Assembly: GCA_014654035.1 (NCBI GenBank)
Contig: JACWDQ010000001.1
Location: forward strand, 62,001 to 126,000
Source: Pelagibacterales bacterium SAG-MED19
GTDB lineage: Bacteria > Pseudomonadota > Alphaproteobacteria > Pelagibacterales > Pelagibacteraceae
DNA length: 64,000 nt
Reading direction: 5' to 3'
In this document: in pieces, positions 1 through 64,000 of the stretch
Layout of the letters: each line of letters opens with the position of its first letter
Position numbering within the stretch: the first letter of the stretch is position 1
Translations under genes and position numbers: made by a program
The notes under the pieces: generated by a model
What the model saw: the letters and a program-made list of their open reading frames with translations, nothing else
What the model was told of the DNA's origin: nothing
Database searches by the model: none

Positions 1-1
1 C

Positions 2-1213
2 TGGCCATTTAAACAACATAAAACCTCTAGAAATATTAAAACTTTACCTCATCACGATAATCTCAAAAGTTTTGGTGCATGCTTTGGTGTTTCTGGTGGA
101 TATGAAAGACCTATGTGGTTTGCCTTAGATGGAGAAAAAGCTGAGTACGAATATAGCTACAATTATCAAAGCTGGTATCCATCAGCAGAATATGAAACCA
201 ATAATACTATCAAAAATGTCGGTTTATTTGATCTGACACCTTTTTCTAAGTTTGAAATAAAATCAGAAAAAGCACACCAAGAGCTTCAAAAGATATGTAC
301 TGCTAACATCAAAAATGAACCAGGTAAATGTACTTATACTCATATGCTTAATCCTGATGGTGGAATAGAAACAGATTTAACAGTTGTTTGTGTTAAAAAT
401 AATCATTTTAGAATAATAAGTTCAGCGGCAACAAGAGAAAGAGATAAATTTCATATAAAAAAATATCTCTCAAAAGATATTGAATTAAAAGACATTACAG
501 ATGATTTGTGTGTGTTCGGATTATTTGGTCCAAAAAGCAGAGATCTAATAAAAACAATATCTAAAGATAATTTTGAAAATAATGATTTTAGATTTGGCAC
601 AGCAAAATATATCACAATTGAAGGTATAAAGATTTGGGCTCAAAGATTGTCTTATGTGGGAGAATTAGGTTACGAATTATATGTTGATTTTAAAGATGCT
701 AAAAAAATTTACGAAATAATCATTAATAAAGGTAAAAATTTTAATCTTTCAAACTGCGGTATGCATGCAATGGATATAATGCGAATGGAAAGTGGATTTT
801 TACATTGGGGTCATGATATTTCTCCTGAGGAAAACCAATATCAAGCTGGATTGTCTTTTACCATCAGCAAAAAAAAGGATGTAGATTTTATAGGAAAAAA
901 AGCAATAGAAAAAATTAAACAAAAAAAGACAAAAACTAGATTTGCCATGTTTACTCTTAAAGAAAGTGAACCAGGAAAGCCTTTATTGTTACATGACGAA
1001 CCTATTTATATTGATAATAAAATTATAGGAAGATCAACGTCAGGGAATTACTCATTCAATTTCAAAAAGAATTTGGTATTTGGTTATATTAAAAATGATT
1101 TATCCAATGATGAGCTTCAATATAAAAATTTATTCATTGAAGTGGAAAAAAAGAAATACCCAATATCAGTTCAATTAGAGGCCCTAAAACGAACAGACTA
1201 TAAAAATTTATAA
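2..1213 (+). CDS. Dimethylglycine/sarcosine dehydrogenase-type protein, C-terminal GcvT part (5' partial)
   Basis: The frame is open from base 2, so the gene begins upstream of the window. The first visible residues include GACFGVSGGYERPMWFA, typical of the linker between the FAD oxidoreductase and the folate-binding GcvT domain in dimethylglycine or sarcosine dehydrogenases. The rest is a GcvT fold with GLFDLTPFSKFEI, GYELYV and a GMHAMDIMRMESG segment. Such enzymes oxidatively demethylate methylated glycines and pass the one-carbon unit to tetrahydrofolate. The exact substrate (dimethylglycine, sarcosine or a related amine) cannot be decided because the FAD half is outside the window. The next gene converges on it and abuts it with no gap. 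Confidence 0.85.
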   Translation, partial: WPFKQHKTSRNIKTLPHHDNLKSFGACFGVSGGYERPMWFALDGEKAEYEYSYNYQSWYPSAEYETNNTIKNVGLFDLTPFSKFEIKSEKAHQELQKICTANIKNEPGKCTYTHMLNPDGGIETDLTVVCVKNNHFRIISSAATRERDKFHIKKYLSKDIELKDITDDLCVFGLFGPKSRDLIKTISKDNFENNDFRFGTAKYITIEGIKIWAQRLSYVGELGYELYVDFKDAKKIYEIIINKGKNFNLSNCGMHAMDIMRMESGFLHWGHDISPEENQYQAGLSFTISKKKDVDFIGKKAIEKIKQKKTKTRFAMFTLKESEPGKPLLLHDEPIYIDNKIIGRSTSGNYSFNFKKNLVFGYIKNDLSNDELQYKNLFIEVEKKKYPISVQLEALKRTDYKNL

Positions 1214-2065
1214 TTAAGTTTGTTTTCTTAATATAAGAACAAAAATTACAGAAGTAATCATCATGATTAATGCATAAGCTGCAGTTGGAACCATATAAGT
1301 CATATTAGTACCAAATAATTGCAATCCTACAAAAACTGCTAAAGTTCCATTTTGAAGTCCAGCTTCTAAAGATATGCATCTTCTTTGGGCAACTCCAGTA
1401 GTAAAAAATTTAGCTATATAAAAAGCTACAACCATCATTGTAACATTTAAGGCTAAAGCAATTGCTCCAGCTTTGGTTATAAACATCACAATGCTATCCC
1501 ATTCTTCAATATATATAGCAATAAAAACAATACAGAATAAACCAATAGATATTTTATTGATAATTTTCATATTGTTTACAATGAAATTACCCCACAGCTT
1601 TCTCAAAATCATTCCAATTATTACTGGAACTGTCACAACAAAAAACATCTTCAAAGATATACTAAGCATTGAAACTTCACTTTTGACGTATGTAATGTCA
1701 AATAATTCAATCGATAAAAAAACTACGTAAGGAACGGATACAATACTAATTAGACTAGTTATTGCTGTTAAAGATATTGAAAGAGCCACATCTCCATTAG
1801 CAAATTTTGTTAGTACATTTGAAGTTACGCCACCAGGAGCTGCAGCAATTAACATTACACCTAAAGCTAATTCAACTGGAGTTCTTAAAATAATTATTAA
1901 GAAATATGCAACAACAGGAAGCAATACTACCTGACAAAACATCCCAATAAAAAAATCTTTAGGACTCTGAACAACTCTTGTAAAATCTTTTACTGTCAAA
2001 GATGCACCTAATCCTAACATGATTAGTGCTAATGCAATTGGTGCTATTGTTGTTACTATACCCAT
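1214..2065 (-). CDS. Bile acid:sodium symporter (BASS) family transporter
   Basis: This is a hydrophobic protein of about 283 residues with roughly nine or ten predicted membrane segments. Family motifs include LGLGASLTVKDF near the N-terminus and APGGVTSNVLTKFANGDVALS in the middle, the sodium-site region of BASS proteins. Later, SLEAGLQNGTLA matches the conserved ExGxQN stretch. A longer start 24 bases upstream is possible, but an AGAGGGG ribosome-binding sequence lies directly before the ATG at 2065, so that start is chosen. Members move organic anions with Na+, for example bile acids, pyruvate or pantoate; the substrate here is unknown. It lies downstream of the regulator gene on the same strand, 63 bp away. 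Confidence 0.85.
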   Translation of the reverse strand: MGIVTTIAPIALALIMLGLGASLTVKDFTRVVQSPKDFFIGMFCQVVLLPVVAYFLIIILRTPVELALGVMLIAAAPGGVTSNVLTKFANGDVALSISLTAITSLISIVSVPYVVFLSIELFDITYVKSEVSMLSISLKMFFVVTVPVIIGMILRKLWGNFIVNNMKIINKISIGLFCIVFIAIYIEEWDSIVMFITKAGAIALALNVTMMVVAFYIAKFFTTGVAQRRCISLEAGLQNGTLAVFVGLQLFGTNMTYMVPTAAYALIMMITSVIFVLILRKQT

Positions 2066-2128
2066 GACCCCTCTGCGTAATATTAACAAAGATAACTTTA
2101 AAGATTTTTATAACTAAATGAAAGAAGT

Positions 2129-3115
2129 TTATGAAATAGTTAAAAGATTTAGTGTCTTTCGCAAAAATTTTGCTTTATTTCTAAAAATTTTTCTTTGATA
2201 AGGAATAACTTTATCAAGATTCATTCCAGTCAATACATATTGTTTTTTATCATTAAGTTTCAAATAACCATGATTTATTAAAAATTTACATTTTCTTATT
2301 ACCGTTGCTCTTGGAATATCTGTCATATCAGATAAAGACATTGCACTTACACCAGATGTTTCATCATTTTCTTGATCTGTGACAATACCTTTATTAAATT
2401 TCATATAGTCTGGAGTTAAAGAGCGTATGTTTGAATCAGTCATATTCTTTTTATAATTAAAAGCTTGGTTCATTACAACAGTACCCCAAAGATGGAAAGT
2501 TGCTATGTCTTCAAACATTTCATGGTAGCCAATAACCATAGGAATTTGCATTCTGTAAAACCATCTCCAACACAAAGAAAAGTTTCTTTTAATTATTTGT
2601 TCAATATATTTTGAATCAATTTTTTTTGTATAAATTCCATCTTTATTAAAAATTTCAGAAATTAAATAAATATATTTAGCCGTTAATTTTATCTGCCTTT
2701 CAGGCTTTACCTGAGAAAAGACAGAACGATCAATTATTATTTGTTTTTTTATTCGCTTTAAAACACCTAATTTTTCAAGTTCTAAAACTTTTCGTCTAAC
2801 AGTTTCTTTAGGTAATTGAAGTTTTTCACAAAGTTCTGTAATACTAAATTTTTCTATATAAAGATTTGATTTTGAATAAAAATGATCAAAGGAATGTTGA
2901 ATATTCATTTGATCGTAAAATTGTAAAGTTTTTTCAACTAAAGAAATTACAATCAGATATTTATAATGATCTTTAAAAGCCTGGTACACATTATTCATCC
3001 AGCTCCATTGATGAACAATCCAATCTCTTCCTAACTGATCATAGCTTCTCATCATATGATCATAAACTTGATCATCAGTAAGTACTTTTGAAAAATCTAT
3101 TTGTCTTAAACTCAT
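2129..3115 (-). CDS. Putative transcriptional regulator with two winged-helix segments
   Basis: No named family is recognised. Two stretches look like helix-turn-helix/winged-helix units: ITELCEKLQLPKETVRRKV in the N-terminal half, and MSLSDMTDIPRATVIRKC near the C-terminus, each followed by a short hydrophobic wing (GVLKRIKKQ and GYLKLNDKKQ). This resembles a duplicated MarR/IclR-like DNA-binding unit, though no effector domain is obvious. The first ATG of the frame is at 3115. A GTG 60 bases further out would add a hydrophobic tail and lacks a clear ribosome site, so ATG is preferred. It is transcribed towards the BASS transporter, which it may regulate. Function is inferred only. Confidence 0.6.
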   Translation of the reverse strand: MSLRQIDFSKVLTDDQVYDHMMRSYDQLGRDWIVHQWSWMNNVYQAFKDHYKYLIVISLVEKTLQFYDQMNIQHSFDHFYSKSNLYIEKFSITELCEKLQLPKETVRRKVLELEKLGVLKRIKKQIIIDRSVFSQVKPERQIKLTAKYIYLISEIFNKDGIYTKKIDSKYIEQIIKRNFSLCWRWFYRMQIPMVIGYHEMFEDIATFHLWGTVVMNQAFNYKKNMTDSNIRSLTPDYMKFNKGIVTDQENDETSGVSAMSLSDMTDIPRATVIRKCKFLINHGYLKLNDKKQYVLTGMNLDKVIPYQRKIFRNKAKFLRKTLNLLTIS

Positions 3116-3227
3116 AATTGTATAAATGAAATAAGAAACCCAAAATGAACATGTGTCAATCAAATAGTGACCCACATTGAACTTTCATTAAATTGATAGG
3201 TAACACACGGTATGATTAACTACACTC

Positions 3228-3458
3228 ATGACTACTAAAGGCTTTGCGGATAATCAAACTCACATCGAGACCCCAAATGATGTAAGTTTTTCTGAAAAGC
3301 CTTTAAAACCTGAACAAATTAAATCTAATAGAGTAGACATAAACGTGTTAAAGGCAAAACTACAAGATACTGAAAGTAAAGAGTTCAAAAAAAATGTTTA
3401 TATACTTTCAACTTTAGTTTTGGGCCTAGGCATTTTAGGAATTTACTTATCTCTATGA
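3228..3458 (+). CDS. Small tail-anchored membrane protein
   Basis: The 76-residue product has a polar, probably flexible N-terminal part and one C-terminal membrane segment (YILSTLVLGLGILGIYLSL) that ends the protein. There is no signal peptide, so the topology is that of a tail-anchored protein with its soluble part in the cytoplasm. A basic and amphipathic stretch, VDINVLKAKLQDTESKEFKK, precedes the membrane segment. The following gene has the same design. No known family is recognised. The start is the first ATG after a short AT-rich leader with no obvious Shine-Dalgarno sequence. Confidence 0.6.
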   Translation: MTTKGFADNQTHIETPNDVSFSEKPLKPEQIKSNRVDINVLKAKLQDTESKEFKKNVYILSTLVLGLGILGIYLSL

Positions 3459-3498
3459 GAAATTTGCAATAATTATTAATTCGTGTTTTAATTGATTT

Positions 3499-3705
3499 AT
3501 GAAAAATATCAGTTCTAGTGTTAAAACCAAAATACTTTCAAGTTATTTAAATACTAACACAACTAAAAATTTACCAAAAAGCACTAATGTTAATGTCTTG
3601 TTAAATAGAGTTAAAACTAACGAGAAAAACGAAGGTAGAAAAAAAATATATTTTTCTGCTGCTGCTTCTGCAGGTCTTTTTTTGTTTGGTTTAATAATCT
3701 TTTAG
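3499..3705 (+). CDS. Small tail-anchored membrane protein, similar in design to its neighbour
   Basis: The 68-residue product has a Ser/Thr/Asn/Lys-rich N-terminal part, then a short NVNVLLNRVKTNEKNEGRKK segment and a C-terminal membrane helix (IYFSAAASAGLFLFGLIIF). The NVxVL...K...K(N/K) pattern followed by a terminal helix matches the preceding 76-residue protein, so the two may be diverged paralogues. They are separated by 40 bp and probably co-transcribed. The function is unknown. The short length makes the call less certain than for larger genes, but the conserved architecture of two adjacent frames supports real coding. Confidence 0.55.
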   Translation: MKNISSSVKTKILSSYLNTNTTKNLPKSTNVNVLLNRVKTNEKNEGRKKIYFSAAASAGLFLFGLIIF

Positions 3706-3768
3706 TAAAATAACCAATTTTCCTAAAAATATTAATATTTCATTAGCTAATTGATATTGAATCAAAAT

Positions 3769-3886
3769 ATTAAACTATTATAAATCAAATTCTAAATAAG
3801 GCGGGGTAGCTCAGTTGGTTAGAGCGCGGGACTCATAAGCCCGAGGTCAGTGGTTCGATCCCACTTCCCGCTACCAATAGTTTAAT
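3769..3886. repeat. 11-bp inverted repeat flanking the tRNA gene
   Basis: ATTAAACTATT at 3769-3779 is the exact reverse complement of AATAGTTTAAT at 3876-3886. The left arm lies 20 bp before the tRNA and the right arm begins at the last base of CCA and runs into the stop of rmlA. In a precursor transcript the two arms could pair and close a long stem around the tRNA. Confidence 0.6.
3800..3876 (+). tRNA. tRNA-Met (anticodon CAT)
   Basis: A complete 77-nt cloverleaf is visible. The acceptor is GGCGGGG with TCCCGCT (G-U pairs at both ends), followed by U8 and A9, the D arm GCTC/GAGC, the anticodon loop CTCATAA, the variable loop AGGTC, the T arm AGTGG/CCACT with loop TTCGATC, then A73 and an encoded CCA. 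The initiator pattern (mispaired 1-72 and GGG/CCC next to the loop) is absent, so elongator Met is most likely; a lysidine-modified tRNA-Ile2 with the same anticodon cannot be fully excluded. The anticodon stem has an A31·G39 mismatch. Confidence 0.93.
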
Positions 3887-4751
3887 TTATTAATTTCTTT
3901 AAATAATTTGAGTATTCACAATTTCCATAAAATTTAATGGATTCCACTATTTGTTTTTTATTAATCCATTTTTTATTTAATGAAATTTCCTCAAGACAGG
4001 CAATTTTAAATCCTTGTCTATTTTCAATTGCTGAGACAAAAGCTGATGTTTTGTAAAAATCTTCAATTGATCCGGTATCAAGCCAAGCACCACCTCTACC
4101 AATTAAATCAGCTGATAATTGTTTTTTTGATTTATAAAAATTTAATAAATCTACAATCTCTACCTCTCCTCTTTTTGAAGGTTTTAATTTTTTTGCATAA
4201 TTTACAACTTTGTTATCAAAAAAATATAAGCCAGTTATAGCTAAATCAGATAAGAATTTTTTAGGTTTTTCTTTAATTGAAATTATCTTGTTTTGTTTGT
4301 TTATTTTAGCAACACCAAAGAGCTCTGGTTTTGAAACTTTGTGCAAAACAACCTTAGCACCTTTTTTAAGTTTTGTATTTATCAAAAGTTTTCCAGTTAA
4401 ATTTTGCCCATAGAAAAAATTATCACCGAGTATCATTGCAACATTTTCTTTACCAATAAATTTTTCACCAATTACAAATGCATCTGGTAATCCTCTTGGT
4501 TTAGACTGCTCTAAATAAGTAATTTTAATTCCTAAATTATTTCCATTGGGTAATAATTTTTTATATTGATTCAATTGACCTTTGTTTACTATAATTAAAA
4601 TATCTTTTATATTAGCTAACATTAAAATAGATAAAGGATAAAAAATTAATGGTTTATCATAAATTGGAAGTAGTTGTTTATTTACAGCTTTGGTTAACGG
4701 ACTCATACGAGTTCCTTGTCCACCAGCTAGTATAATTCCTTTTTTAATCAT
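3882..4751 (-). CDS. rfbA: Glucose-1-phosphate thymidylyltransferase (RmlA)
   Basis: The enzyme joins glucose 1-phosphate and dTTP to give dTDP-glucose, the first step of dTDP-deoxysugar synthesis. The N-terminus shows the nucleotidyltransferase signature GGQGTRMSPLTKAVNKQLLP at about residues 10-29, then LGDNFFYG near residue 108 and GRGGAWLDTG in the C-terminal third. The length of 289 residues is normal. Its start overlaps the end of rmlB by 4 bp, so the two are one operon with rmlB first. The stop lies inside the right arm of the inverted repeat that flanks the tRNA. rmlC and rmlD are not adjacent. Confidence 0.95.
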   Translation of the reverse strand: MIKKGIILAGGQGTRMSPLTKAVNKQLLPIYDKPLIFYPLSILMLANIKDILIIVNKGQLNQYKKLLPNGNNLGIKITYLEQSKPRGLPDAFVIGEKFIGKENVAMILGDNFFYGQNLTGKLLINTKLKKGAKVVLHKVSKPELFGVAKINKQNKIISIKEKPKKFLSDLAITGLYFFDNKVVNYAKKLKPSKRGEVEIVDLLNFYKSKKQLSADLIGRGGAWLDTGSIEDFYKTSAFVSAIENRQGFKIACLEEISLNKKWINKKQIVESIKFYGNCEYSNYLKKLIN

Positions 4752-5761
4752 CCTTTACCAATTCTTCTTACAATGTCTTTTTTTGACAATGAGTTATAGT
4801 ATGTTTTATTCTTGTAATACCAATCAAAAGTTAATCTAATTCCTTGTCTAAAATTTGTCCTTGGACGCCAACCTAATTTATTCTTAATTTTATTACTATT
4901 TAATGCATATCTTATGTCATGTCCTGGGCGATCTTTAACAAATAATATTTTTATTTTTTTTCCTACTTTAAAAATTTTTTTTGAAATATTAATTAATTCT
5001 TTAGAAACTTGTAAATTATTCAAATTTTTATTTGAACCAATGTTGTAAAATTCACCAATTTTTCCTTTTAAAAAAATTTTTAACAAAGCTTCACAATGAT
5101 CTTTTACATATATCCACTCTCTTGAATTTTTTCCTTTTCCATAAATTGGTAAAGGCTTATTGTTTAGAATATTATATATAAGTTTTGGTATTAGTTTTTC
5201 TGGATGTTGTTTTGGTCCATAATTATTTGAGCAATTTGTAATTATTGCAGGAATCTTATAAGTTCTAACATAAGAGCTTACTAAATGATCAGATGCAGCT
5301 TTGCTTGCTGCATAAGGAGAACTTGGTTTATAAGGATAAACTTCTGACGATCTACCAGATAATATGTCCCCATAAACTTCATCTGTTGAAATATGAATTA
5401 GTTTTGACTTATACTTTTTTGAATAATCTTTAAAACACTCTAATAAATTAAAAACACCTACAATATTACTTTGGATAAAATTTTCAGGGTTATCAATTGA
5501 TCTATCTACATGAGTTTCGGCAGCAAGATTAAAAACGGCATCAGGTTTGTGTTTAAAAAGTATTTTTTTAAGTTTTTTATCTTTAATATTGCACTTTATA
5601 AATTTGTATTTTCTTGAATTTATATATTCTTTTGTATTATAAAAATTTGATGAATAACTTACTTTATCAATGTTAATTACATAGAATTTTTTAGAAATAA
5701 GTAAATCTATTAAATTACTTCCAATAAATCCTAATCCACCAGTAACAAGAATTTTTTTCAT
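4748..5761 (-). CDS. rfbB: dTDP-glucose 4,6-dehydratase (RmlB)
   Basis: This is a short-chain dehydrogenase/reductase-fold enzyme that converts dTDP-glucose to dTDP-4-keto-6-deoxyglucose using tightly bound NAD. The Rossmann motif TGGLGFIGSNL is at residues 7-17. The family-specific catalytic T126-D127-E128 triad and Y150xxxK154 are all present, as is the early NLAAETHVDRSI block. Its 337 residues match the family. It is transcribed just after apt (8 bp away) and overlaps rmlA by 4 bp. The product could feed the amino-sugar and C-methyl genes at the far end of the window, but that link is only inferred. Confidence 0.95.
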   Translation of the reverse strand: MKKILVTGGLGFIGSNLIDLLISKKFYVINIDKVSYSSNFYNTKEYINSRKYKFIKCNIKDKKLKKILFKHKPDAVFNLAAETHVDRSIDNPENFIQSNIVGVFNLLECFKDYSKKYKSKLIHISTDEVYGDILSGRSSEVYPYKPSSPYAASKAASDHLVSSYVRTYKIPAIITNCSNNYGPKQHPEKLIPKLIYNILNNKPLPIYGKGKNSREWIYVKDHCEALLKIFLKGKIGEFYNIGSNKNLNNLQVSKELINISKKIFKVGKKIKILFVKDRPGHDIRYALNSNKIKNKLGWRPRTNFRQGIRLTFDWYYKNKTYYNSLSKKDIVRRIGKG

Positions 5762-5769
5762 TTCAATTA

Positions 5770-6297
5770 TTAATGACCCGGAAACTCAATTAAATTTTCT
5801 ACTTTATACCCTTTTTTAATCAAATTGTCAGAACCATTTAAATCAAAAAGATTTATAACGAACACAAAACAAGCAACGTTTCCACCAGATATTTCTATTA
5901 ATTTAGCAGCAGCCTCAGCAGTACCACCTGTTGCGATTAAATCATCAATTATCAGAACTTTATCATCAATATTAAACGAGTCTTTATGCACCTCTATAGT
6001 TGCTGTTCCATACTCTAGTTCAAAATCAACAGTATGGACTTCAGCAGGTAATTTATTTTTTTTTCTCAACATTATAAAAGGTTTTTTTAAAATATATGAA
6101 ACAGCAGATGCAAAAACAAAACCTCTGGACTCAATAGCTGCTATTTTATTAAAGTTATATTTTTTTGACCTTTTCACTATCTGATCAATAGTATTGGCAA
6201 ATGCTTTTTCGTCTTTAATTAGGGTTGTAATGTCTCTAAATAATATACCTTTTTTTGGATAATCAGGAATAGACCTAATAAAATCTTTTAAATTCAT
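5770..6297 (-). CDS. apt: Adenine phosphoribosyltransferase
   Basis: The enzyme salvages adenine with PRPP to make AMP in the cytoplasm. The PRPP-binding signature VLIIDDLIATGGTAEA lies at residues 114-129, and the APT-specific IPDYPKKGILFRDIT is at the N-terminus. The length of 175 residues is normal. The gene is divergent from mtnP with only 41 bp between their starts. This makes biochemical sense, because MtnP releases the adenine that Apt uses. It is probably also co-transcribed with rmlB and rmlA downstream. Confidence 0.95.
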   Translation of the reverse strand: MNLKDFIRSIPDYPKKGILFRDITTLIKDEKAFANTIDQIVKRSKKYNFNKIAAIESRGFVFASAVSYILKKPFIMLRKKNKLPAEVHTVDFELEYGTATIEVHKDSFNIDDKVLIIDDLIATGGTAEAAAKLIEISGGNVACFVFVINLFDLNGSDNLIKKGYKVENLIEFPGH

Positions 6298-6338
6298 AAT
6301 AGTAATTTATAAAACTATAAATAAATTAATTTTTAAAC

Positions 6339-7211
6339 ATGACAATAAATAAATTGGCTATAATAGGTGGTAGTGGTCTTTATGATGTTGAAGAGTTCAA
6401 AAATAGGGAATTATTGGATTTAAACACCCCTTGGGGAAAGCCTTCAGATCAAATTTTAAAAACTAATTATAATAATAAAGAAGTTTATTTTTTACCTCGA
6501 CATGGAAGGGGTCATTTTATTTCTCCATCAAAAATAAACTTCAGAGCAAACATTGATGCTCTAAAGCAATTAGGCGTAACAGATATTGTATCGGTTTCAG
6601 CCGTTGGTTCTTTAAAAGAAAATTTACCACCAGGAAAGTTTGTAATTGTTGATCAATTTATAGACCGGACTTTCGCGAGAGAAAAAACTTTTTTTGATGA
6701 AGAGATTGTTGCCCATGTTTCTATGGCATACCCTACATCTAATGGTTTAATGGATGCCTGTGAAGACGCAATTAAAAAAGAAAAAATTGAATATCAAAGA
6801 AATGGAACATATGTTGTTATGGAAGGTCCACAATTTTCAACGCTAGCAGAGTCTAAATTATATAGATCTTGGAAAGCAGATGTAATTGGGATGACAAACA
6901 TGCCTGAAGCAAAATTAATTAGAGAGGCAGAAATTAGATATGCATCTGTATCTATGGTTACTGATTACGATTGTTGGCATCCAGATCATGAAAATGTTGA
7001 TGTGCAACAAGTGATCAAAGTTTTATTAGGAAATGCTGCAAAAGCAAAAAATATGATAAAAAATTTAATAGAAAATTTTGAAAATCATATTGATCCAAAG
7101 GATCCAACAAATAATTGTTTAGATGTAGCAATCATTACTGCTCCAGAAAAAAGAACAAAAAAAACAATAAATAAATTGAAAACAATTGCAGGTAGAGTTT
7201 TAATCAAATGA
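6339..7211 (+). CDS. mtnP: S-methyl-5'-thioadenosine phosphorylase
   Basis: The enzyme splits methylthioadenosine with phosphate into adenine and 5-methylthioribose 1-phosphate. The N-terminus has AIIGGSGLYDVEEF and the PRHGRGH phosphate-site motif. The substrate region VMEGPQFSTLAESKLYRSW and the family signature GMTNMPEAKLIREAE...TDYDCW follow. The length of 290 residues fits MTA phosphorylase rather than general purine nucleoside phosphorylase. It heads an operon with a lipoprotein gene (4-bp overlap), mtnA, an aldolase and the speD-speE fusion, whose spermidine synthase half makes the MTA it consumes. Confidence 0.95.
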   Translation: MTINKLAIIGGSGLYDVEEFKNRELLDLNTPWGKPSDQILKTNYNNKEVYFLPRHGRGHFISPSKINFRANIDALKQLGVTDIVSVSAVGSLKENLPPGKFVIVDQFIDRTFAREKTFFDEEIVAHVSMAYPTSNGLMDACEDAIKKEKIEYQRNGTYVVMEGPQFSTLAESKLYRSWKADVIGMTNMPEAKLIREAEIRYASVSMVTDYDCWHPDHENVDVQQVIKVLLGNAAKAKNMIKNLIENFENHIDPKDPTNNCLDVAIITAPEKRTKKTINKLKTIAGRVLIK

Positions 7212-7672
7212 AAAAAATTCTTATATTAATATTTTTTTTTGTTTATTCATGTGCCAAACCTACTGTGGTAGAAATAACTCAACCTGACGATGGTCTTTTA
7301 AATTGCAAAGAACTAAAACAAGAGATTGAGGAAACAAATAAAATTAAAGAGGAGGCAGAGTTTTCAAAAGACTCTGGTGGCAACATTGCTAGAGCACTCT
7401 TGTTTTGGCCAGCATGGGCACAATCTTTAAACAATGCTAATGATGCAATGATTGCAGCTAATAGTAGATCTTTTCATTTAATTAAATTAATGAGAGATAA
7501 AAATTGTCCTGGTGCAGACAAACTAAAAGCCAAGATATTAGATAAACCAAAAAAAGAAAATATAAGTGAGTCGAATTTAGCTGATCAACTTAAAACTCTA
7601 AAAGAACTATACGAGGATGGACATCTTTCTGATGAAGAATACACTAAAGCTAAAAAAAGGATTATAGATTAA
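7208..7672 (+). CDS. Lipoprotein with C-terminal SHOCT domain
   Basis: The 154-residue product starts with a lipoprotein signal peptide, MKKILILIFFFVYSC, with the lipidated Cys at 15. A small helical region follows, and the C-terminus (residues 123-154) is a SHOCT-type helical hairpin, LKELYEDGHLSDEEYTKAKK. The protein is predicted to be anchored to a membrane on the periplasmic side. No enzymatic function is recognised. It lies between mtnP and mtnA with a 4-bp overlap upstream and 1-bp overlap downstream, so it is translated with the MTA-salvage enzymes. Why an envelope protein sits there is unclear. Confidence 0.8.
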   Translation: MKKILILIFFFVYSCAKPTVVEITQPDDGLLNCKELKQEIEETNKIKEEAEFSKDSGGNIARALLFWPAWAQSLNNANDAMIAANSRSFHLIKLMRDKNCPGADKLKAKILDKPKKENISESNLADQLKTLKELYEDGHLSDEEYTKAKKRIID

Positions 7673-8742
7673 TGAAAATCGAAGGTAAAGAATATCTTAC
7701 TATTTGGTTTGAAAATAATGTTGTTAAAATAATTGACCAAACAAAACTTCCACATCAATTTATCATTAAAGATTTAAAAACAGTCAAAGATGCAATAAAT
7801 GCAATTAAAATTATGGAAGTAAGAGGTGCCCCATTAATAGGAGCAACAGCCGCATATGGATTAGTGTTAGCAATATTAGAAAAAAATAATCAATCATTTT
7901 TAAAAAAATCTGCTGAGGATTTGGTAAAATCAAGACCGACTGCAATTAATTTAAAATGGGCAGTAGATAGAATGATGAGTAAAATTTCAGGCTTAAATAG
8001 TGATGAAATTTTAGATATTGCTATCCATGAAGCAAAAGAAATTTGTGAAGAAGATATTAAGTTTTGTGAAAATATTGGACTAAACGGCCTAAAAATTATT
8101 GAGGAAATTTATAATAAAAAAAAAGATACAATAAATATTTTAACTCATTGTAATGCAGGTTGGCTTGCAACAATAAATTGGGGAACCGCAACTTCTCCAA
8201 TTTATCATGCACATAAAAAAGGTATTCCAGTTCATGTTTGGGCTGATGAAACGAGACCAAGAAATCAAGGAGCTAACTTGACTTCATATGAATTAAATGA
8301 AGAAGGGATTAAAAATACAATCATAGCAGATAATACAGGTGGTATTTTAATGCAAAGAGGTGAAGTTGATATGTGTATTGTTGGAACAGATAGAACTTTA
8401 TCTAACGGAGATGTTTGTAATAAAGTTGGGACTTATTTAAAAGCGCTTGCAGCTCATGATAATGATATTCCTTTTTATGTAGCATTACCTAGCTCAACGA
8501 TTGATTGGAATATAAAAAACCACAAAGATATTCCAATTGAAGAAAGGGTCTCTGAGGAATTATCACACATAGAAGGTTTAGATGATGAGGGAAATATTAA
8601 AAAAATTCAAATTTATCCAAAAAAAAGTGTAGCAATGAATTTAGCTTTTGATGTTACACCTGCCAAATATATTACAGGTTTGATAACTGAAAAAGGCATA
8701 TGTCAAGCATCAGAAAAAGGACTGAAAGAATTATTTAAATGA
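7672..8742 (+). CDS. mtnA: S-methyl-5-thioribose-1-phosphate isomerase
   Basis: The enzyme isomerises methylthioribose 1-phosphate to methylthioribulose 1-phosphate in methionine/MTA salvage. It has the eIF2B-like fold, with MEVRGAPLIGATAAYGL near the N-terminus. Cys160 (THCNAGWLAT) and Asp240 (VGTDRTLSNGDVCNK) occupy the positions of the catalytic pair described for this family. The length of 356 residues is normal. It overlaps the lipoprotein gene by 1 bp and the aldolase gene by 4 bp, so it belongs to the mtnP operon. Confidence 0.95.
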   Translation: MKIEGKEYLTIWFENNVVKIIDQTKLPHQFIIKDLKTVKDAINAIKIMEVRGAPLIGATAAYGLVLAILEKNNQSFLKKSAEDLVKSRPTAINLKWAVDRMMSKISGLNSDEILDIAIHEAKEICEEDIKFCENIGLNGLKIIEEIYNKKKDTINILTHCNAGWLATINWGTATSPIYHAHKKGIPVHVWADETRPRNQGANLTSYELNEEGIKNTIIADNTGGILMQRGEVDMCIVGTDRTLSNGDVCNKVGTYLKALAAHDNDIPFYVALPSSTIDWNIKNHKDIPIEERVSEELSHIEGLDDEGNIKKIQIYPKKSVAMNLAFDVTPAKYITGLITEKGICQASEKGLKELFK

Positions 8743-9392
8743 AAAATTTAGATCAAAGAAATCAAATTATTGAATATTCTCTAAAATTAAATTCTACAAA
8801 TCTTTCACCATTAAGATCAGGCAATATATCATTAAGGGGAATAGAAGATGATATAGAGGGATACTTAATTACTCCATCAGGAAAAAAATATGAAACACTA
8901 AAACCTGAAGATATTGTTTTTATGGGTTTAAATGAAGAAGAAGAAAATAACTCCACGAACAAACCCTCATCTGAATGGAGATTTCATCGAGATATTTATG
9001 TTAATAAAAAAGAGGCACATGCCATTGTTCACGCTCATTCTCCACACGCGACAGCTGTATCTTCACATGGAAAACCTATTCCACCGTTTCATTATATGGT
9101 TGCTCTTGCAGGAGGAGATGACATTAAATGTGCTAAATATGCTACTTTTGGAACAGAAGAATTATCTAAAAATGTAATTAAAGCTTTAGAAAATAGATCT
9201 GCTTGTTTAATGTCTAATCATGGTCAGGTTGCTTTTGGAAAAAATTTAGAGGATACGTTTGAGCTTGCGCAAGAGATAGAAAACATTTGTCATCAATACA
9301 TTATTACTCTAAGGTTAGGTAAACCTAAAATTCTTTCATTAGAAGAAATGAAAAAAGTTTTAGATAAGGCTAAAAACTATAAAAAAGGGTAA
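8739..9392 (+). CDS. Class II (FucA-like) aldolase, probable methylthioribulose-1-phosphate aldolase (Ald2 type)
   Basis: This is a zinc-dependent class II aldolase of 217 residues. Glu79 (SSEW), His98 and His100 (HAH) and His161 (NHG) match the catalytic and zinc residues of L-fuculose-1-phosphate aldolase with a constant offset of six. The stretch CAKYATFGTEELSKNV is FucA-like rather than like the methylthioribulose dehydratase MtnB. After MtnP and MtnA, such an aldolase would cut methylthioribulose 1-phosphate to dihydroxyacetone phosphate and methylthioacetaldehyde, as in the DHAP shunt. MtnB, or a sugar-phosphate aldolase with another substrate, remains possible. It overlaps mtnA by 4 bp. 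Confidence 0.8.
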   Translation: MKNLDQRNQIIEYSLKLNSTNLSPLRSGNISLRGIEDDIEGYLITPSGKKYETLKPEDIVFMGLNEEEENNSTNKPSSEWRFHRDIYVNKKEAHAIVHAHSPHATAVSSHGKPIPPFHYMVALAGGDDIKCAKYATFGTEELSKNVIKALENRSACLMSNHGQVAFGKNLEDTFELAQEIENICHQYIITLRLGKPKILSLEEMKKVLDKAKNYKKG

Positions 9393-9393
9393 G

Positions 9394-10434
9394 ATGATTA
9401 AAGTTGGGGAACATATTACTTTAGATATTATAGGTACTACAAAAGAGTACGATCCCTCAATTTATGAGAAGGTTATTAATAAAATAGCTAAAGCTGCAGA
9501 TGTAACTATTTTAAATATTTCAAAATATAAATTTGAACCTCAAGGATTTACAATTTTGGCACTATTAGCAGAAAGCCATATTAGCTTTCATACTTTTCCA
9601 GAAAAAGGAATAATAAGTTTTGATTTTTTTACATGCGGAAAAATAAGCCCATCCATAGCAATTGATATTGTTAAAAAAGAATTTGAACATAAAAGAATTG
9701 TCAAAAAAGAATTTAATAGAGACACAAAATCTCTTTACCATGATATTTATAGCTCTCCAGGACTACAAAAATCATATGTGGTAAATGAAGTTTTAGAGGA
9801 CTTTAAATCAAAAGTCGGTCAACATATAGAAATTTTGGAATTAGAACAGTTTGGAAAATCCTTATTTATTGATGGAGAAATACAAGTAGCAGCTTCTGAT
9901 GAACATCTTTATAGCTCAACTTTTGTTGGAGCAGGTTTAAAATTAAATAAAAACAATGAAAGAGCAGCAATTATTGGTGGTGGAGATGGAGGTGTTGCAA
10001 GAGAATGCATCTCAAAGAAATTTAATTTTATTGATTGGTATGAACTTGATCCTGAAGTAGTAGAAGTTTGTAGTAAACATTTGGGAGATATTGGAAATAA
10101 GGCTACAGAAAAAAATTCAGTCAAGTGTGTTTGGGGCGATGCATTTGAAAGCATTAAATCAGTAAGTGACGATGCTTATGATCATATATTTGTTGATCTA
10201 AATGATGATCAATTTTGCATAGATTTGGCTGCCAAAAACATGGACTCATTAGTAAGAATTTTGAAGCCTAAAGGAGTTATTACAGCTCAAGTTGGAAGCC
10301 AAGATAAAAAACCTCTTCAAGTTGAAAATTGGTTAAATGTATTTAATCATTACTTCGGAAATACCAATTTAGCCAGAGTTTATATACCTAGTTTTGACTG
10401 TTCTTGGAATTTTTCTTCATCAATTAATCACTAA
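9394..10434 (+). CDS. S-adenosylmethionine decarboxylase-spermidine synthase fusion (SpeD-SpeE)
   Basis: Residues 1 to about 110 form a prokaryotic SpeD domain. LLAESHISFHTFPE carries the self-cleavage site between Glu60 and Ser61 (Ser61 becomes the pyruvoyl group), and His66 and Cys81 (FFTCG) sit where the processing and catalytic residues are expected. From about residue 115 a spermidine synthase follows, with SLFIDGEIQVAASDEHLYSS, the AdoMet loop AIIGGGDGGVARE at 192-204 and the acidic VDLNDD site. The single chain would decarboxylate AdoMet and transfer its aminopropyl group to a polyamine acceptor, releasing MTA. It is the last gene of the MTA-salvage operon, one base after the aldolase. 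Confidence 0.93.
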   Translation: MIKVGEHITLDIIGTTKEYDPSIYEKVINKIAKAADVTILNISKYKFEPQGFTILALLAESHISFHTFPEKGIISFDFFTCGKISPSIAIDIVKKEFEHKRIVKKEFNRDTKSLYHDIYSSPGLQKSYVVNEVLEDFKSKVGQHIEILELEQFGKSLFIDGEIQVAASDEHLYSSTFVGAGLKLNKNNERAAIIGGGDGGVARECISKKFNFIDWYELDPEVVEVCSKHLGDIGNKATEKNSVKCVWGDAFESIKSVSDDAYDHIFVDLNDDQFCIDLAAKNMDSLVRILKPKGVITAQVGSQDKKPLQVENWLNVFNHYFGNTNLARVYIPSFDCSWNFSSSINH

Positions 10435-10454
10435 TTTTTTCTTTTTAAATTCTT

Positions 10455-10483
10455 TAATTTATGAAATACTTATTCATAAATTA
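10455..10483 (+). other. Perfect 11-bp stem-loop before the ABC binding-protein gene
   Basis: TAATTTATGAA (10455-10465) and TTCATAAATTA (10473-10483) are exact reverse complements around a 7-base loop. The element ends a few bases before the AAAGGAG ribosome site of the next gene. It has no U-run after it, so it is not a classic terminator. It could be an operator palindrome or a 5' leader hairpin. Confidence 0.6.
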
Positions 10484-10498
10484 TTAAAGGAGAAAATA

Positions 10499-11329
10499 AT
10501 GAATATAATTAAAAAGACTATATTTTCAGTTCTAGCTTCTTTGTTAATTATTGGAAACGTTTATGCTTCTGATAAAATCAAAATTGGAACTGAAGGTGCT
10601 TATCCTCCGTGGAATTCAAAAGACGCCTCAGGTAAGTTAATTGGATTTGAAGTTGAGTTAGCTTATACACTTTGTAGATATATTGGTCAGCAATGTGTGG
10701 TTGTTGAACAAGACTGGGATGGAATGATACCAGCATTAATTATGAGAAAATTTGATGCTATCATGGCAGGAATGTCTATTACCGCTGAAAGACAAAAAGC
10801 AATTAATTTTTCACAAGGCTATGCTGATGAAGTTGCTTCTTTGGCAGTTATGAAAGGTTCTAGTTTAGAGGGTTTAGATACTCCAGCTGGAATTAATCTA
10901 ACTAAACCTAATGCTGCTGCAAAAAAAACTTTAAAAACTTTAACAGCTGCTTTAGCGGGAAAAACTGTTTGTGTTCAAACTGCTACAATTCACCAAAACT
11001 TTTTAGATTCAGGTGATGTTGGTAAAGTGAATGTAAGAACTTACAAAACTCAAGATGAGGTGAACTTAGATTTAGCTTCTGGAAGATGTGATGTAGCATT
11101 AGCTGCAGCAGTTGCTTTTAGTGATTATGCTGAAAAATCAGGAAAACCTGTTGTACTTGTCGGTCCAACTTTTTCAGGTGGTGCATTCGGAAACGGTGTA
11201 GGAGTGGGTATTAGAAAAGATGATACTGAACTTTTGAAAAAGTTTAACGCTGCAATAAACAAAGCAAGAAAGAACGGAGATATTAGTAGAATAGCTACTA
11301 AATGGTTCGGTTTCGACGCTTCAATGTAA
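10499..11329 (+). CDS. Polar amino-acid ABC transporter, periplasmic binding protein
   Basis: The product has a Sec signal peptide (MNIIKKTIFSVLASLLIIGNVYAS, cleaved near residue 24) and a type II periplasmic binding fold. IGTEGAYPPWNSKDASGKLI, GFEVELAY, a DWDGMIPAL block and DAIMAGMSITAERQ are typical of lysine/arginine/ornithine-histidine or octopine-type receptors. A strong AAAGGAG site 5-6 bases before the ATG at 10499 decides the start; a longer frame from 10394 would overlap speDE and lose the signal peptide. It captures a polar amino acid or related compound in the periplasm. A strong hairpin follows before the permease genes. Confidence 0.92.
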   Translation: MNIIKKTIFSVLASLLIIGNVYASDKIKIGTEGAYPPWNSKDASGKLIGFEVELAYTLCRYIGQQCVVVEQDWDGMIPALIMRKFDAIMAGMSITAERQKAINFSQGYADEVASLAVMKGSSLEGLDTPAGINLTKPNAAAKKTLKTLTAALAGKTVCVQTATIHQNFLDSGDVGKVNVRTYKTQDEVNLDLASGRCDVALAAAVAFSDYAEKSGKPVVLVGPTFSGGAFGNGVGVGIRKDDTELLKKFNAAINKARKNGDISRIATKWFGFDASM

Positions 11330-11343
11330 TTAAATTTTAGATC

Positions 11344-11368
11344 TGGCGACTATAAATTATAGTCGCCA
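11344..11368 (+). other. Strong intercistronic stem-loop between binding protein and permease genes
   Basis: TGGCGACTATA (11344-11354) pairs perfectly with TATAGTCGCCA (11358-11368) around a 3-base loop, giving an 11-bp stem with a GC-rich base. It fills the 45-bp gap between the binding-protein stop and the permease start, and no long U-run follows. Such elements often protect the upstream message or reduce read-through, so that the binding protein is made in excess. Confidence 0.75.
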
Positions 11369-11374
11369 ATCTTT

Positions 11375-12067
11375 ATGGAACTTCTAGCATTTGGAAAAAC
11401 TGGTTGGGGAGATGAACTTTTCATTGCCACTCTAATGACTATAGCTGTTTCAATAACAGCTATGATAATTGGTTTCTTTTTTGCTTTAATATTTACTCCA
11501 CTTAAATTATCAAAAAATAAATTTTTCAATTTTATTGGAAATTCATACACCACTGTCATAAGAGGTGTTCCAGAACTATTAGTAATTTACCTTTTCTTTT
11601 TTGGTGGAACAGGTGCAGTCATGTATGTTGCATCAATTTTTGGTTATAATGAGTACATAGAAATTAATGCATTCATTACAGGGGCATTTGCAATAGGAAT
11701 AATTTCTGGAGCCTATTCAACGGAAGTATTTAGAGGAGCAATACAATCTATCGATAAAGGTCAATTTGAAGCTGCTAAAACTTTAGGACTTAATAAGTTT
11801 GGTCAATTTTTTAAGATTATTCTTCCACAAACTTTAAGATTAGCTATTCCAAATTTGAGCAATGTTTGGCAAATAACTCTTAAAGATACTTCTTTAATTT
11901 CCGTAACAGGATTAGTTGAAATTATGAGGCAATCTTATATCGCTGCAGGTTCTACTAGAGATCCACTGTTCTTTTATTCTTTTGCTGCTGTTTTATATTT
12001 ATTATTAACATTTTTAAGTATGAAGATAATAAATAGATTAGAGTTAAAATATAGTAGGGGGTATTAA
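11375..12067 (+). CDS. Polar amino-acid ABC transporter permease (HisQ-like)
   Basis: This is an inner-membrane permease of 230 residues with about five hydrophobic segments. The EAA loop that contacts the ATPase is visible (FEAAKTLGLNKFGQFFKIIL, about residues 131-150), preceded by YTTVIRGVPELLVIYLFFFG, a HisQ/ArtQ-type signature. The stop overlaps the start of the second permease by one base (TAATG), so the two are translationally coupled. The pair should form the membrane channel for the substrate delivered by the upstream binding protein. Confidence 0.92.
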   Translation: MELLAFGKTGWGDELFIATLMTIAVSITAMIIGFFFALIFTPLKLSKNKFFNFIGNSYTTVIRGVPELLVIYLFFFGGTGAVMYVASIFGYNEYIEINAFITGAFAIGIISGAYSTEVFRGAIQSIDKGQFEAAKTLGLNKFGQFFKIILPQTLRLAIPNLSNVWQITLKDTSLISVTGLVEIMRQSYIAAGSTRDPLFFYSFAAVLYLLLTFLSMKIINRLELKYSRGY

Positions 12068-12741
12068 TGGATCTTGAACTCATGATCAACAGCCTACCTA
12101 AATTATTAAGTGCAGCTTTGATTACATTAAAACTTTTATCAGTTTCATTAATTATTGGATTATTCATTGGTTTGTTATTTGCAATTTTAAGATTAAATAA
12201 AAATATTTTTGTCAATAAATTTGCTTATGTTTACTCATATGTCTTTAGAGGAACACCATTATTAGTTCAGATATTCATTATTTATTTTGGGTTAGGTCAA
12301 ATTGAATATTTAAGATCAACTTTTTTGTGGGTAATTCTAAAAGAACCATACTGGTGCGCAATTATTGCTTTTGCTCTAAATACGGGAGCTTACACCTCAG
12401 AAATTTTGAGATCTGCTTTTCAAACAATTAAACCAGGTATTATTGAGGCAGGTAGAAGTTTAGGAATTTCAAGTAAAATAATCTTTTATAAAATTCAAAT
12501 ACCAATTGCTATTAGACAGTCTCTACCAGCATATGGTAACGAAATCATCTTAATGATGAAAGGTACGTCTTTAGCAAGTACAGTAACTATCATGGATTTA
12601 ACTGGTGTTGCAAAATATATTATTTCAACAACATTTAAACCAATTGAAGTTTTCATCGTTGCTGGAAGCATATATTTGTTTATGACATTTATTATTCACA
12701 ATGTGATAAAATTTTTAGAAAAAAAATATAGCTTTAATTAG
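12067..12741 (+). CDS. Polar amino-acid ABC transporter permease (HisM-like)
   Basis: This is the second inner-membrane permease of the system, with 224 residues. YSYVFRGTPLLVQIFIIYFG is the HisM-type N-terminal signature, and the EAA loop EAGRSLGISSKIIFYKIQIP is present in the second half. It begins one base inside the stop of the first permease. No ATP-binding subunit follows; the next gene is on the opposite strand and overlaps the end by 4 bp. The ATPase must therefore be encoded elsewhere or shared with another system. Confidence 0.92.
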   Translation: MDLELMINSLPKLLSAALITLKLLSVSLIIGLFIGLLFAILRLNKNIFVNKFAYVYSYVFRGTPLLVQIFIIYFGLGQIEYLRSTFLWVILKEPYWCAIIAFALNTGAYTSEILRSAFQTIKPGIIEAGRSLGISSKIIFYKIQIPIAIRQSLPAYGNEIILMMKGTSLASTVTIMDLTGVAKYIISTTFKPIEVFIVAGSIYLFMTFIIHNVIKFLEKKYSFN

Positions 12742-13889
12742 AGAACTACTAAATCTAGTTTTTGCTTACCTAATCTTTCATTACCTTTATCAGTTACCAA
12801 ATAGGTCTCTCCTAAATTCATAGCTAATTGGCTGTCAGAGTCCATTAATATCATATGCATAAAGAAAACATTGCCAGGTTGAATAGTATAAGGATTTCCT
12901 GTGTATAACATAGGCCAGTCCATCCAGTTAGGAGAAAAAGTTGACCCTAAAGAGTAACCACAAGCATTCATTCTAGCTTTATTATACCCCAGGTCATCAA
13001 AAGTTTTAGCATGAATATCAAAGACCTCTCCAACTTTGTTACCAGGTTTTAATTTTTCTTCGCAATTTTTTAAAGCTTGCACACATGCTTCATGCATTTT
13101 TATGTGTTTTGCATCAGCTTTACCAATAGGGATAGTTCTAAACATTGCTGAATGATAATGTTTATAAGTACCCGCCCATTCAATACTTAGTTGATCTTGA
13201 TTAGATAAATTTCTTTTCTCAGATTGATATCTACACAAAAGTGCATTATGTCCGGACCCAATTATATATTCGTTAGCTGGATAATCTCCGCCACCTTCCA
13301 AAACTGCTTTTTGCATTTCAGCTAATATTTTTGCTTCGGATGCGCCAGCTTTTGTGTGTTTCCAAGCTTCATTTAATGCTTTATCCGCTAACTCTGCTGC
13401 TTTTTTTACATAGACAATTTCTTCATGAGATTTAATTACTCTTAATTTTGTAATTAATTCTGATTGATCCTTTACTTCACAATAATCTTTTAAAGACTCG
13501 TTTAGTCGTAATGCATTGCGCCCAGTCATTCCATAAGCTTCATATTCAATCCCAATTTTCTTTCCCTTTAAAGAAAGTTCATCTAAAATTATTTTGAGAT
13601 CATCAGTTGGGTTTGATCCATCTTTATCAATCCAAATTCTTATATCTTCAATATTGGAGGTATTTTGTGCCTGTCTTAAATCAGGAGCTCTTGTTAGAAG
13701 TATTGTATTACCATTTTTATCCAAAATTAAAGTTTGAAAAAAAACATAGCCGAAAGTATCGTATCCAGTAAGCCAATACATAGATTCTTGTCTAAACATC
13801 AAAAGAGCATCAAGTTTTTGCTCTTTCATTGATTGAAGAATATTAGTTTTTCTCTTCGAAAATTCTTCTTTTGAAAAATGAAGTGCCAT
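12738..13889 (-). CDS. M24 (pita-bread fold) peptidase/creatinase/ectoine-hydrolase-like protein
   Basis: The length of 383 residues and two-domain layout match creatinase/prolidase-type M24 proteins. The N-terminal domain has DALLMFRQESMYWLTGYDTF, and the C-terminal pita-bread domain contains AELADKALNEAW and CGYSLGSTFSPNW. The usual M24 metal ligands are largely missing: the Asp-Asp segment reads IEWAGTYKHYHSAMFRT, the HG motif reads GYSLG, and the first Glu segment reads MHMILM. This resembles creatinase or ectoine hydrolase, which act on C-N bonds of small molecules, more than a true aminopeptidase. It converges on an ABC system for small polar solutes, so the product may act on an imported compound. 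Substrate unknown. Confidence 0.75.
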   Translation of the reverse strand: MALHFSKEEFSKRKTNILQSMKEQKLDALLMFRQESMYWLTGYDTFGYVFFQTLILDKNGNTILLTRAPDLRQAQNTSNIEDIRIWIDKDGSNPTDDLKIILDELSLKGKKIGIEYEAYGMTGRNALRLNESLKDYCEVKDQSELITKLRVIKSHEEIVYVKKAAELADKALNEAWKHTKAGASEAKILAEMQKAVLEGGGDYPANEYIIGSGHNALLCRYQSEKRNLSNQDQLSIEWAGTYKHYHSAMFRTIPIGKADAKHIKMHEACVQALKNCEEKLKPGNKVGEVFDIHAKTFDDLGYNKARMNACGYSLGSTFSPNWMDWPMLYTGNPYTIQPGNVFFMHMILMDSDSQLAMNLGETYLVTDKGNERLGKQKLDLVVL

Positions 13890-14278
13890 TAATAACTTGT
13901 ATATTCTTTTATCTCTTTAATAATGGATCCAGTATGATTATTAATTTTTAATTTAATTTTTGCACGATCATCATTTAAAAAATGAATATCTCTTGAAAGT
14001 TTTATAAATTTTTCTCCAAAATCTTTATCTTTTTCACATTGTCTTTTATCATCTTCAATCACCCACAGTTTAGCATTGATTTCTTTTAAGGATTGAAAAA
14101 GGTCATTTAATTCATTGTCAGATTTTACATTTTTATCTAATTGATTTTTTAAAATTGAATGTTCATTAGATATAAATTTTAATTTCTCAGAATCTTTAAT
14201 TTTTACCTGTTTGATCTCCAAAATTGAAATCTTATCTAAAAGCTCTCCAACTGAAACTTCTACTATAATTTTATTCAT
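13889..14278 (-). CDS. Small coiled-coil protein, possibly DUF6165 family
   Basis: The 129-residue product is highly charged and predicted helical. It starts with IIVEVSVGELLDKISILEIKQ, followed by Lys/Glu-rich helices and a late FGEKFIKLSRDIHFLNDDRA segment. The pattern recalls a small family of unknown function (DUF6165, from memory) found beside glycosyltransferases. It is divergent from a GT9 glycosyltransferase with 32 bp between the starts, and its end touches the start of the M24 gene by one base. No enzymatic motif is seen. Confidence 0.6.
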   Translation of the reverse strand: MNKIIVEVSVGELLDKISILEIKQVKIKDSEKLKFISNEHSILKNQLDKNVKSDNELNDLFQSLKEINAKLWVIEDDKRQCEKDKDFGEKFIKLSRDIHFLNDDRAKIKLKINNHTGSIIKEIKEYTSY

Positions 14279-14310
14279 AAATTTAAATACTGTGCTATCT
14301 TGTTATAAAT

Positions 14311-15252
14311 ATGTCTAATATTTTAATTATTAAACACGGATCATTAGGAGATATAGCGCAAGCTAGTGGTGCAATTCAAGATATATTTGAAAATCATAAA
14401 AATGATCAAATATTTCTACTTACAACTAAACCTTACTTTGATTTATTTAAAAAGAATCCTTTTATTCATGAAGTGATTTTAGACAAGAGATTACCTCGAT
14501 ATAATCTAATTTATTTATATTTTTTAATGAGAGAACTAAAGAAGTATAACTTCTCCAAGGTTTTTGATCTTCAAAACTCATCTAGAACTTCTTTTTATAA
14601 AAATATTCTTTTTCCAAAAGCTGACAAAATAATATGGTCGAGTTCAACCACAACACTCCCATCAGATGAAAATAAAGAAGAATTTGACAAAATTTCAGTA
14701 CTTGAAAGATTTGATCATCAGTTAAAAGAATCTGGTTTAAATACTTCAAACACTTTAAAACCAGACTTCAGCTGGGCCTCTACAGACATCAGTGAAATTA
14801 GAAATTTTTATAAGTTTAATAAATATATTTTATTATTTCCTTTTTGTTCACCACATTTGACAATAAAAAAATGGCCACATTATAATAAATTAATAGAGTT
14901 GATTTCAAATAGATTTGGTGATGAGTATAAAGTTGTAACAGCACCAGGACCTTCAGAAATTAATGATGCAAAAGATATAAATGCATTAGCTTTATTAGAT
15001 AATGGAAGAGCATTAGATATTTCCCAATTAACATCTCTAATTAAAGATAGTTCATTTGTTGTAGCTAATGATACGGGTCCTGCTCATATAACGGCTCATG
15101 TAGGAGTTAAAGGTCTTACATTATTTGGTAAACATACAACAGCTTATAAAGTAAGCATTGAAAGAGAAAATTTTAAAGCTATTGAAGTGAGCGATCTTAA
15201 TAATTTAAGTGCTGAAAAAGTTTTTGAAAGATTATCTAATTCTTTTTCTTAG
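14311..15252 (+). CDS. Glycosyltransferase family 9 (heptosyltransferase-like)
   Basis: The product has 313 residues. The GT9 N-terminal motif ILIIKHGSLGDIAQASGAI is followed by FDLQNSSRTSFY in the first domain and by the C-terminal nucleotide-sugar site SSFVVANDTGPAHITAHVGV. GT9 enzymes transfer ADP-heptose or related sugars during lipopolysaccharide core assembly at the inner membrane. The exact donor cannot be assigned, and SAR11-type genomes use reduced core pathways. The 3' end overlaps the convergent membrane-protein gene by 17 bp, the longest convergent overlap noticed here. Confidence 0.85.
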   Translation: MSNILIIKHGSLGDIAQASGAIQDIFENHKNDQIFLLTTKPYFDLFKKNPFIHEVILDKRLPRYNLIYLYFLMRELKKYNFSKVFDLQNSSRTSFYKNILFPKADKIIWSSSTTTLPSDENKEEFDKISVLERFDHQLKESGLNTSNTLKPDFSWASTDISEIRNFYKFNKYILLFPFCSPHLTIKKWPHYNKLIELISNRFGDEYKVVTAPGPSEINDAKDINALALLDNGRALDISQLTSLIKDSSFVVANDTGPAHITAHVGVKGLTLFGKHTTAYKVSIERENFKAIEVSDLNNLSAEKVFERLSNSFS

Positions 15253-16315
15253 TTTTTTCAATTATTCTTAAAATTATCGGCACAATAAATAATATAAATA
15301 ATAATCTTATAATATGATGAAAAGCAACAAAGTCAGGTTCTAAATCAAATGCAATAGCTATAACAGCTACTTCATAAATTCCACCTGGACAAAAAGATAA
15401 AATTAAACTTAAAAAATTAGTATCAACAAAAAATGTTGCCACATATGCTGCAATCAAACCTAATAACACTAGAAGTATAGTTGCAACTAATCCATGAAAA
15501 GAATTATTTGCAACTTCTTTAAATGTTTTGTTTGCAAATCTACATCCAACTGATGCTCCTAAAATTAATAAACAGAAATTAATAGAAGCATCTGGCAATT
15601 TATAAGATGCAATATCAAATATTTGTAAAAAACCACTTGCAACTAATGTTCCAGAGAGAAGTGCTGCTGGAACTTTAAATTTATCAAAAAAGAAAATAAA
15701 TATTAAAGAAACTATTATTAATAAAATTAAATCAAAATGATTTTGAGACATATAATCAAATTTTTCTAATTCCAAAGCTTCAGCTGGGTAAAGACTAACA
15801 ATTATAAAAGGGAATAAAGTTATTATAATTATTAATCTAATCAAATGTGCTGTTGCTACTTGAGATAAATCTGATTTTTCATATTCAGCTAAAATCATTA
15901 AAGGACCTAAGGCACCTGGTGCAGCAGAAAATATAGAAGTTTTTTCTTTGTAACCTGAAAATTTTTGTAAGTATTTTGACACAATAAAAATACTGACAAC
16001 AATATAAAAAAACATGATAACGGTTGTCCAAATCCAATTAACCATTTGGCTAAAAAGATTTTGGTCGATGTAATTTCCTATATGTAGTCCTAATATAATC
16101 AATATTGAACTCAGAGCTATTTTTGGCATTAAAACTTGAAACCCATTCAAAGCAATTAAAGATGTTGCAATCATTGGACCGATCATCCAAGCAAGAGGAA
16201 TATTAAAAAAATCTGCAATAATTGCGCTTGGAATAGAAATTAAAATTACGATTAAGAATTTTTTTGTTAATAGTTGAGTTAAATTTTCCCGGTTTAAGTG
16301 AATCGCTTTAAACAT
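15236..16315 (-). CDS. AbrB-type integral membrane protein (duplicated AbrB domain)
   Basis: This is a very hydrophobic protein of 359 residues with about ten membrane helices in two similar halves. IPSAIIADFFNIPLAWMIGPM in the first half has a counterpart, FFDKFKVPAALLSGTLVASG, in the second. SAAPGALGPLMILAEYEKSD and FCPGGIYEVAVIAIAFDLEP are the matching PGG/PGA loops. Despite the name the family is not the AbrB regulator; members are putative transporters and often sit near tripartite tricarboxylate systems. Here it is divergent from tctC with 80 bp between the starts. Substrate unknown. Confidence 0.82.
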   Translation of the reverse strand: MFKAIHLNRENLTQLLTKKFLIVILISIPSAIIADFFNIPLAWMIGPMIATSLIALNGFQVLMPKIALSSILIILGLHIGNYIDQNLFSQMVNWIWTTVIMFFYIVVSIFIVSKYLQKFSGYKEKTSIFSAAPGALGPLMILAEYEKSDLSQVATAHLIRLIIIITLFPFIIVSLYPAEALELEKFDYMSQNHFDLILLIIVSLIFIFFFDKFKVPAALLSGTLVASGFLQIFDIASYKLPDASINFCLLILGASVGCRFANKTFKEVANNSFHGLVATILLVLLGLIAAYVATFFVDTNFLSLILSFCPGGIYEVAVIAIAFDLEPDFVAFHHIIRLLFILFIVPIILRIIEKTKKKN

Positions 16316-16333
16316 GTATTCTATCTTTGGTTG

Positions 16334-16362
16334 TTGACTAGTTAACGCAAAATATGTTTAAT
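16334..16362 (+). promoter_or_regulatory. Predicted sigma-70 promoter for tctCBA
   Basis: TTGACT (16334-16339) and TTTAAT (16357-16362) are separated by 17 bp. Each hexamer matches the consensus at five of six positions. The site lies 34 bp before the tctC start. Confidence 0.6.
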
Positions 16363-16395
16363 CCAAGTCATTAAATATAACAACGAGAGGAAATA

Positions 16396-17376
16396 ATGAA
16401 ACTAATTAAATCTTTTTTTTCAGTTTTATTCTCAGCTGTTCTTTTATTATCAACGACAACAGTAAACTCAATTGCAATTGAAAAACTACACTTTGTAATT
16501 GGTGGTGGTGCTGGTGGTGGTTGGGATGGAACTGCTAGAGGTACTGGAGAAGCTTTAACAAAAGCTGGCTTTTTACAAAGTGCATCATTTGAAAATATGT
16601 CAGGTGGTGGTGGTGGTAAAGCACTTGCTTACATGATTAACACTAAACCTGAAAATACTATCTTAGTACAATCAACACCATTAGTTTTAAGATCAATTAC
16701 AAGACACAAAGGTTATGTAAGTGGTAGTGGAACTTTATCTTATAAAGATGTTGTGCCGATCGCTGGAGTAATTGGTGACTACGGTGCAATCGCAGTTGCA
16801 AAAAACTCACCTTACAAAAACTTTAAAGATGTTGTTGATGCATACAAAGCAAACCCTAGCTCAATTAAAATGGCTGGTGGTTCTGTTAGAGGAAGTATGG
16901 ACCATTTAATTGGTGCTTTAGCATTTCAAGCTGCCGGAGCAAATCCAAATGATGTAGCTTATATTCCTTATGATGCAGGTGGAAAAGCATTAGCTGGACT
17001 TTTATCTGGAGAAACACAAATTATTTCTACAGGTTTAGGTGAGCTTATGGGAGCAAGAGACCAAGTAAGAATTATTGGTATTACTGCACCTGAAAGAGTT
17101 TCTGATGCACCAGATGCACCAACACTTAAAGAACAAGGATATGATGTACAATTCGTTAATTGGAGAGGATTTTTTGGCCCTCCAGGCATGAGCAATAAAG
17201 ATAAAAAAGCTATTGCTAAAATGTTAGGTGATGTACAAAAAACTCCTGAATGGGAAGCTGTAAGAGCAAGAAACGCTTGGGTAAATATTTATAACCCAGA
17301 CAAAAAGTTTGTTAAGTTTTTAAAAACTCAAACTAAAGAAATGACAGCTCTTATGAAAAAACTAGGAGTTATTTAA
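16396..17376 (+). CDS. tctC: Tripartite tricarboxylate transporter receptor (TctC family)
   Basis: This is a periplasmic solute-binding protein of 326 residues with a signal peptide (about residues 1-28, ending VNSIAIE). The mature part begins LHFVIGGGAGGGWDGTARG, the typical TctC/Bug-type ligand loop, followed by ENMSGGGGGKALAYM and YIPYDAGGKALAGLLSG. It delivers carboxylic acids to the TctA/TctB membrane complex. A GAGAGGAAATA ribosome site precedes the ATG and a good promoter lies upstream. The gene order receptor, small subunit, large subunit is the standard one. Its ligand may be a tricarboxylate, an aromatic acid or another organic acid. Confidence 0.93.
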   Translation: MKLIKSFFSVLFSAVLLLSTTTVNSIAIEKLHFVIGGGAGGGWDGTARGTGEALTKAGFLQSASFENMSGGGGGKALAYMINTKPENTILVQSTPLVLRSITRHKGYVSGSGTLSYKDVVPIAGVIGDYGAIAVAKNSPYKNFKDVVDAYKANPSSIKMAGGSVRGSMDHLIGALAFQAAGANPNDVAYIPYDAGGKALAGLLSGETQIISTGLGELMGARDQVRIIGITAPERVSDAPDAPTLKEQGYDVQFVNWRGFFGPPGMSNKDKKAIAKMLGDVQKTPEWEAVRARNAWVNIYNPDKKFVKFLKTQTKEMTALMKKLGVI

Positions 17377-17392
17377 TCCTTTTTTGGGTTAA
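17373..17392 (+). other. Stem-loop overlapping the tctC stop codon
   Basis: TTAATCC (17373-17379) can pair with GGGTTAA (17386-17392) with one G-U pair around a T6 loop. The stem includes the tctC stop codon and lies before tctB. It is weaker than the hairpin after the ABC binding-protein gene but in the equivalent place. Confidence 0.4.
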
Positions 17393-17407
17393 TAAATTTA
17401 AAGAGCA

Positions 17408-17878
17408 GTGAATATAAATACTACAAAAATTATATCACTGCTCTTTTTTATTTTCTCAGCATTTTATTTATATACCGCTTACCAAATTCAAGTATTTGCA
17501 TTTGATGAAAATGCACCTTTTAATGCTAGAACCTTTCCAATTTATTTAGGTTATACGGGTTTATTTTTTTCTGGTTTGAAATTAATTTTACCTGACCCTG
17601 ATACTATTAAAGTTGAACATAAAAATTTAGAATATAAAAAAACAGGAATATTAATTCTTATTGCAATAATATATGGAGCTACAATTTTAAAGATTGGTTA
17701 CTTTTTGACTACATCTTTATTTTTATTTGCTTCATATTATTTTTTAGGAGAGAGAAGGTGGTTTTTAATGTTTCTGCTATCTTTTCCATTTGTTGCAGCC
17801 TTTATGTATTTACTTCATGGAGTTCTTGATATTTATTTAAGAGATCCTTTCTTAAAAATGATTGGGGTAATGGGATGA
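17408..17878 (+). CDS. tctB: Tripartite tricarboxylate transporter small membrane subunit (TctB family)
   Basis: The 156-residue membrane protein has four hydrophobic helices. FNARTFPIYLGYTGLFFSGL and the C-terminal FPFVAAFMYLLHGVLDIYL fit the TctB family, a small partner of the TctA permease. The start is a GTG preceded by AAAGAG; no ATG is available before the first helix. Its stop overlaps the tctA start by 4 bp. Confidence 0.85.
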   Translation: MNINTTKIISLLFFIFSAFYLYTAYQIQVFAFDENAPFNARTFPIYLGYTGLFFSGLKLILPDPDTIKVEHKNLEYKKTGILILIAIIYGATILKIGYFLTTSLFLFASYYFLGERRWFLMFLLSFPFVAAFMYLLHGVLDIYLRDPFLKMIGVMG

Positions 17879-19377
17879 TTGAAGGAATATTAATTGGTTT
17901 AAGTACAGCATTGACGTTCCAAAATATCTTTATGGTTATGATTGGTTGTTTTTTTGGAACAATTATTGGGATGCTACCAGGTTTAGGACCAATGACAGCG
18001 ATTGCTTTAATGATACCAATTACATATGGTTTTGATCCTGCTACTGGATTAATTTTGATGGCTGGAGTTTATTATGGTGCTGTTTTTGGAGGCTCAACGT
18101 CGTCAATTTTATTAAATGCACCTGGTGTTCCTGGAACTGTAGCAACTTCTTTTGACGGATATCCTATGGCACAACAAGGAAAAGCCGGAAAAGCTCTAGC
18201 GATTGCTGCATGGAGTTCATTTGCAGGAGGAACATTATCTGCAATATATTTATTATTTTTGGCACCAAGTCTATCCAAAGTAAGTTTGTCATTTAGATCA
18301 CCTGATTATTTTGCATTAATGATTTTAGGATTAACAGCTATTGCAGCTTTTTCTTCAAAAGGACAATTTCTAAAAGCAATGATGATGGTAGTTCTTGGTT
18401 TGATGTTAGCATCGGTCGGTCAGGACTCATTATCAGATATTACTAGATTTACATTTAACAATATGAACCTCACTGACGGAATAAGCTTTGTTCTTGTGGT
18501 AATGGCAACTTTTGCAATGAGTGAAGCTTTGACTATTATTTTAAAAAGAAATGACCCTACAGCTGCTGCAAAACAAGTTTCTTTAACAGAACTAGGTTCA
18601 ATAAAAATTAATAAAGAAGAACGTGGAAAAATGTACAAAACAATACCAAGATCCTCAGTGATAGGTTTTTTAATTGGTGTATTACCTGGGGCTGGAGCAA
18701 CCATCGCTTCATTTTTAGCTTATGGTATGGAAAGAAATTTAGTTAAAGATGATGAAAAAGAGAAGTTTGGAAAGGGTAGTGTTAATGGATTATCTGCACC
18801 AGAAACTGCTAATAATGCTGCTTGCTCTGGTTCATTTGTTCCTATGCTAACTTTAGGTATTCCCGGAAGTGGTACAACAGCTGTTATGTTAGGAGCTCTT
18901 CTAGGTTTTGGAATTCAGCCAGGCCCTAGACTTTATATGACTAACCCAGAAATTTTTTGGTCAGTAATAATGTCGATGTATATTGGAATGGTAATATTAT
19001 TGATATTAAACTTACCTTTAATTCCTTATATAGCTCGAATTCTTGCAGTTCCAAAAAATTATTTAATTCCATTAATTTTATTTTTTTCAATCACAGGAAT
19101 TTATGTAATGTCATTTAATAATTTTGATATCTATTTGATGATTGGAATTGCTGTTGTAGCAACATTTTTGAGATTATATGATTTTCCAATGCCTCCATTG
19201 ATATTAGCATTTGTTCTTGGTGGCTTAATGGAGGAAAATTTAAGAAGATCATTACTTTTAAGTAATGGTTCGTGGGAATTTTTATGGGACAGAACTCTCA
19301 CAGTTTGTATATTGATTACAACAATACTTATTGTTCTTTGGCATATTTATAAAACCTTTACAAAAAGAAAATCTTAA
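17875..19377 (+). CDS. tctA: Tripartite tricarboxylate transporter large permease (TctA family)
   Basis: This is a 500-residue inner-membrane permease with about twelve helices. Family signatures are FFGTIIGMLPGLGPMTAIAL near the N-terminus, GAVFGGSTSSILLNAPGVPG, SVIGFLIGVLPGAGATIASF, and the central SAPETANNAACSGSFVPMLT. It forms the channel of the TctCBA system, driven by an ion gradient and fed by the TctC receptor. It is coupled to tctB by a 4-bp overlap, and the last bases overlap the convergent glycosyltransferase gene by 4 bp. Confidence 0.95.
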   Translation: MIEGILIGLSTALTFQNIFMVMIGCFFGTIIGMLPGLGPMTAIALMIPITYGFDPATGLILMAGVYYGAVFGGSTSSILLNAPGVPGTVATSFDGYPMAQQGKAGKALAIAAWSSFAGGTLSAIYLLFLAPSLSKVSLSFRSPDYFALMILGLTAIAAFSSKGQFLKAMMMVVLGLMLASVGQDSLSDITRFTFNNMNLTDGISFVLVVMATFAMSEALTIILKRNDPTAAAKQVSLTELGSIKINKEERGKMYKTIPRSSVIGFLIGVLPGAGATIASFLAYGMERNLVKDDEKEKFGKGSVNGLSAPETANNAACSGSFVPMLTLGIPGSGTTAVMLGALLGFGIQPGPRLYMTNPEIFWSVIMSMYIGMVILLILNLPLIPYIARILAVPKNYLIPLILFFSITGIYVMSFNNFDIYLMIGIAVVATFLRLYDFPMPPLILAFVLGGLMEENLRRSLLLSNGSWEFLWDRTLTVCILITTILIVLWHIYKTFTKRKS

Positions 19378-20456
19378 TTAAGAATTTTTTTGTACTCTTC
19401 TAATATTTTTTCCCACTGAAATTTAGAAACATATTCTTTAGCATTTTTACCAAACACATGGTATTTCTTGTTTTCAATCATTGAATTTAATGATGAATAA
19501 ATATCATCTAGATTATTTCCATCACAAATTAAACCTGTTTTATCATGACTGATTGCATCCGATGCACCACCATCTTTTCCTCCAAGTGAAGGAATACCAT
19601 ATTGAGCAGCTTCCACATAAGCTATTCCAAAACCCTCTACAGATGTTTTGTGAATAATTGAAGGCATAACAAAAATATTAGACTTTGCTATTAAAGAATT
19701 TTTTAATTCACTACTGATATCTTTAAAAAACATAACTTGAGAACTTAGGTCAAGTTCTTTTACTAAATCTTTAATATTTTCTTCCTCATCACCATAACCG
19801 ATACAAATATAAACTATGTCAGGGTATATTTGTTTTAGATTTCTAAGAGCCATTACTATTTTTTCATGATTTTTTCTTTTATCAAATCTTGAAACGGTAA
19901 TTAATCTTGGTGATTTTGTTTTAAGTAAGCTTTCAACTTTTTCTAATGATTTTTTATTTAATTCTTGAACGGGGTCAACTCCAGGATTAATTACAATTAC
20001 CTTATCTTTATTAACTCCATTATTAATTGCTAAATTTTTAGTATATTCAGAGTTAGCAATTACTTTTTCAACATTATTCAAAACTTTAATTACTCTTTTG
20101 TTTAAAGAACTTCCCTTTGGATGATTAATTTCTTTTCCATGGATTAAACAGTATTTTTTTTTATTAGTATTAATTAATTCTAAACTTTTCCAGTGATCAG
20201 CAATTACACCTTGTACTTTATTCTCTTTTAAAAATTCATTTACTAATTGAGCTTTTCTAATTTTTCGAAGAAATTTTATTCCACCAACTCTTTCAATTGA
20301 AAAGTTTTCATCTTTATCAAACTCTTTATGATTTTCTTGATAATCTGCAAAAACTTTAATCATAAAGTTTTTAGACATTTCTTTAGTAAGGCCCCACATA
20401 AGACTTTGCATACCACCTAATTCTGGTGGAAAGGCTCTAGTAACAATTAGATACAT
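19374..20456 (-). CDS. Glycosyltransferase family 4
   Basis: This is a GT-B fold enzyme of 360 residues. The N-terminus shows RAFPPELGGMQSLMWGLTKE, the acceptor-side GG loop. The C-terminal domain shows VSRFDKRKNHEKIVMAL and the donor-binding MPSIIHKTSVEGFGIAYVEA with the E(x7)E pattern. It probably adds a hexose to a lipid-linked or surface glycan at the inner face of the membrane. Donor and acceptor cannot be told. It follows the redoxin gene on the same strand after 3 bp, so the two are likely co-transcribed, without an obvious functional link. Confidence 0.88.
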   Translation of the reverse strand: MYLIVTRAFPPELGGMQSLMWGLTKEMSKNFMIKVFADYQENHKEFDKDENFSIERVGGIKFLRKIRKAQLVNEFLKENKVQGVIADHWKSLELINTNKKKYCLIHGKEINHPKGSSLNKRVIKVLNNVEKVIANSEYTKNLAINNGVNKDKVIVINPGVDPVQELNKKSLEKVESLLKTKSPRLITVSRFDKRKNHEKIVMALRNLKQIYPDIVYICIGYGDEEENIKDLVKELDLSSQVMFFKDISSELKNSLIAKSNIFVMPSIIHKTSVEGFGIAYVEAAQYGIPSLGGKDGGASDAISHDKTGLICDGNNLDDIYSSLNSMIENKKYHVFGKNAKEYVSKFQWEKILEEYKKILN

Positions 20457-20459
20457 TAA

Positions 20460-21011
20460 TTATTGTTTCCACTTAATTCCACAACCAGCACTTGGAGTTT
20501 GGTTTTCAGGTCCCTTACCAGTTTTAGCTATTTGCTTCATAGCTACAAGAAGATCACTTTCACCACTTCTTACTGGTACTAAATTTTTAAGTTCTCGTAA
20601 TCTTCCTCTATATTGAAGCTCTAAATCTTTATTATAACCAAAAAAATCTGGCGTACATACAGCATCATATGTTTTGGCAATCTCTTGTGTTTCATCATTT
20701 AAATAAGGGAAACCAAATTGATTTTTTTTAGCAAATTCAATCATATTCTCAAAAGAATCTTCAGGATAATTTTCAGCATCATTAGCACAAATGGCCACTG
20801 AGTTAATTCCAATTTTTTTTAATTCATTGCAATCTTCAACAATATCTTTTGTGACAGCTTTTACATATGGACAATGATTACAAATAAACATAATTAAAGT
20901 TCCATTTTCACCTTTGATATCATTTAAAGATAATATTTTATTGTCTGTAGATTTAAGCTCGAAGTCGTGTGCCTTTTGGCCGAAATCACATATTGGAGTT
21001 TGTATTGGCAT
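20460..21011 (-). CDS. Thioredoxin-fold redoxin (AhpC/TSA-like)
   Basis: The 183-residue product has the thioredoxin fold. A CxxC-type site is visible in FICNHCPYVKAVTKDI (about residues 46-61), and VCTPDFFGYNKDLELQYRGR carries the cis-Pro region. There is no signal peptide, so it probably acts in the cytoplasm as a thiol oxidoreductase or peroxidase-like protein. The family is often annotated only as thioredoxin family or redoxin domain protein, and its partner is unknown. It is divergent from the gamma carbonic anhydrase-like gene with 20 bp between the starts. Confidence 0.82.
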   Translation of the reverse strand: MPIQTPICDFGQKAHDFELKSTDNKILSLNDIKGENGTLIMFICNHCPYVKAVTKDIVEDCNELKKIGINSVAICANDAENYPEDSFENMIEFAKKNQFGFPYLNDETQEIAKTYDAVCTPDFFGYNKDLELQYRGRLRELKNLVPVRSGESDLLVAMKQIAKTGKGPENQTPSAGCGIKWKQ

Positions 21012-21031
21012 AATGTAATAATATATAAATT

Positions 21032-21544
21032 ATGTTTTACGATTTAAAAGATAAAAAACCAAAAAACTCTGGCGAAAATTGGGTAGCTCCAAATGCTGTT
21101 GTTATAGGGGATGTTACTTTAGAAAAGAATACAAGTATTTGGTTTAATGCAACCTTAAGAGGAGATATAGAAAATATTCACATAGGTGAGGGTTCAAACA
21201 TTCAAGATGGAAGTGTTCTTCATACAGACCCAGGTTGTCCTTTAAAAGTTGGTAAAGATGTAACAGTTGGACATTTAGTCATGCTTCATGGGTGTACGAT
21301 AGGAGACAATAGTTTAATAGGAATAGGTGCAGTGATTCTAAATAAAGCCAAGATTGGAAAAAATTGTATCATTGGTGCTAAAGCCTTAATCACAGAAAAC
21401 AAAGTTATACCCGATAACTCTTTAGTAGTTGGCTCACCAGGAAAAGTTGTAAGAGAAGTTACTGAAGAAGAAAAAAAAGCTGTTTGGGAAAACACAAAAC
21501 ACTATCAAGATAATTGGAAAAAATATTCTAAATCGATCTTTTAA
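21032..21544 (+). CDS. Gamma carbonic anhydrase family protein (left-handed beta helix)
   Basis: The 170-residue product is made of hexapeptide repeats forming a trimeric left-handed beta helix. The signatures are VIGDVTLEKNTSIWFNATLR, RGDIENIHIGEGSNIQDGSV and the metal-site HTDPGCP...GHLVMLHGCTIG, with the three expected His residues. Relatives include YrdA and PaaY, which bind zinc or iron and may hydrate CO2 or act on thioesters. The catalytic role of bacterial members is often unproven, so only the family is assigned. Its end overlaps the convergent flavin-protein gene by 4 bp. Confidence 0.88.
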   Translation: MFYDLKDKKPKNSGENWVAPNAVVIGDVTLEKNTSIWFNATLRGDIENIHIGEGSNIQDGSVLHTDPGCPLKVGKDVTVGHLVMLHGCTIGDNSLIGIGAVILNKAKIGKNCIIGAKALITENKVIPDNSLVVGSPGKVVREVTEEEKKAVWENTKHYQDNWKKYSKSIF

Positions 21545-22140
21545 GGAACCAACCAAACATTTTCATTATTCTTTAAATCAAATTTTGCTCTTCGATGTCC
21601 TTTAGCTGCAAGATATAGCCATTCAATAGATTTAATATTACACTTAATAACAGTAAAGTTTTTAAAACCGTCTTCGCTTTGCTCCATTGTATAATCAAAA
21701 TCCTCTAATTTAGATATCATACCAGATGTTGGATTATCTGAATTGGTTCCTGGAGGACTATCAGTTAAATAACATCTTCTACTTATGTGTTGAGTTTTTT
21801 TCCAAGATTCTTCTGTAGTAGAATTTCGATTATTTATTTCACAATCAACTTTGACTCTTAATTGGATTTTTTCCTCTTTGTCATAAAATAGTAGTGAACC
21901 TTTTTTATTCTTTTTAAGAATATCTACTTTTGGTGACCTAAAATCAGTATGAAATTGTAATAAGTTGTTAGCTCTATCTGATTTTCTCAAAACAACTATT
22001 CTACCATCAATTTCGTCTTGATGAGCACACATAAAAACAGGAATTCTAAAAGGCGATGATCTATTAGTCACCGCATCATCAAGCATCGACCAATACTTAT
22101 TTTGAATTTCTTCTAAATTTTCATAGTATGCTGGCTGCAT
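21541..22140 (-). CDS. Pyridoxamine 5'-phosphate oxidase-like flavin-binding protein
   Basis: The 199-residue protein is predicted to have an FMN-binding split-barrel fold. RIVVLRKSDRANNLLQFHTD followed by SPKVDILKKNKKGSLLFYD matches the flavin-binding part of the pyridoxamine-phosphate oxidase family. The C-terminus IKSIEWLYLAAKGHRRAKF also fits. The PLP-forming enzyme PdxH is longer at the C-terminus and has a different substrate-binding end, so this is more likely a related flavoprotein of unknown substrate. It is transcribed 3 bp after the hydroxyisobutyrate-dehydrogenase-type gene. Confidence 0.8.
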   Translation of the reverse strand: MQPAYYENLEEIQNKYWSMLDDAVTNRSSPFRIPVFMCAHQDEIDGRIVVLRKSDRANNLLQFHTDFRSPKVDILKKNKKGSLLFYDKEEKIQLRVKVDCEINNRNSTTEESWKKTQHISRRCYLTDSPPGTNSDNPTSGMISKLEDFDYTMEQSEDGFKNFTVIKCNIKSIEWLYLAAKGHRRAKFDLKNNENVWLVP

Positions 22141-22143
22141 ACA

Positions 22144-23013
22144 TTACTTTCTAAATCTTTTAATTAAACTTGATGTATCCCAACGGTTTCCGCCCAGACC
22201 TTGAACTTCTCCATAAAACTTATCTACAAGTTCAGTTACTGGCAATAGTGAACCATTATTCTTTGCCTCTTCCATTGCAATCTTTAAATCTTTTCTCATC
22301 CAATCTACTGCAAAACCAAAATCAAATTTATCATCGATCATTGTTTTATATCTATTTTCCATTTGCCAAGATTGAGCCGCACCTTTTGAAATTACTTCAA
22401 TAACATCTTCCATGTTTAATCCAGCTTTCATTCCAAAGTTAATACCTTCAGATAAACCTTGGACTAATCCTGCTATACAAATTTGATTTACCATTTTAGC
22501 GAGCTGACCACTTCCAGCATTACCAAGTAGTTTCATTTTTTTGCTGTAGCAATCAATTTTATCTTTAGCTTTATCAAAGTCAGCTTGATCTCCACCGATC
22601 ATAACTGTTAACGCACCATTTTCGGCACCGGCTTGACCGCCAGATACAGGAGCATCTAATGCACCAAATCCATTGTTCTTCGCGTGCTCATAAATTTCTC
22701 TAGCAATTGTTGCTGAAGCTGTGGTGTTATCAATATAGATAGCACCTTTTTTAATTGTTTTAAAAGCGCCATTGTCACCAAATGTTACTTCTCTTAAATC
22801 ATTATCGTTTCCAACACATGTAAATACATACTCTGCATCTTTTGCAGCTTCAGCAGGAGTTTCTGCTATTTTGCCTTTGTATTCTTTAATCCATTTTTCT
22901 GCTTTAGATTTAGTTCTGTTAAAAACAGTTACATTGTGACCACCTTTTGATATATAACCAGCCATTGGATAACCCATGACACCAAGACCTATGAAAGCAA
23001 CATTACAACTCAT
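22144..23013 (-). CDS. 3-hydroxyisobutyrate dehydrogenase family oxidoreductase
   Basis: This is a beta-hydroxyacid dehydrogenase of 289 residues. The NAD(P) motif GLGVMGYPMAGYISKGGHNV is at the N-terminus, then the substrate loop DAPVSGGQAGAENGALTVMI, and the catalytic Lys in GSGQLAKMVNQI near residue 170. Family members oxidise 3-hydroxyisobutyrate (valine breakdown) or reduce tartronate semialdehyde (glyoxylate use). Sequence reading alone cannot separate these. It is divergent from an MFS gene with 8 bp between the starts and heads a two-gene unit with the flavin-binding protein. Confidence 0.9.
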   Translation of the reverse strand: MSCNVAFIGLGVMGYPMAGYISKGGHNVTVFNRTKSKAEKWIKEYKGKIAETPAEAAKDAEYVFTCVGNDNDLREVTFGDNGAFKTIKKGAIYIDNTTASATIAREIYEHAKNNGFGALDAPVSGGQAGAENGALTVMIGGDQADFDKAKDKIDCYSKKMKLLGNAGSGQLAKMVNQICIAGLVQGLSEGINFGMKAGLNMEDVIEVISKGAAQSWQMENRYKTMIDDKFDFGFAVDWMRKDLKIAMEEAKNNGSLLPVTELVDKFYGEVQGLGGNRWDTSSLIKRFRK

Positions 23014-23021
23014 AATTTTTT

Positions 23022-24230
23022 ATGTTTAATAGCTTAAGTTTAAAAGTAATTATATTTGGTTTTATTTTTACATTTTTTTCTAGCTTTGGACAGAGTTTTT
23101 TTCTTGGTTTGTTTAATTCTAGCATAAGAGAAACACTTTCTATCACTCATGGACAATTTGGCTCAATCTACGCTTCAGCAACATTGTTAAGTAGTTTTCT
23201 TTTAATTTGGGTTGGAAAAAAAATTGATGATATCAATATTTTTAAGTTTGCTTTTTATGTAACTTTACTTCTTTCTTTTTCTTGTTTTTTCTTCTCAAAA
23301 ATTTCTTCAGTTGCCTTTTTATTTATTGCTGTTTTTTTAATGAGATTTTCAGGTCAAGGTTTGATGTCTCATACTGCAACAACAACAATTGCTAGATACT
23401 TTACCATATCTAGAGGAAAAGCTTTAAGCACTTGTTGGTTTGGGCTTTCAACAGCAGAATTTATTTTACCAGTTTTAATAGTTTATTTATTAACAATAAC
23501 AACTTGGCAAAATATTTGGATATCGATTTCATTGTTAGTTTTAATATTTTTGCCTATTACCTCATTTGTATTAATTAAACGATTAAATTTTGACTCTAGG
23601 GAAGAATTAAAAAATAAAGAACTTAAGGAAAAAAATATCAAACAATGGAAACGAATAGAAGTTTTAAAAGATTATAGATTTTATATTATTTGTTTGAACA
23701 TGCTAGCAATGCCGTGGATTGCTACAGGTGTATTTGTTTATCAATCATTTATCACTGTGTCTAAAGATTGGGGCACCTTTGTTATTGCTCAATCTTTTAT
23801 GGTATACTCAGTTTTATCAGTAGCTACCTTGTTAATTTCAGGATTTTTAATTGATAAGTTTACGAGCAGAAGATTATTAATTTTTATGAATATACCCCTG
23901 ATGTTTTCAGTAATGGTTTTATTTTTTTTTAATAATACTTATTCAGCATTTATATTTTTAGGATTGATAGGGATATCCAATGGTTTTGCTAACGTTTTAG
24001 GTTCATCAACTTGGGCAGAAATTTATGGAGTTAAATACATAGGGTCAATTAAAGCTTTAACAACAGCACTGATGGTTTTTTCAACAGCTTTTGGAACAGC
24101 TTTATTTGGTCTTTTGATTGATAAAGGCTTTTCCATTGAAGATATTGCATTAGTGTCTTTGATTTATATGTCCATATCTTTAATCTTATTATTTCTAGTT
24201 AAAAATAAGCTAAATCCTCAATATATATAA
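23022..24230 (+). CDS. Major facilitator superfamily transporter
   Basis: The 402-residue protein has about twelve membrane helices in two six-helix halves joined by a charged loop (about residues 190-215, KNKELKEKNIKQWKR). MRFSGQGLMSHTATTTIARY and ISRGKALSTCWFGLSTAEFI in the first half, and SGFLIDKFTSRRLLIFMNIP in the second, match MFS loops. It resembles the monocarboxylate/oxalate-type group. The substrate is not evident. An A/T stem directly after the stop may act as a weak terminator before rpoZ. Confidence 0.88.
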   Translation: MFNSLSLKVIIFGFIFTFFSSFGQSFFLGLFNSSIRETLSITHGQFGSIYASATLLSSFLLIWVGKKIDDINIFKFAFYVTLLLSFSCFFFSKISSVAFLFIAVFLMRFSGQGLMSHTATTTIARYFTISRGKALSTCWFGLSTAEFILPVLIVYLLTITTWQNIWISISLLVLIFLPITSFVLIKRLNFDSREELKNKELKEKNIKQWKRIEVLKDYRFYIICLNMLAMPWIATGVFVYQSFITVSKDWGTFVIAQSFMVYSVLSVATLLISGFLIDKFTSRRLLIFMNIPLMFSVMVLFFFNNTYSAFIFLGLIGISNGFANVLGSSTWAEIYGVKYIGSIKALTTALMVFSTAFGTALFGLLIDKGFSIEDIALVSLIYMSISLILLFLVKNKLNPQYI

Positions 24231-24249
24231 AAAATCTCCTTGATTTTTT
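24229..24249 (+). terminator. Weak A/U stem-loop after the MFS gene
   Basis: AAAAAATC (24229-24236) pairs with GATTTTTT (24242-24249) around a TCCTT loop and ends in a T-run. The stem has only two G-C-type pairs, so termination strength is doubtful. It overlaps the -35 region of the candidate rpoZ promoter. Confidence 0.35.
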
Positions 24250-24266
24250 TTAACTCACTGTATAGA
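24240..24266 (+). promoter_or_regulatory. Candidate promoter for rpoZ
   Basis: TTGATT (24240-24245) and TATAGA (24261-24266) are 15 bp apart, slightly short of the optimum. The -10 element is only 8 bp before the ATG, which would give a nearly leaderless message. Confidence 0.35.
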
Positions 24267-24274
24267 TACTGCGC

Positions 24275-24811
24275 ATGGCTAGAGTTACAGTAGAAGATTG
24301 CGTAGACAAAGTAGACAGTCCTTATGAATTGGTTTTAGTAGCGAAAGAAAGAGCAACACAACTAAATTCAGGTTTAGAACCAACTTTGGAAAGAGACAAC
24401 GATAAGAATACTGTTATAGCACTTAGAGAAATAGCTGAAGAAAATATCAAAGTTCCAGATTTAACTGAAAGTGCAATTTACAAATTAAGAAAACATGTAG
24501 AACAAGTTGATGATGGTTCTGAAGATGATGAAGATTTAGGTGATGATTTTGAAAATTTATATAAAGGTGAAATTTCAAAAAGTGGTACACCAATACTACC
24601 ATCAAAAAGAGCTAGAAAAGCTCCAGAAAAAATTCAAGTTTCTAAAGAAGATTTAGAAGAACTTTCTCAAACAGCACAACCGGATGTTGATACTCCAACT
24701 TCAGAGGATACTGAGTCTGAACAAGGCGATGTATCATTAGAAGAAGTTTCTGAAAGTGAAAGTCAAGAATCAGATTTTGTAGCTGATGATTCAGAGCCTT
24801 CAAATACTTAA
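24275..24811 (+). CDS. rpoZ: RNA polymerase omega subunit with long acidic tail
   Basis: The first 65 or so residues are a clear omega subunit: [32 protein letters not shown] and [14 protein letters not shown]. Omega helps assemble the RNA polymerase beta-prime subunit. The protein has 178 residues, whereas typical omegas have about 70-130. The extra part is strongly acidic and Ser/Thr-rich (for example [14 protein letters not shown] and [18 protein letters not shown]) and is probably disordered. The gene is followed 22 bp later by dusA on the same strand. Confidence 0.92.
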
Positions 24812-24833
24812 AAAAATAATATAAAGTTATATC

Positions 24834-25826
24834 ATGATAAGGAAAGTATCAGTTGCTCCTATGATGGATTGTACAGATCGTCATGAACGTTATTTTCTTA
24901 GATTAATTTCTAAAAACACACTTTTGTATACAGAAATGGTAGTAGATGAAGCTATTGAAAGAGGCGATAGAAAAAAATTATTAGAATTTAATATAAATGA
25001 AAAACCTGTAGCACTTCAGTTAGGTGGATCTTCACCAAAATTATTAGCAAACGCAACAAAAGTTGGAGAAGATTTTGGTTATGATGAAATTAATTTGAAT
25101 TTAGGTTGTCCTAGTAAGAAAGTTGAGAAAAATAAATTTGGTGCTTGCCTAATGAAAGAACCAAATTTAGTTGCAGATTGCTTAAGTAAAATGATTTCAG
25201 TAACAAAATTACCAGTAACTATCAAAACTAGAATTGGATATGATGATGTCGAAGATTATGAAAATTTGCATAATTTTATTTCAATACTTAACAATACAGG
25301 AATTAAAACATTTATAATTCATGCAAGAAAAGCAATGTTAGGAAAATTTACTCCTAAACAAAATTTAAATATTCCCCCACTAAAATATGAATATGTTTAT
25401 AAACTTAAGGAGGATTTTCCTGATAAAGAAATAATCATAAATGGCGGTATTACTTCTGTTGAAGATGTTAAATCTCATTTAATAAAAACAGATGGAGTGA
25501 TGATCGGTCGAGCTGCTTATCACACACCTTACTTGTTAGCAGAAATTGAAAAAGAAATTTTTAAAAATGATAACGTATCTAGTAGGCAAGATATAATTGA
25601 ACAATTAATCCCATATATCAAATATGAAATTAAAAAAGGCACACGGTTGAATCAAATTATGAGACATACTCTAGGTCTGTTTCATGGACAAACTGGTGCA
25701 AGCTATTGGAAAAGATATTTAAGTGAAAACATGTGTGTCAGAGATGCTGATATAAAAAAAATAGATCACATCATGGATAAGATTAAATATAACAATATTG
25801 ATACAAGCGTAGGACACTCTGCTTAA
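24834..25826 (+). CDS. dusA: tRNA-dihydrouridine(20/20a) synthase
   Basis: This is an FMN-dependent enzyme that reduces uridine at positions 20/20a in the D loop of tRNAs. The N-terminus VAPMMDCTDRHERYFLRLI is specific to the DusA subgroup. Then come LQLGGSSPK, the catalytic Cys in LNLGCPSKKVEKNKFGACLM, the FMN loop INGGITSVEDV and MIGRAAYHTP. The length of 330 residues is normal. It is probably co-transcribed with rpoZ. Confidence 0.95.
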   Translation: MIRKVSVAPMMDCTDRHERYFLRLISKNTLLYTEMVVDEAIERGDRKKLLEFNINEKPVALQLGGSSPKLLANATKVGEDFGYDEINLNLGCPSKKVEKNKFGACLMKEPNLVADCLSKMISVTKLPVTIKTRIGYDDVEDYENLHNFISILNNTGIKTFIIHARKAMLGKFTPKQNLNIPPLKYEYVYKLKEDFPDKEIIINGGITSVEDVKSHLIKTDGVMIGRAAYHTPYLLAEIEKEIFKNDNVSSRQDIIEQLIPYIKYEIKKGTRLNQIMRHTLGLFHGQTGASYWKRYLSENMCVRDADIKKIDHIMDKIKYNNIDTSVGHSA

Positions 25827-25866
25827 CGCATTTATTTCAAACGAATATAGTTTTTTCATTTTACTA

Positions 25867-26652
25867 ATGATACTTACCGCTATTCCAGTGGGATTTGTTG
25901 CTGGTTTATTTGGAATAGGTGGAGGTTTAATTACTGTTCCATTTCTTTACTATATATTCGGTTCTTTGGGTATCGATCAGACATATTTAATGCATTTAGC
26001 GGTTGGAACATCTTTTGCAATTATCATTCCAACCTCAATAGTCTCGGTTCTAACCCACCATAAATTTGAAGCCGTAGATTTTGATATTGTTAAAAGTTAT
26101 GGAATTTTTGTAGTGCTTGGCGTGGTTTTAGGAACAATTTTTGCCGCATCATTAAAAACAAAATCTTTAGTATTATTTTTTTCAATTGTTATTTTTTTTT
26201 TAGGAATTTATTTATTATCATTAAAAGAAAAAGCAAATACTATAGCTGTTAAAATTAAAACACATCTTAAAATTATATTAGGCCTTATAGTGGGTTTTAT
26301 TTCAGCACCTATGGGTATAGGTGGTGCTATTATGAATGTTCCAATTTTAAAATTTTTTGGTTATTCAATAAATAAAGCTATCGGCAGTGCTGCTGCAATT
26401 GGATTTTTAATCGCATTGTTTGGAGCTTTAGGTTTTTTGATAACTGGGAGCTATCTTAAGACAAACTTACCACTTAGTATTGGTTTCTTAAATATACCAG
26501 CTTTTTTAATTTTTATTCCAATAACAACTCTAATGGCAAGAGTTGGTGCTAGTACAGTACATAAAATAGATAAAAAAAAGATAAGTAAATTGTTTGGAGT
26601 TTTTTTACTTATAATTGGAACTAAATTTTTATTAGAATATTTTAAAATTTAG
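25867..26652 (+). CDS. TauE/SafE family membrane transporter
   Basis: The 261-residue membrane protein has about eight helices in two halves. GFVAGLFGIGGGLITVPFLY in the first half and GFISAPMGIGGAIMNVPILK in the second are the paired family signatures. Members export sulfite, sulfoacetate or related anions, and the substrate here is unknown. The frame is open upstream as far as 25813 with a hydrophobic sequence, so a non-ATG start slightly further up (overlapping the end of dusA) is possible. The ATG at 25867 is the first canonical start. A clear terminator follows. Confidence 0.88.
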   Translation: MILTAIPVGFVAGLFGIGGGLITVPFLYYIFGSLGIDQTYLMHLAVGTSFAIIIPTSIVSVLTHHKFEAVDFDIVKSYGIFVVLGVVLGTIFAASLKTKSLVLFFSIVIFFLGIYLLSLKEKANTIAVKIKTHLKIILGLIVGFISAPMGIGGAIMNVPILKFFGYSINKAIGSAAAIGFLIALFGALGFLITGSYLKTNLPLSIGFLNIPAFLIFIPITTLMARVGASTVHKIDKKKISKLFGVFLLIIGTKFLLEYFKI

Positions 26653-26660
26653 ATAGGATG

Positions 26661-26693
26661 GGGTGGTTTCAGTCTCCCTCTACCACCCTTTTT
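26661..26693 (+). terminator. Rho-independent terminator after the TauE gene
   Basis: GGGTGGT (26661-26667) pairs perfectly with ACCACCC (26682-26688) across a 14-base loop, followed immediately by TTTTT. This is the clearest intrinsic terminator seen in the window. It closes the rpoZ-dusA-tauE transcription unit. Confidence 0.8.
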
Positions 26694-26747
26694 AAATAAT
26701 AAGCGATTCGTCAAAACTTTTAAAACACGTAATAATAGAAAAGATAT

Positions 26748-27014
26748 TTAATTGTGGAAATGTATTAGAGATTTACTTTTTACTTTTAAATCAAAATCAT
26801 CAATTTTTTTTACAATCTCAGTAACCTCTTTCTTACTTTTTTTTGATACAATTTTGATATTCTTTACAATTTGATTAGAGGTAAAAGATAATGATGCACG
26901 AGCAGCACTTTTTGTTGTAGCACCAGTAAACACTGGACCTAGTAAAGCTGTTCCTGGACCACTGCAATTCATGAGCGATAATAAAAAAACAAAAATAATA
27001 AATTTTTTAAACAT
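26748..27014 (-). CDS. Small predicted lipoprotein
   Basis: The 88-residue product begins MFKKFIIFVFLLSLMNC, a lipoprotein signal with the lipidated Cys at position 17. The mature part starts SGPGTALLGPVFTGATTKSA, a Gly/Ala/Thr-rich segment, and continues with a Lys-rich helical tail. It is predicted to be membrane-anchored on the periplasmic side. No known function is recognised. The gene stands alone between two + strand genes, with about 190 bp of AT-rich sequence upstream in which no clear element was found. Confidence 0.7.
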   Translation of the reverse strand: MFKKFIIFVFLLSLMNCSGPGTALLGPVFTGATTKSAARASLSFTSNQIVKNIKIVSKKSKKEVTEIVKKIDDFDLKVKSKSLIHFHN

Positions 27015-27203
27015 AAAATTACTTAGCTAATACATGATTCTTAATTTTTTATTGCATCATAGAAAAAATTATTTACACGTAAAAATTGTATAATAATTTA
27101 ATACAAGCCAAAAAACCCTATTAAAAAGATTTGATATCTTTCTAAAACTCAATTTAAACACTTGCGATATATGATAATCTTCTAAAGTTGTTAACTTTTT
27201 TAT

Positions 27204-28322
27204 ATGGCTTCAAAAAAAGTAAATAAAAATAAAAAACCTATTATTGGAAATATCGAGTCAATAATTCCAAAAAATCTAAAATTTAATAAAATTAATCCTG
27301 GATCTGTAATAGAGGATACTAAAAATAAAATTGGAAGTATTTATACTAATTTTAAAAAAGAGAGAGAAAAAGAAAAAAAAAGATTAGAAAAGAAAAGAAA
27401 ACAGGATGAAAAAAAAGAGTTATTAAAAGAAAAAAAACAAGCACAAAAAGAAAAATTAGATAAAATTCGAGAAGAAAAACGTCAAATTTTGCTCTCACAA
27501 AAATTAATCAGTGACAACGAAAAACAGGTAAGAAAAAATGAGGAAAAAAGAAGAAAGATTGAGGCAAAAAGAATAAAAATTGAACAACAAAAATTAAAGG
27601 ATGAGGAAGCGAAAAAATTAAGAGAAGATGCTCAAAGATTAAAAGAAGAAGAGCTTAGATTAAAAATTCTTGAGAGACAAAGGATTCGTGAAGAAAAAAT
27701 CAAATTAAAAGAGGAAGCTATAAAAGCAAAAGAATTAGCGGCTCAAAAAGTGAGAGAAGAGAAGGAACAAGCAAGGCAAGAACAAAATAGATTGAAAGAA
27801 ATTGAAAGACAAAAAAGACTAGATGAGGAACAAAGAATTAGGGAAGCAGCAAGAAAATTAAAATATGAGGAAGAAAAACTCAGAGAAACTGAAAACAGGT
27901 TAAAACAATTAGAAATTGATAGACAACAAGAAATTGAGAGACAATTACTTCAAGAACAAGCTGCACAAAGAGCCAAAGAGGAAGAACTGAGATTAAAAGA
28001 AGAAAAATTAAAAAAAGCTGAACAAGATAGGTTAAATGCGGAAAAAGAACAAAGAGAAAAAGCCGAGGAATTAAGAAAAGATCAAGAAAAACAAAAAAGA
28101 ATTGAGGAAGAAAAAAAAATTGCATTAAAACATAAAGCAGAAGAAGAGGAGAGAATAAGGGAAGAAAATCGCAGAATAAAAGAATGGGAAGATAAATTTG
28201 ATCAAGAGCAAAAAATAAAAGAAGAGAACTTAATTAAAAAATTTTATAGTGATAATTCTGATCAAGATTTAAAATCTGAAATCCCTGAGGAAAATAATAG
28301 GGAGGAAGATAAAAGTAAGTAA
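27204..28322 (+). CDS. Lys/Glu/Arg-rich long coiled-coil protein
   Basis: The 372-residue protein is composed mainly of Lys, Glu, Arg, Gln and Leu. From about residue 55 to 345 it forms one nearly uninterrupted charged helix, with runs such as KEREKEKKRLEKKRKQDEKK and many repeated LKEEE/EERIRE-type units. No signal peptide, membrane segment or enzymatic motif is visible, though the N-terminal 45 residues are less repetitive. It could be a structural, scaffold or nucleic-acid-associated protein, or a TolA/IncB-like spacer. Its end abuts the convergent phosphohexomutase gene. Confidence 0.7.
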   Translation: MASKKVNKNKKPIIGNIESIIPKNLKFNKINPGSVIEDTKNKIGSIYTNFKKEREKEKKRLEKKRKQDEKKELLKEKKQAQKEKLDKIREEKRQILLSQKLISDNEKQVRKNEEKRRKIEAKRIKIEQQKLKDEEAKKLREDAQRLKEEELRLKILERQRIREEKIKLKEEAIKAKELAAQKVREEKEQARQEQNRLKEIERQKRLDEEQRIREAARKLKYEEEKLRETENRLKQLEIDRQQEIERQLLQEQAAQRAKEEELRLKEEKLKKAEQDRLNAEKEQREKAEELRKDQEKQKRIEEEKKIALKHKAEEEERIREENRRIKEWEDKFDQEQKIKEENLIKKFYSDNSDQDLKSEIPEENNREEDKSK

Positions 28323-29777
28323 TTACATTTTTTGATCATACTCACCAATTTCCCCGGTCTTTTGCAGAATATCATCAATAAATTTAAATATATTTATTTT
28401 TCTTTCATTTGATGTAGGGCTCTCTGTAACAATAACTAACGAAGGTTTATTTGAAGAAGCTCTAATTAAACCCCAAGAACCATCTTCAAAAGAAAATCTT
28501 ACACCATTTACAGTTAAGACTTCTTTAATTTGTTGGTTATCTATTTTTATTTTTTTATCTTTTATTTCTTCTATTTTTTTTACTAAATCATCAACAACTT
28601 GATATTTTACTTCATCTTTACAAAAAGGTGCCATAGTTGGTGATTGATAAGTGATTGGAAGCTCATTAATTATTTCATGCATTTTCTTTTCTTGTTTGTC
28701 CAACAGATGACAAACTTGAATAGCAGAATTTATGCCATCATCATATCCATAACCTAATGGTTTATTGAAAAAGAAATGACCACTTTTTTCAAAACCTGCT
28801 AATGCTTTTTCATTATAAACTTTCCTTTTTATGTGTGAATGACCTGTTTTCCAATAGATAGTTTTACATTGATTTTTATTTAAAATTTTATCGTTTGTAT
28901 AAAGGCCAGTTGATTTTACATCTACAATAAATTTTGAATTTTTATGATTAGACGATAAATTTCTAGCAATAAGTAAACCAATTTTATCTGAAAAAATTTC
29001 ATTACCTTTATTATCTATAACTCCTACTCGATCACCATCACCATCAAATCCAAAACCTATGTCTGCATTATTTTCTTTTACAGCTTTAGATATTTCATGA
29101 AGCATCTCTAAATCTTCAGGGTTAGGGTTGTATTTGGGAAATGTCCAATCTAAATTACAATCTAATTCAATAACCTCACAACCAATACCTTTTAAAATAT
29201 CTGGTGCAAAAATTCCTGCTGTTCCATTTCCACAGGCCACAACTGCTTTAATTTTTTTATTTATTTTATTTTTTTGTATAAGATCATTTTTATAAATTTC
29301 TTGAAAATTATTTACATCTTTAATTTGCCCTTCACCTTTAGTAAACTTTTCATTTATTGTAATTTCTTTAAGCTCTTTCATTTCTTCCGGTGTGTGAGTT
29401 AAACCTTTTTTGATACCCATTTTAACTCCAGTCCAACCATTTTCATTATGACTTGCAGTAACCATTGCAACTGCATCACTCTCTAGTTTAAATTGGGCAA
29501 AATAAACCATTGGTGATAAAGACAATCCTATATCTTCAACAAAACATCCTGTTGATATCAAACCTTTTTTTAAAGCAGTTTTTATTTCTTCACTGTATGA
29601 TCTGTAATCATGCCCCACTATTACTCTTGGATTTTTTAGCTTGGTGTGTTCTATAATTTGTGTTCCTAAACCTTTTCCAAGATTTGTGATTCCTTCTGCA
29701 TTGATATCTTTATCGTACAGCCATCGTGCGTCATATTCTCTAAAGCCATAAGGGTCTATTTTTAATGATTGATTCAT
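28323..29777 (-). CDS. Phosphomannomutase/phosphoglucomutase
   Basis: This is an alpha-D-phosphohexomutase of 484 residues that interconverts hexose 6- and 1-phosphates for nucleotide-sugar synthesis. The phosphoserine loop is VTASHNENGWTGVKMG, the metal loop is FGFDGDGDRVGVID, and the sugar-binding loop is AGFEKSGHFFFN. The N-terminal DPYGFREYDARW is typical of the AlgC/ManB group. It should supply glucose 1-phosphate to RmlA or mannose 1-phosphate to GDP-sugar routes. It is divergent from nrdA with about 157 bp between the starts. Confidence 0.92.
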   Translation of the reverse strand: MNQSLKIDPYGFREYDARWLYDKDINAEGITNLGKGLGTQIIEHTKLKNPRVIVGHDYRSYSEEIKTALKKGLISTGCFVEDIGLSLSPMVYFAQFKLESDAVAMVTASHNENGWTGVKMGIKKGLTHTPEEMKELKEITINEKFTKGEGQIKDVNNFQEIYKNDLIQKNKINKKIKAVVACGNGTAGIFAPDILKGIGCEVIELDCNLDWTFPKYNPNPEDLEMLHEISKAVKENNADIGFGFDGDGDRVGVIDNKGNEIFSDKIGLLIARNLSSNHKNSKFIVDVKSTGLYTNDKILNKNQCKTIYWKTGHSHIKRKVYNEKALAGFEKSGHFFFNKPLGYGYDDGINSAIQVCHLLDKQEKKMHEIINELPITYQSPTMAPFCKDEVKYQVVDDLVKKIEEIKDKKIKIDNQQIKEVLTVNGVRFSFEDGSWGLIRASSNKPSLVIVTESPTSNERKINIFKFIDDILQKTGEIGEYDQKM

Positions 29778-29847
29778 GCTGTTAATTACTTACCTTTTTT
29801 TTAATTTTTTAGTTGAATTATTTTATCAGTGTTCTATAAATGTTCTG

Positions 29848-29902
29848 TTGATTTACTGTTTATATAGTATATTAATACAAAGCGCATACAACATATAGTT
29901 GT
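29848..29902 (+). promoter_or_regulatory. Candidate nrdAB promoter with NrdR-like boxes
   Basis: TTGATT (29848-29853) lies 16-17 bp before a weak -10 (TATTAA at 29870). The spacer contains ACTGTTTATATAGTAT (29855-29870), which I match to the remembered NrdR box consensus at about 12 of 16 positions. A second, odd-length palindrome, ACAACATATAGTTGT (29888-29902), follows with its centre about three helical turns away. The match is imperfect, so repression by NrdR is only suggested. Confidence 0.35.
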
Positions 29903-29934
29903 TTTCGCAAAATAACAAAATATAATACTAAATT

Positions 29935-31875
29935 ATGAATAAGATTCTATCTCAGGCCTTAAAGAAAGCTGTCTCCGAATATAGCCCAGAAGTAAAAGAG
30001 GTGTCAAAAGGAAATAGACCTGATCTTTTTTCTCTAAATAATGAAACTGAACTTTTTCAGAACGATAAAGGAATTATAATTAAAATTGATCGTTCGCGAG
30101 ATGTAAATTTAACAGATTTTGGTAAAGCAACTTTAAAAGATAGATATCTAGGTCACAACGAGTCTTTTCAAGATCTATTTGCACGTGTTGCCAGTTCATA
30201 CGCAGACGATAATTTACATGCACAAAGAATTTATAATTATATAAGCAATCTTTGGTTCATGCCAGCAACACCCGTTTTATCAAACGGCGGAACTAAAAGA
30301 GGTTTACCGATTTCTTGTTTTTTAAATGAAGCATCAGATAGCTTAGGTGGAATTCTCGATCTTTGGAGTGAGAACGTTTGGTTAGCAGCAAAAGGTGGTG
30401 GAATAGGAAGTTACTGGGGTAATTTAAGATCCATAGGTGAAAAAATTGGCAAAGTTGGAAAAACATCTGGCATAATTCCATTTATAAAAGTTATGGATTC
30501 TTTAACGATGGCTATCAGCCAAGGTTCTTTAAGAAGAGGATCAGCAGCTTGCTATCTTCCTGTCGATCATCCTGAAATAGAGGAATTTATTGAAATGAGA
30601 AGACCAACAGGTGGAGATCCAAATCGAAAGGCATTAAATTTACATCATGGTGTTTTAGTTTCAGATGCATTCATGCGTGCTGTAGAAAATGATGAACAAT
30701 GGGCACTAAAAAGTCCAGCTGATGGTACTGTGCAACAAACTATTTCAGCAAGAAATTTATGGATAAGATTATTAACTGCTAGAATTGAAACAGGTGAGCC
30801 ATATATAATTTATATTGATACTGTTAATAGATTAATCCCTCAACATCATAAACTAGCTAATTTGACAGTTAAAACATCTAACTTGTGTAGTGAAATAACT
30901 TTACCTACGGGAATAGATAAAGATGGACGAGACAGAACAGCTGTATGCTGTTTGTCTTCACTTAATCTAGAAAAATATGATGAATGGAAAGATGATCCAG
31001 ATATGATTGGTGATGTTATGAGATTTTTAGATAATGTTTTATCTGATTTTATTAACAAAGCTCCAGACCAATTTAAAGATGCCAAGTATTCAGCGGAAAG
31101 AGAAAGAAGTGTTGGTTTGGGAGTCATGGGTTTTCATTCTTTTTTACAAAAAAATAGAATTCCATTAGAATCAGTGATGGCTAAATCTTGGAATAAAAAA
31201 ATATTTAAACAAATTGATGAAAAAGTTAATCAAGCTTCAAAAGATTTAGCAGAAGAAAGAGGCGCTTGTCCTGATGCTGAAGAGTACGGATTTAAAGAGA
31301 GGTTTTCTAATAAAACAGCCATTGCACCGACAGCATCTATCTCAATTATCTGCGGTGGTGCTTCACCAGGAGTAGAACCGATAGCTGCAAATAGTTATAC
31401 ACACAAAACTTTGTCAGGATCTTTCAACGTTAGAAATAGATATTTAGAAGAAATATTAGAGAGTCATGGAAAAAATGATGATGAAACTTGGTCCACCATT
31501 ACAACTAATCAAGGCTCCGTATCACACTTAGATTTTTTAACAGATTTAGAAAAAGATGTTTTCAAAACTGCTTTTGAATTAAATCAGAAATGGATTATTG
31601 AATTAAGTGGAGACCGAACACCATTCATTTCCCAAGCACAATCAGTTAATTTATTTTTACCTGCTGATGTTCATAAAAAAGAATTACATAGAATTCATTT
31701 TGATGCATGGAAAAAAGGTTTAAAAAGCCTTTATTATTGTAGATCAAAATCAATTCAGAGAGCTGAAAATATTAATGATGCAAAATCAACAGATATCACA
31801 GCCAATGTATATAAATCCAAAAATCAACAAACCAATGAAGAACCAGAATACGAGGAGTGTTTATCATGTCAGTAG
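29935..31875 (+). CDS. nrdA: Class I ribonucleotide reductase, alpha (catalytic) subunit
   Basis: The enzyme reduces ribonucleotides to deoxyribonucleotides. The 646-residue chain begins with a short lead into the catalytic barrel and has no N-terminal ATP-cone, so the usual activity-site dATP control is probably absent. Visible sites are PATPVLSNGGTKRGLPISCF, NLCSEI, CCLSSLNLE, PTASISIICGGASPGVEP, the Tyr pair in LKSLYYCRS and the C-terminal redox pair ECLSC. The start of nrdB lies inside its last codons, so alpha and beta are coupled. It is shorter than the E. coli-type subunit (about 760 residues). Confidence 0.95.
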   Translation: MNKILSQALKKAVSEYSPEVKEVSKGNRPDLFSLNNETELFQNDKGIIIKIDRSRDVNLTDFGKATLKDRYLGHNESFQDLFARVASSYADDNLHAQRIYNYISNLWFMPATPVLSNGGTKRGLPISCFLNEASDSLGGILDLWSENVWLAAKGGGIGSYWGNLRSIGEKIGKVGKTSGIIPFIKVMDSLTMAISQGSLRRGSAACYLPVDHPEIEEFIEMRRPTGGDPNRKALNLHHGVLVSDAFMRAVENDEQWALKSPADGTVQQTISARNLWIRLLTARIETGEPYIIYIDTVNRLIPQHHKLANLTVKTSNLCSEITLPTGIDKDGRDRTAVCCLSSLNLEKYDEWKDDPDMIGDVMRFLDNVLSDFINKAPDQFKDAKYSAERERSVGLGVMGFHSFLQKNRIPLESVMAKSWNKKIFKQIDEKVNQASKDLAEERGACPDAEEYGFKERFSNKTAIAPTASISIICGGASPGVEPIAANSYTHKTLSGSFNVRNRYLEEILESHGKNDDETWSTITTNQGSVSHLDFLTDLEKDVFKTAFELNQKWIIELSGDRTPFISQAQSVNLFLPADVHKKELHRIHFDAWKKGLKSLYYCRSKSIQRAENINDAKSTDITANVYKSKNQQTNEEPEYEECLSCQ

Positions 31876-32882
31876 CAGAGAAAATTAAAACTGAAAAAAA
31901 AGAAATAATTCAACCAAAAAAAATGGGGTTATTAGTTGAAAATCCTGTTTATAAACCGTTTAGATATCCTTGGTGTTATGATGCATGGTTAACCCAACAA
32001 AGAATTCACTGGTTGCCTGAGGAGGTGCCTTTAGGTGACGATGTTAGAGATTGGCAAAAAAATCTATCACAATCAGAAAAGAATTTATTAACCCAAATAT
32101 TTAGGTTTTTTACTCAAGCTGATGTTGAGGTTAGTAATTGTTATTTGAGACATTACACAACTGTTTTTAAACCAACTGAAGTTTTAATGATGATGACTGC
32201 TTTTGCTTCAATGGAAACAGTTCATATTGCAGCTTATTCTCATTTACTTGATACCATTGGAATGCCTGAGTCCGAATATTCAGCTTTCATGAAGTATAAA
32301 GAAATGAAAGATAAATATGATTATATGCAAGACTTTAATGTTAATTCCAAAGAAGATATTGCAAAAACAGTTGCTGTCTTTAGTGCATTTACAGAAGGTT
32401 TACAATTATTTGCTAGTTTTGCAATTTTATTAAATTTTCCAAGACATAATAAGATGAAAGGAATGGGCCAAATAGTTACTTGGTCTGTTAGAGACGAAAC
32501 ACTTCATTGCAATTCAATGATAAGAATTTTTAAGGAATTCATAAAAGAGAATCCTGAAATTTGGACACCAAAATTAAAAAAAGAACTTTATGAAGCTTGT
32601 AGAACTATCATTGAGCATGAGGATGCTTTTATTGATCTAGCTTTCGAGATGGGTCCAATGGAAGGTTTAACAGCCAAGGATGTTAAAGATTATATTAGGT
32701 TTATTGCTAACAGAAGATTAGACCAACTTGGTTTAGAAGCAATTTATGATGTCCAAAAAAATCCTCTTGGATGGCTTGATACTATGCTTAATGCTGTTGA
32801 ACATATGAACTTTTTTGAAGGACGTGCAACAGAATATTCTAAAGCATCGACTCAAGGTACTTGGGTTGAAGCATTTAGTTAA
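31866..32882 (+). CDS. nrdB: Class I ribonucleotide reductase, beta (radical-generating) subunit
   Basis: This is a diiron/tyrosyl-radical subunit of 338 residues. ASMETVHIAAYSHLLDTIG shows the E-x2-H-x3-Y arrangement of the iron ligands and the radical tyrosine. FTEGLQLFASFAIL and SVRDETLHCNSM supply the remaining Glu and His ligands. The presence of the Tyr argues for class Ia/Ib-like chemistry rather than the Tyr-less Ic type. A GAGGAG ribosome site at 31852-31857, inside nrdA, decides the ATG at 31866 over an in-frame GTG at 31857. It overlaps nrdA by 10 bp. Confidence 0.95.
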   Translation: MSVAEKIKTEKKEIIQPKKMGLLVENPVYKPFRYPWCYDAWLTQQRIHWLPEEVPLGDDVRDWQKNLSQSEKNLLTQIFRFFTQADVEVSNCYLRHYTTVFKPTEVLMMMTAFASMETVHIAAYSHLLDTIGMPESEYSAFMKYKEMKDKYDYMQDFNVNSKEDIAKTVAVFSAFTEGLQLFASFAILLNFPRHNKMKGMGQIVTWSVRDETLHCNSMIRIFKEFIKENPEIWTPKLKKELYEACRTIIEHEDAFIDLAFEMGPMEGLTAKDVKDYIRFIANRRLDQLGLEAIYDVQKNPLGWLDTMLNAVEHMNFFEGRATEYSKASTQGTWVEAFS

Positions 32883-32887
32883 TTCAA

Positions 32888-33517
32888 TTGAAATATAAAA
32901 AGTATTTTAGAAAAACAAGCCTTAAACAAAAAGGTGATGGTGATTTCTTTTTAGAAGAGATTAAAAAAAAAAAACCTAAATATTTTCTTGAGGTGGGAGT
33001 TTTCCATGGTGTAACTGCCAGAAATGTTTGTGAACTATTGTTTAAAATACATAAGAGTGATTTTAAATACATAGGTTTAGACTTGTTTGAAAAAAATGAT
33101 GAAAATAAATCTGAGATAATTCCTAACACAAAATTCTCAAATCCATTTAAACAAATTTATTTTAAATTTATTAAAAGACAAGATCCTTACACTATCGAAG
33201 CTGTGAAAGATTTATTAAGTAATTTTAAAGATAATATTCATTTAATAAAAGGCAATTCAAACACAGTTTTAAAAAAAATAGATATGAGTAAAATAAACTA
33301 TGTATTTTTGGATGGTGGTCATGATTATGAAACAGTTAAAAATGATTTAGAATGTTGTGCCGAAGTGGTAGATAACGATGGCACAATTTTATGTGATGAC
33401 TATAACTTATCTTACGCACCTGGTGTTAAAAAAGCTATTGATGAGTTTGTTATGAAAAGAAATTATAAATGTGAAATTTTACTCAATTCAAGATTTGCTA
33501 GAATTGAGAAACAATAA
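32888..33517 (+). CDS. Class I SAM-dependent methyltransferase (Methyltransf_24-like)
   Basis: The 209-residue product has a Rossmann-type methyltransferase fold. YFLEVGVFHGVTARNVCELL is motif I (glycine-rich AdoMet loop), YIGLDLF the acidic end of strand 2, and INYVFLDGGHDYETVKNDLE and TILCDDYNLSYAPGVKKAID are typical of the Methyltransf_24 / cephalosporin-hydroxylase-like group. The start is a TTG five bases after nrdB; no ATG occurs before motif I. The substrate is unknown; relatives often modify sugars or lipids. The gene is converged upon by prpC. Confidence 0.78.
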   Translation: MKYKKYFRKTSLKQKGDGDFFLEEIKKKKPKYFLEVGVFHGVTARNVCELLFKIHKSDFKYIGLDLFEKNDENKSEIIPNTKFSNPFKQIYFKFIKRQDPYTIEAVKDLLSNFKDNIHLIKGNSNTVLKKIDMSKINYVFLDGGHDYETVKNDLECCAEVVDNDGTILCDDYNLSYAPGVKKAIDEFVMKRNYKCEILLNSRFARIEKQ

Positions 33518-33518
33518 A

Positions 33519-34643
33519 TTACCTTTGATTTAATTGAACAACTTTTCTGTGTTGATTTCCCTTATAACTTGCTAACGGTCTAATCAATTTATTAGCTGCA
33601 TGTTGCTCAATTATGTGAGCTGACCAACCTGTAATTCTTGATATTACAAAAATTGGAGTAAAAAAATCAGTATCAAAACCCATCAAATGATAAGTAGGAC
33701 CAGTAGGGTAGTCTACGTTTGGATGAATGTTTTTTCTTTCGATCATAACTTTTTCTACAATATCGTAGATTTTTTCAAATTTTTTATCTTTCTTGATCTT
33801 AGCAACTTTACCAAAATATTCTCTCATTGTAGGAACTCTTGAATCTCCACTTTTATAAACCCTATGGCCAAATCCCATTACAACATCTTTATTGTCTAAA
33901 GCTTTATTAATCCAGTTAAGTGCATTTTCTGGTTTCTTAATCTTATTCATCATGTGCATAACTTCTTCATTAGCTCCACCGTGTAAAGGACCTTTTAAAC
34001 TTGCTATAGCACCAGTAATAGCCCCATGAATATCAGATAAACTGCTCGTAATCGTTCTTGCAGTAAAAGTTGAAACATTAAAGCTGTGTTCAGCATATAA
34101 AATAAGAGAAACATCAAAAGCTTTTACAATGTCTTTATTTGGAACTTTGCCAAAACACATATGAAAAAAGTTTTCCGAAAAAGAAAGATTACTTTTTGGG
34201 GGGATAATTTTTTTTCCTTTTCTGGCTCTATAAAAAGCAGCTAAAGCTACAGGAGTTTTTGCAAAAATTCTCATTACTTTTCGTAAATTAGCTTTAGGTG
34301 AATTATCTTTCGTCTCTTTATCTTCAAGTCCCATGATACTAACTGCAGTTCTAGCAACATCCATAGGGTGAGCTTTTTTTGGAAATTTTTTAATATCTTC
34401 AATTATTGTTTTAGAAAGTTTTCTTTCTTTTCTTTCTTGGTTTTCAAATTGTTTCAATTGTTTTTTATTTGGAAGCTCTCCATTTAAAATTAAATAAGCT
34501 ACTTCTTCAAATTTACATTTTGAACATAAATCTTGCGCAGCATATCCTCTATATGTAAGCGAATTTATTTCAGGCATTACTTTTGAAACTTCAGTTTCAT
34601 CAACAACTATCCCAAGTAAACCTTTTTTTATATCTTCACTCAC
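33519..34643 (-). CDS. prpC: 2-methylcitrate synthase / citrate synthase family
   Basis: This is a 374-residue citrate synthase-fold enzyme that should condense propionyl-CoA with oxaloacetate to 2-methylcitrate. LYAEHSFNVSTFTART, LKGPLHGGANEEVM and MGFGHRVYKSGDSRVP carry the two catalytic His regions, and the late VDYPTGPTYHLMGFDTDFFT carries the catalytic Asp. The assignment to methylcitrate rather than citrate rests on its position directly after prpD and prpB. It overlaps prpB by one base. Confidence 0.93.
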   Translation of the reverse strand: MSEDIKKGLLGIVVDETEVSKVMPEINSLTYRGYAAQDLCSKCKFEEVAYLILNGELPNKKQLKQFENQERKERKLSKTIIEDIKKFPKKAHPMDVARTAVSIMGLEDKETKDNSPKANLRKVMRIFAKTPVALAAFYRARKGKKIIPPKSNLSFSENFFHMCFGKVPNKDIVKAFDVSLILYAEHSFNVSTFTARTITSSLSDIHGAITGAIASLKGPLHGGANEEVMHMMNKIKKPENALNWINKALDNKDVVMGFGHRVYKSGDSRVPTMREYFGKVAKIKKDKKFEKIYDIVEKVMIERKNIHPNVDYPTGPTYHLMGFDTDFFTPIFVISRITGWSAHIIEQHAANKLIRPLASYKGNQHRKVVQLNQR

Positions 34644-35539
34644 TATTCGTGCCCTTCAGTACTAAAATTATAAATTTTTTCGTCTAAACTATTATATTTT
34701 TCGTAGTCAACTAATTCATATAGTCTTTTTCTAGTTTGCATTTTATCAATAATATTATTTTGGTGTCCATTTGTAAAAATGTCTCTTAATCCATCCTCAA
34801 CATTTTTCATAGCTAATCTTTGCGTTGTAACTGGATAAATCACAATATTGTATCCAAGTTGTTCTAGTTCTTTGTAATTAAATAATTTAGATTTTCCGAA
34901 TTCAGTCATATTCGCGAGTAAGTAGCATGAAAGTTGTTTTCTTACTTTTTCAAAATCTTTTTCATCCCGCAAAGCTTCTGGAAAAACTATTTCAGCTCCA
35001 GCATCTACATAGGCCTTACATCTTTCAATCATTTTATCAATTCCTTCAACGCTATTTGCATCAGACCTTGCAATGATCTTAAAGTTTTTATCTTTTTTTG
35101 CAGAAACACATTCCTTAATTTTTTTTACCATTGCATCAGTAGAAATTAATTCTTTATTATCTAAGTGTCCGCATCTTTTTCTCTCAACTTGATCCTCCAA
35201 ATGAACAGCTGAAATTCCAAATTCCTCAAAAGTTTCAATAGTTTCTTTGCAAGATTTAAACCCAGTATCAATATCAACTATCGTAGGAAGATTTGTTACT
35301 CTTGAAATCAAATAAGATCTAGTACTAACATCTTGAAGCGTGGTTAAACCAATATCAGGAAAACCAAGATCATTGGCCATTACTCCACCAGAAACATAAA
35401 TGGCGTCATATCCTATTTCTTCAATCAGTTTTGCGGTAAGAGGATTATAAGCTCCAGGCACTCTTAAAATCTTATTTGATTTTAATTTTTCAGAAAAATC
35501 TTTTCTTTTTTGGACTGGCTCTTTTTCAACAAAGTGCAT
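34643..35539 (-). CDS. prpB: 2-methylisocitrate lyase
   Basis: This is an isocitrate lyase superfamily enzyme of 298 residues that splits methylisocitrate into pyruvate and succinate. GAYNPLTAKLIEEIGYDAIY, VDIDTGFKS, the catalytic Cys loop EDQVERKRCGHLDNKELIS, and RSDANSVEGIDKMIERCKAY are all present. The KRCGH motif is typical of the PEP mutase / isocitrate lyase group. It overlaps prpC and prpD by one base each, so the three genes form a tight operon. Confidence 0.95.
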   Translation of the reverse strand: MHFVEKEPVQKRKDFSEKLKSNKILRVPGAYNPLTAKLIEEIGYDAIYVSGGVMANDLGFPDIGLTTLQDVSTRSYLISRVTNLPTIVDIDTGFKSCKETIETFEEFGISAVHLEDQVERKRCGHLDNKELISTDAMVKKIKECVSAKKDKNFKIIARSDANSVEGIDKMIERCKAYVDAGAEIVFPEALRDEKDFEKVRKQLSCYLLANMTEFGKSKLFNYKELEQLGYNIVIYPVTTQRLAMKNVEDGLRDIFTNGHQNNIIDKMQTRKRLYELVDYEKYNSLDEKIYNFSTEGHE

Positions 35540-37041
35540 TAAAAAATACCTTTCTTAGAATTCTTTTTAAGTTTACTTTTCTTTACCCTAATATTTAATC
35601 TATCTAATTGACCTGACTTTAATTTTTTTAAATTTTGGACTGTTTTTAAAAATTTATCACTCTCTTTTTTATCTAAAATATTTTCTGTTAAAGTTAAAAA
35701 TTTATTTATATAATTTTGTCTTTTAAAAGGTCTAGATCCATATGGATGTGCATCTGCTCTATCTTGTTGTTCTGTTATCTTTTTCCCATTTTTTAGTGTT
35801 ATTATTACCTTAGCTCCAAATGATTTCTTTCTAGGGTTAGGATCATGATATTTTTTAGTCCATTGTTTATCTTCATGAGTTTTAATTGATCTCCAAATCT
35901 TAATAGTACTTTTCTTTTTTGCTCTTGATTTTGTATATGATTTTACATGATGCCAACTACCATCTTCTAAAGCTACTGCAAATATATACATAATTGAATG
36001 ATCTAAAGTCTCTCTACTTGCATTTGGATCCATCTTTTGAGGATCGTTTGCACCTGTACCGATTACATAATGAGTGTGATGACTTGTATAAATATCAATT
36101 TTTTTAATTTGTTTTAAACTCGGAACTTTCTTTTTAAGTTTCTTTGCTAAATCAATAAGGGCTTGCGATTGATATTCGGCCGAGTATTCTTTAGTATAAG
36201 TTTCTAATATCGCCTTTTTTGTTTCACCTTTTTTTGGAAGAGGTACTTTATACAAAGCTTTTTTTCCATCAAGAATTCTAGCTATTACACTATCTTCACC
36301 TTCGTAAATTGGACTTGGTGCACCTTCACCCCTCATAACTCTATCAACTGCTTCTATAGCTAGTTTACCTGCATGTGCTGGTGCGTATGCTTTCCAACTT
36401 GAAATCTCACCTTTTCTTGATTGTCTTGTAGATACTGTTGTGTGTAAAGCTTGTTGAACTGCCTGATAAATTATTTCAGTATTTAATTTCAACATTGAAC
36501 CTAGACCAGCAGCAACGCTTGGCCCTAAGTGAGCTATGTGATCAACTTTATGTTTATGCAAACAAATACCCTTAACTAAATTTACTTGAACTTCGTAAGC
36601 AGTTATAATCCCTCTTAAAAGATCTAAACCACTTTTTTTGTTTTGTTGAGCAACACTTATTAGTGGAGGAATATTATCTCCAGGATGGCTATAATCTGCA
36701 GCTAAAAATGTATCATGAAAGTCAAGCTCTCTTACTGCAGTTCCATTTGACCAAGCAGCCCATTCACAATCAAATTTTAATTTATTATTTATACCAAATA
36801 AAGTTGCACCATTTTTTCTTGAATGCTTCAGGGCCATTTCTCTTGATGAAATTACTGGTTTTCTATTCAAAGATGCAATAGCAACTGAAGCGTTATCAAT
36901 AATTCTGTTAATAGCCATTTCAATTGCTTCTTTATTTAATTTAGCATTGTCACTTGCGATTTCTGCAATTTTCCAGGCAAGTTGTTTTTTTTTAGGTAAG
37001 TGAACTTTAGATGGAAAAACTTTTACTTTATGTACTATCAA
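35539..37041 (-). CDS. prpD: 2-methylcitrate dehydratase (MmgE/PrpD family)
   Basis: The 500-residue MmgE/PrpD-fold protein dehydrates 2-methylcitrate to 2-methyl-cis-aconitate. [20 protein letters not shown] and [20 protein letters not shown] are the conserved family block, followed by [18 protein letters not shown]. The length and the C-terminal [11 protein letters not shown] fit PrpD rather than the shorter MmgE. The start is a TTG at 37041 supported by an AGGAG site (37048-37052) with 6-base spacing. It is first in the prpD-prpB-prpC operon. A propionyl-CoA synthetase gene is not adjacent, so propionyl-CoA may come from other catabolism. Confidence 0.93.
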
Positions 37042-37096
37042 AAAAAACTCCTAGTTTACGAAATTGTTTTTAATAGTTAAAAAAAAATAATCAATC

Positions 37097-37780
37097 CTAA
37101 AGATATTCTAATACAATTTTTTCAATACCATTAAAGTCTTTTACTAAGTGATTATGATATATTTCGGTTGTATTTTTTTCAGTATAACCATCTTCCAATA
37201 AGATTATCGGTATTCCCGCACTTTTTGCAGCATTAGCATCGGTTTCACTATCACCAATCATTAAAGTTTTTTTAATGTCACCACCCAAAATCTCAATAAC
37301 CGAGGTTAAATGTCTTGGATCAGGTTTACAATATTCAAATGTATTATGACCAGCAACATATTCAAAGAAGTCATTGATACCAATTTTTTTTAAAAGATCG
37401 ATAGCTAAATGTTCTTGTTTGTTTGTACATACAGCCATTGAAATTTTTTTTTCCTTACACCAAATCAAAAATTCTTTAACACCGTTTATAAGAGTACTTT
37501 CGTTGACAATATTTTTTCCATAAAAATCTACAAAATCTTTTACCATTTCTTTTTTAATTTTTTCATCTTGAACTTTTCCAAATTCCCTTTTGGCTTGACC
37601 CCAAATAGATCTGCCAAGCATGGCACCTGCACCTTGACCGACTAAATTTCTAATTTCTTCAGTTGATTTAGTAGGATATCCAAATTTTTTCATTACATGA
37701 TTGTGAGCACGCATTAAATCGGGTGCTGTATCCACTAATGTACCATCTAAATCAAAAAGTATTGTGTATTGTTGTGTCAT
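37097..37780 (-). CDS. gph: HAD-superfamily phosphoglycolate phosphatase-like hydrolase
   Basis: The 227-residue haloacid dehalogenase-fold phosphatase shows the nucleophile motif FDLDGTLVDTAPDL at the N-terminus, AVCTNK (motif II) and the late motifs PDPRHLTSVI and MIGDSETDANAAKSAGIPII. This matches Gph, which hydrolyses 2-phosphoglycolate formed during DNA repair or metabolism. Closely related HAD enzymes have other substrates, so the exact reaction is not certain. It is transcribed just before prpD on the same strand, with a gap of 55 bp. Confidence 0.87.
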   Translation of the reverse strand: MTQQYTILFDLDGTLVDTAPDLMRAHNHVMKKFGYPTKSTEEIRNLVGQGAGAMLGRSIWGQAKREFGKVQDEKIKKEMVKDFVDFYGKNIVNESTLINGVKEFLIWCKEKKISMAVCTNKQEHLAIDLLKKIGINDFFEYVAGHNTFEYCKPDPRHLTSVIEILGGDIKKTLMIGDSETDANAAKSAGIPIILLEDGYTEKNTTEIYHNHLVKDFNGIEKIVLEYL

Positions 37781-37851
37781 TATTAAAAGTATTTTTAAGA
37801 AATATTTTGTGAATTAAGAAATATATATACTTAATATAAAGAATTTCATAG

Positions 37852-38475
37852 ATGAAACAAATAAATTTACAAAAACAACAAAACAGACTCAGAAATAAAT
37901 TTCTTAAGTTGGGCGTAAAAATGTTGGGACCTGAGACAATTTATTTTTCAAATGATACTAAAATTGGAAAAAATGTAATTATTGAACCATACGTAGTTTT
38001 TGGATCAAAAGTAAAAATTGGAAATAATGTTACAATAAAATCTTTCTCACATTTTGAAAGATGTAAGATTGAAAATGAAGTTGATGTTGGTCCTTACGCT
38101 AGAATACGACCTGGCACAATCTTAAAAGAAGGCTCAAAAGTTGGTAACTTTGTTGAAATCAAAAAAAGCATAATTGGTAAAAAATCAAAGGTTAGTCATC
38201 TATCGTATGTAGGTGATAGTGAAATTGGTAAAGCGGTTAATATTGGAGCTGGAACAATTACATGTAACTATGATGGTGTTAAGAAAAGTAAAACAAAAAT
38301 AAAAGATAATGTTTTTATTGGATCCAATTCATCTTTAGTAGCACCTATTACTGTTGAAGAAGGAAGTGTTGTTGGTGCCGGATCTGTTATAACTAAAAAA
38401 GTTAAAAAAAATTCTTTAGCGCTTACAAGAGCTCTACAAACAGAGGTAAAAAATTATAAAAAGAAACTTAAATAA
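37852..38475 (+). CDS. Stand-alone GlmU-type glucosamine-1-phosphate N-acetyltransferase domain
   Basis: The 207 residues correspond to the C-terminal left-handed beta-helix of Glm[41 protein letters not shown] and [20 protein letters not shown] closely parallel the acetyltransferase half, including the catalytic His in SHLSYVGD. The N-terminal uridylyltransferase domain of normal GlmU (about 230 residues) is missing, and no pyrophosphorylase motif is seen nearby. The protein would acetylate glucosamine 1-phosphate; a separate enzyme must make UDP-GlcNAc. It is two bases before glmS and so in the same operon. Confidence 0.88.
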
Positions 38476-38477
38476 TT

Positions 38478-40298
38478 ATGTGTGGAATTATAGGAATTAA
38501 TAGTAACAAGCCAGTTTCAGCAACAATTATTAATTCATTAAAAAAACTTGAATATAGAGGCTATGATTCAGCTGGGATTGCAACTCTCTCTAATGGTCTG
38601 ATAAATGAAATTAAATCAGAGGGAAGAGTAAATAATCTTGAAAAAAATTCTTTAGTTCAAAATATGGAAGGAACTATTGGAATAGGGCACGTTAGATGGG
38701 CTACGCACGGTATACCAAATAGTATAAATGCACATCCACATTCATCTCAAAATGTGTCAGTAGTTCACAACGGTATAATTGAAAATTCAACACTTCTTAA
38801 AAAATTTTTAGTTAGCAAAGGTCACAAATTCAAATCTCAAACAGATACAGAGGTAATTGTTCATTTAATTACTGAAAATTTAAAAACAGAAAATATAGTT
38901 AATTCAATTAAAAAAACTTTAAAAGCTCTTCATGGAAGTTTTGCTCTAGGAATTATTTTTAAAGATGAGCCAGACTTGATAGTTGGTGCAAGAAGAGGTT
39001 CACCCTTAGCTGTTGGCTATGGACCTAATGAAAATTATTTAGGATCAGATTCTTATGCCCTTAAATCAATGACAAACAAAATTACTTATTTAAATGATGG
39101 TGAATTTTGTGTGATTAAAAAAGATCATGTGGAATTTTTTAGTGAGGATGGATCTAAAGTTAATAAAAAAGTTTTAGAGTTATCTAATGAAGAGGAAAAA
39201 TATGACAAAGGTGACTATAAACATTTTATGGCAAAAGAAATTGAAGAACAGCCAATTACACTCAAAAATGGTATTAAAGAATATATAGATACAGCAAACA
39301 ATGACATAAGTATTCACAATATTCCATGGAAGACAGATGAAATTTCCAACATTACGTTAATTGGTTGTGGAACAGCATATCATTCATGTTTAATGGCGAA
39401 ATATTGGTTTGAAGAATTAACTTCATTAGATGTAAATGTAGATATTGCATCAGAATTTAGATACAGAAAAAATAGATTTAAAAAAGATAGTTTATATGTT
39501 TTTGTCTCTCAGTCTGGTGAAACAGCTGATACTTATGCTGCATTGGACATATGTAATAAAAATGGGATGAAAACTTGTGCAGTTGTGAATGTAATTGAAA
39601 GTTCTATAGCAAGAGACTCAGAGTTTGTTTTACCTATCCATTGTGGTACTGAAATTGGCGTTGCATCTACAAAAGCTTTTCTTGGTCAAATTCTCATACT
39701 ATATATTTTATCTTTAAAATTGGGATCATTAAGAGGTGATATAGACAAAAAAGAGCTATCTCAAAAGTTAAAGGATTTAACAGAATTACCTAAATTAATT
39801 AAACAAACTCTATTGACAGATAACAAGATACAAAATGTATCAAATACATTTAATGACGCAAAAGGCTCTATGTTTTTAGGTAGAGGTTTTTCTTATCCAA
39901 TAGCACTGGAAGGTGCTTTAAAATTAAAAGAATTATCCTATGTGCATGCTGAAGGGTATCCCGCGGGTGAAATGAAACATGGGCCATTAGCTTTAATTGA
40001 AGAAGGTATGCCTGTTGTTGTTTTAGCCCCAAGAGATAATTACTATAAAAAAACTATTTCTAATATGCAGGAAGTTATTGCACGAGGCGCTAAAGTTTTA
40101 TTGATAACAAATAAGAGTACTGATGAAATAATTTCTGAAAATATTTGGGAAACAATTGAAGTTGAAAGCACAAATCAAGATCTATTACCTTTCCTTTTAA
40201 CCATCCCATTACAAAAACTAGCATATTATTCAGCGCTTAAAAAAGGTTTTGATATAGATAAGCCTAGAAATTTGGCAAAATCTGTTACAGTTGAATAA
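38478..40298 (+). CDS. glmS: Glutamine-fructose-6-phosphate aminotransferase (isomerizing)
   Basis: The enzyme makes glucosamine 6-phosphate for cell-wall and lipid A synthesis. The class II glutaminase begins with the nucleophile Cys in MCGIIGINSN and continues with the GIGHVRWATHGIPNSINAHP block. Two SIS domains follow (GCGTAYHSCLMAKYW, VFVSQSGETADTYAAL, LGRGFSYPIALEGALKLKEL, EGYPAGEMKHGPLALI). The end PRNLAKSVTVE is the canonical C-terminal tail. Length is a normal 606 residues. No glmS ribozyme is expected in this group and none was seen. Confidence 0.97.
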   Translation: MCGIIGINSNKPVSATIINSLKKLEYRGYDSAGIATLSNGLINEIKSEGRVNNLEKNSLVQNMEGTIGIGHVRWATHGIPNSINAHPHSSQNVSVVHNGIIENSTLLKKFLVSKGHKFKSQTDTEVIVHLITENLKTENIVNSIKKTLKALHGSFALGIIFKDEPDLIVGARRGSPLAVGYGPNENYLGSDSYALKSMTNKITYLNDGEFCVIKKDHVEFFSEDGSKVNKKVLELSNEEEKYDKGDYKHFMAKEIEEQPITLKNGIKEYIDTANNDISIHNIPWKTDEISNITLIGCGTAYHSCLMAKYWFEELTSLDVNVDIASEFRYRKNRFKKDSLYVFVSQSGETADTYAALDICNKNGMKTCAVVNVIESSIARDSEFVLPIHCGTEIGVASTKAFLGQILILYILSLKLGSLRGDIDKKELSQKLKDLTELPKLIKQTLLTDNKIQNVSNTFNDAKGSMFLGRGFSYPIALEGALKLKELSYVHAEGYPAGEMKHGPLALIEEGMPVVVLAPRDNYYKKTISNMQEVIARGAKVLLITNKSTDEIISENIWETIEVESTNQDLLPFLLTIPLQKLAYYSALKKGFDIDKPRNLAKSVTVE

Positions 40299-40360
40299 AA
40301 TCCTAAAAGCATCTCTATTGAAAAAAGAGTAATCTCTGTTACAACAATCTTAGGTTGAAC

Positions 40361-41740
40361 ATGAAAAATTGGAAAATAAATAGCTGGAGAAAATATCCAG
40401 TAAAACATATTCCGGAGTATCCGGATAAAAAAGAGTTGGATCAAGTTTTAGATAAAATGAGAACTTTTCCACCTTTAGTTTTTGCTGGTGAAACTAGACA
40501 TCTTAAACAACAACTTGCAGAAGTTGTAGATGGTAAAGCTTTTCTTTTACAAGGTGGTGATTGTGCAGAAAGTTTTGCAGAATTTCATCCAGATAATATT
40601 AGAGATACATTTAAGTTAATGTTGCAAATGTCTTTAGTTCTTACTTATTCAGCATCACTGCCTGTTGTTAAACTAGGAAGAATTGCTGGGCAGTTCTCAA
40701 AACCAAGAAGTTCATCAACAGAAACAAAAAATGGAATAGAACTACCAAGTTATTTGGGTGATAATATAAATGGAATAGAATTTAGTGAAAAAGCTAGAGT
40801 GCCAGATCCTAAAAGATTATTCAAAGCTTATTCGCAATCTGCAGCTACTTTGAATCTTGTTAGAGCATTTTGTCATGGTGGTTTTGCTGACCTTAAAAAA
40901 GTTCATACATGGAATTTAGGTTTCATTAAAAAAAGCCCAGAGGCTAAAAGATTCAAAGAACTAGAAGATCAAATAGCTAAAGCTTTATCATTTATGGATG
41001 CTTGTGGAATTAATTCAGACTTTAATAGAAGATTAAAAACAGTAAATTTCTGGACATCTCATGAAGCTTTATTATTACCTTTTGAAGAGTCAATGACTAG
41101 ATTAGATTCTACCACTGGTGAAAATCACGATACATCAGCTCATTTTGTTTGGATTGGAGATAGAACTAGACAATTAGATGGTGGACATGTTGAGTTTTGT
41201 AGAGGGATACACAATCCAATTGGTATTAAATGTGGACCTACATTGAAAGCTGAGGATTTAATAAAATTATGTAATAAAATTAACCCAACTAATGAAAAAG
41301 GTAAAATTACTTTAATTTCGAGATTTGGGCATCAAAATGTATCTAAACATTTACCAAAATTAATTAGAGCAATTAAAAAGGAAGGGCTTAACGTAATATG
41401 GTCATGTGATCCATGTCATGGAAATACAATTCAATCTACAACTGGATTTAAAACAAGACCATTTAATAGTGTATTAAGTGAGGTTAAAAATGTATTTGCC
41501 TGTCATCAAAGTGAAGGCAGTTTTGCAGGTGGATTGCATATTGAATTAACTGGTCAAAATGTAACAGAATGTACTGGTGGTGCTCAAAAAATTTCTGATA
41601 AAGATTTATCTTCAAGATATCACACTCATTGTGATCCAAGATTAAATGCAAACCAAGCTCTAGAATTGGCATTTTTAATTTCAGATGAGATAAAAAAGAA
41701 TAGCACGTATTCCAAAAATGCTATTCAAGCGGCATCTTAG
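40361..41740 (+). CDS. 3-deoxy-7-phosphoheptulonate synthase, class II
   Basis: This is the first enzyme of the shikimate pathway, condensing PEP with erythrose 4-phosphate. It is the type II (plant/Mycobacterium-like) form: WRKYPVKHIPEYPDKKELD, FLLQGGDCAESFAEFHPDNI, KLGRIAGQFSKPRSS and WSCDPCHGNTIQSTTGFKTR. ECTGGAQKISDKDLSSRYHT near the C-terminus is also diagnostic. The ATG at 40361 is chosen; a TTG two codons upstream is less likely. The length of about 459 residues is normal. It lies 62 bp after glmS. Confidence 0.95.
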   Translation: MKNWKINSWRKYPVKHIPEYPDKKELDQVLDKMRTFPPLVFAGETRHLKQQLAEVVDGKAFLLQGGDCAESFAEFHPDNIRDTFKLMLQMSLVLTYSASLPVVKLGRIAGQFSKPRSSSTETKNGIELPSYLGDNINGIEFSEKARVPDPKRLFKAYSQSAATLNLVRAFCHGGFADLKKVHTWNLGFIKKSPEAKRFKELEDQIAKALSFMDACGINSDFNRRLKTVNFWTSHEALLLPFEESMTRLDSTTGENHDTSAHFVWIGDRTRQLDGGHVEFCRGIHNPIGIKCGPTLKAEDLIKLCNKINPTNEKGKITLISRFGHQNVSKHLPKLIRAIKKEGLNVIWSCDPCHGNTIQSTTGFKTRPFNSVLSEVKNVFACHQSEGSFAGGLHIELTGQNVTECTGGAQKISDKDLSSRYHTHCDPRLNANQALELAFLISDEIKKNSTYSKNAIQAAS

Positions 41741-41778
41741 TCTATTGCTTTCAAGCATAAGATTATTAAATTTAAATT

Positions 41779-42516
41779 ATGAAACCTTCAGAAAAAACTA
41801 AATTCATTTCAAATTGGATCAAAAGTTATGTTGATCAAATGCCAAGTAAAGCACGATCTTTGGTAATTGGAATATCTGGAGGTATAGATTCATCAGTATC
41901 AAGCACTTTAAGTGCTATGACTGGTATAAAAACTATCGTCCTAACAATGCCAATTAGACAAAATGATAATCAACATGATTTGAGTTTAAAGCATCAGGAA
42001 TGGTTAAAGAAAAAATTTAAAAATGTAGAAGCTCATACAATTAATCTTGATAAATTATTTGACTCATTTTCATCTTCATTAAAAGGATTTGATAATGAAC
42101 ATGGTTTTGCAAATTCAAGAGCAAGATTAAGAATGACAACTCTTTATCAAGTAGCTGCTGCCAACAAAGGAATTGTAGTTGGAACTGGTAACAAAGTTGA
42201 GGATTTTGGAGTTGGTTTTTATACAAAATATGGTGATGGTGGAGTAGATATTTCTCCAATTGCTGATTGCAATAAAACAGATGTTTGGGAATTAGGAAAA
42301 GAATTGGGTATATTAAAAGAGATAATTGATGCCCCACCAACTGATGGTCTTTGGGATGATGGTAGAACTGACGAGGGTCAACTTGGTTTCAAATATGAAG
42401 ATTTGGAGGATGCTATGAAAAATCCAAATTCCCCACATAGACAAGAATACGAAAAAATAAGAAAAGAAAATTTGCATAAAATGGAGCCTATTCCAGTATG
42501 CAAGATTCCTAGTTAA
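41779..42516 (+). CDS. nadE: NAD+ synthetase, ammonia-dependent
   Basis: The 245-residue enzyme amidates deamido-NAD with ammonia and ATP. The PP-loop VIGISGGIDSSVSSTLSA is at about residues 29-46. The later blocks ANSRARLRMTTLYQVAA, VVGTGNKVEDFGVGFYTKYG and DISPIADCNKTDVWELG follow the family order. There is no N-terminal glutaminase domain, so it uses free ammonia or a partner. The C-terminus DAPPTDGLWDDGRTDEGQLG is typical. Confidence 0.95.
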   Translation: MKPSEKTKFISNWIKSYVDQMPSKARSLVIGISGGIDSSVSSTLSAMTGIKTIVLTMPIRQNDNQHDLSLKHQEWLKKKFKNVEAHTINLDKLFDSFSSSLKGFDNEHGFANSRARLRMTTLYQVAAANKGIVVGTGNKVEDFGVGFYTKYGDGGVDISPIADCNKTDVWELGKELGILKEIIDAPPTDGLWDDGRTDEGQLGFKYEDLEDAMKNPNSPHRQEYEKIRKENLHKMEPIPVCKIPS

Positions 42517-42567
42517 TCAATTAGATTAACAAATCAATAAATAAGGTATATTTCTTAATCAACTAAA

Positions 42568-43911
42568 ATGGATATTTTTTTAACAAATAATTTTACAAAT
42601 AAAAAAGAACAATTTGTTCCAAAAGATAAAAAACATATTGGAATGTATGTCTGCGGGCCAACAGTATATGATGATCCGCATATAGGAAATGCTCGACCAC
42701 TAGTTATATTTGATGTTCTCTTCAGATTACTTAAAAACACTTTTTCAAAAGTAACTTATGTAAGAAATATTACAGATATCGATGACAAAATAATTAAATC
42801 ATCACAAGATCAAAAAATATCTACAAAAGAGTTAACTGAAAAAGTAACGTCGAGCTTTTTAGAAGATTGTAAGTTTTTAAATTGTGAAAACCCTACTCAC
42901 CAACCTAAAGCAACCGAACACATTGATTTAATGATTGAAATGATAAATCAATTAATCAAAAAAGGTTTTGCTTATGAAAATAATAACCATGTTTATTTTG
43001 AGGTTAAAAAGTTTTCTGATTATGGAAAATTATCAAATAAGAAATTAGAGGATTTAATTGCTGGATCAAGAGTAGAGGTAAGTGACAATAAAAAAAATTC
43101 AGAGGATTTTGTTTTATGGAAACCATCTGTTAAAGAAGAGCCCGCTTGGGATTCTCCTTGGGGTAAAGGACGACCAGGTTGGCACTTAGAATGTTCAGCG
43201 ATGTCAAAAAAATTTTTAGGAAACGAATTTGATATTCATGGCGGTGGAATTGACTTGATATTTCCCCATCATGAAAATGAGATAGCACAATCAAGATGTG
43301 CAAATGATTCAAAAATTTTTGCAAAGTATTGGATTCATAATGCCTTTATTACTTTGTCCAATGAGAAAATGGCTAAATCACAAGGTAATATTCTTAAAAT
43401 AAAAAATTTTAGAAACAAAATTAGTGGACAAGTTTTGAGATTAGCTCTTATGAGTGCACATTATAAGCAGCCACTAGATTGGAATGACAAATTATTAAAC
43501 GATTGTGAGAATACTTTAGATAAATGGTATAAAGTTTATTCATCAGATGTAAAATCAGCTCAAGTGACAGATGAAGTTTTAAAGCCTTTATACGAAGATT
43601 TGAATACTCCTGGATATATTGCAAATCTTCACAAGCTTTTTGAAAGTGCCAATAAAGGCAAAGATAAAGAATTATTTATTTCAGCATGTAAGTTTATAGG
43701 TTTATTAAATGAAGATAATAATCAGTGGGAAAAATATAAAAAAGATAAAGCTTTAATAAGTGAGGCAGAGATAAATAGCAAAATAGATTTAAGAAATAAA
43801 GCTAGAGCAGATAAAAATTATAAGGAAGCTGATAAAATTCGAGATGAACTTTTTGATAAAGGTGTTTTAATAGAAGATAAAGGTGGTAAAACTTTGTGGA
43901 AATTTAAATGA
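42568..43911 (+). CDS. cysS: Cysteinyl-tRNA synthetase
   Basis: This is a class I aminoacyl-tRNA synthetase of 447 residues that charges tRNA-Cys. MYVCGPTVYDDPHIGNARPL includes a zinc-binding Cys and the HIGH-like motif HIGN. Further zinc-site residues are in GRPGWHLECSAMS and FPHHENEIAQS. The KMSKS-like motif is NEKMAKSQGN. The C-terminal NKARADKNYKEADKIRDEL is the usual tRNA-binding tail. Its stop overlaps the cimA start by 4 bp. Confidence 0.96.
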   Translation: MDIFLTNNFTNKKEQFVPKDKKHIGMYVCGPTVYDDPHIGNARPLVIFDVLFRLLKNTFSKVTYVRNITDIDDKIIKSSQDQKISTKELTEKVTSSFLEDCKFLNCENPTHQPKATEHIDLMIEMINQLIKKGFAYENNNHVYFEVKKFSDYGKLSNKKLEDLIAGSRVEVSDNKKNSEDFVLWKPSVKEEPAWDSPWGKGRPGWHLECSAMSKKFLGNEFDIHGGGIDLIFPHHENEIAQSRCANDSKIFAKYWIHNAFITLSNEKMAKSQGNILKIKNFRNKISGQVLRLALMSAHYKQPLDWNDKLLNDCENTLDKWYKVYSSDVKSAQVTDEVLKPLYEDLNTPGYIANLHKLFESANKGKDKELFISACKFIGLLNEDNNQWEKYKKDKALISEAEINSKIDLRNKARADKNYKEADKIRDELFDKGVLIEDKGGKTLWKFK

Positions 43912-45509
43912 GTAAAGAACGGTTATATATTTTTGATACAACACTTAGAGATGGTGCCCAAACTCAAGGAGTAGATTTTTCTCTTGAAGATAAAGAAAAA
44001 ATTGCATCTGCCTTAGACAATCTTGGTGTAGATTACATTGAAGCTGGTTGGCCTGGAGCTAATCCAACCGATACTGAGTTTTTTCAAAAAAAACATAATT
44101 TTAAGAATTCTAAACTCACATGTTTCGGTATGACAAAAAGATCAGGCCGAAGTGCAGAAAATGACACTGGATTATCAGCATTAATGAATTCAAATACTCC
44201 AGCAGTATGTTTAGTTGGAAAATCATGGGACTTTCATGTTGATGTAGCTTTAGGAATTACAAATGAGGAAAATTTAGAGAATATAGGAGAGAGTACAAAA
44301 CATTTTATTAAAGCAAAAAAAGAATTTATGTTTGATGCTGAGCATTTTTTTGATGGTTATAAAGCAAACCCAAAATATGCTCTTTCATGTATTAAAACTG
44401 CTTACGATCAAGGAGCAAGATGGATTGTATTGTGTGATACTAACGGAGGTACGTTACCACATGAAGTTTCAAAAATAGTATCTGAAGTATCAAAAAATAT
44501 TCCAGGAAAAAATTTAGGTATTCATGCTCATAATGATACTGGTAATGCTGTTGCAAATTCTTTAGCTGCCGTTTTAGCTGGTGCTCGTCAAATTCAGGGT
44601 ACTATTAATGGATTAGGAGAAAGATGCGGTAATGCAAATTTAATGTCATTAATACCTACATTTTTTTTGAAAAAAGATTTTTCGTCTAAATTTGAAGTAG
44701 GCATAAATTCTAAAAATATCAAAAATTTAACAGATTGTTCAAGATTATTAGATGAAATTTTAAATAGAAAACCCAACCAACATTTACCATACGTTGGTGC
44801 AGCAGCTTTTTCACATAAAGGTGGATTACATGTCTCTGCAGTTCAAAAAGATCCAAAAACATACGAACACATCAATCCAGAAGAAGTTGGCAACTCAAGG
44901 AATATTGTTATTTCTGATCAATCAGGAAAATCAAATATAATCTCAAGATTAAAAAGTATCAAAATTGATATTGAAGAAAATGATCCAAAGATCAAAAAAT
45001 TATTAGATGAAGTTAAGGATAGAGAATTTATTGGTTATAGTTACGATGGAGCCGATGCCTCATTTGAATTATTAGCTAGAAGAATTATTGGTCAAATACC
45101 AAGATATATATCAATTAATGAATATGACGTTTCAGTTAAAAAAAACAAATCTGGAGAAATAATTTCATCAGCAAAAGCGCAATTAGAGGTCGATGGAGAA
45201 AAAATTATTTGTGAAGGGGAGGGGAATGGACCCGTTAATGCTTTAGATAATGCTATAAGACAAAATGTTGATCGACTTGCAAAATATTCAAAGTATTTGA
45301 AAGACTTAAAATTAGTTGACTACAAAGTTAGAATTTTAAACACAGGAACCGAAGCTGTTACTAGAGTTTCAATCGAAAGCACAGACTCTCAAGGAAAAAA
45401 TTGGTTTACTATTGGTGTATCTACAAACATTATTGATGCTTCTTTTAAAGCATTGATTGATAGTTTAGACTATAAACTGTTTAAAGATAATGCTCCCGCA
45501 AGTAAGTAA
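43908..45509 (+). CDS. cimA: (R)-citramalate synthase
   Basis: The enzyme condenses pyruvate with acetyl-CoA to citramalate, giving threonine-independent isoleucine synthesis. The N-terminal barrel has YIFDTTLRDGAQTQGVDFSL, EAGWPGANPTD, HAHNDTGNAVANSLAAVLAG and GTINGLGERCGNANLMSLIP. A LeuA-type regulatory dimer domain occupies the C-terminal third (for example AQLEVDGEKIICEGEGNGPV and GTEAVTRVSIES). The length of 533 residues and the TQGVDF variant separate it from LeuA and homocitrate synthase. It is translationally coupled to cysS, and the RNA methyltransferase gene starts immediately after its stop. Confidence 0.93.
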   Translation: MSKERLYIFDTTLRDGAQTQGVDFSLEDKEKIASALDNLGVDYIEAGWPGANPTDTEFFQKKHNFKNSKLTCFGMTKRSGRSAENDTGLSALMNSNTPAVCLVGKSWDFHVDVALGITNEENLENIGESTKHFIKAKKEFMFDAEHFFDGYKANPKYALSCIKTAYDQGARWIVLCDTNGGTLPHEVSKIVSEVSKNIPGKNLGIHAHNDTGNAVANSLAAVLAGARQIQGTINGLGERCGNANLMSLIPTFFLKKDFSSKFEVGINSKNIKNLTDCSRLLDEILNRKPNQHLPYVGAAAFSHKGGLHVSAVQKDPKTYEHINPEEVGNSRNIVISDQSGKSNIISRLKSIKIDIEENDPKIKKLLDEVKDREFIGYSYDGADASFELLARRIIGQIPRYISINEYDVSVKKNKSGEIISSAKAQLEVDGEKIICEGEGNGPVNALDNAIRQNVDRLAKYSKYLKDLKLVDYKVRILNTGTEAVTRVSIESTDSQGKNWFTIGVSTNIIDASFKALIDSLDYKLFKDNAPASK

Positions 45510-46223
45510 ATGAGTAAGAGCAATATATCTTTTATTCTAAATAAACCTCAATTATCAGAAAATATTGGTGCGTGTGCAAGAGCAATAAAAAACTTTAGTT
45601 TCAATAAGTTAGTTTTAATTAATCCTAAACCAATTTTTCCAAATGATAAAATTTTAGCTACATCTGTTGGTGCTAAAGATATTATTAGACAAAGTAAAAA
45701 GTATGATAATTTGGAAAAAGCTCTTAGTAAAATTGATATTGTTATTGCTACCTCAGCAAGATTTAGAAATAAAAATATAAAACATATTAATTTAGACGAC
45801 TTAAAAAAGGTAAATTTTAAAAAGAATGTTGGTTTTTTATTTGGTTCAGAAGCATCTGGATTATCAAATAATGAGATCAGTTACGCAAATTATACCTTAC
45901 AAATACCTACTAACCCTGATTTTAAGTCTCTCAATTTATCTCATAGTTTAATAATTATCGCACAATATTTGGCCAGTATTATCAAATCAAGAAGTGTTCC
46001 GTTTAAGAAATCAAAAAAAGTTAAATCAGCAAGTAAAAAAGAATTACAATCTATGCTAAACCTTTGTATTAATAATTTGGACGAAATAAATTTTTTTCGA
46101 CCTAAAGAAAAAAGACCAAAAATGCTGGAGAACTTAAGAAATATTTTTTATAAAATGGACTTATCAGATAAAGAAACTCGTATATTATCGAGTGTATTTG
46201 CAAGTTTAGGTAAAAAACGTTGA
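45510..46223 (+). CDS. trmJ: RNA 2'-O-methyltransferase, SpoU/TrmJ type
   Basis: The 237-residue SPOUT-class enzyme methylates ribose 2'-OH in tRNA or rRNA. PQLSENIGACARAIKNFSFN is the SpoU motif 1 region. LFGSEASGLSNNEISYANYT and IPTNPDFKSLNLSHSLIIIA are motifs 2 and 3, which form the AdoMet-binding trefoil knot. The SLNLSH...A pattern and short C-terminal extension fit TrmJ (position 32 of tRNA), but the target nucleotide is inferred by family. It starts directly after the cimA stop. Confidence 0.85.
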   Translation: MSKSNISFILNKPQLSENIGACARAIKNFSFNKLVLINPKPIFPNDKILATSVGAKDIIRQSKKYDNLEKALSKIDIVIATSARFRNKNIKHINLDDLKKVNFKKNVGFLFGSEASGLSNNEISYANYTLQIPTNPDFKSLNLSHSLIIIAQYLASIIKSRSVPFKKSKKVKSASKKELQSMLNLCINNLDEINFFRPKEKRPKMLENLRNIFYKMDLSDKETRILSSVFASLGKKR

Positions 46224-46251
46224 TTGACAAAATTACGAGTAAGTTTATAAG
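46224..46251 (+). promoter_or_regulatory. Predicted sigma-70 promoter for rpsD
   Basis: A perfect -35 TTGACA (46224-46229) and TATAAG (46246-46251) are separated by 16 bp, just before rpsD. This is the best promoter match noticed in the window and fits a highly expressed ribosomal gene. Confidence 0.7.
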
Positions 46252-46263
46252 ACCCATTATCAA

Positions 46264-46881
46264 ATGACAAAAAGATTAAACTCTAAACATAAAGTAGATA
46301 GAAGATTAAAGGTAAATCTGTGGGGAAGACCTAAAAGCCCTTTTAATACTAGAGCTTATGGTCCAGGCCAACATGGTCAGAGCAAATCCTCAAAACCATC
46401 AGATTATGGAATTCAATTACAAGCTAAACAAAAGCTTAAGGCTTATTATGGGAACATTAATGAAAGACAGTTTAGAAATATTTATAAAAAAGCTAGCATG
46501 TTAAAAGGTGACACTAGTGAAAATTTAATAGGACTTCTCGAAAGAAGATTGGATGCAGTGATTTATAGAGCAAAATTTGCAACAACAATTTTTTCTGCAA
46601 GACAATTAATCAATCATGGTCACGTAAAAGTTAATGGAAAAAAAGTAAATATTTCTAGTTATTCTGTTAAAGAAGAAGACTCAATTGAAATACGAGACAA
46701 ATCCAAACAATTAGCAATTATAGATATAGCTCTTGCAAACAAAGAAAGAGAAACTCCTGAATATATTCAATTAGATGAAAAAAACAAAAAATTTAAATTT
46801 GTTAGAATTCCTAAATTAGAAGAGGTTCCTTATCCAATTGTAATGGAGCCAAACTTAGTAATTGAATATTACTCTAGGTAA
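46264..46881 (+). CDS. rpsD: 30S ribosomal protein S4
   Basis: The 205-residue primary 16S rRNA-binding protein contains the S4 RNA-binding domain ([20 protein letters not shown] and [20 protein letters not shown]). The N-terminal [20 protein letters not shown] segment followed by YGPGQHGQ is typical of alphaproteobacterial S4, which lacks the zinc Cys residues. It is monocistronic here and not within the alpha operon, with its own strong promoter. It converges on grxD with a 2-base gap. Confidence 0.97.
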
Positions 46882-46883
46882 AA

Positions 46884-47216
46884 TTATTTTTTATAATTTA
46901 TTCCTTTTTCATCAAAGATTTTTTTTAACTCTCCATTTTCGTACATTTCTTTAATTATATCACATCCGCCAATAAATTCTTTTTTAATATATAGCTGTGG
47001 AATAGTAGGCCAATCACTAAAAGTTTTTATCCCTTCACGAATTGATTGATCTTCTAATACATTTATTCCATTGAAGTTTACTTCTAAAATTTTCAACATA
47101 TTTGAAACAGCCATAGAGAAACCACATTGTGGAGCATCTGGTGTTCCTTTCATAAATAAGCAAACCTCATTGTTATCTATATGATTTTGAATTATATTTT
47201 TTGTTTGATCATCCAT
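46884..47216 (-). CDS. grxD: Monothiol glutaredoxin (Grx4/GrxD type)
   Basis: The 110-residue CGFS-type glutaredoxin has Cys31-Gly-Phe-Ser34 in GTPDAPQCGFSMAVSNML and the GSH-binding WPTIPQLYIKKEFIGGCDII block. Such proteins bind a [2Fe-2S] cluster with glutathione and take part in iron-sulfur cluster delivery, commonly with a BolA partner. The bolA gene is directly upstream (1-bp overlap), supporting the functional pair. It ends the purine operon on the - strand. Confidence 0.95.
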   Translation of the reverse strand: MDDQTKNIIQNHIDNNEVCLFMKGTPDAPQCGFSMAVSNMLKILEVNFNGINVLEDQSIREGIKTFSDWPTIPQLYIKKEFIGGCDIIKEMYENGELKKIFDEKGINYKK

Positions 47217-47446
47217 TATTGTTCCTTTGTTTTAATTGCTAAAGCATGTAATTCATTTCCCATTTTACCTTTTAAAGAATTATATACCATTTTATGTTGT
47301 TCTATTTTACTTTTACCAGCAAACTGTGAAGATGTTACTGTTGCTGAATAGTGATTTCCATCACCTGCTAAATCTTGAATTTCTATAGAAGCATCAGGCA
47401 TTGCTTCTTTTATATATTTTTCAATTTCTTTTAAATCCATCGCCAT
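47216..47446 (-). CDS. BolA/IbaG family protein
   Basis: The 76-residue protein has the compact BolA fold: EIEKYIKEAMPDASIEIQDL, then DGNHYSATVTSSQFAGKSKI, then EQHKMVYNSLKG and HALAIKT with the conserved C-terminal His. BolA proteins form [2Fe-2S]-bridged heterodimers with CGFS glutaredoxins in iron homeostasis and cluster maturation. The gene overlaps both purL (TAATG) and grxD by one base, so BolA and GrxD are co-translated. Confidence 0.93.
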   Translation of the reverse strand: MAMDLKEIEKYIKEAMPDASIEIQDLAGDGNHYSATVTSSQFAGKSKIEQHKMVYNSLKGKMGNELHALAIKTKEQ

Positions 47447-49638
47447 TATGTACTCATAAAATTAGTTAACCAATTTGTATTATAAGATTTTAATTCGTCA
47501 ATTGTAACTTTTGTCTTTTCATTAATAATTAAGTCTTTTTCAGTAATAAAACCTAATTCTTCATGATGAACTGAATTTTTATCTAAAATTTTAACCACAT
47601 CCTTCAAATTTTCTTGTTTTACTTCAATTACATACCTACCTTGATCTTCAGCAAATAAATAATCTAATTCGTTCATTAAATTTTTAGATTTACTTAATTT
47701 AATACCTTTGTTTCCTTTAATAGACATTTTGCTTATAGCAGTAATAATACCACCTAATGAAACATCATGAGCACTTTTTATGAAATCTTTTTCAATTAAA
47801 TTTAATAAAGACTCACCATTATTTTTTTCATTAAACAAATTTACTTCAGGAGGAGGGCCATTTTTTTCATCTAAAATTGTTCTTGCAAACAAACTTTGAT
47901 CAATGTGACCTTCGGTTTTTCCAATAATTAAAACTATATTATTCGTCTCTTTGAAATCCATTGTTACCATTTTTTTATAATCTTTAATCAATCCTACACC
48001 TCCTATAGATGGAGTTGGTTTAATCCCAATCTCTTTTGTTTGATTGTAAAAAGATACATTTCCTGACACCACTGGAAAATTTAAATACTTACTTGCTTCA
48101 CCTATCCCCTGAACACATTCCACGAATTCACCCATGTTTTCTTCATTCTCTGGGCTTCCAAAATTAAGACAATTTGTTATGGCCAGGGGGGTCGCACCAA
48201 CTGAAATTAAGTTTCTCCAGCTTTCGGCCACAACTTGTTTACCTCCAGTAATAGGGTGTGCCCAACAATATACAGCTGACGAGTCTACTGTAGCAGCTAC
48301 AGCTTTATTGGTTCCATGTACTCTGACAACTCCAGAATTCCCTCCAGGTTTTTGAATTGTATCACCCATAACTGTATGATCATATTGTTGCCAAATCCAT
48401 TCTTTACTACAAACATTTGGATTTGATAAAATTTTTTTAAGAACATCTTTAATTTTTAATTTACTGTAAGTTTCTTTTTTAATTTTATTCTTTTTAGGTA
48501 ATTTAGCTTTTTTCCATTTTCGGTCATACATAGGCGAGTTTTCAACTAAAATATTTACAGGTATATTTGCAACTTTTTCATTATCAAAATATAATTCAAT
48601 ATTTTTTGTATTTGTTGTTTTTCCAATAACTGCAAAATCTAAATTCCATTTATCAAATATTTTTTTCGCCATTTCTTCTTTTCCATTTTCCAAAACTATC
48701 AACATTCTTTCTTGACTTTCTGAGAGCATTATTTCGTAGGGTGACATCCTCGTTTCTCTGCAAGGAACTTTATTTAAATTAATTTCTATCCCTAAATTTC
48801 CCTTCGATGCCATCTCAATACTTGAAGATGTAAGGCCAGCTGCTCCCATATCTTGAATTGCAATGATAGAGTCTCCAGCCATAAGCTCTAGACAAGCTTC
48901 TAGTAAAAGTTTTTCAGTAAATGGATCTCCAACTTGTACTGTTGGTTTTTTTTCTTCTATTTTTTCATCAAAACTTGCTGAAGCCATACTTGCACCATGA
49001 ATACCATCTCTACCCGTTTTAGATCCTACGTATATAACTGGTTTGTCCAATCCAGCAGCTTTTGAATAAAATATCTTATTTTTTTTGACAAGTCCTAACG
49101 TCATGGCGTTTACTAAAATATTACCGTTGTATGAACTATCAAAAGATGTCTGACCAGCAATTGTTGGAACACCCATACAGTTACCATAACCACCAATCCC
49201 ATGAACTACTCCTCTTAAAAGATTTTTTGTTTTTTTATGTTGTGGAGATCCAAAATGGATTGAATTTAAATTAGCTATTGGTCTTGCTCCCATAGTAAAA
49301 ACATCTCGCATGATTCCACCAACTCCTGTTGCAGCCCCTTGATATGGCTCAATAAAGGAAGGGTGGTTATGACTTTCAATTTTAAATACTATTGCATCTC
49401 CATCTTCAATGTCAATTACCCCAGCATTTTCGCCAGGTCCTTGAATAACTTTTTTTCCTGATGTAGGTAGTTTTTTTAAATGTAATCGAGAAGATTTATA
49501 AGAGCAATGCTCATTCCACATTGCCGAAAAAATACCAAGTTCAGTTAAGTTTGGGGTTCTCTTTAATAGTTCACATATTTTTTTATACTCATCGGCTTTA
49601 AGACCGTGCTCTATCGCTACTTTTTCATTAACTAACAT
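47446..49638 (-). CDS. purL: Phosphoribosylformylglycinamidine synthase, large subunit (small-type PurL)
   Basis: This is the ATP-dependent amidation step of purine synthesis (FGAR to FGAM). The 730-residue length marks the small PurL that needs separate PurQ and PurS, both encoded just upstream. [20 protein letters not shown], the nucleotide loop [24 protein letters not shown]-like ATP segments and the second-half repeats [17 protein letters not shown] are visible. It follows purQ with a 1-base overlap and precedes bolA with a 1-base overlap. Confidence 0.97.
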
Positions 49639-50321
49639 TATTTGATATTATTAATTAAATTTTTAAAAAATAAAGATCCGTCTTCTCCAGATAAACTTTG
49701 ATCAATCATTCTTTCTGGATGAGGCATCATACCTAGAACATTTTTTTCTTTATTAAATATTCCTGCAATATTTTTAATTGAACCATTTGGATTAAATTGA
49801 TCTTCAATTTGACCTTTATCATTACAGTAATAAATTGCTATTTGGTTATTATCTTCAATTTCTTTAAGCTGATCTTTTGTGCAAAAATAGTTTCCTTCAT
49901 TATGTGCTATATGAAATTCAAAAATATCTTTATCAAGATTTTTGAAATAAAAGTTTTCTTTATTATCTACCTTAATGAATACATTTTTACAGATAAATTC
50001 TAAATATTTATTTCTTAACAAAACCCCAGGTACTAAACCTGTTTCAACTAATATTTGAAAACCATTACATATTCCCATAACTAAACCACCTGATTTTGCA
50101 AAATTTATAACTGATTGCATTATTTTAGATTTAGAGGCCATACTTCCACATCTAAGATAATCGCCATAAGAAAAACCACCAGGTAAAACAACTAAATCGC
50201 TTTTTGGTAACTCATTATCATCATGCCATACCATTTTATTTTTAAAACCAAATTTTTTTAAAGCAACATCCATGTCTCTATCACAATTTGAACCAGGAAA
50301 GGTTATAACAGATGATTTCAT
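49638..50321 (-). CDS. purQ: Phosphoribosylformylglycinamidine synthase, glutaminase subunit
   Basis: The 227-residue class I glutaminase feeds ammonia to Pur[20 protein letters not shown] at the N-terminus, [20 protein letters not shown], the nucleophile Cys in [20 protein letters not shown], and the C-terminal His/Glu pair in [10 protein letters not shown] are all in place. The gene lies between purS and purL, overlapping purL by one base. Confidence 0.97.
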
Positions 50322-50324
50322 TAA

Positions 50325-50567
50325 TTATTGTGTCTCAATAATTTTATAATTTTCAATAACAAGATTAGCTAAAAGTTTTTTACACATATCCTCGACTATT
50401 TTTTTGGCTTTAGCTGGGTCACTTTCATTAACATCAATTTCAAAATACTTTCCTTGTCTGACTTCATTTATATCTTTAAAGCCCATACCATCCAAAGTTT
50501 GATGAATCACTTTACCTTGAGGATCTAAAACATCTTTTTTAAGTGTAATAATTGTTGAGATTTTCAT
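50325..50567 (-). CDS. purS: Phosphoribosylformylglycinamidine synthase, PurS subunit
   Basis: The 80-residue subunit bridges PurL and PurQ in the FGAM synthase complex. VLDPQGKVIHQTLDGMGFKD and EVRQGKYFEIDVNESDPAKA are the characteristic PurS blocks, and the C-terminus KKLLANLVIENYKI is also typical. It overlaps purC by 4 bp and is three bases before purQ. Confidence 0.95.
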   Translation of the reverse strand: MKISTIITLKKDVLDPQGKVIHQTLDGMGFKDINEVRQGKYFEIDVNESDPAKAKKIVEDMCKKLLANLVIENYKIIETQ

Positions 50568-51349
50568 TTTTTTCTTTTTTTGACAGATGATAATTGAGTT
50601 ACATTAACTGCTGATACATTCGATTGTTCATGGAGAATACCTAATCTTTTAGCAACTTCTGTGTATGCTGGTATTAAATCCCCAAGATCTTTTCTAAATC
50701 TGTCTTTATCTAGTTTTTTGTCTGTAATTGAGTCCCATAATCTACAAGTATCTGGACTAATCTCATCTGCAAGAACAATTTGAGTTTTGCCACTTTCATG
50801 GGTTAAACCAAATTCAACTTTAAAATCGACTAATTTTATTCCAACTGCTCTAAACATTCCTAAAAGAAAATCATTAAGCCTAGAGAGATTTTCATCTATC
50901 CAGTCTAATTGATTAATATTTAACCAATTGAAAGTTAAAATATGTTCTCGACTTATAATTGGATCACCTAACTTATCATCTTTAAGACAGTATTCGATCA
51001 ACGGACGCTCAAGCACAGTACCATCCTCTATACCAAGTCTTTTTGTTAAAGATCCAGTTGCAATATTTCTTACAACAAATTCTATCGGTATAATATCCAC
51101 TAACTTTACAAGCTGTTCTCTCATATTTAATCTTTTTACTAAATGATTTTTAATTCCAATTTCAGATAAATTTGAAAGAATGTGTTCAGAAATTCTGTTA
51201 TTTAAAACTCCTTTACCTTCAATGGTAGATTTTTTTTGATTATTAAATGCAGTTGCATCATCTTTGAAGTACTGAATGACTAAATTTTTATCTTGGGTTG
51301 CATAAATAATTTTTGCTTTTCCCTCGTATAATTTCTTGCCTTTTTTCAT
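50564..51349 (-). CDS. purC: SAICAR synthetase
   Basis: The enzyme joins aspartate to carboxyaminoimidazole ribotide (CAIR) in purine synthesis. KKLYEGKAKIIYATQDKNLV is the ATP-site start, FNNQKKSTIEGKGVLNNRIS and IEFVVRNIATGSLTKRLGIE follow, and KVEFGLTHESGKTQIVLADE IS the metal/ATP block. The short Lys-rich C-terminal end (SSVKKRKK) is unusual but modest. The gene overlaps purB by one base and purS by four. Confidence 0.96.
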   Translation of the reverse strand: MKKGKKLYEGKAKIIYATQDKNLVIQYFKDDATAFNNQKKSTIEGKGVLNNRISEHILSNLSEIGIKNHLVKRLNMREQLVKLVDIIPIEFVVRNIATGSLTKRLGIEDGTVLERPLIEYCLKDDKLGDPIISREHILTFNWLNINQLDWIDENLSRLNDFLLGMFRAVGIKLVDFKVEFGLTHESGKTQIVLADEISPDTCRLWDSITDKKLDKDRFRKDLGDLIPAYTEVAKRLGILHEQSNVSAVNVTQLSSVKKRKK

Positions 51350-52641
51350 TACTTAAAAACTCTTCTAAAAATAAAGTTAACGTTTTTGAAATGTTTTGAA
51401 TAACTAAAAATAGACCTTAATCTTTTGGGTGAAATTTTACTCATTATATATTTGTCAGATTGAATGACATTAAACAAATCCAAGTTTTCAGCAAAACATT
51501 TTTTTGCGTAACTTTGAACCATTTTGTAAGATTTTTCTCTACTTAATCCAGTTTTCGTTAGTTCAAGCATTAATTCTTGTGAAAAAATTAATCCTTTTGT
51601 TATGTTTAAATTTTCAAGCATTTTTTTAGGGTAAACAATCATATTGTCCAAAATGTTTGTTAATCTTACCAAAGCAAAATCTAAAGTTATATTTGCATCA
51701 GGGCCAATGTTTCTCTCAACACTAGAATGAGAAATATCTCTCTCATGCCATAAGGCTATGTTTTCTAGGGCAGGGATGACAGCACTTCTAACCATTCTTG
51801 CAAGCCCAGTTAAATTTTCACTTAATATTGGATTTTTTTTATGAGGCATCGCAGAGGAACCTTTTTGATTTTTTGAAAAATATTCTTGTAATTCATAAAC
51901 TTCAGTTCTTTGAAGGTGTCTGATTTCAGTTGCAACTCTTTCAATTGAGCCAGCTATAATTCCAAGTATAGAAAAATAAAAAGCATGACGGTCTCTTGGA
52001 ATAACTTGTGTCGAAATTGGTTCAACTTTTAAATTAAGTTTTTTAGCAACATGTTTTTCAACATTGGGATTAATATTAGCAAAAGTCCCAACGGCGCCTG
52101 ATATAGCGCAAGTAGAAACCTCATCTATTGCATCTACTAATCTTTTTTTATTTCTTTTAAACTCTTCATAGAATGATGCTAGCTTTAAACCAAAGGTAAT
52201 AGGTTCTGCATGAATACCGTGACTTCTCCCCATACAAGGGGTAAATTTATATCTTCTTGCTTGTTTCTTTAGTACTTTCAAAATTTGATCTAAATCTTTT
52301 AGAATTATTTTGCCTGATTGTACTAGCTGAATATTAAAACTTGTATCCAACACATCTGATGAAGTCATACCTTGGTGTAAGTATCTTGCTTTAATTCCAG
52401 CTTTTTCTGTGATTGAAGTTAGAAAAGCAATTACATCATGCTTAACTTGACTTTCGATTTGATGAATTCTTTTTACATTTATTCTAGATTTTTTTCTTAC
52501 AACTGATGACACACCTTTTGGAATTTGACCAAGTTTTTCCATTGCTTGAGCAGCAGCTACTTCGACATCTAGCCAAATTTTATATTTGTTTTCTTCTGAC
52601 CAAATATCAGTAAGTTCTTTTCGCGAGTATCTTTTTATCAT
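51349..52641 (-). CDS. purB: Adenylosuccinate lyase
   Basis: The enzyme catalyses two fumarate-releasing steps of purine synthesis. This is a fumarase/aspartase superfamily enzyme of 430 residues. YLHQGMTSSDVLDTSFNIQL, GRSHGIHAEPITFGLKLASF and the signature loop GSSAMPHKKNPILSENLTGL contain the expected catalytic His and Ser. It is followed directly by purC (1-base overlap) and sits 3 bp after map. Confidence 0.97.
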   Translation of the reverse strand: MIKRYSRKELTDIWSEENKYKIWLDVEVAAAQAMEKLGQIPKGVSSVVRKKSRINVKRIHQIESQVKHDVIAFLTSITEKAGIKARYLHQGMTSSDVLDTSFNIQLVQSGKIILKDLDQILKVLKKQARRYKFTPCMGRSHGIHAEPITFGLKLASFYEEFKRNKKRLVDAIDEVSTCAISGAVGTFANINPNVEKHVAKKLNLKVEPISTQVIPRDRHAFYFSILGIIAGSIERVATEIRHLQRTEVYELQEYFSKNQKGSSAMPHKKNPILSENLTGLARMVRSAVIPALENIALWHERDISHSSVERNIGPDANITLDFALVRLTNILDNMIVYPKKMLENLNITKGLIFSQELMLELTKTGLSREKSYKMVQSYAKKCFAENLDLFNVIQSDKYIMSKISPKRLRSIFSYSKHFKNVNFIFRRVFK

Positions 52642-52644
52642 TAA

Positions 52645-53418
52645 TTATAAGTATGGGGGCTTTGAATAACCTTTAGCAGATTCTGTAAAGATTTCATAAC
52701 CATTTTCTGTAATTCCTAACGTATGTTCAAATTGTGCAGATAAAGATTTATCTTTAGTAACAGCTGTCCAACCATCATTGAGCATTTTTACACTGTATTT
52801 ACCTGCATTGATCATAGGTTCAATCGTAAAAGTCATTCCAGGTCTAATTTCCATTCCAGTGTTTTTGGAACCATAATGTAAAATATTTGGAGGTTCATGG
52901 AAAGTTGTGCTTATACCGTGACCACAAAAATCTCTTACAACTGAAAAACCTTTATCTTCAACATAAGATTGAATTTCATACCCGATATCACCAAGTTTAA
53001 TTCCAGGTTTTAAAATTTTAATAGCTCGCATCATAGACTCATAAGTTGCATTTATTAAATTATTCAATTTAATCGGAGTTTTTCCAATACAAAACATTCT
53101 ACTCGTATCTCCATAATGATCATTTATGATAGCAGTAACATCGACATTGATAGCATCGCCATCCTCTAAGATTCTTTCTTCCGAGGGAATACCATGACAA
53201 ACCACGTGATTTAGAGAAGTACATAAAGACTTTGTAAATCCTCTATAATAAAGTGGAGCAGAATATCCACCATTATCTCTTATGAATTCGTATCCAAGTT
53301 TATCAATATAAGCTGTTGAGACGCCTTCTTTAATATTTTCAGTCAGCATATCTAGAGTTTGAGCAGCTAGTTTGCCTGCTATTCTCATTTTTTCAAATTT
53401 TTCTAAATAATCACTCAT
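52645..53418 (-). CDS. map: Methionine aminopeptidase, type I
   Basis: The enzyme removes the initiator Met from new proteins. All metal ligands of the M24 fold are visible: Asp in DAINVDVTAIINDHYGDTSR, His in RDFCGHGISTTFHEPPNILH, Glu in MTFTIEPMINAGK and Glu in SAQFEHTLGIT. The length of 257 residues is normal. It overlaps the sfsA stop by 8 bp and leads into purB. It provides a useful contrast to the M24-like gene at 12.7-13.9 kb, which lacks these ligands. Confidence 0.97.
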   Translation of the reverse strand: MSDYLEKFEKMRIAGKLAAQTLDMLTENIKEGVSTAYIDKLGYEFIRDNGGYSAPLYYRGFTKSLCTSLNHVVCHGIPSEERILEDGDAINVDVTAIINDHYGDTSRMFCIGKTPIKLNNLINATYESMMRAIKILKPGIKLGDIGYEIQSYVEDKGFSVVRDFCGHGISTTFHEPPNILHYGSKNTGMEIRPGMTFTIEPMINAGKYSVKMLNDGWTAVTKDKSLSAQFEHTLGITENGYEIFTESAKGYSKPPYL

Positions 53419-54109
53419 CTATAATTTTTAATTTTTTTTCTATAAAAATTTCTTTTGAACTTATATTACATCTATAAGCTAAAAAATTAACCCCTGCTTT
53501 TTTTGCAGTTAAATAATTCTTATAGTATTCACCATCAATATCACTAGCTATCTTAAAATTTTCCATATTTTGGATTTGCACTAGAAATATTAAGTATGAT
53601 TTATAACCCTTTTTTATGGCATCAATAAGGGTAATTAAATGCTTAGAACCTCTTGAGGTAATTGCATCAGGAAATTCAGCAGTTTTTTTGTTTCTAAAAA
53701 GAGTAACGTTTTTAACTTCTATAAAAGTTTTTTGTTTATTTCTTTCAATTAAAAAATCAAATCTTGTTTCTTTATTGAAAAAAACCTCAGGTTTAATCGA
53801 TTTACTTTCTTTTAATTCTTTAATTAAATTATTTTTAAGACCGTGATTAACAATTTTATTTGCCATATGGGTGTTAACTCCAACCAAATTTTTATGCGCT
53901 TTTATTATCTCTAATCCATATTTTAATTTTCTTTTAGGATCATCATGTTTAAGTAAATAAACCTCATTTCCCTCTTTTAGCAGTCCCTTCATTGAACCAG
54001 TATTTGGGCAATGGGCTGTAACGACTTCTTTATCTATTTTAACATCAACAAAAAAACGTTTATATCTTTTGATTAATTTGCCTTTTATTAAAGACTTGGT
54101 AAATTCCAT
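53411..54109 (-). CDS. sfsA: Sugar fermentation stimulation protein homologue (SfsA)
   Basis: The 232-residue SfsA-family protein has VTAHCPNTGSMKGLLKEGNE, the nuclease-like core ETRFDFLIERNKQKTFIEVK and NVTLFRNKKTAEFPDAITSR. The family is named after a maltose-gene effect in E. coli and has a PD-(D/E)XK nuclease-like fold; its true role is uncertain. The ATG at 54109 is chosen because a longer frame from 54160 would overlap the divergent cinA-like gene and add a hydrophobic lead not found in the family. It overlaps map by 8 bp. Confidence 0.9.
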   Translation of the reverse strand: MEFTKSLIKGKLIKRYKRFFVDVKIDKEVVTAHCPNTGSMKGLLKEGNEVYLLKHDDPKRKLKYGLEIIKAHKNLVGVNTHMANKIVNHGLKNNLIKELKESKSIKPEVFFNKETRFDFLIERNKQKTFIEVKNVTLFRNKKTAEFPDAITSRGSKHLITLIDAIKKGYKSYLIFLVQIQNMENFKIASDIDGEYYKNYLTAKKAGVNFLAYRCNISSKEIFIEKKLKIIDE

Positions 54110-54129
54110 ATTCAAATTATATATACAAA

Positions 54130-54879
54130 ATGAGCAAAAAAACAAAAGTAAATGCTGCAATATTAATTATTGGTAACGAAATTCTTTCAGGAAGAACTCA
54201 GGACACAAACACAAGTACTCTAGCAATTTGGCTTAACTCGATTGGTGTTAAAGTAAATGAAGTAAGAGTAATACCTGACGTTGAAAAAATTATTGTTAAT
54301 ACTCTTAACATCTTAAGAAAAGAAAATGATTATGTTTTTACCACAGGTGGCATTGGCCCCACACACGATGATATTACAGCAGAATCAGTTTCAAAAGCTT
54401 TTGGTGTAAAATATGAGATACATAAAGAAGCCTTTAAGATTTTAGAAGCATACTATAATTTGGGAGAATTTAATGAGGGAAGACAAAAAATGGTATGGAT
54501 GCCAGAAAATGCAGTGTTAATTCTGAATCCAACAAGTGGTGCTCCAGGATTTGGTATTGGAAATGTATTTTGTCTCCCAGGTGTGCCATCAATATTAAAA
54601 TCGATGTTAGGAGGTTTAAAAAATAGAATAGTAGGTGGAGAGCCAATTTTAAGTCTTACTATAAGCTTGAAAACTGTTGAAAGTGAAATTGCGAGTTCTT
54701 TAACTAAAGTACAAGATCAAAATAAAGATGTTGAAATAGGCAGCTATCCGTTTTTCCATGCTGGTAAACTTGGAGTATCAATTGTAATGAGATCAGAAAA
54801 TCAATCAAAAATTGATAATTGCAACTTACAGATTCTAAAATTTGTAAAAGAAAAAAAAATTGAAGTAGTTGATAGATAG
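54130..54879 (+). CDS. CinA-type molybdopterin-binding (MoCF) domain protein
   Basis: The 249-residue protein contains the MoaB/MogA-like domain seen at the N-terminus of CinA: NAAILIIGNEILSGRTQDTN, FTTGGIGPTHDDITAESVSK and LPGVPSILKSMLGGLKN. The C-terminal nicotinamide-nucleotide amidase domain of full CinA is absent. Stand-alone versions are common, and the CinA N-terminal domain is linked to ADP-ribose/NAD derivative hydrolysis in some bacteria. Its start is 20 bp from the divergent sfsA start. Confidence 0.87.
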   Translation: MSKKTKVNAAILIIGNEILSGRTQDTNTSTLAIWLNSIGVKVNEVRVIPDVEKIIVNTLNILRKENDYVFTTGGIGPTHDDITAESVSKAFGVKYEIHKEAFKILEAYYNLGEFNEGRQKMVWMPENAVLILNPTSGAPGFGIGNVFCLPGVPSILKSMLGGLKNRIVGGEPILSLTISLKTVESEIASSLTKVQDQNKDVEIGSYPFFHAGKLGVSIVMRSENQSKIDNCNLQILKFVKEKKIEVVDR

Positions 54880-54887
54880 TTGAAAAA

Positions 54888-55643
54888 TTAAATTATTTGG
54901 CCACCATGAAATCTTAAAATTTCTTTTCTTCTTTTTGAAAATGGATTAATTCTAGAAAAAATTCCAATTGGGTCAAAAGTTAATACAATTACTTTTCTTG
55001 GTTCAATTCTATATTTAAAATTCGAATGAATTCCATGAGTATCAAAAAGTATTACATCTCCAGGTTTCCCCCAGATTTCATCAAGTTTTTTTGAGTTATC
55101 TGGAAAACGAGTTTCTTCATAATTAATCCATGTTTTAATTCTCATTTGATCACCTTTTAAATAGTATATTGGATGAGATTCTTTAGTATTCTTTGAAATC
55201 CAAATATAAACTTTTAAGCGATTATATTTACTGTCATGATGCGGCTGCCATGAAGAAGTATTTGATTTTTTATTATCTAAGTAATGATATTGATTTTGAT
55301 ATGTATATAAAGATTTTCCTAAATAGCTATTAATTATACCCATTATATTTTTATCTTTAAGATATTCAAAAATTTGATTTAAATCTTGTTTATCTAAATC
55401 ATTTGTTTGAACTACATTTACATCTTTATTATCAAATTTATGATATTTTTTTTCTAAATATTCTAAAAAATCTAATGGTATTTTACTATGAAAATGCAAA
55501 TATCCGTCATTAATCAAATCTTTAAGATTTTCTTTATCTTTAAATAAAAGATAACTAATTTTTAAAATTTTTTTCTTATATACGAAAAAAACTTGTCTAA
55601 GAATTTGTACCCATAATTTTGAAAATCTTAAAAATATATTCAT
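54888..55643 (-). CDS. Phytanoyl-CoA dioxygenase (PhyH)-like protein
   Basis: The 251-residue product resembles Fe(II)/2-oxoglutarate dioxygenases of the PhyH group. The iron facial triad can be read as His135-x-Asp137 (SWQPHHDSKYNRLKVYIWIS) with a distal His at 203 or 206 (DTHGIHSNFKYRIEPRK), followed by Arg216 for 2-oxoglutarate. The N-terminus is hydrophobic and basic without a clear signal peptide. The ATG at 55643 is chosen over a TTG one codon earlier. A second PhyH-like gene lies at 60.4 kb in the same glycan region. Substrate unknown; hydroxylation of a lipid, sugar or peptide is possible. Confidence 0.75.
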   Translation of the reverse strand: MNIFLRFSKLWVQILRQVFFVYKKKILKISYLLFKDKENLKDLINDGYLHFHSKIPLDFLEYLEKKYHKFDNKDVNVVQTNDLDKQDLNQIFEYLKDKNIMGIINSYLGKSLYTYQNQYHYLDNKKSNTSSWQPHHDSKYNRLKVYIWISKNTKESHPIYYLKGDQMRIKTWINYEETRFPDNSKKLDEIWGKPGDVILFDTHGIHSNFKYRIEPRKVIVLTFDPIGIFSRINPFSKRRKEILRFHGGQII

Positions 55644-55793
55644 CAAAAAAAATTATATATCAAATATTATATATTATCATTATTTGTTCAATCATCTTTA
55701 TTCTAAAAATTGAATAATATTTTTATTTAAATAAATAAGATATATATATAGTTTTTAGATTAAATAAGTTAAAAATTACAAATTTTAACAATT

Positions 55794-56198
55794 ATGCTAT
55801 ATTTTGCTTATGGAAGTAATCTTCATCACTTTCAAATGAAAAAAAGATGTAAAGACAGCTTGTTTATCAAAAAGATAAATTTAAAAAATTTTAGATTAAC
55901 ATTTAGAAGTAAATATAAGGCAGCAGATATAGAACATAAAAAAAACTCTTTTGTTCCAGGTGGACTTTTTGAAATATCTAAAAATGATGAAAAAAAATTA
56001 GATATTTACGAAGATTATCCAAATTTATATAAAAAATATTATTTTAATTATTATGGAAAAAAAGTAATGACCTATACAATGGTTAAAAAATCAATGTTTA
56101 GATTTCCAACAGAAAGATATTTGAATATTGTAACAAAAGGATACAAGAATTGTGAACTAGATTTAAGATATCTTAAAAAAGCATTACAAAATAAATAA
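55794..56198 (+). CDS. Gamma-glutamylcyclotransferase-like (AIG2/GGCT fold) protein
   Basis: The 134-residue protein begins MLYFAYGSNLHHFQM, with the YGSNL substrate loop of the GGCT fold at residues 6-10. The expected catalytic Glu is Glu73 in LDIYEDYPNLY. GGLFEI (about residues 56-61) is the usual central strand. Members cleave gamma-glutamyl amines, glutathione fragments or have other roles. The gene stands alone after 150 bp of very AT-rich DNA holding no obvious element. The specific substrate is unknown. Confidence 0.82.
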   Translation: MLYFAYGSNLHHFQMKKRCKDSLFIKKINLKNFRLTFRSKYKAADIEHKKNSFVPGGLFEISKNDEKKLDIYEDYPNLYKKYYFNYYGKKVMTYTMVKKSMFRFPTERYLNIVTKGYKNCELDLRYLKKALQNK

Positions 56199-56209
56199 AT
56201 CTTTTTTAA

Positions 56210-56812
56210 TTAAAAGGTTTCAAAAATTTTAAGACTTCTTGTCTTACTGCCAATTATAGAAAAAATTAATTTAAATTCTTTTGGATATGTTCCTTTATAA
56301 TTATTTATAGCAATGATATACTTTTTTTGTTTGGGAAAGATTTTTTTAAACCTCTTTAAGAATTTATTTCTATCCTTCACTTTTTTGAAAGGATCAACCA
56401 AAATAAAGCATCTTGAATTAAATTTCTTTAAGTCATAACTGAATATATCACCACAAAAAAGCTTTACATTGATATTTTTAAATTTTAGTGCTGATTTATG
56501 AACTTCTTTATCAAACTCTATTCCATAAGATTTAATTTTACTTATGGTGCTAATAAAATTTACAACTCTTCCGTAGCCTGACCCTACATCAACAATAGAT
56601 TTAATTTTTTTTCTCTTCAGAAACTTTGATACCTCATGAAGAAAGTAATAAATACTAGGAACAGTGTCAGTTCTTAAAGAATTATTTTGGACTTTAATTT
56701 TTGGTAAAAATTCATTGAATCGGATGGTATAAAAAATTTCAAAAAAAAGTACTTTAAAAAAAATCTTATGATACGACTTAATAAAGTTGAAAAAATAATT
56801 AGTTTTTTTCAT
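56210..56812 (-). CDS. Class I SAM-dependent methyltransferase
   Basis: The 200-residue protein has a Rossmann methyltransferase core: IKSIVDVGSGYGRVVNFIST is motif I, SYGIEFDKEVHKSAL the following acidic strand, and VKLFCGDIFSYDLK with CFILVDPFKKVKDRNKFLKR the remaining blocks. The N-terminus contains an amphipathic, hydrophobic stretch (IFFKVLFFEIFYTIRFNEFL) that could associate with the membrane. Its substrate is unknown. The two neighbours are on the opposite strand, so it is transcribed alone. Confidence 0.75.
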   Translation of the reverse strand: MKKTNYFFNFIKSYHKIFFKVLFFEIFYTIRFNEFLPKIKVQNNSLRTDTVPSIYYFLHEVSKFLKRKKIKSIVDVGSGYGRVVNFISTISKIKSYGIEFDKEVHKSALKFKNINVKLFCGDIFSYDLKKFNSRCFILVDPFKKVKDRNKFLKRFKKIFPKQKKYIIAINNYKGTYPKEFKLIFSIIGSKTRSLKIFETF

Positions 56813-56890
56813 AAATTTAAACTATTAAAGTAGAGTATTAATCAAAAATGTGTATCTTGTCTGAAAAATTTTATATATAGAAATATTACC

Positions 56891-58105
56891 ATGAAAATCC
56901 CAAAAACAATAAAAATAAAGAAATGCAGACTGTGTAAAAATAAAAAACTTAAACAAATTTACAACTTTGGGAATCATTTTGTAAGTAATTTTGTTAATAA
57001 ATCTGAAATTAAAAAAGGTGTTAAGGCACCATTAAACTTAGTTTACTGTAAAAATTGTCAATTACTCCAGTTAGAACATTCTGCACCACAAGAAATAATG
57101 TATAAAAAATTTTACTGGTATAAATCAGGGATTACCAAAACTATGCGAGATGGTTTGAAAGAACTTTATCAGGATATTAAAAAAAATTGTAAAATAAAAC
57201 CAGGTGATGTTATCCTTGATATTGGTGCTAATGATGGAACTTTTTTAAAATATTTCAAAAAAGATCGTATCATTACAATCGGATGTGAGCCTGCAAATAA
57301 TCTAAAAAATGAATTAAAAAAAAATTGTCATTATATGATTAATGATTTTTGGCATACTAAACATATGAAAAAAATACCTACTAAACATCAAAAACTAAAA
57401 GTAGTTTCTGCGATAGGTATGTTTTATGATTTAGAAGATCCGTCTGAATTTATAAAACATGCTGCAGACGCACTTGATGATGATGGTATTTTTGTTGCTC
57501 AATTAATGTGTTCTCATTCAATGTTTAAAACTAATGATTTAGGAAATATTTGTCACGAACACTTAGAATACTATTCTTATAATTCACTTAAATATTTATT
57601 TGAAAAAAATGGATTAAAAATATTTAAAATGAGTGAAAATAAAATTAATGGAGGTTCATATAGAATTTATTGTAAAAAAAATATTAAAAAATCCATAAGA
57701 TATAAGGAACAAGCGAGTTATAGTGAAATAATTAAATTTGTAAAAAGAGTTAAAGATAACAAAAAAAGAACTTTAAAATTTATCAAAGAAAATAATCAAA
57801 AGGGAAAGAAAATATTTCTTTATGGAGCTTCAACTAAAGGAAATACTTTATTACAGTATTATGGATTAACTAATAAAGAAATTCCATATGCTGCAGAACG
57901 AACAAAAACAAAATGGGGTAAATATACAATTGGTTCTGGAGTAAAAATATTATCTGAGAAAAAAGCTAGAAACCTAAAACCTGATTATTTCTTTGTTATG
58001 CCGTATGGCTTTATTAAAGAATTTATTAAAAGAGAAAAGAAGTGGCTTAAAATGGGTGGAAAGTTTATATTACCATATCCCAAATTTAAAATTTTGAATA
58101 AATGA
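56891..58105 (+). CDS. Zinc-finger class I C-methyltransferase (sugar-methylating type)
   Basis: The 404-residue, three-part protein starts with a Cys4 zinc site (Cys12, Cys15, Cys53, Cys56), as in C-methyltransferases such as TylC3 and NovU. The central methyltransferase has VILDIGANDGTFLKYF as motif I, and HEHLEYYSYNSLKYLFEKNG is the conserved catalytic His/Glu region. The C-terminal Rossmann-like domain has IFLYGASTKGNTLLQYYGL. Characterised members methylate carbon 3 of dTDP- or other nucleotide-linked keto-sugars. It overlaps the GT2 gene by 4 bp, so it belongs to a glycan operon. Confidence 0.85.
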   Translation: MKIPKTIKIKKCRLCKNKKLKQIYNFGNHFVSNFVNKSEIKKGVKAPLNLVYCKNCQLLQLEHSAPQEIMYKKFYWYKSGITKTMRDGLKELYQDIKKNCKIKPGDVILDIGANDGTFLKYFKKDRIITIGCEPANNLKNELKKNCHYMINDFWHTKHMKKIPTKHQKLKVVSAIGMFYDLEDPSEFIKHAADALDDDGIFVAQLMCSHSMFKTNDLGNICHEHLEYYSYNSLKYLFEKNGLKIFKMSENKINGGSYRIYCKKNIKKSIRYKEQASYSEIIKFVKRVKDNKKRTLKFIKENNQKGKKIFLYGASTKGNTLLQYYGLTNKEIPYAAERTKTKWGKYTIGSGVKILSEKKARNLKPDYFFVMPYGFIKEFIKREKKWLKMGGKFILPYPKFKILNK

Positions 58106-58797
58106 TTGGAAAAACTTCTATTATCTTATCTACATATAACGAAGCAAAAATTATTAAAAATACTGTTAAAGAAATTTTTGAAAAAGTTAAAAATGTTGAA
58201 ATAATTTTAGTTGACGATAACTCAAACGATGGAACAATTGAACAGTTAAAAAATTTTAAAAATGAAAATTTAAAAATTTATGAAAGAAAGCATAGAGGAT
58301 TAGCATCAGCTTTTTTATTAGGGATGATAAATACAACAGGGGATTATATTGGGTGGACTGATTCCAATATGCCACAACTGACGAAATATTTTGAAGAAAT
58401 GAAAATAAAATTAGACGAATTTGATTTCGTTCTGTTGTCGAGATATGTTGAAGGCGGGGGTGATCAAAGATCATCATTGAGAATTTTGTCTAGCAGAATT
58501 TTAAATTCATTTTGTAGAATTATTTTAGGTAATGAGATTAAAGACTATACCAGCGGTATTTTTCTTATGAAAAGAGAAGTTTTAAATAAAGGTGTACCAA
58601 TTGCTTATGGCCATGGGGAATTTTTTATCGAATTTTTATATAAACTAAAAAAAAATAATGTAAAAATTTTAGAACTTCCTTATGTGCAGCCTCCCGATGA
58701 AGAAGGAAGTAAAACAGCCTCAAGTTTACTTAGATTTTTAGTATTAGGTTTAAATTATTTTATTAGAATACTTATTATTAGATTTAGAATAAATTAA
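58102..58797 (+). CDS. Glycosyltransferase family 2 (polyprenyl-phosphate sugar transferase-like)
   Basis: The 231-residue GT-A enzyme shows SIILSTYNEAKIIKNTVKEI, ILVDDNSNDGTIEQLKNF (nucleotide-binding Asp pair) and GLASAFLLGMINTTGDYIGW. The DSN motif replaces the usual DAD at the metal site (WTDSNMPQ). It resembles dolichol-phosphate mannosyltransferase-like enzymes, which charge a polyprenyl carrier or transfer to a glycan. The short C-terminal LGLNYFIRILIIRFRIN is hydrophobic and may sit on the membrane. It is co-transcribed with the C-methyltransferase, cupin and aminotransferase genes. Confidence 0.83.
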   Translation: MIGKTSIILSTYNEAKIIKNTVKEIFEKVKNVEIILVDDNSNDGTIEQLKNFKNENLKIYERKHRGLASAFLLGMINTTGDYIGWTDSNMPQLTKYFEEMKIKLDEFDFVLLSRYVEGGGDQRSSLRILSSRILNSFCRIILGNEIKDYTSGIFLMKREVLNKGVPIAYGHGEFFIEFLYKLKKNNVKILELPYVQPPDEEGSKTASSLLRFLVLGLNYFIRILIIRFRIN

Positions 58798-58802
58798 AAA
58801 TA

Positions 58803-59234
58803 ATGATTGAAAAAATTTTTAATAAAAAAAAACTATATGCATTAATTGTTAGAAGTAGCTATAAAAAAAAGAAAGGAGTGAGTTTTTTTACAGATGATAA
58901 AGCCACCCAACAATTTGGCTACATGAATCATAAAAAAGGCTATGATATTTTACCCCATAGACATAATAAACGTTATTCAAAAATATTTTGGACCACCGAA
59001 GTTATAATCATACTTGATGGAATTTTAAGGGTAGATTTTTATAATGATCAAGAGAAATATCTCCATAGTAAAAAACTTTATAAAAATGATTTAATTATGT
59101 TATCTGCAGGAGGACATGGTTTTAAAGTTTTAAAAGATGTAAAGATGATTGAGGTAAAACAAGGACCATACTCTCTAACAATGGATAAAATAAAGTTTAA
59201 TCAAGTAGATGAAAAAAAAATTAAAATCAAATAA
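58803..59234 (+). CDS. Cupin-fold protein of a sugar-modification cluster
   Basis: The 143-residue beta-barrel protein has a cupin pattern: the metal-type residues in YDILPHRHNKRYSKI, then EVIIILDGILRVDFYND, then LIMLSAGGHGFKVLKDVKMI and EVKQGPY. Similar proteins occur next to DegT aminotransferases in polysaccharide clusters, though I recognise only the fold. The HxH of FdtA-type 3,4-ketoisomerases is not found in its usual place. The 3' end overlaps the aminotransferase gene by 26 bp in another frame, so the two are coupled. Confidence 0.72.
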   Translation: MIEKIFNKKKLYALIVRSSYKKKKGVSFFTDDKATQQFGYMNHKKGYDILPHRHNKRYSKIFWTTEVIIILDGILRVDFYNDQEKYLHSKKLYKNDLIMLSAGGHGFKVLKDVKMIEVKQGPYSLTMDKIKFNQVDEKKIKIK

Positions 59235-60354
59235 AAATATTTTTATCCCTGTAAGCAAACCTTATGTGTCAAATGAGGATGTAAAATCGATAAATAAAGT
59301 TCTCAAGAAAAGCTGGATATCATCAGATGGTCCAGAAGTAGAAATTTTTGAAAATAAATTTTCTAAAAAAATTAATAGAAGGTATTCAATTGCTGTATCC
59401 AATGGAACAGCCGCTTTAGAAATAGCCATAAAAGCTTTAGGAATAAAAAAAGGTGATGAAGTCATCATTCCAAATTTTACAATTATTTCGAATGCAATTG
59501 CTGTAATTAAACAAAATGCTAAACCAGTTTTAGTAGATTGTGACCTAGACACTTGGAATATGAAAATTGAAGATATTCAAAAAAAAATTACAAAAAAAAC
59601 AAAAGCATTAATGATCACACATATTTATTCATTTGCTAATGATATGGATAAGATTTTGAAAATTTGTAAAAAAAATAATATTTATTTGATTGAGGATGCT
59701 GCAGAAGTGATTGGACTTAAATATAAAAATAAACCTTGTGGTTCATTTGGAGATATTAGCACCTTTAGTTTTTATGCTAATAAACAAATTACAACTGGAG
59801 AAGGTGGTATGATTTCAACTAATAACCCAATTTTGAGAGATAAATGCAAAGCCTTAAGAAATCTTTGCTTTGGTAAAAAAAATAGATTTAATCATGACGA
59901 TATAGGATGGAACTATAGAATGACTAATATTCAAGCATCACTAGGTATCAGTCAATTAAAACGTTTGAGTACAACTGTTAAAAAGAAAATGTATATAGGA
60001 AATTATTATTTTAAAAAACTTGGTAAAAATAATCATATACAAATGACGCCCCCACAATCATTGAATTCAAAAAATATATACTGGGTAGTTGGTATACTAA
60101 TTAAAGATAAAAAAATATTGGCATCAAATGTAATACAAAATTTGAGATCACATGGTATTGGGGCAAGACCTTTTTTTTGGCCAATGAACGAACAGAAAAT
60201 TTTTAAAAAACTAAAAATATTTAATAATACAAAATATCCTAATTCAAACTATTTAAGTAGATATGGATTTTATATACCATCTTTTTTAAAAATTAAGAAT
60301 TCTGAAATGGATTATATTGTAGAAATCTTAAATAAAATATTTAAGATCAAATAG
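59209..60354 (+). CDS. DegT/DnrJ/EryC1/StrS aminotransferase (perosamine-synthase-like)
   Basis: The 381-residue PLP enzyme is of the sugar-aminotransferase group. IPVSKPYVSNEDVKSINKVL and WISSDGPEVEIFENKF start the protein. SVSNGT-type and IEDAAEVIGLKYKNKPCGSF segments follow, with Asp163 near the PLP nitrogen. The PLP Lys is Lys192 in FYANKQITTGEGGM. The C-terminal GWNYRMTNIQASLGISQL also fits. It should add an amino group to a 4-keto-6-deoxy nucleotide sugar. Whether the donor is GDP- or dTDP-linked is open, and RmlA/B in this window could supply the latter. It overlaps the cupin gene by 26 bp. Confidence 0.88.
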   Translation: MKKKLKSNKNIFIPVSKPYVSNEDVKSINKVLKKSWISSDGPEVEIFENKFSKKINRRYSIAVSNGTAALEIAIKALGIKKGDEVIIPNFTIISNAIAVIKQNAKPVLVDCDLDTWNMKIEDIQKKITKKTKALMITHIYSFANDMDKILKICKKNNIYLIEDAAEVIGLKYKNKPCGSFGDISTFSFYANKQITTGEGGMISTNNPILRDKCKALRNLCFGKKNRFNHDDIGWNYRMTNIQASLGISQLKRLSTTVKKKMYIGNYYFKKLGKNNHIQMTPPQSLNSKNIYWVVGILIKDKKILASNVIQNLRSHGIGARPFFWPMNEQKIFKKLKIFNNTKYPNSNYLSRYGFYIPSFLKIKNSEMDYIVEILNKIFKIK

Positions 60355-60376
60355 AATTTAATTATATTTTTTTAGA

Positions 60377-61309
60377 ATGAAAAATAGTGATATCTTTAAT
60401 GAAAAATTTATTAACATTGATACTAAATCAATAGCTTCAAAATTAGACAACGAAGGTTTTTTTTTCATTGAAAACGCATTTAATAAAAATTTTTTAGACT
60501 CTCTCTTAGCTGAAATTAATGATAATAAGTTCTCTGTAAACAAAAATTGGACATCAGGTGTTTACACTGAAAAACAATATTATGTAAAACATTTACTTGG
60601 CTGCTCAAAATCATTTTATTATTTATCATCTAGTTCAGGTGTTTTTGATATATGTGATCAATATTTTAAAAACGAGTATAGACTTAAAGCTTTTAGATAC
60701 TACGAAACATATTACGCACATAAAATGGAGTGGCATACAGATAATAAAATAGCCAAAAAAGCTGGAAACAAGTTTAGTGAAATTCCTGGAATTATTTTTA
60801 TCGTTTATTTAGATGATGTTGAAGATGGTGAATTTCAGTACGTTAAAGGATCTCACAAAATCTCAAATGTAGAAGCTTATAATGTTTATTCAAATAAACA
60901 GATTTTAGATGAATTTAAAAATGATGTTATTTCCTTTAAGGGAAAAAAAGGAGATTTGATAATTTATAATACTTATGGCATTCATAGGGCCAAACCAGTA
61001 ATCAATAATAAAAATTTTGTAAGAAAAAGCCTCTTCTTTCAAATTGATTCAAGTTTATCATCAGCAGAACCATCGTTATTAAATCCCTCATACTTTGATA
61101 AAATGGATGATAAAACTTTAAAATATTTCGGTTTTGGTTTGCCTAGCGAGTCTTCAACTTATCCAGACAGTAATCTCAACAGATTACCTTTAAAAATATT
61201 TTTTAAAGAAATATTTTTAACATATATTCCTTATAAACTTCCAAGAGTAATATACATGATGTTTCCAAACATACTTAGAAAGTTTTTTAAAAGGTTTTTA
61301 AAATCTTAG
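60377..61309 (+). CDS. Phytanoyl-CoA dioxygenase (PhyH)-like protein
   Basis: The 310-residue protein is a probable Fe(II)/2-oxoglutarate dioxygenase. The facial triad reads His120-x-Asp122 (HKMEWHTDNKIAKK) and distal His203 (NTYGIHRAKPV), with Arg216 (NFVRKSLFFQID) for 2-oxoglutarate. FIVYLDDVEDGEFQYVKGSH is the typical strand before the insert. It is encoded 22 bases after the aminotransferase gene, so it is likely in the same operon and could hydroxylate a glycan lipid or sugar. It is longer than the PhyH-like protein at 54.9 kb and not a close duplicate. Confidence 0.8.
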   Translation: MKNSDIFNEKFINIDTKSIASKLDNEGFFFIENAFNKNFLDSLLAEINDNKFSVNKNWTSGVYTEKQYYVKHLLGCSKSFYYLSSSSGVFDICDQYFKNEYRLKAFRYYETYYAHKMEWHTDNKIAKKAGNKFSEIPGIIFIVYLDDVEDGEFQYVKGSHKISNVEAYNVYSNKQILDEFKNDVISFKGKKGDLIIYNTYGIHRAKPVINNKNFVRKSLFFQIDSSLSSAEPSLLNPSYFDKMDDKTLKYFGFGLPSESSTYPDSNLNRLPLKIFFKEIFLTYIPYKLPRVIYMMFPNILRKFFKRFLKS

Positions 61310-61330
61310 GATTAATTTTTTATCTGAATT

Positions 61331-64000
61331 ATGATTTTCATATTTTCTTTTTTAACTGGAATATTTTTTAATCAAATAAATATATTCAAAAACATTAAAA
61401 TTTATTATTCGATAATGTTTTTATTATTTTTATTATCTTTATTCTATATTTCTATTGATGTAATTACTGGTGATGGATTTACTCGATCATTTTGGCTTCA
61501 TTTGCAAAGCGATTTAACTGGTGCTACTTATTTACCTTATCTTTTAATATTCTTTTTCAGATCATTATTTTTTATTTTATCTTTTGTAATAGGTTTTGTA
61601 ATACAAAAAAAAATTTTTCGATTTTTATTAATTAAGAATTATTATTTTAGGATGATAATATTAATATTTGTTATTTTTTTTAATCCTGCATCAATGTCTT
61701 TAATTAAAAGTTTTAAAATGACATATGGTACTTCTGGTATTAAGAATAATCTTAATTTTAGTGATTATTATAAAAGTGTAAATAATTTGCCCGAAGATTT
61801 TATCAATAGAGATTTAATCGTAATATCAGTAGAAAGTTTAGAAAGAACATTTTATACTAATGAAGAATTAAAAAAAATTTTAGATTTATCTCTTCTTAAG
61901 AGAAAAGACTTAATTGATTTTACTAATATAAATCAAGCTAATGGTTACACAGATTGGACGATAGCTGGCCTTGTAGCTGCTAACTGTGGCTTACCATTGG
62001 TTAATTATAGGTTTTATTCAAACTTCAATTGTTTGACTGACTTGCTGTTCAAAAAAAAATACAACTTAATGACCATTCAAGGTACTTTACCAGAGTTCGC
62101 TGGTAATGGAAATTTTTATAAAATTCATAATGTAAAAAAAATAATTGGACTCAAAGAGATATCTGATCATTTTTCTAAAAAGAATAAAAAAATAGTATCG
62201 AGTCGATGGGGTGTCTATGATCATTTTGTTTTAGAATATGCTTCTAATCAAATTAAAGACTTAGAAAATCAAAATAATCCTTATGCTGTTTGGATAAATA
62301 CAGTTGATACACACCCACCAAATGGACTGCTATCTAATAATTGTAAAAAAATAAGCAAAGATATATCATTAAATTTTTTAAAGGTAGTTCATTGTACTGA
62401 TTTATATCTCAATAATTTTATTAATCAGATTAATAAATATGATAAAAAAAAGAATAACTTAATAATTGTTCATTCTGACCATTTGTTAATGCATTCTCCA
62501 ATTACAAAAAAATATTTTAAAGATAATAATAAAAGAAAAAATTTATTTTTGGTTATAGATCCATATAAAAACAATGGGAAAAAAGAAGTAGATATCAGTG
62601 GCAATACTTTAGATATTCCAGCAACCATTTCTGATTACTTACGAGGTGACAAAAAGTTGGGTTTAGGCGTTAGTTTATTGTCAAATAATGATAAAAAAAT
62701 TCAATCTTTATCAAGTAGCAAACAAAATTTATCTCAAATTATTAAAATTTTTGAAAATGATTTAAATAATATTAATAAAAAAATAATTTTTTTGAATGGA
62801 AAAATTTTAACAGATGAAAACTTAATTAATTTCATCGAGTTTACATCTGGTTTTAGAGTCAAGCTACCCCTTCTTTCTGTAGATAATAGAATGGTTGAAA
62901 TTATAACTAATGCTAAAGGTCTGCCTATGGAAAAAATTGAGACAATGATTTTTAATGAAATTATTAAAAAAAATAAACAAATAAAATTTGAAGCAATAGG
63001 AAGTTGTGATGAAATTAATTTTGCTTTAATCGCAAATAAGATTGAATGTAGATTTATGTATATAGATGTTAATGAAAAAGATGAAATGATTAATATTAAG
63101 ATCTATCCTTATAATGACTACTTTGATAAAAATATATTTATTAGTAACAATATAAACAAAAAAAAATTTATTTCGAGAATAAACGAATTAAATGATAACC
63201 CATATAATTTTAATATTTTAGTAAAAAACTTAAGAGAGGATATTAAAGAAAACTTAAGTAAGTTTGCACCTTGGATATTTCCAACAATAAAGAAATTATA
63301 TTTATATTCAAAATATAATTATAAAAAAATATATTTTAAATTTACTAAAGACAATAATATTCTAGAAAAAGAATTTTTATTAAAGGATGATACTTTTATA
63401 GCACAAGCAGGGGGTGCTATTGATGGTTATATCCATACTAACTCATTAGAAGCTTTAAACAAAAATTATGATTTAGGAGCCAAATATTTCGAACTTGATT
63501 TAAACTTAACCTCAGACAATAAAATTGTCGCTGTTCAAGACTGGCAATCTTGGAAAAAACGTACAAACTATGAAGGAAATATTCCACCAACATTAGAAAC
63601 TTTTTTAATATATAAAATTGATAATAAATTTTCACCTTTAGATTATTCAAGAATTTTAGATTGGTTTTTGAGCCATCCAGATACTACATTAATTACTCAC
63701 AAACTTAATGACGCTTTAATTATAAGAGAAATATTTAAAAAAATTCAGAATAACCTAATTATTAGATTAGGAACTAACGACTCTATTAATAAAGCCCTTT
63801 CAAAAGATTTTTCTAAAATTTTGATCTCAGAAAAAATAATATGGGAAAATAACTTTTCGAAAAATTATTTAAACTATCTGATTTATAAAAATAATGTTCC
63901 ATATGGATTTTATGTTAATAAAAACACAATTTATGAAAAACCTGATTTTTTTAAAACTGCAAAATCTTTAGGTTTTAAAGTACATGTATATCAAGAAAAG
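61331..64000 (+). CDS. OpgB/MdoB-type phosphoglycerol transferase fused to a GDPD-like domain (3' partial)
   Basis: One frame stays open from the ATG at 61331 to the window end (890 codons, no stop). The N-terminus has about three membrane helices (within residues 1-120). A sulfatase-fold catalytic domain follows: Glu168 in VISVESLERTF, the nucleophile Thr210 in GYTDWTIAGLVAANCGLPL, VDTHPPNG, and Asp383-His384 in IVHSDHLLMHS. This pattern matches OpgB, which moves phosphoglycerol from phosphatidylglycerol to periplasmic glucans. Residues about 430-680 are a poorly recognised region. From about 688 a glycerophosphodiesterase-like domain begins (AGGAIDGYIHTNSLEALN, ELDLN at 721-725). Two expected catalytic His positions are Gln692 and Gln736. 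It follows the PhyH-like gene after 21 bp. Confidence 0.85.
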   Translation, partial: MIFIFSFLTGIFFNQINIFKNIKIYYSIMFLLFLLSLFYISIDVITGDGFTRSFWLHLQSDLTGATYLPYLLIFFFRSLFFILSFVIGFVIQKKIFRFLLIKNYYFRMIILIFVIFFNPASMSLIKSFKMTYGTSGIKNNLNFSDYYKSVNNLPEDFINRDLIVISVESLERTFYTNEELKKILDLSLLKRKDLIDFTNINQANGYTDWTIAGLVAANCGLPLVNYRFYSNFNCLTDLLFKKKYNLMTIQGTLPEFAGNGNFYKIHNVKKIIGLKEISDHFSKKNKKIVSSRWGVYDHFVLEYASNQIKDLENQNNPYAVWINTVDTHPPNGLLSNNCKKISKDISLNFLKVVHCTDLYLNNFINQINKYDKKKNNLIIVHSDHLLMHSPITKKYFKDNNKRKNLFLVIDPYKNNGKKEVDISGNTLDIPATISDYLRGDKKLGLGVSLLSNNDKKIQSLSSSKQNLSQIIKIFENDLNNINKKIIFLNGKILTDENLINFIEFTSGFRVKLPLLSVDNRMVEIITNAKGLPMEKIETMIFNEIIKKNKQIKFEAIGSCDEINFALIANKIECRFMYIDVNEKDEMINIKIYPYNDYFDKNIFISNNINKKKFISRINELNDNPYNFNILVKNLREDIKENLSKFAPWIFPTIKKLYLYSKYNYKKIYFKFTKDNNILEKEFLLKDDTFIAQAGGAIDGYIHTNSLEALNKNYDLGAKYFELDLNLTSDNKIVAVQDWQSWKKRTNYEGNIPPTLETFLIYKIDNKFSPLDYSRILDWFLSHPDTTLITHKLNDALIIREIFKKIQNNLIIRLGTNDSINKALSKDFSKILISEKIIWENNFSKNYLNYLIYKNNVPYGFYVNKNTIYEKPDFFKTAKSLGFKVHVYQEK

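Follow-up and report, generated by a model that had tools for sequence, protein, structure and literature searches.

SpeD-SpeE fusions of other bacteria were reportedly described by Green et al. 2011. The closest described systems are the fusions of the SAR11 strains HTCC1062 (WP_011282223) and HTCC7211 (WP_008544956), which, according to the available text of PMC11107197, are the single aminopropyltransferases of their genomes. There, both halves are reported to work when expressed in E. coli speD and speE mutants, with spermidine formed in the speD mutant, spermine and thermospermine in the speE mutant, and norspermidine when 1,3-diaminopropane was supplied. The accessible part of PMC8437039 describes SAR11 SpeE as a multidomain gene-fusion product with a broad substrate range and credits Green et al. 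2011, while that of PMC12803844 traces animal spermine synthase back to a bacterial fusion of this kind, the N-terminal domain of the animal enzyme having lost its decarboxylase function.

We analysed a 64,000-nucleotide stretch (the window) of contig JACWDQ010000001.1 from Pelagibacterales bacterium SAG-MED19, in which an earlier note had claimed that AdoMet decarboxylase (SpeD) and spermidine synthase (SpeE) are fused in one chain. Our results confirmed the fusion. The gene is one uninterrupted frame that begins with ATG, lacks internal stops and carries three Pfam domains above their curated cut-offs: AdoMet_dc (PF02675, residues 7-109, E 3.9e-27), Spermine_synt_N (PF17284, residues 119-165, E 7.9e-08) and Spermine_synth (PF01564, residues 170-340, E 9.1e-24). 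A chance frame or an assembly join was ruled out by 117 full-length loci with the same frame. With both domains in one frame, a SAR11 lineage and a single copy, the SAG-MED19 gene is an ordinary member of an already known and published family. Likened by description, it shares with the HTCC1062 and HTCC7211 fusions the lineage, the domain order and an N-terminal class 1b SpeD, the species being different (PMC11107197, available text). Three other bacterial fusions of the same class (L107, L108 and L111) also carry SpeD followed by SpeE in one chain, but they are 24-27% identical to the SAG-MED19 protein (tblastn), form a starred separate branch of the tree and have frames of 388-411 aa. Human spermine synthase (3c6k) also combines a SpeD-like N-terminal domain with an aminopropyltransferase, at 18-20% identity.

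Table 1. Positions of the SpeD-SpeE fusion gene, its parts and its neighbours in the window, and of related copies on phage contigs (contig coordinates).
Feature	Position	Strand	Remarks
Phosphoribosyltransferase, apt-like	5770..6297	-	PF00156; named apt by eye
mtnP, methylthioadenosine phosphorylase	6339..7211	+	NF006492, 441.3 bits (cut-off 437); TIGR01694 above cut-off
Small lipoprotein-like protein, SHOCT domain	7208..7672	+	PF09851; lipoprotein by eye
mtnA, methylthioribose-1-phosphate isomerase	7672..8742	+	TIGR00512, 422.1 bits (cut-off 279)
Class II aldolase	8739..9392	+	PF00596; NF005302 191.9 bits vs mtnB TIGR03328 64.4 bits, both below cut-offs
SpeD-SpeE fusion gene	9394..10434	+	346 aa plus stop
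Class 1b AdoMet decarboxylase domain, residues 7-109	9412..9720	+	PF02675; TIGR03330; 1vr7 match
Glu60-Ser61 codons, predicted self-cleavage and pyruvoyl site	9571..9576	+	Invariant in 117/117 full-length loci
Junction of the two domains, residues 110-118	9721..9747	+	Lies between Pfam boundaries
Aminopropyltransferase domain, residues 119-340	9748..10413	+	PF17284, PF01564; C-terminus ~37-54 residues short vs stand-alone SpeE
Phage fusion copies	L173 2807-3850; L177 6773-7816		SAR11-type SpeD-SpeE inside nrdA-nrdB run, IMG/VR contigs
Phage contig L201, with a fusion fragment	1-6803		gp25-like and gp6-like baseplate genes, PAAR, nuclease

The two halves differed in how closely they matched their reference profiles. 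The SpeD half scored 96.3 bits against TIGR03330, the class 1b equivalog of NCBIfam (cut-off 75.65), whereas the SpeE half fell below both NCBIfam SpeE equivalog cut-offs (TIGR00417, 99.8 vs 249.55 bits, NF002010, 124.1 vs 260 bits, respectively), for which its early C-terminal stop is one likely reason. Short and divergent, the SpeE half is assigned at the domain level only. PF03602 also matched this half, barely above its cut-off, and was taken as a sign of a shared methyltransferase-like fold.

The catalytic residues named in the earlier note (Glu60, Ser61, His66 and Cys81) were correctly numbered. Conservation was counted over the 117 loci, among 152 with a match, that have frames of 346-347 aa; the other 35, namely 10 relatives whose copy is truncated at a contig end or broken in frame and 25 comparison loci from other families of the class, were left out. 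The processing motif ESH (E60, S61 and H62), H66 and C81 were invariant in 117/117, loci that are not independent, given that some species are present twice and that 80 of them are the best 80 of 579 named loci. We take these residues to be those of processing and of the active site in class 1b SpeD, as in T. maritima SpeD. In the SpeE half, the claimed AdoMet loop was recovered as IIGGGDGG at residues 193-200, and D198, E217, D219, D268 and D271, presumably the acidic active-site residues of the aminopropyltransferase, were identical in 33/33 aligned rows. Furthermore, the bacterial spermine synthase signature, given in the available text of PMC11107197 as an Asp in motif 2 with a Gly two residues on and a Glu in motif 3, was found as D198, G200 and E217, motif 3 having been placed by eye.

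The early end of the SpeE half is a property of the family. The NF002010 match ran no further than position 233 of its 287, structural alignment to 1iy9 stopped at residue 238 of that 275-residue chain, and the length of 346-347 aa, hence the short SpeE end, was common to all 117 full-length loci. Two of the distant fusions of the class, L107 and L108, keep what we take to be the usual SpeE C-terminal end, and L111 ends differently. We also observed that residues 268-272 read DLNDD throughout the 117 full-length loci, compared to DSTEP in 1iy9 and DSSDP in 2hte. In the accessible portions of the literature on these fusions, we found no discussion of DLNDD at this position or of the lost C-terminal end.

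An AlphaFold2 model of the fusion, computed from 25 alignment rows (mean pLDDT 78.5, pTM 0.60), recovered both domain folds. The top PDB matches of the full chain in Foldseek were human spermine synthase (3c6k, E 3.8e-20, and 3c6m), ahead of stand-alone spermidine synthases. With VIA-align, T. maritima SpeD (1vr7) scored Z 16.6 over model residues 2-114, most of the listed SpeE chains scored Z 20-22 over residues 111-346, and human spermine synthase scored Z 20.5 with an rmsd of 9.3 Å over 323 residues; full-chain alignments with the human enzyme gave an rmsd of 9.3-10.8 Å. Because the model is middling, it does not fix the arrangement of the two domains. A fold search of BFVD with the model returned partial matches only, headed by a Bacillus phage SpeD of 357 aa (191 columns, rmsd 14.5); the SpeE half matched no Bacillus phage.

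The SAG-MED19 genome (1.01 Mb, 50 contigs, 84.31% complete) contains one copy of the fusion. A profile search of this genome with Pfam cut-offs found no unfused SpeD or SpeE in the 84.31% that is covered, and the missing part could hold one. In the 61-genome relative set, all 31 SpeD matches of the genus of SAG-MED19, its own included, lay in fusion frames of 348-362 aa. An unfused paralogue carrying out the reactions, which the earlier note had named as grounds for rejecting its reading, was thus found neither in the incomplete genome nor among the SpeD matches of the genus. Additional PF01564 matches of at most 45 bits were observed above the cut-off in G011 (544-aa frame) and G014 (263-aa frame) and below it in G003, at a second place in G015 and in G050; no SpeD match was found at those places.

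The best 80 of 579 named loci were all titled Pelagibacteraceae or Ca. Pelagibacter and were 91-97% identical to the SAG-MED19 fusion; L058 and L062, from genomes named Ca. Pelagibacter ubique, encode proteins 94% identical to it. Across the order, a match at E <= 0.001 was detected in 248 of 297 genomes, a set with a completeness limit of 85% in which the SAG-MED19 genome (84%) was included; among the 248 are one weak partial match (E 6.9e-5, in G050) and several copies truncated at contig ends or interrupted by frame breaks. When the count was restricted to genomes that are at least 90% complete, 123/152 had a match and 29/152 had none, family f2 being among the latter. The 29 near-complete genomes without a match indicate that not all members of the order need the enzyme. 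One further copy (L145/L153, G135:C9:12353-13391) is split into two overlapping frames inside its contig, by either a sequencing error or pseudogene formation.

Family f2, the second family of the order, yielded no SpeE above the cut-off in its 24 genomes of the 61-genome set, and a short SpeD frame of 130 aa in only two of them (G039:C19:1471-1776 and G050:C3:141975-142289). Since they occur without any SpeE above the cut-off, these short frames are candidates for a SpeD turned arginine or ornithine decarboxylase, a change described in the accessible part of PMC10407285. In an evenly drawn sample of the class, 162/386 genomes had a match. Among the class matches listed, most show two places, as separate speD and speE genes would, and long single matches at 26-33% identity (L106-L109, L111 and L113), some with internal stops, suggest other fusions.

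The fusion is the last gene of a tightly packed run with mtnP, the lipoprotein-like gene, mtnA and the aldolase gene, in which successive genes overlap by 1-4 bases and the aldolase and fusion genes are separated by a 1-base gap. Among the 80 near relatives, the aldolase gene lies at most 100 bases upstream of the fusion in 78/80 and a gene for an ABC-transporter binding protein lies downstream in 79/80. The arrangement is looser among more distant relatives: of 12 loci belonging to other genera, 7 show the aldolase, which lies within 100 bases of the fusion in 5. mtnA was missing from 4 of 11 genomes (G012, G293, G080 and G083, three of them single-contig), the 11 having been picked by hand, partly because three had shown the fusion without an adjacent mtnA.

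As methylthioadenosine (MTA) is the by-product of aminopropyl transfer, the gene run pairs production with disposal. MTA would be taken up by the products of mtnP, mtnA and the aldolase gene just upstream of the fusion. By its profile scores, the aldolase appears nearer to fuculose/ribulose-phosphate aldolases than to MtnB, which fits an ending of the DHAP-shunt type. As for the substrate, the SAG-MED19 genome carries two PF02784 (ODC-fold) genes and two arginase/agmatinase genes, one of each lying about 1.5 kb apart on contig C47. PF02784 presumably also covers diaminopimelate decarboxylase, which one of the two genes may encode, and this leaves the C47 gene as the one reasonable candidate for agmatine production. 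Putrescine would plausibly come from this ODC-fold arginine decarboxylase and the nearby agmatinase, elsewhere in the genome than the fusion, and also from uptake, which is reported for SAR11. In the available text of PMC9992855, a Pelagibacter ODC homologue is an arginine decarboxylase and lies in gene clusters with arginase/agmatinase homologues.

By analogy with its characterised homologues, we are confident that the fusion would act as the bifunctional, self-cleaving AdoMet decarboxylase-aminopropyltransferase of SAR11 bacteria (Pelagibacteraceae), making spermidine, spermine and thermospermine. If processed like class 1b SpeD, the chain would cleave itself before Ser61 into a beta piece of 60 residues and an alpha piece of 286 residues, the latter carrying an N-terminal pyruvoyl group and the whole synthase. 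This split, already proposed in the earlier note, is predicted from class 1b processing residues that are all intact. The SpeD part would then make decarboxylated AdoMet (dcAdoMet), and the SpeE part would move its aminopropyl group to putrescine, then to spermidine. The name spermidine synthase is too narrow: according to the accessible part of PMC11107197, the products of the HTCC1062 and HTCC7211 homologues include spermine and thermospermine, which would be expected of the SAG-MED19 enzyme as well.

Beyond the fusion itself, the earlier interpretation was partly supported. It included channelling, in which the fusion would hand dcAdoMet, assumed to be unstable, straight over from the pyruvoyl site to that of the synthase. 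Both active sites do belong to a single chain, and as few as ~9 residues separate the Pfam domains; however, a fusion alone does not imply channelling, the placement of the domains in the model is uncertain, as the pTM and the large full-chain rmsd against human spermine synthase indicate, and the word "channeling", in that spelling, is absent from the three polyamine fusion papers. We therefore regard direct transfer as unlikely. Another possibility is that the SpeE half runs largely backwards in vivo and degrades imported spermidine, as proposed for SAR11 in the accessible part of PMC8437039, where putrescine rose in spermidine-fed HTCC7211 and a reversible SpeE was put forward. The same text notes that SpeE is known as irreversible in other cells and that the HTCC1062 data are less clear, and a fused SpeD with adjacent MTA genes suits synthesis better, making a mainly reverse role quite improbable.

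It is more than doubtful, and in our view close to excluded, that the SpeD half decarboxylates arginine or ornithine instead of AdoMet. Such drift of SpeD is widespread among bacteria (PMC10407285, accessible part) and the SpeD of pelagiphage HTVC201P is an arginine decarboxylase (PMC9992855, available text), but the fused aminopropyltransferase requires dcAdoMet, no second SpeD was found in the 84% complete genome, the TIGR03330 score exceeds its cut-off, and a speD mutant regains spermidine when given the HTCC1062 or the HTCC7211 fusion (PMC11107197, available text).

A scan of IMG/VR with the SAR11 alignment revealed eight contigs that carry the fusion at 60-62% identity and one contig with SpeD alone; re-scans of IMG/VR returned the same contigs and no further fusions. 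The eight contigs represent five different fusion sequences, L173 being identical to L174, and L176 to L169 and L178 where they overlap. In L173, L174, L176, L169 and L177, the fusion directly follows the stop codon of nrdA, and nrdB overlaps it or comes immediately after. Contig L178, cut before nrdA, starts within the fusion and continues with nrdB. L177 also encodes a phage primase; L178 has genes for a carbamoyltransferase and a RuvC-like resolvase. Of the catalogued phages, Pelagibacter phage Mosig EXVC030M comes nearest (87.4% identity in NrdA); its nrdA-nrdB slot is occupied by two hypothetical genes, and that of HTVC008M by a hypothetical gene and a "ferredoxin". Therefore, this slot holds different cargo in different phages.

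Among 50,697 records of catalogued phages, no single place covers at least 80% of the SAG-MED19 fusion or of the L177 fusion. Phage SpeD and SpeE encoded as separate proteins have been described (PMC9992855, available text), and the words "fusion" and "fused" are absent from the main text of that survey of viral polyamine enzymes. Polyamine terms were not found in Wittmers et al. 2022, on pelagiphage metabolic genes, and no report of a fused SpeD-SpeE in phages was found among the open-access papers listed. The occurrence of related fusion copies in viruses that probably infect SAR11 bacteria thus looks new.

Two of the phage contigs differ in context. In L175 (434-2969), a fusion 94% identical to that of L173 is flanked upstream by a GMP-reductase-like gene and downstream by a small gene, after which comes a diverged nrdB (67% identical to that of L177). 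The 68 bases preceding the start of this fusion match the end of the L173 nrdA exactly (21 codons, the stop and two bases), and no match was observed further upstream (141 of 494 bases ungapped, about chance). From these sequences, the fusion looks to have moved together with a piece of nrdA; a chimeric contig would be the alternative. In the tree, the fusion fragment of L201 is placed together with genera g8, g10 and g11 from the family of the SAG-MED19 fusion (100/100), apart from the nrdA-slot copies, and a single clade of all phage rows was rejected (AU p 2.4e-06, the constraint having been chosen after the tree was seen). The base of the family is poorly resolved in this tree, with 10/32 inner branches open, and 2/3 outgroup rows are long branches. 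On this placement, L201 is a putative second, separate phage capture of a SAR11-type fusion. An IMG/VR scan with the L201 fragment found only L201 itself.

The checked positions are kept in the seven phage rows, except for one D272N and one F334Y. Between four phage copies, silent change exceeded amino-acid change in 6/6 pairwise comparisons, both over the whole gene (NG86 dN/dS ~0.11-0.28) and in each half of the fusion. We think it likely that T4-like pelagiphages carry the fusion as a travelling metabolic gene, which they acquired on at least two occasions from SAR11-type hosts, which later moved with an nrdA tail and which provides spermidine or spermine by a single gene. One capture would have placed it in the nrdA-nrdB slot and the other beside baseplate genes, the number and direction of these transfers being inferred; from the nrdA slot, it would have passed on to another phage background with the last 21 codons of nrdA. 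An infected cell would then make spermidine or spermine through one phage gene, coupled to phage dNTP synthesis, to the presumed benefit of a phage with SAR11 hosts.

The SAG-MED19 gene, itself already known, confirms a two-in-one enzyme of very common ocean bacteria, with disposal of the by-product encoded alongside it in one gene run. It is the phage copies that deserve a second look: if the fused pair between phage ribonucleotide reductase genes is what it appears to be, phages could bring the whole putrescine-to-spermidine step in one gene.

Follow-up and report, generated by a model that had tools for sequence, protein, structure and literature searches.

The window, a 64,000-nucleotide stretch of DNA from a SAR11-type ocean bacterium (G000:C1:62001-126000), ends inside a gene whose product joins an OpgB-type sulfatase-fold domain to a glycerophosphodiesterase (GDPD) barrel. 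This fusion architecture is widespread in genomes and unreported in the literature that we searched, and the window protein is an unusual member in which the GDPD is most likely dead. Our literature search found no paper joining OpgB or a phosphoglycerol transferase with a GDPD, and a SAR11/GDPD paper on an Arctic genomic island mentions no such fusion.

Two domains in one open frame

The frame starting at position 61331 contains no stop through the 2670 bases to the window end at 64000. This had been read from the sequence alone, and it was borne out by an ORF check and by extension of the contig, which placed the stop codon at G000:C1:126133-126135, 135 bases past the window end. The protein is thus 934 amino acids long, and 890 of its 934 codons fall within the window (61331..64000; all features described here are on the plus strand). 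Neither a stop nor a frameshift is present in 62600-63360. HMM and structure searches recovered both domains, with Pfam hits above the curated cut-offs, and the claim of the sequence-only reading that OpgB-type and GDPD-like domains share one frame therefore stands; the OpgB-type domain comes first and the GDPD follows, which makes the protein an OpgB-GDPD fusion. It is the sole PF03009 and the sole PF00884 match of its genome, which is 84% complete. A chance, chimeric or assembly join was rejected, because a 60%-identical protein of 928 amino acids with the same domain order occurs in a second genome of the genus (G250) and the architecture is found elsewhere too.

The N-terminal membrane part (residues 1-141; 61331..61753) aligns with the membrane part of OpgB and has about four predicted helices, at residues 2-16, 22-46, 67-95 and 104-131 of the structure model (pLDDT 50-76). 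It leads into the OpgB-type sulfatase-fold domain (residues 142-455; 61754..62695), in which the Pfam Sulfatase family PF00884 matched residues 218-437 (E 4e-14, 53 bits against a curated cut-off of 25). Among NCBIfam models the best match was PRK03776, which describes OpgB of the E. coli type (E 9e-58, residues 26-527). Against this OpgB/MdoB equivalog model (NF003000) the score was 195.9 bits; since this is far under its cut-off of 574 bits, we regard the fusion protein as an OpgB homologue and not as an OpgB equivalog. Identity to the annotated opgB of E. coli was 33% over residues 142-453 (tblastn, E 9e-33). The model of the domain, with pLDDT mostly 85-98, matched the Vibrio alkaline-phosphatase-superfamily protein 3lxq with Z 30.8, LtaS and LtaP with Z about 30, YejM with Z about 24, and GacH with sn-glycerol-1-phosphate with Z 22.5.

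The active-site residues named in the sequence-only reading proved to be conserved. Glu168 (61832..61834) and Asp383-His384 (62477..62482), the predicted metal ligands, are invariant in all 31 sulfatase rows of the alignment, and the position of Thr210 (61958..61960), the predicted nucleophile, is Thr in 27 of these rows and Ser in the other 4. Across 20 conserved columns the domain departs only once (F318Y). The fold and the Glu/Thr/Asp-His set of sulfatase-fold glycerol-phosphate transferases of the OpgB/LtaS/GacH type are present, and a periplasmic phosphoglycerol transferase activity of this domain is likely on these grounds.

The middle region that follows (residues 456-684, about 230 residues; 62696..63382) matched no Pfam family, had low confidence in both structure models, and was found in full only in the window protein, in G250 and in AG-337-D17. 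It is succeeded by the GDPD TIM barrel, which spans residues 685-890 in the window (63383..64000) and runs to residue 934 in the contig. Pfam GDPD PF03009 matched residues 700-884 (E 1.7e-7, 32 bits against a curated cut-off of 23.6), and the barrel model matched solved GDPDs with Z 17-21 and other TIM barrels with about 12; by gathering score and fold it belongs to the GDPD family. A GDPD fold also occurs beside a glycan enzyme in a multidomain beta-1,3(4)-glucanase (PDB 7wwc/7ww4), whose GDPD-like barrel matched residues 685-934 with Z 19.9. In a viral structure library, most matches were GDPD barrels from phages and giant viruses.

Recurrence and genomic setting of the pairing

The sequence-only reading had known of no described single protein joining the two domains, but the joining is not peculiar to this DNA, and fusions occur in many bacteria. 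Within SAR11 we found them in G250 (AG-899-J23, locus L070), AG-337-D17, G288, G488, G603, AG-894-I19 and AG-898-M09. In G078, G451 and G579 the two domains are encoded by overlapping neighbouring genes, where the G451 GDPD starts with a lipoprotein-like signal and the G579 copy is cut short or interrupted. An intact stand-alone GDPD occupies a 261-amino-acid frame in G411, and two partial GDPDs lie at contig ends. Overall the gene is patchy, with matches in 7 of 297 family genomes and 16 of 399 genus genomes, weak hits included.

Among 80 GDPD-motif loci, 25 were scored as fusions, SAR11 included; one of these is interrupted by a stop (L094) and two have weaker sulfatase matches (L123 and L149). 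The fusion-bearing taxa comprise Bacteroidota, Gammaproteobacteria, a Sulfurospirillum MAG and a deltaproteobacterial MAG, with Vibrio tetraodonis (L077) and Pontibacter sp. (L090) as named cases outside SAR11. One of the 80 loci is an overlapping pair (L140). As the loci were found via the GDPD, their counts are uninformative on how often OpgB carries a GDPD; they came from an alignment query, and a contig scan with the single window protein returned none. In 36 of the 80 (within L078-L148, nearly all Flavobacteriaceae or other Bacteroidota) a stand-alone GDPD of about 440 amino acids has a sulfatase-family gene of about 800 amino acids on the opposite strand, 1.3-2.2 kb off, in conserved synteny. 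Sulfatase and GDPD genes lie side by side in G1010, from another class of the same phylum. A plasmid search returned OpgB-type matches only, none covering 80% of the query.

The window protein, G250 and AG-337-D17 grouped with 100% bootstrap in the trees of both domains. In the sulfatase tree the fused proteins fell into more than one clade: support of 100/100 went to a 19-row set that holds most fusions and excludes the clade of the window protein, but the root region was weak. Repeated fusion or splitting is possible from these trees. The recurrence of fusions and overlapping pairs, one of them with a lipoprotein-like signal on the GDPD, suggests that the two domains share a periplasmic substrate.

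In the window, the fusion gene follows a co-oriented glycan cluster whose genes overlap or are separated by short gaps. The cluster begins with a sugar C-methyltransferase (56891..58105; PF08484 and PF08421) and a family 2 glycosyltransferase (58102..58797; PF00535), continues with a small cupin-like protein that is FdtA/WxcM-like by eye only and has no Pfam match (58803..59234) and a DegT/DnrJ aminotransferase (59209..60354; PF01041, E 1e-102), and closes with a PhyH-family dioxygenase directly upstream of the fusion gene (60377..61309; PF05721). An ORF before the cluster, at 54888-55646, also resembles a PhyH-family dioxygenase by eye, with no Pfam hit. Past the window, L002:9515-11377 encodes a 620-amino-acid polytopic membrane protein with no Pfam match, of GT-C type by eye only, and an NAD kinase follows downstream (L002:11392-12165). 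An NAD kinase (L023:435-1205) likewise stands beside the G411 pair (L023:1429-3624), in which 7 bp separate the GDPD from a divergently oriented membrane protein whose sulfatase match is weak and falls below the cut-off; surface genes may vary in this region.

Glycosyltransferase, Wzt or nucleotide-sugar genes are found near seven related loci (L090, L145, L146, L063, L122, G250 and G078), and the G288 and Vibrio loci lie outside glycan clusters. OpgG (PF04349) was found in none of 61 genus genomes, most of them incomplete and the genome of the window among them, with E. coli as positive control. Classical OPG glucans therefore seem an unlikely acceptor.

The altered active site of the GDPD barrel

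Four catalytic or metal-site residues of the barrel are replaced in the window copy. Gln692 (CAA; 63404..63406) and Gln736 (CAA; 63536..63538) take the places of the first and the second catalytic His, both of which are His in all other covering rows of the 85-sequence alignment. His790 (CAC; 63698..63700) replaces the third metal acid, an Asp in all other covering rows, and Arg812 (AGA; 63764..63766) replaces a Glu that is conserved in the other covering rows bar two divergent ones with Gln. The two remaining metal acids, Glu721 and Asp723 (63491..63499), are retained in the alignment. When a profile of 18 relatives was compared with S. aureus GlpQ, the first His corresponded to that of IAHRG, ELD to EID and the second His to that of MHD, and the conserved Asp of the relatives lined up with the third acid.

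The window copy is alone among the 85 GDPD sequences in lacking both catalytic His and the third metal acid; of the His pair and three metal acids of active GDPDs of the GlpQ/LpgD type, only Glu721 and Asp723 remain. No closer carriers of the Gln/Gln form were found in the family, genus and relatives samples. Conservation reaches at least 95% in 30 columns, of which the window copy departs at five (H692Q, H736Q, D790H, E812R and F814G). The chance probability that at least four of the five fall within seven active-site columns is about 0.006 (hypergeometric, with a column set partly picked post hoc). The loci of the relatives were retrieved with motifs spanning the ELD and (H/Q)DW segments, which introduces some selection at these columns but none at H692, D790 and E812. 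Sequencing error is an unlikely source of the replacements, which are four separate codon changes within an open frame.

S. aureus LpgD still folds normally when mutated to H93A or to H51A/H93A but is then deficient in LPG hydrolysis, and with H51A alone it retains significant activity (PMC10404611). His43 and His85 of B. subtilis GlpQ are the presumed acid and base (PMC7086022). Since the His pair and the third acid are replaced, and given these mutant and mechanism data, the window GDPD is most likely catalytically dead. Glu721 and Asp723 together with His790 could still bind metal.

Proposed function and alternatives

The explanation that we prefer, and hold with about even confidence, is that the protein works in the periplasm as a phosphoglycerol transferase on a surface glycan and has retained the dead GDPD for binding or as a structural element; the substrate, the acceptor, the lack of GDPD activity and what the dead domain does are all inferred. 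OpgB transfers phosphoglycerol from phosphatidylglycerol to glycan in the periplasm (PMC3818809). In the same manner, the window protein would sit in the inner membrane with its OpgB-type domain in the periplasm, where Thr210 would take the glycerol-phosphate headgroup from phosphatidylglycerol, releasing diacylglycerol, and the glycerol-phosphate would then be handed on to a glycan of the surface or the periplasm. Most relatives have a fused or neighbouring GDPD with a complete active site, which would work on that same glycan or on its phosphoglycerol and presumably trims or turns over such groups. Because GlpQ is sn-3 specific and phosphatidylglycerol headgroups are sn-1 (PMC7086022), the GDPD family of the relatives must differ from GlpQ in stereospecificity or cleave a different substrate. 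As the window barrel cannot use the canonical mechanism, its role is most likely binding or structural: without catalysing a reaction, it would hold on to the acceptor glycan or bring the transferase into position, and the protein would only add.

The protein resembles several known systems in part. Like OpgB/MdoB, the phosphoglycerol transferase I of E. coli, it has a membrane part and a periplasmic sulfatase-fold domain with the active-site residues kept, but it carries an attached GDPD barrel and comes from a genus sample without OpgG. The Gram-positive glycerol-phosphate transferases LtaS/LtaP and GacH, whose acceptors are Gram-positive polymers or cell-wall polysaccharide, share the fold, but they have no GDPD and are about 15% identical to the window protein. 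GlpQ/UgpQ-type GDPDs and S. aureus LpgD share the TIM barrel, whereas the window copy has lost the His pair together with the third acid and is joined to a transferase. The other OpgB-GDPD fusions (L070, L077 and L090) have the same two domains in the same order, and L070 is 60% identical throughout, but they keep the GDPD catalytic residues. Pseudoenzyme precedents are YejM/PbgA and the plant GDPD-like SHV3 proteins, in which an enzyme fold with an altered active site belongs to an envelope or wall protein. YejM has the sulfatase fold in common with the window protein; the precedents depart from it in the domain that is altered or in overall architecture, and they serve as analogy only.

The replaced residues could also be read as decay, with the GDPD a remnant whose activity is unneeded and which persists for lack of time or because truncation would destabilise the protein. 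The loss of four catalytic residues fits this reading, as does a somewhat faster GDPD on the window branch (tree branch 0.39 against about 0.3 in the sisters). The frame is nevertheless open, 25 of the 30 conserved columns are kept, and the 60% identity of the GDPD to the G250 protein is like that of the membrane part (58%), the sulfatase domain (67%) and the middle region (51%). The crude dN/dS of the GDPD between the window and G250, about 0.2 with synonymous sites near saturation, also speaks against decay, which we consider unlikely; between G250 and AG-337-D17 (82% identical) the crude value was about 0.13. The pattern fits a constrained scaffold with mild relaxation, as judged from one window-type sequence at near-saturated synonymous sites. 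Less probable still, in our view, is a bifunctional editor whose GDPD would still act as a diesterase through other residues such as His790. The GDPD fold is intact, Glu721 and Asp723 are kept, and the H51A mutant of LpgD kept much activity, but replacing both His of LpgD made it deficient in LPG hydrolysis (PMC10404611). The window barrel has neither His, carries His for the third acid and Arg for the conserved Glu, whereas the His pair and the Asp are unchanged in all relatives.

A further alternative dispenses with a glycan acceptor and invokes phospholipid or phosphorus economy: the sulfatase-fold domain would strip the phosphatidylglycerol headgroup for lipid remodelling or phosphate recovery, and the GDPD of the relatives would process the released glycerophosphodiesters. 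We judge this improbable, since the window gene lies directly after a sugar cluster, relatives stand among glycosyltransferases and the closest named family is a transferase, even though OpgG was not found in the genus genomes and the G288 relative adjoins dihydroxyacetone kinase-like and sugar-transporter genes (read by eye). The sequence-only reading had placed the protein in a system that adds, edits or senses phosphoglycerol on a surface polysaccharide. A polysaccharide setting is plausible, and several related loci show one as well; editing by GDPD cleavage in this cell is not supported, because the four residues are replaced in the window copy only. Addition is still likely, and a sensing role is conceivable.

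Returning to the transferase with a dead GDPD module, a wider and more tentative proposal is that these proteins may form an undescribed, widespread class of envelope proteins, in which a phosphatidylglycerol-dependent transferase and a diesterase would together set how much phosphoglycerol surface glycans carry. In one SAR11 lineage the diesterase might have turned into a binding pseudoenzyme that guides the transferase, so that the protein would no longer edit but only add. That fusions and overlapping gene pairs recur is a strong hint at one common periplasmic target for OpgB-type transferases and GDPDs, a link that we did not find described. The window protein offers a natural loss of one half in an intact frame, so that the division of labour is testable against a 60%-identical relative with a complete site. 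If the preferred explanation is true, some SAR11 cells would put phosphoglycerol on a surface glycan without the classical OPG gene opgG.
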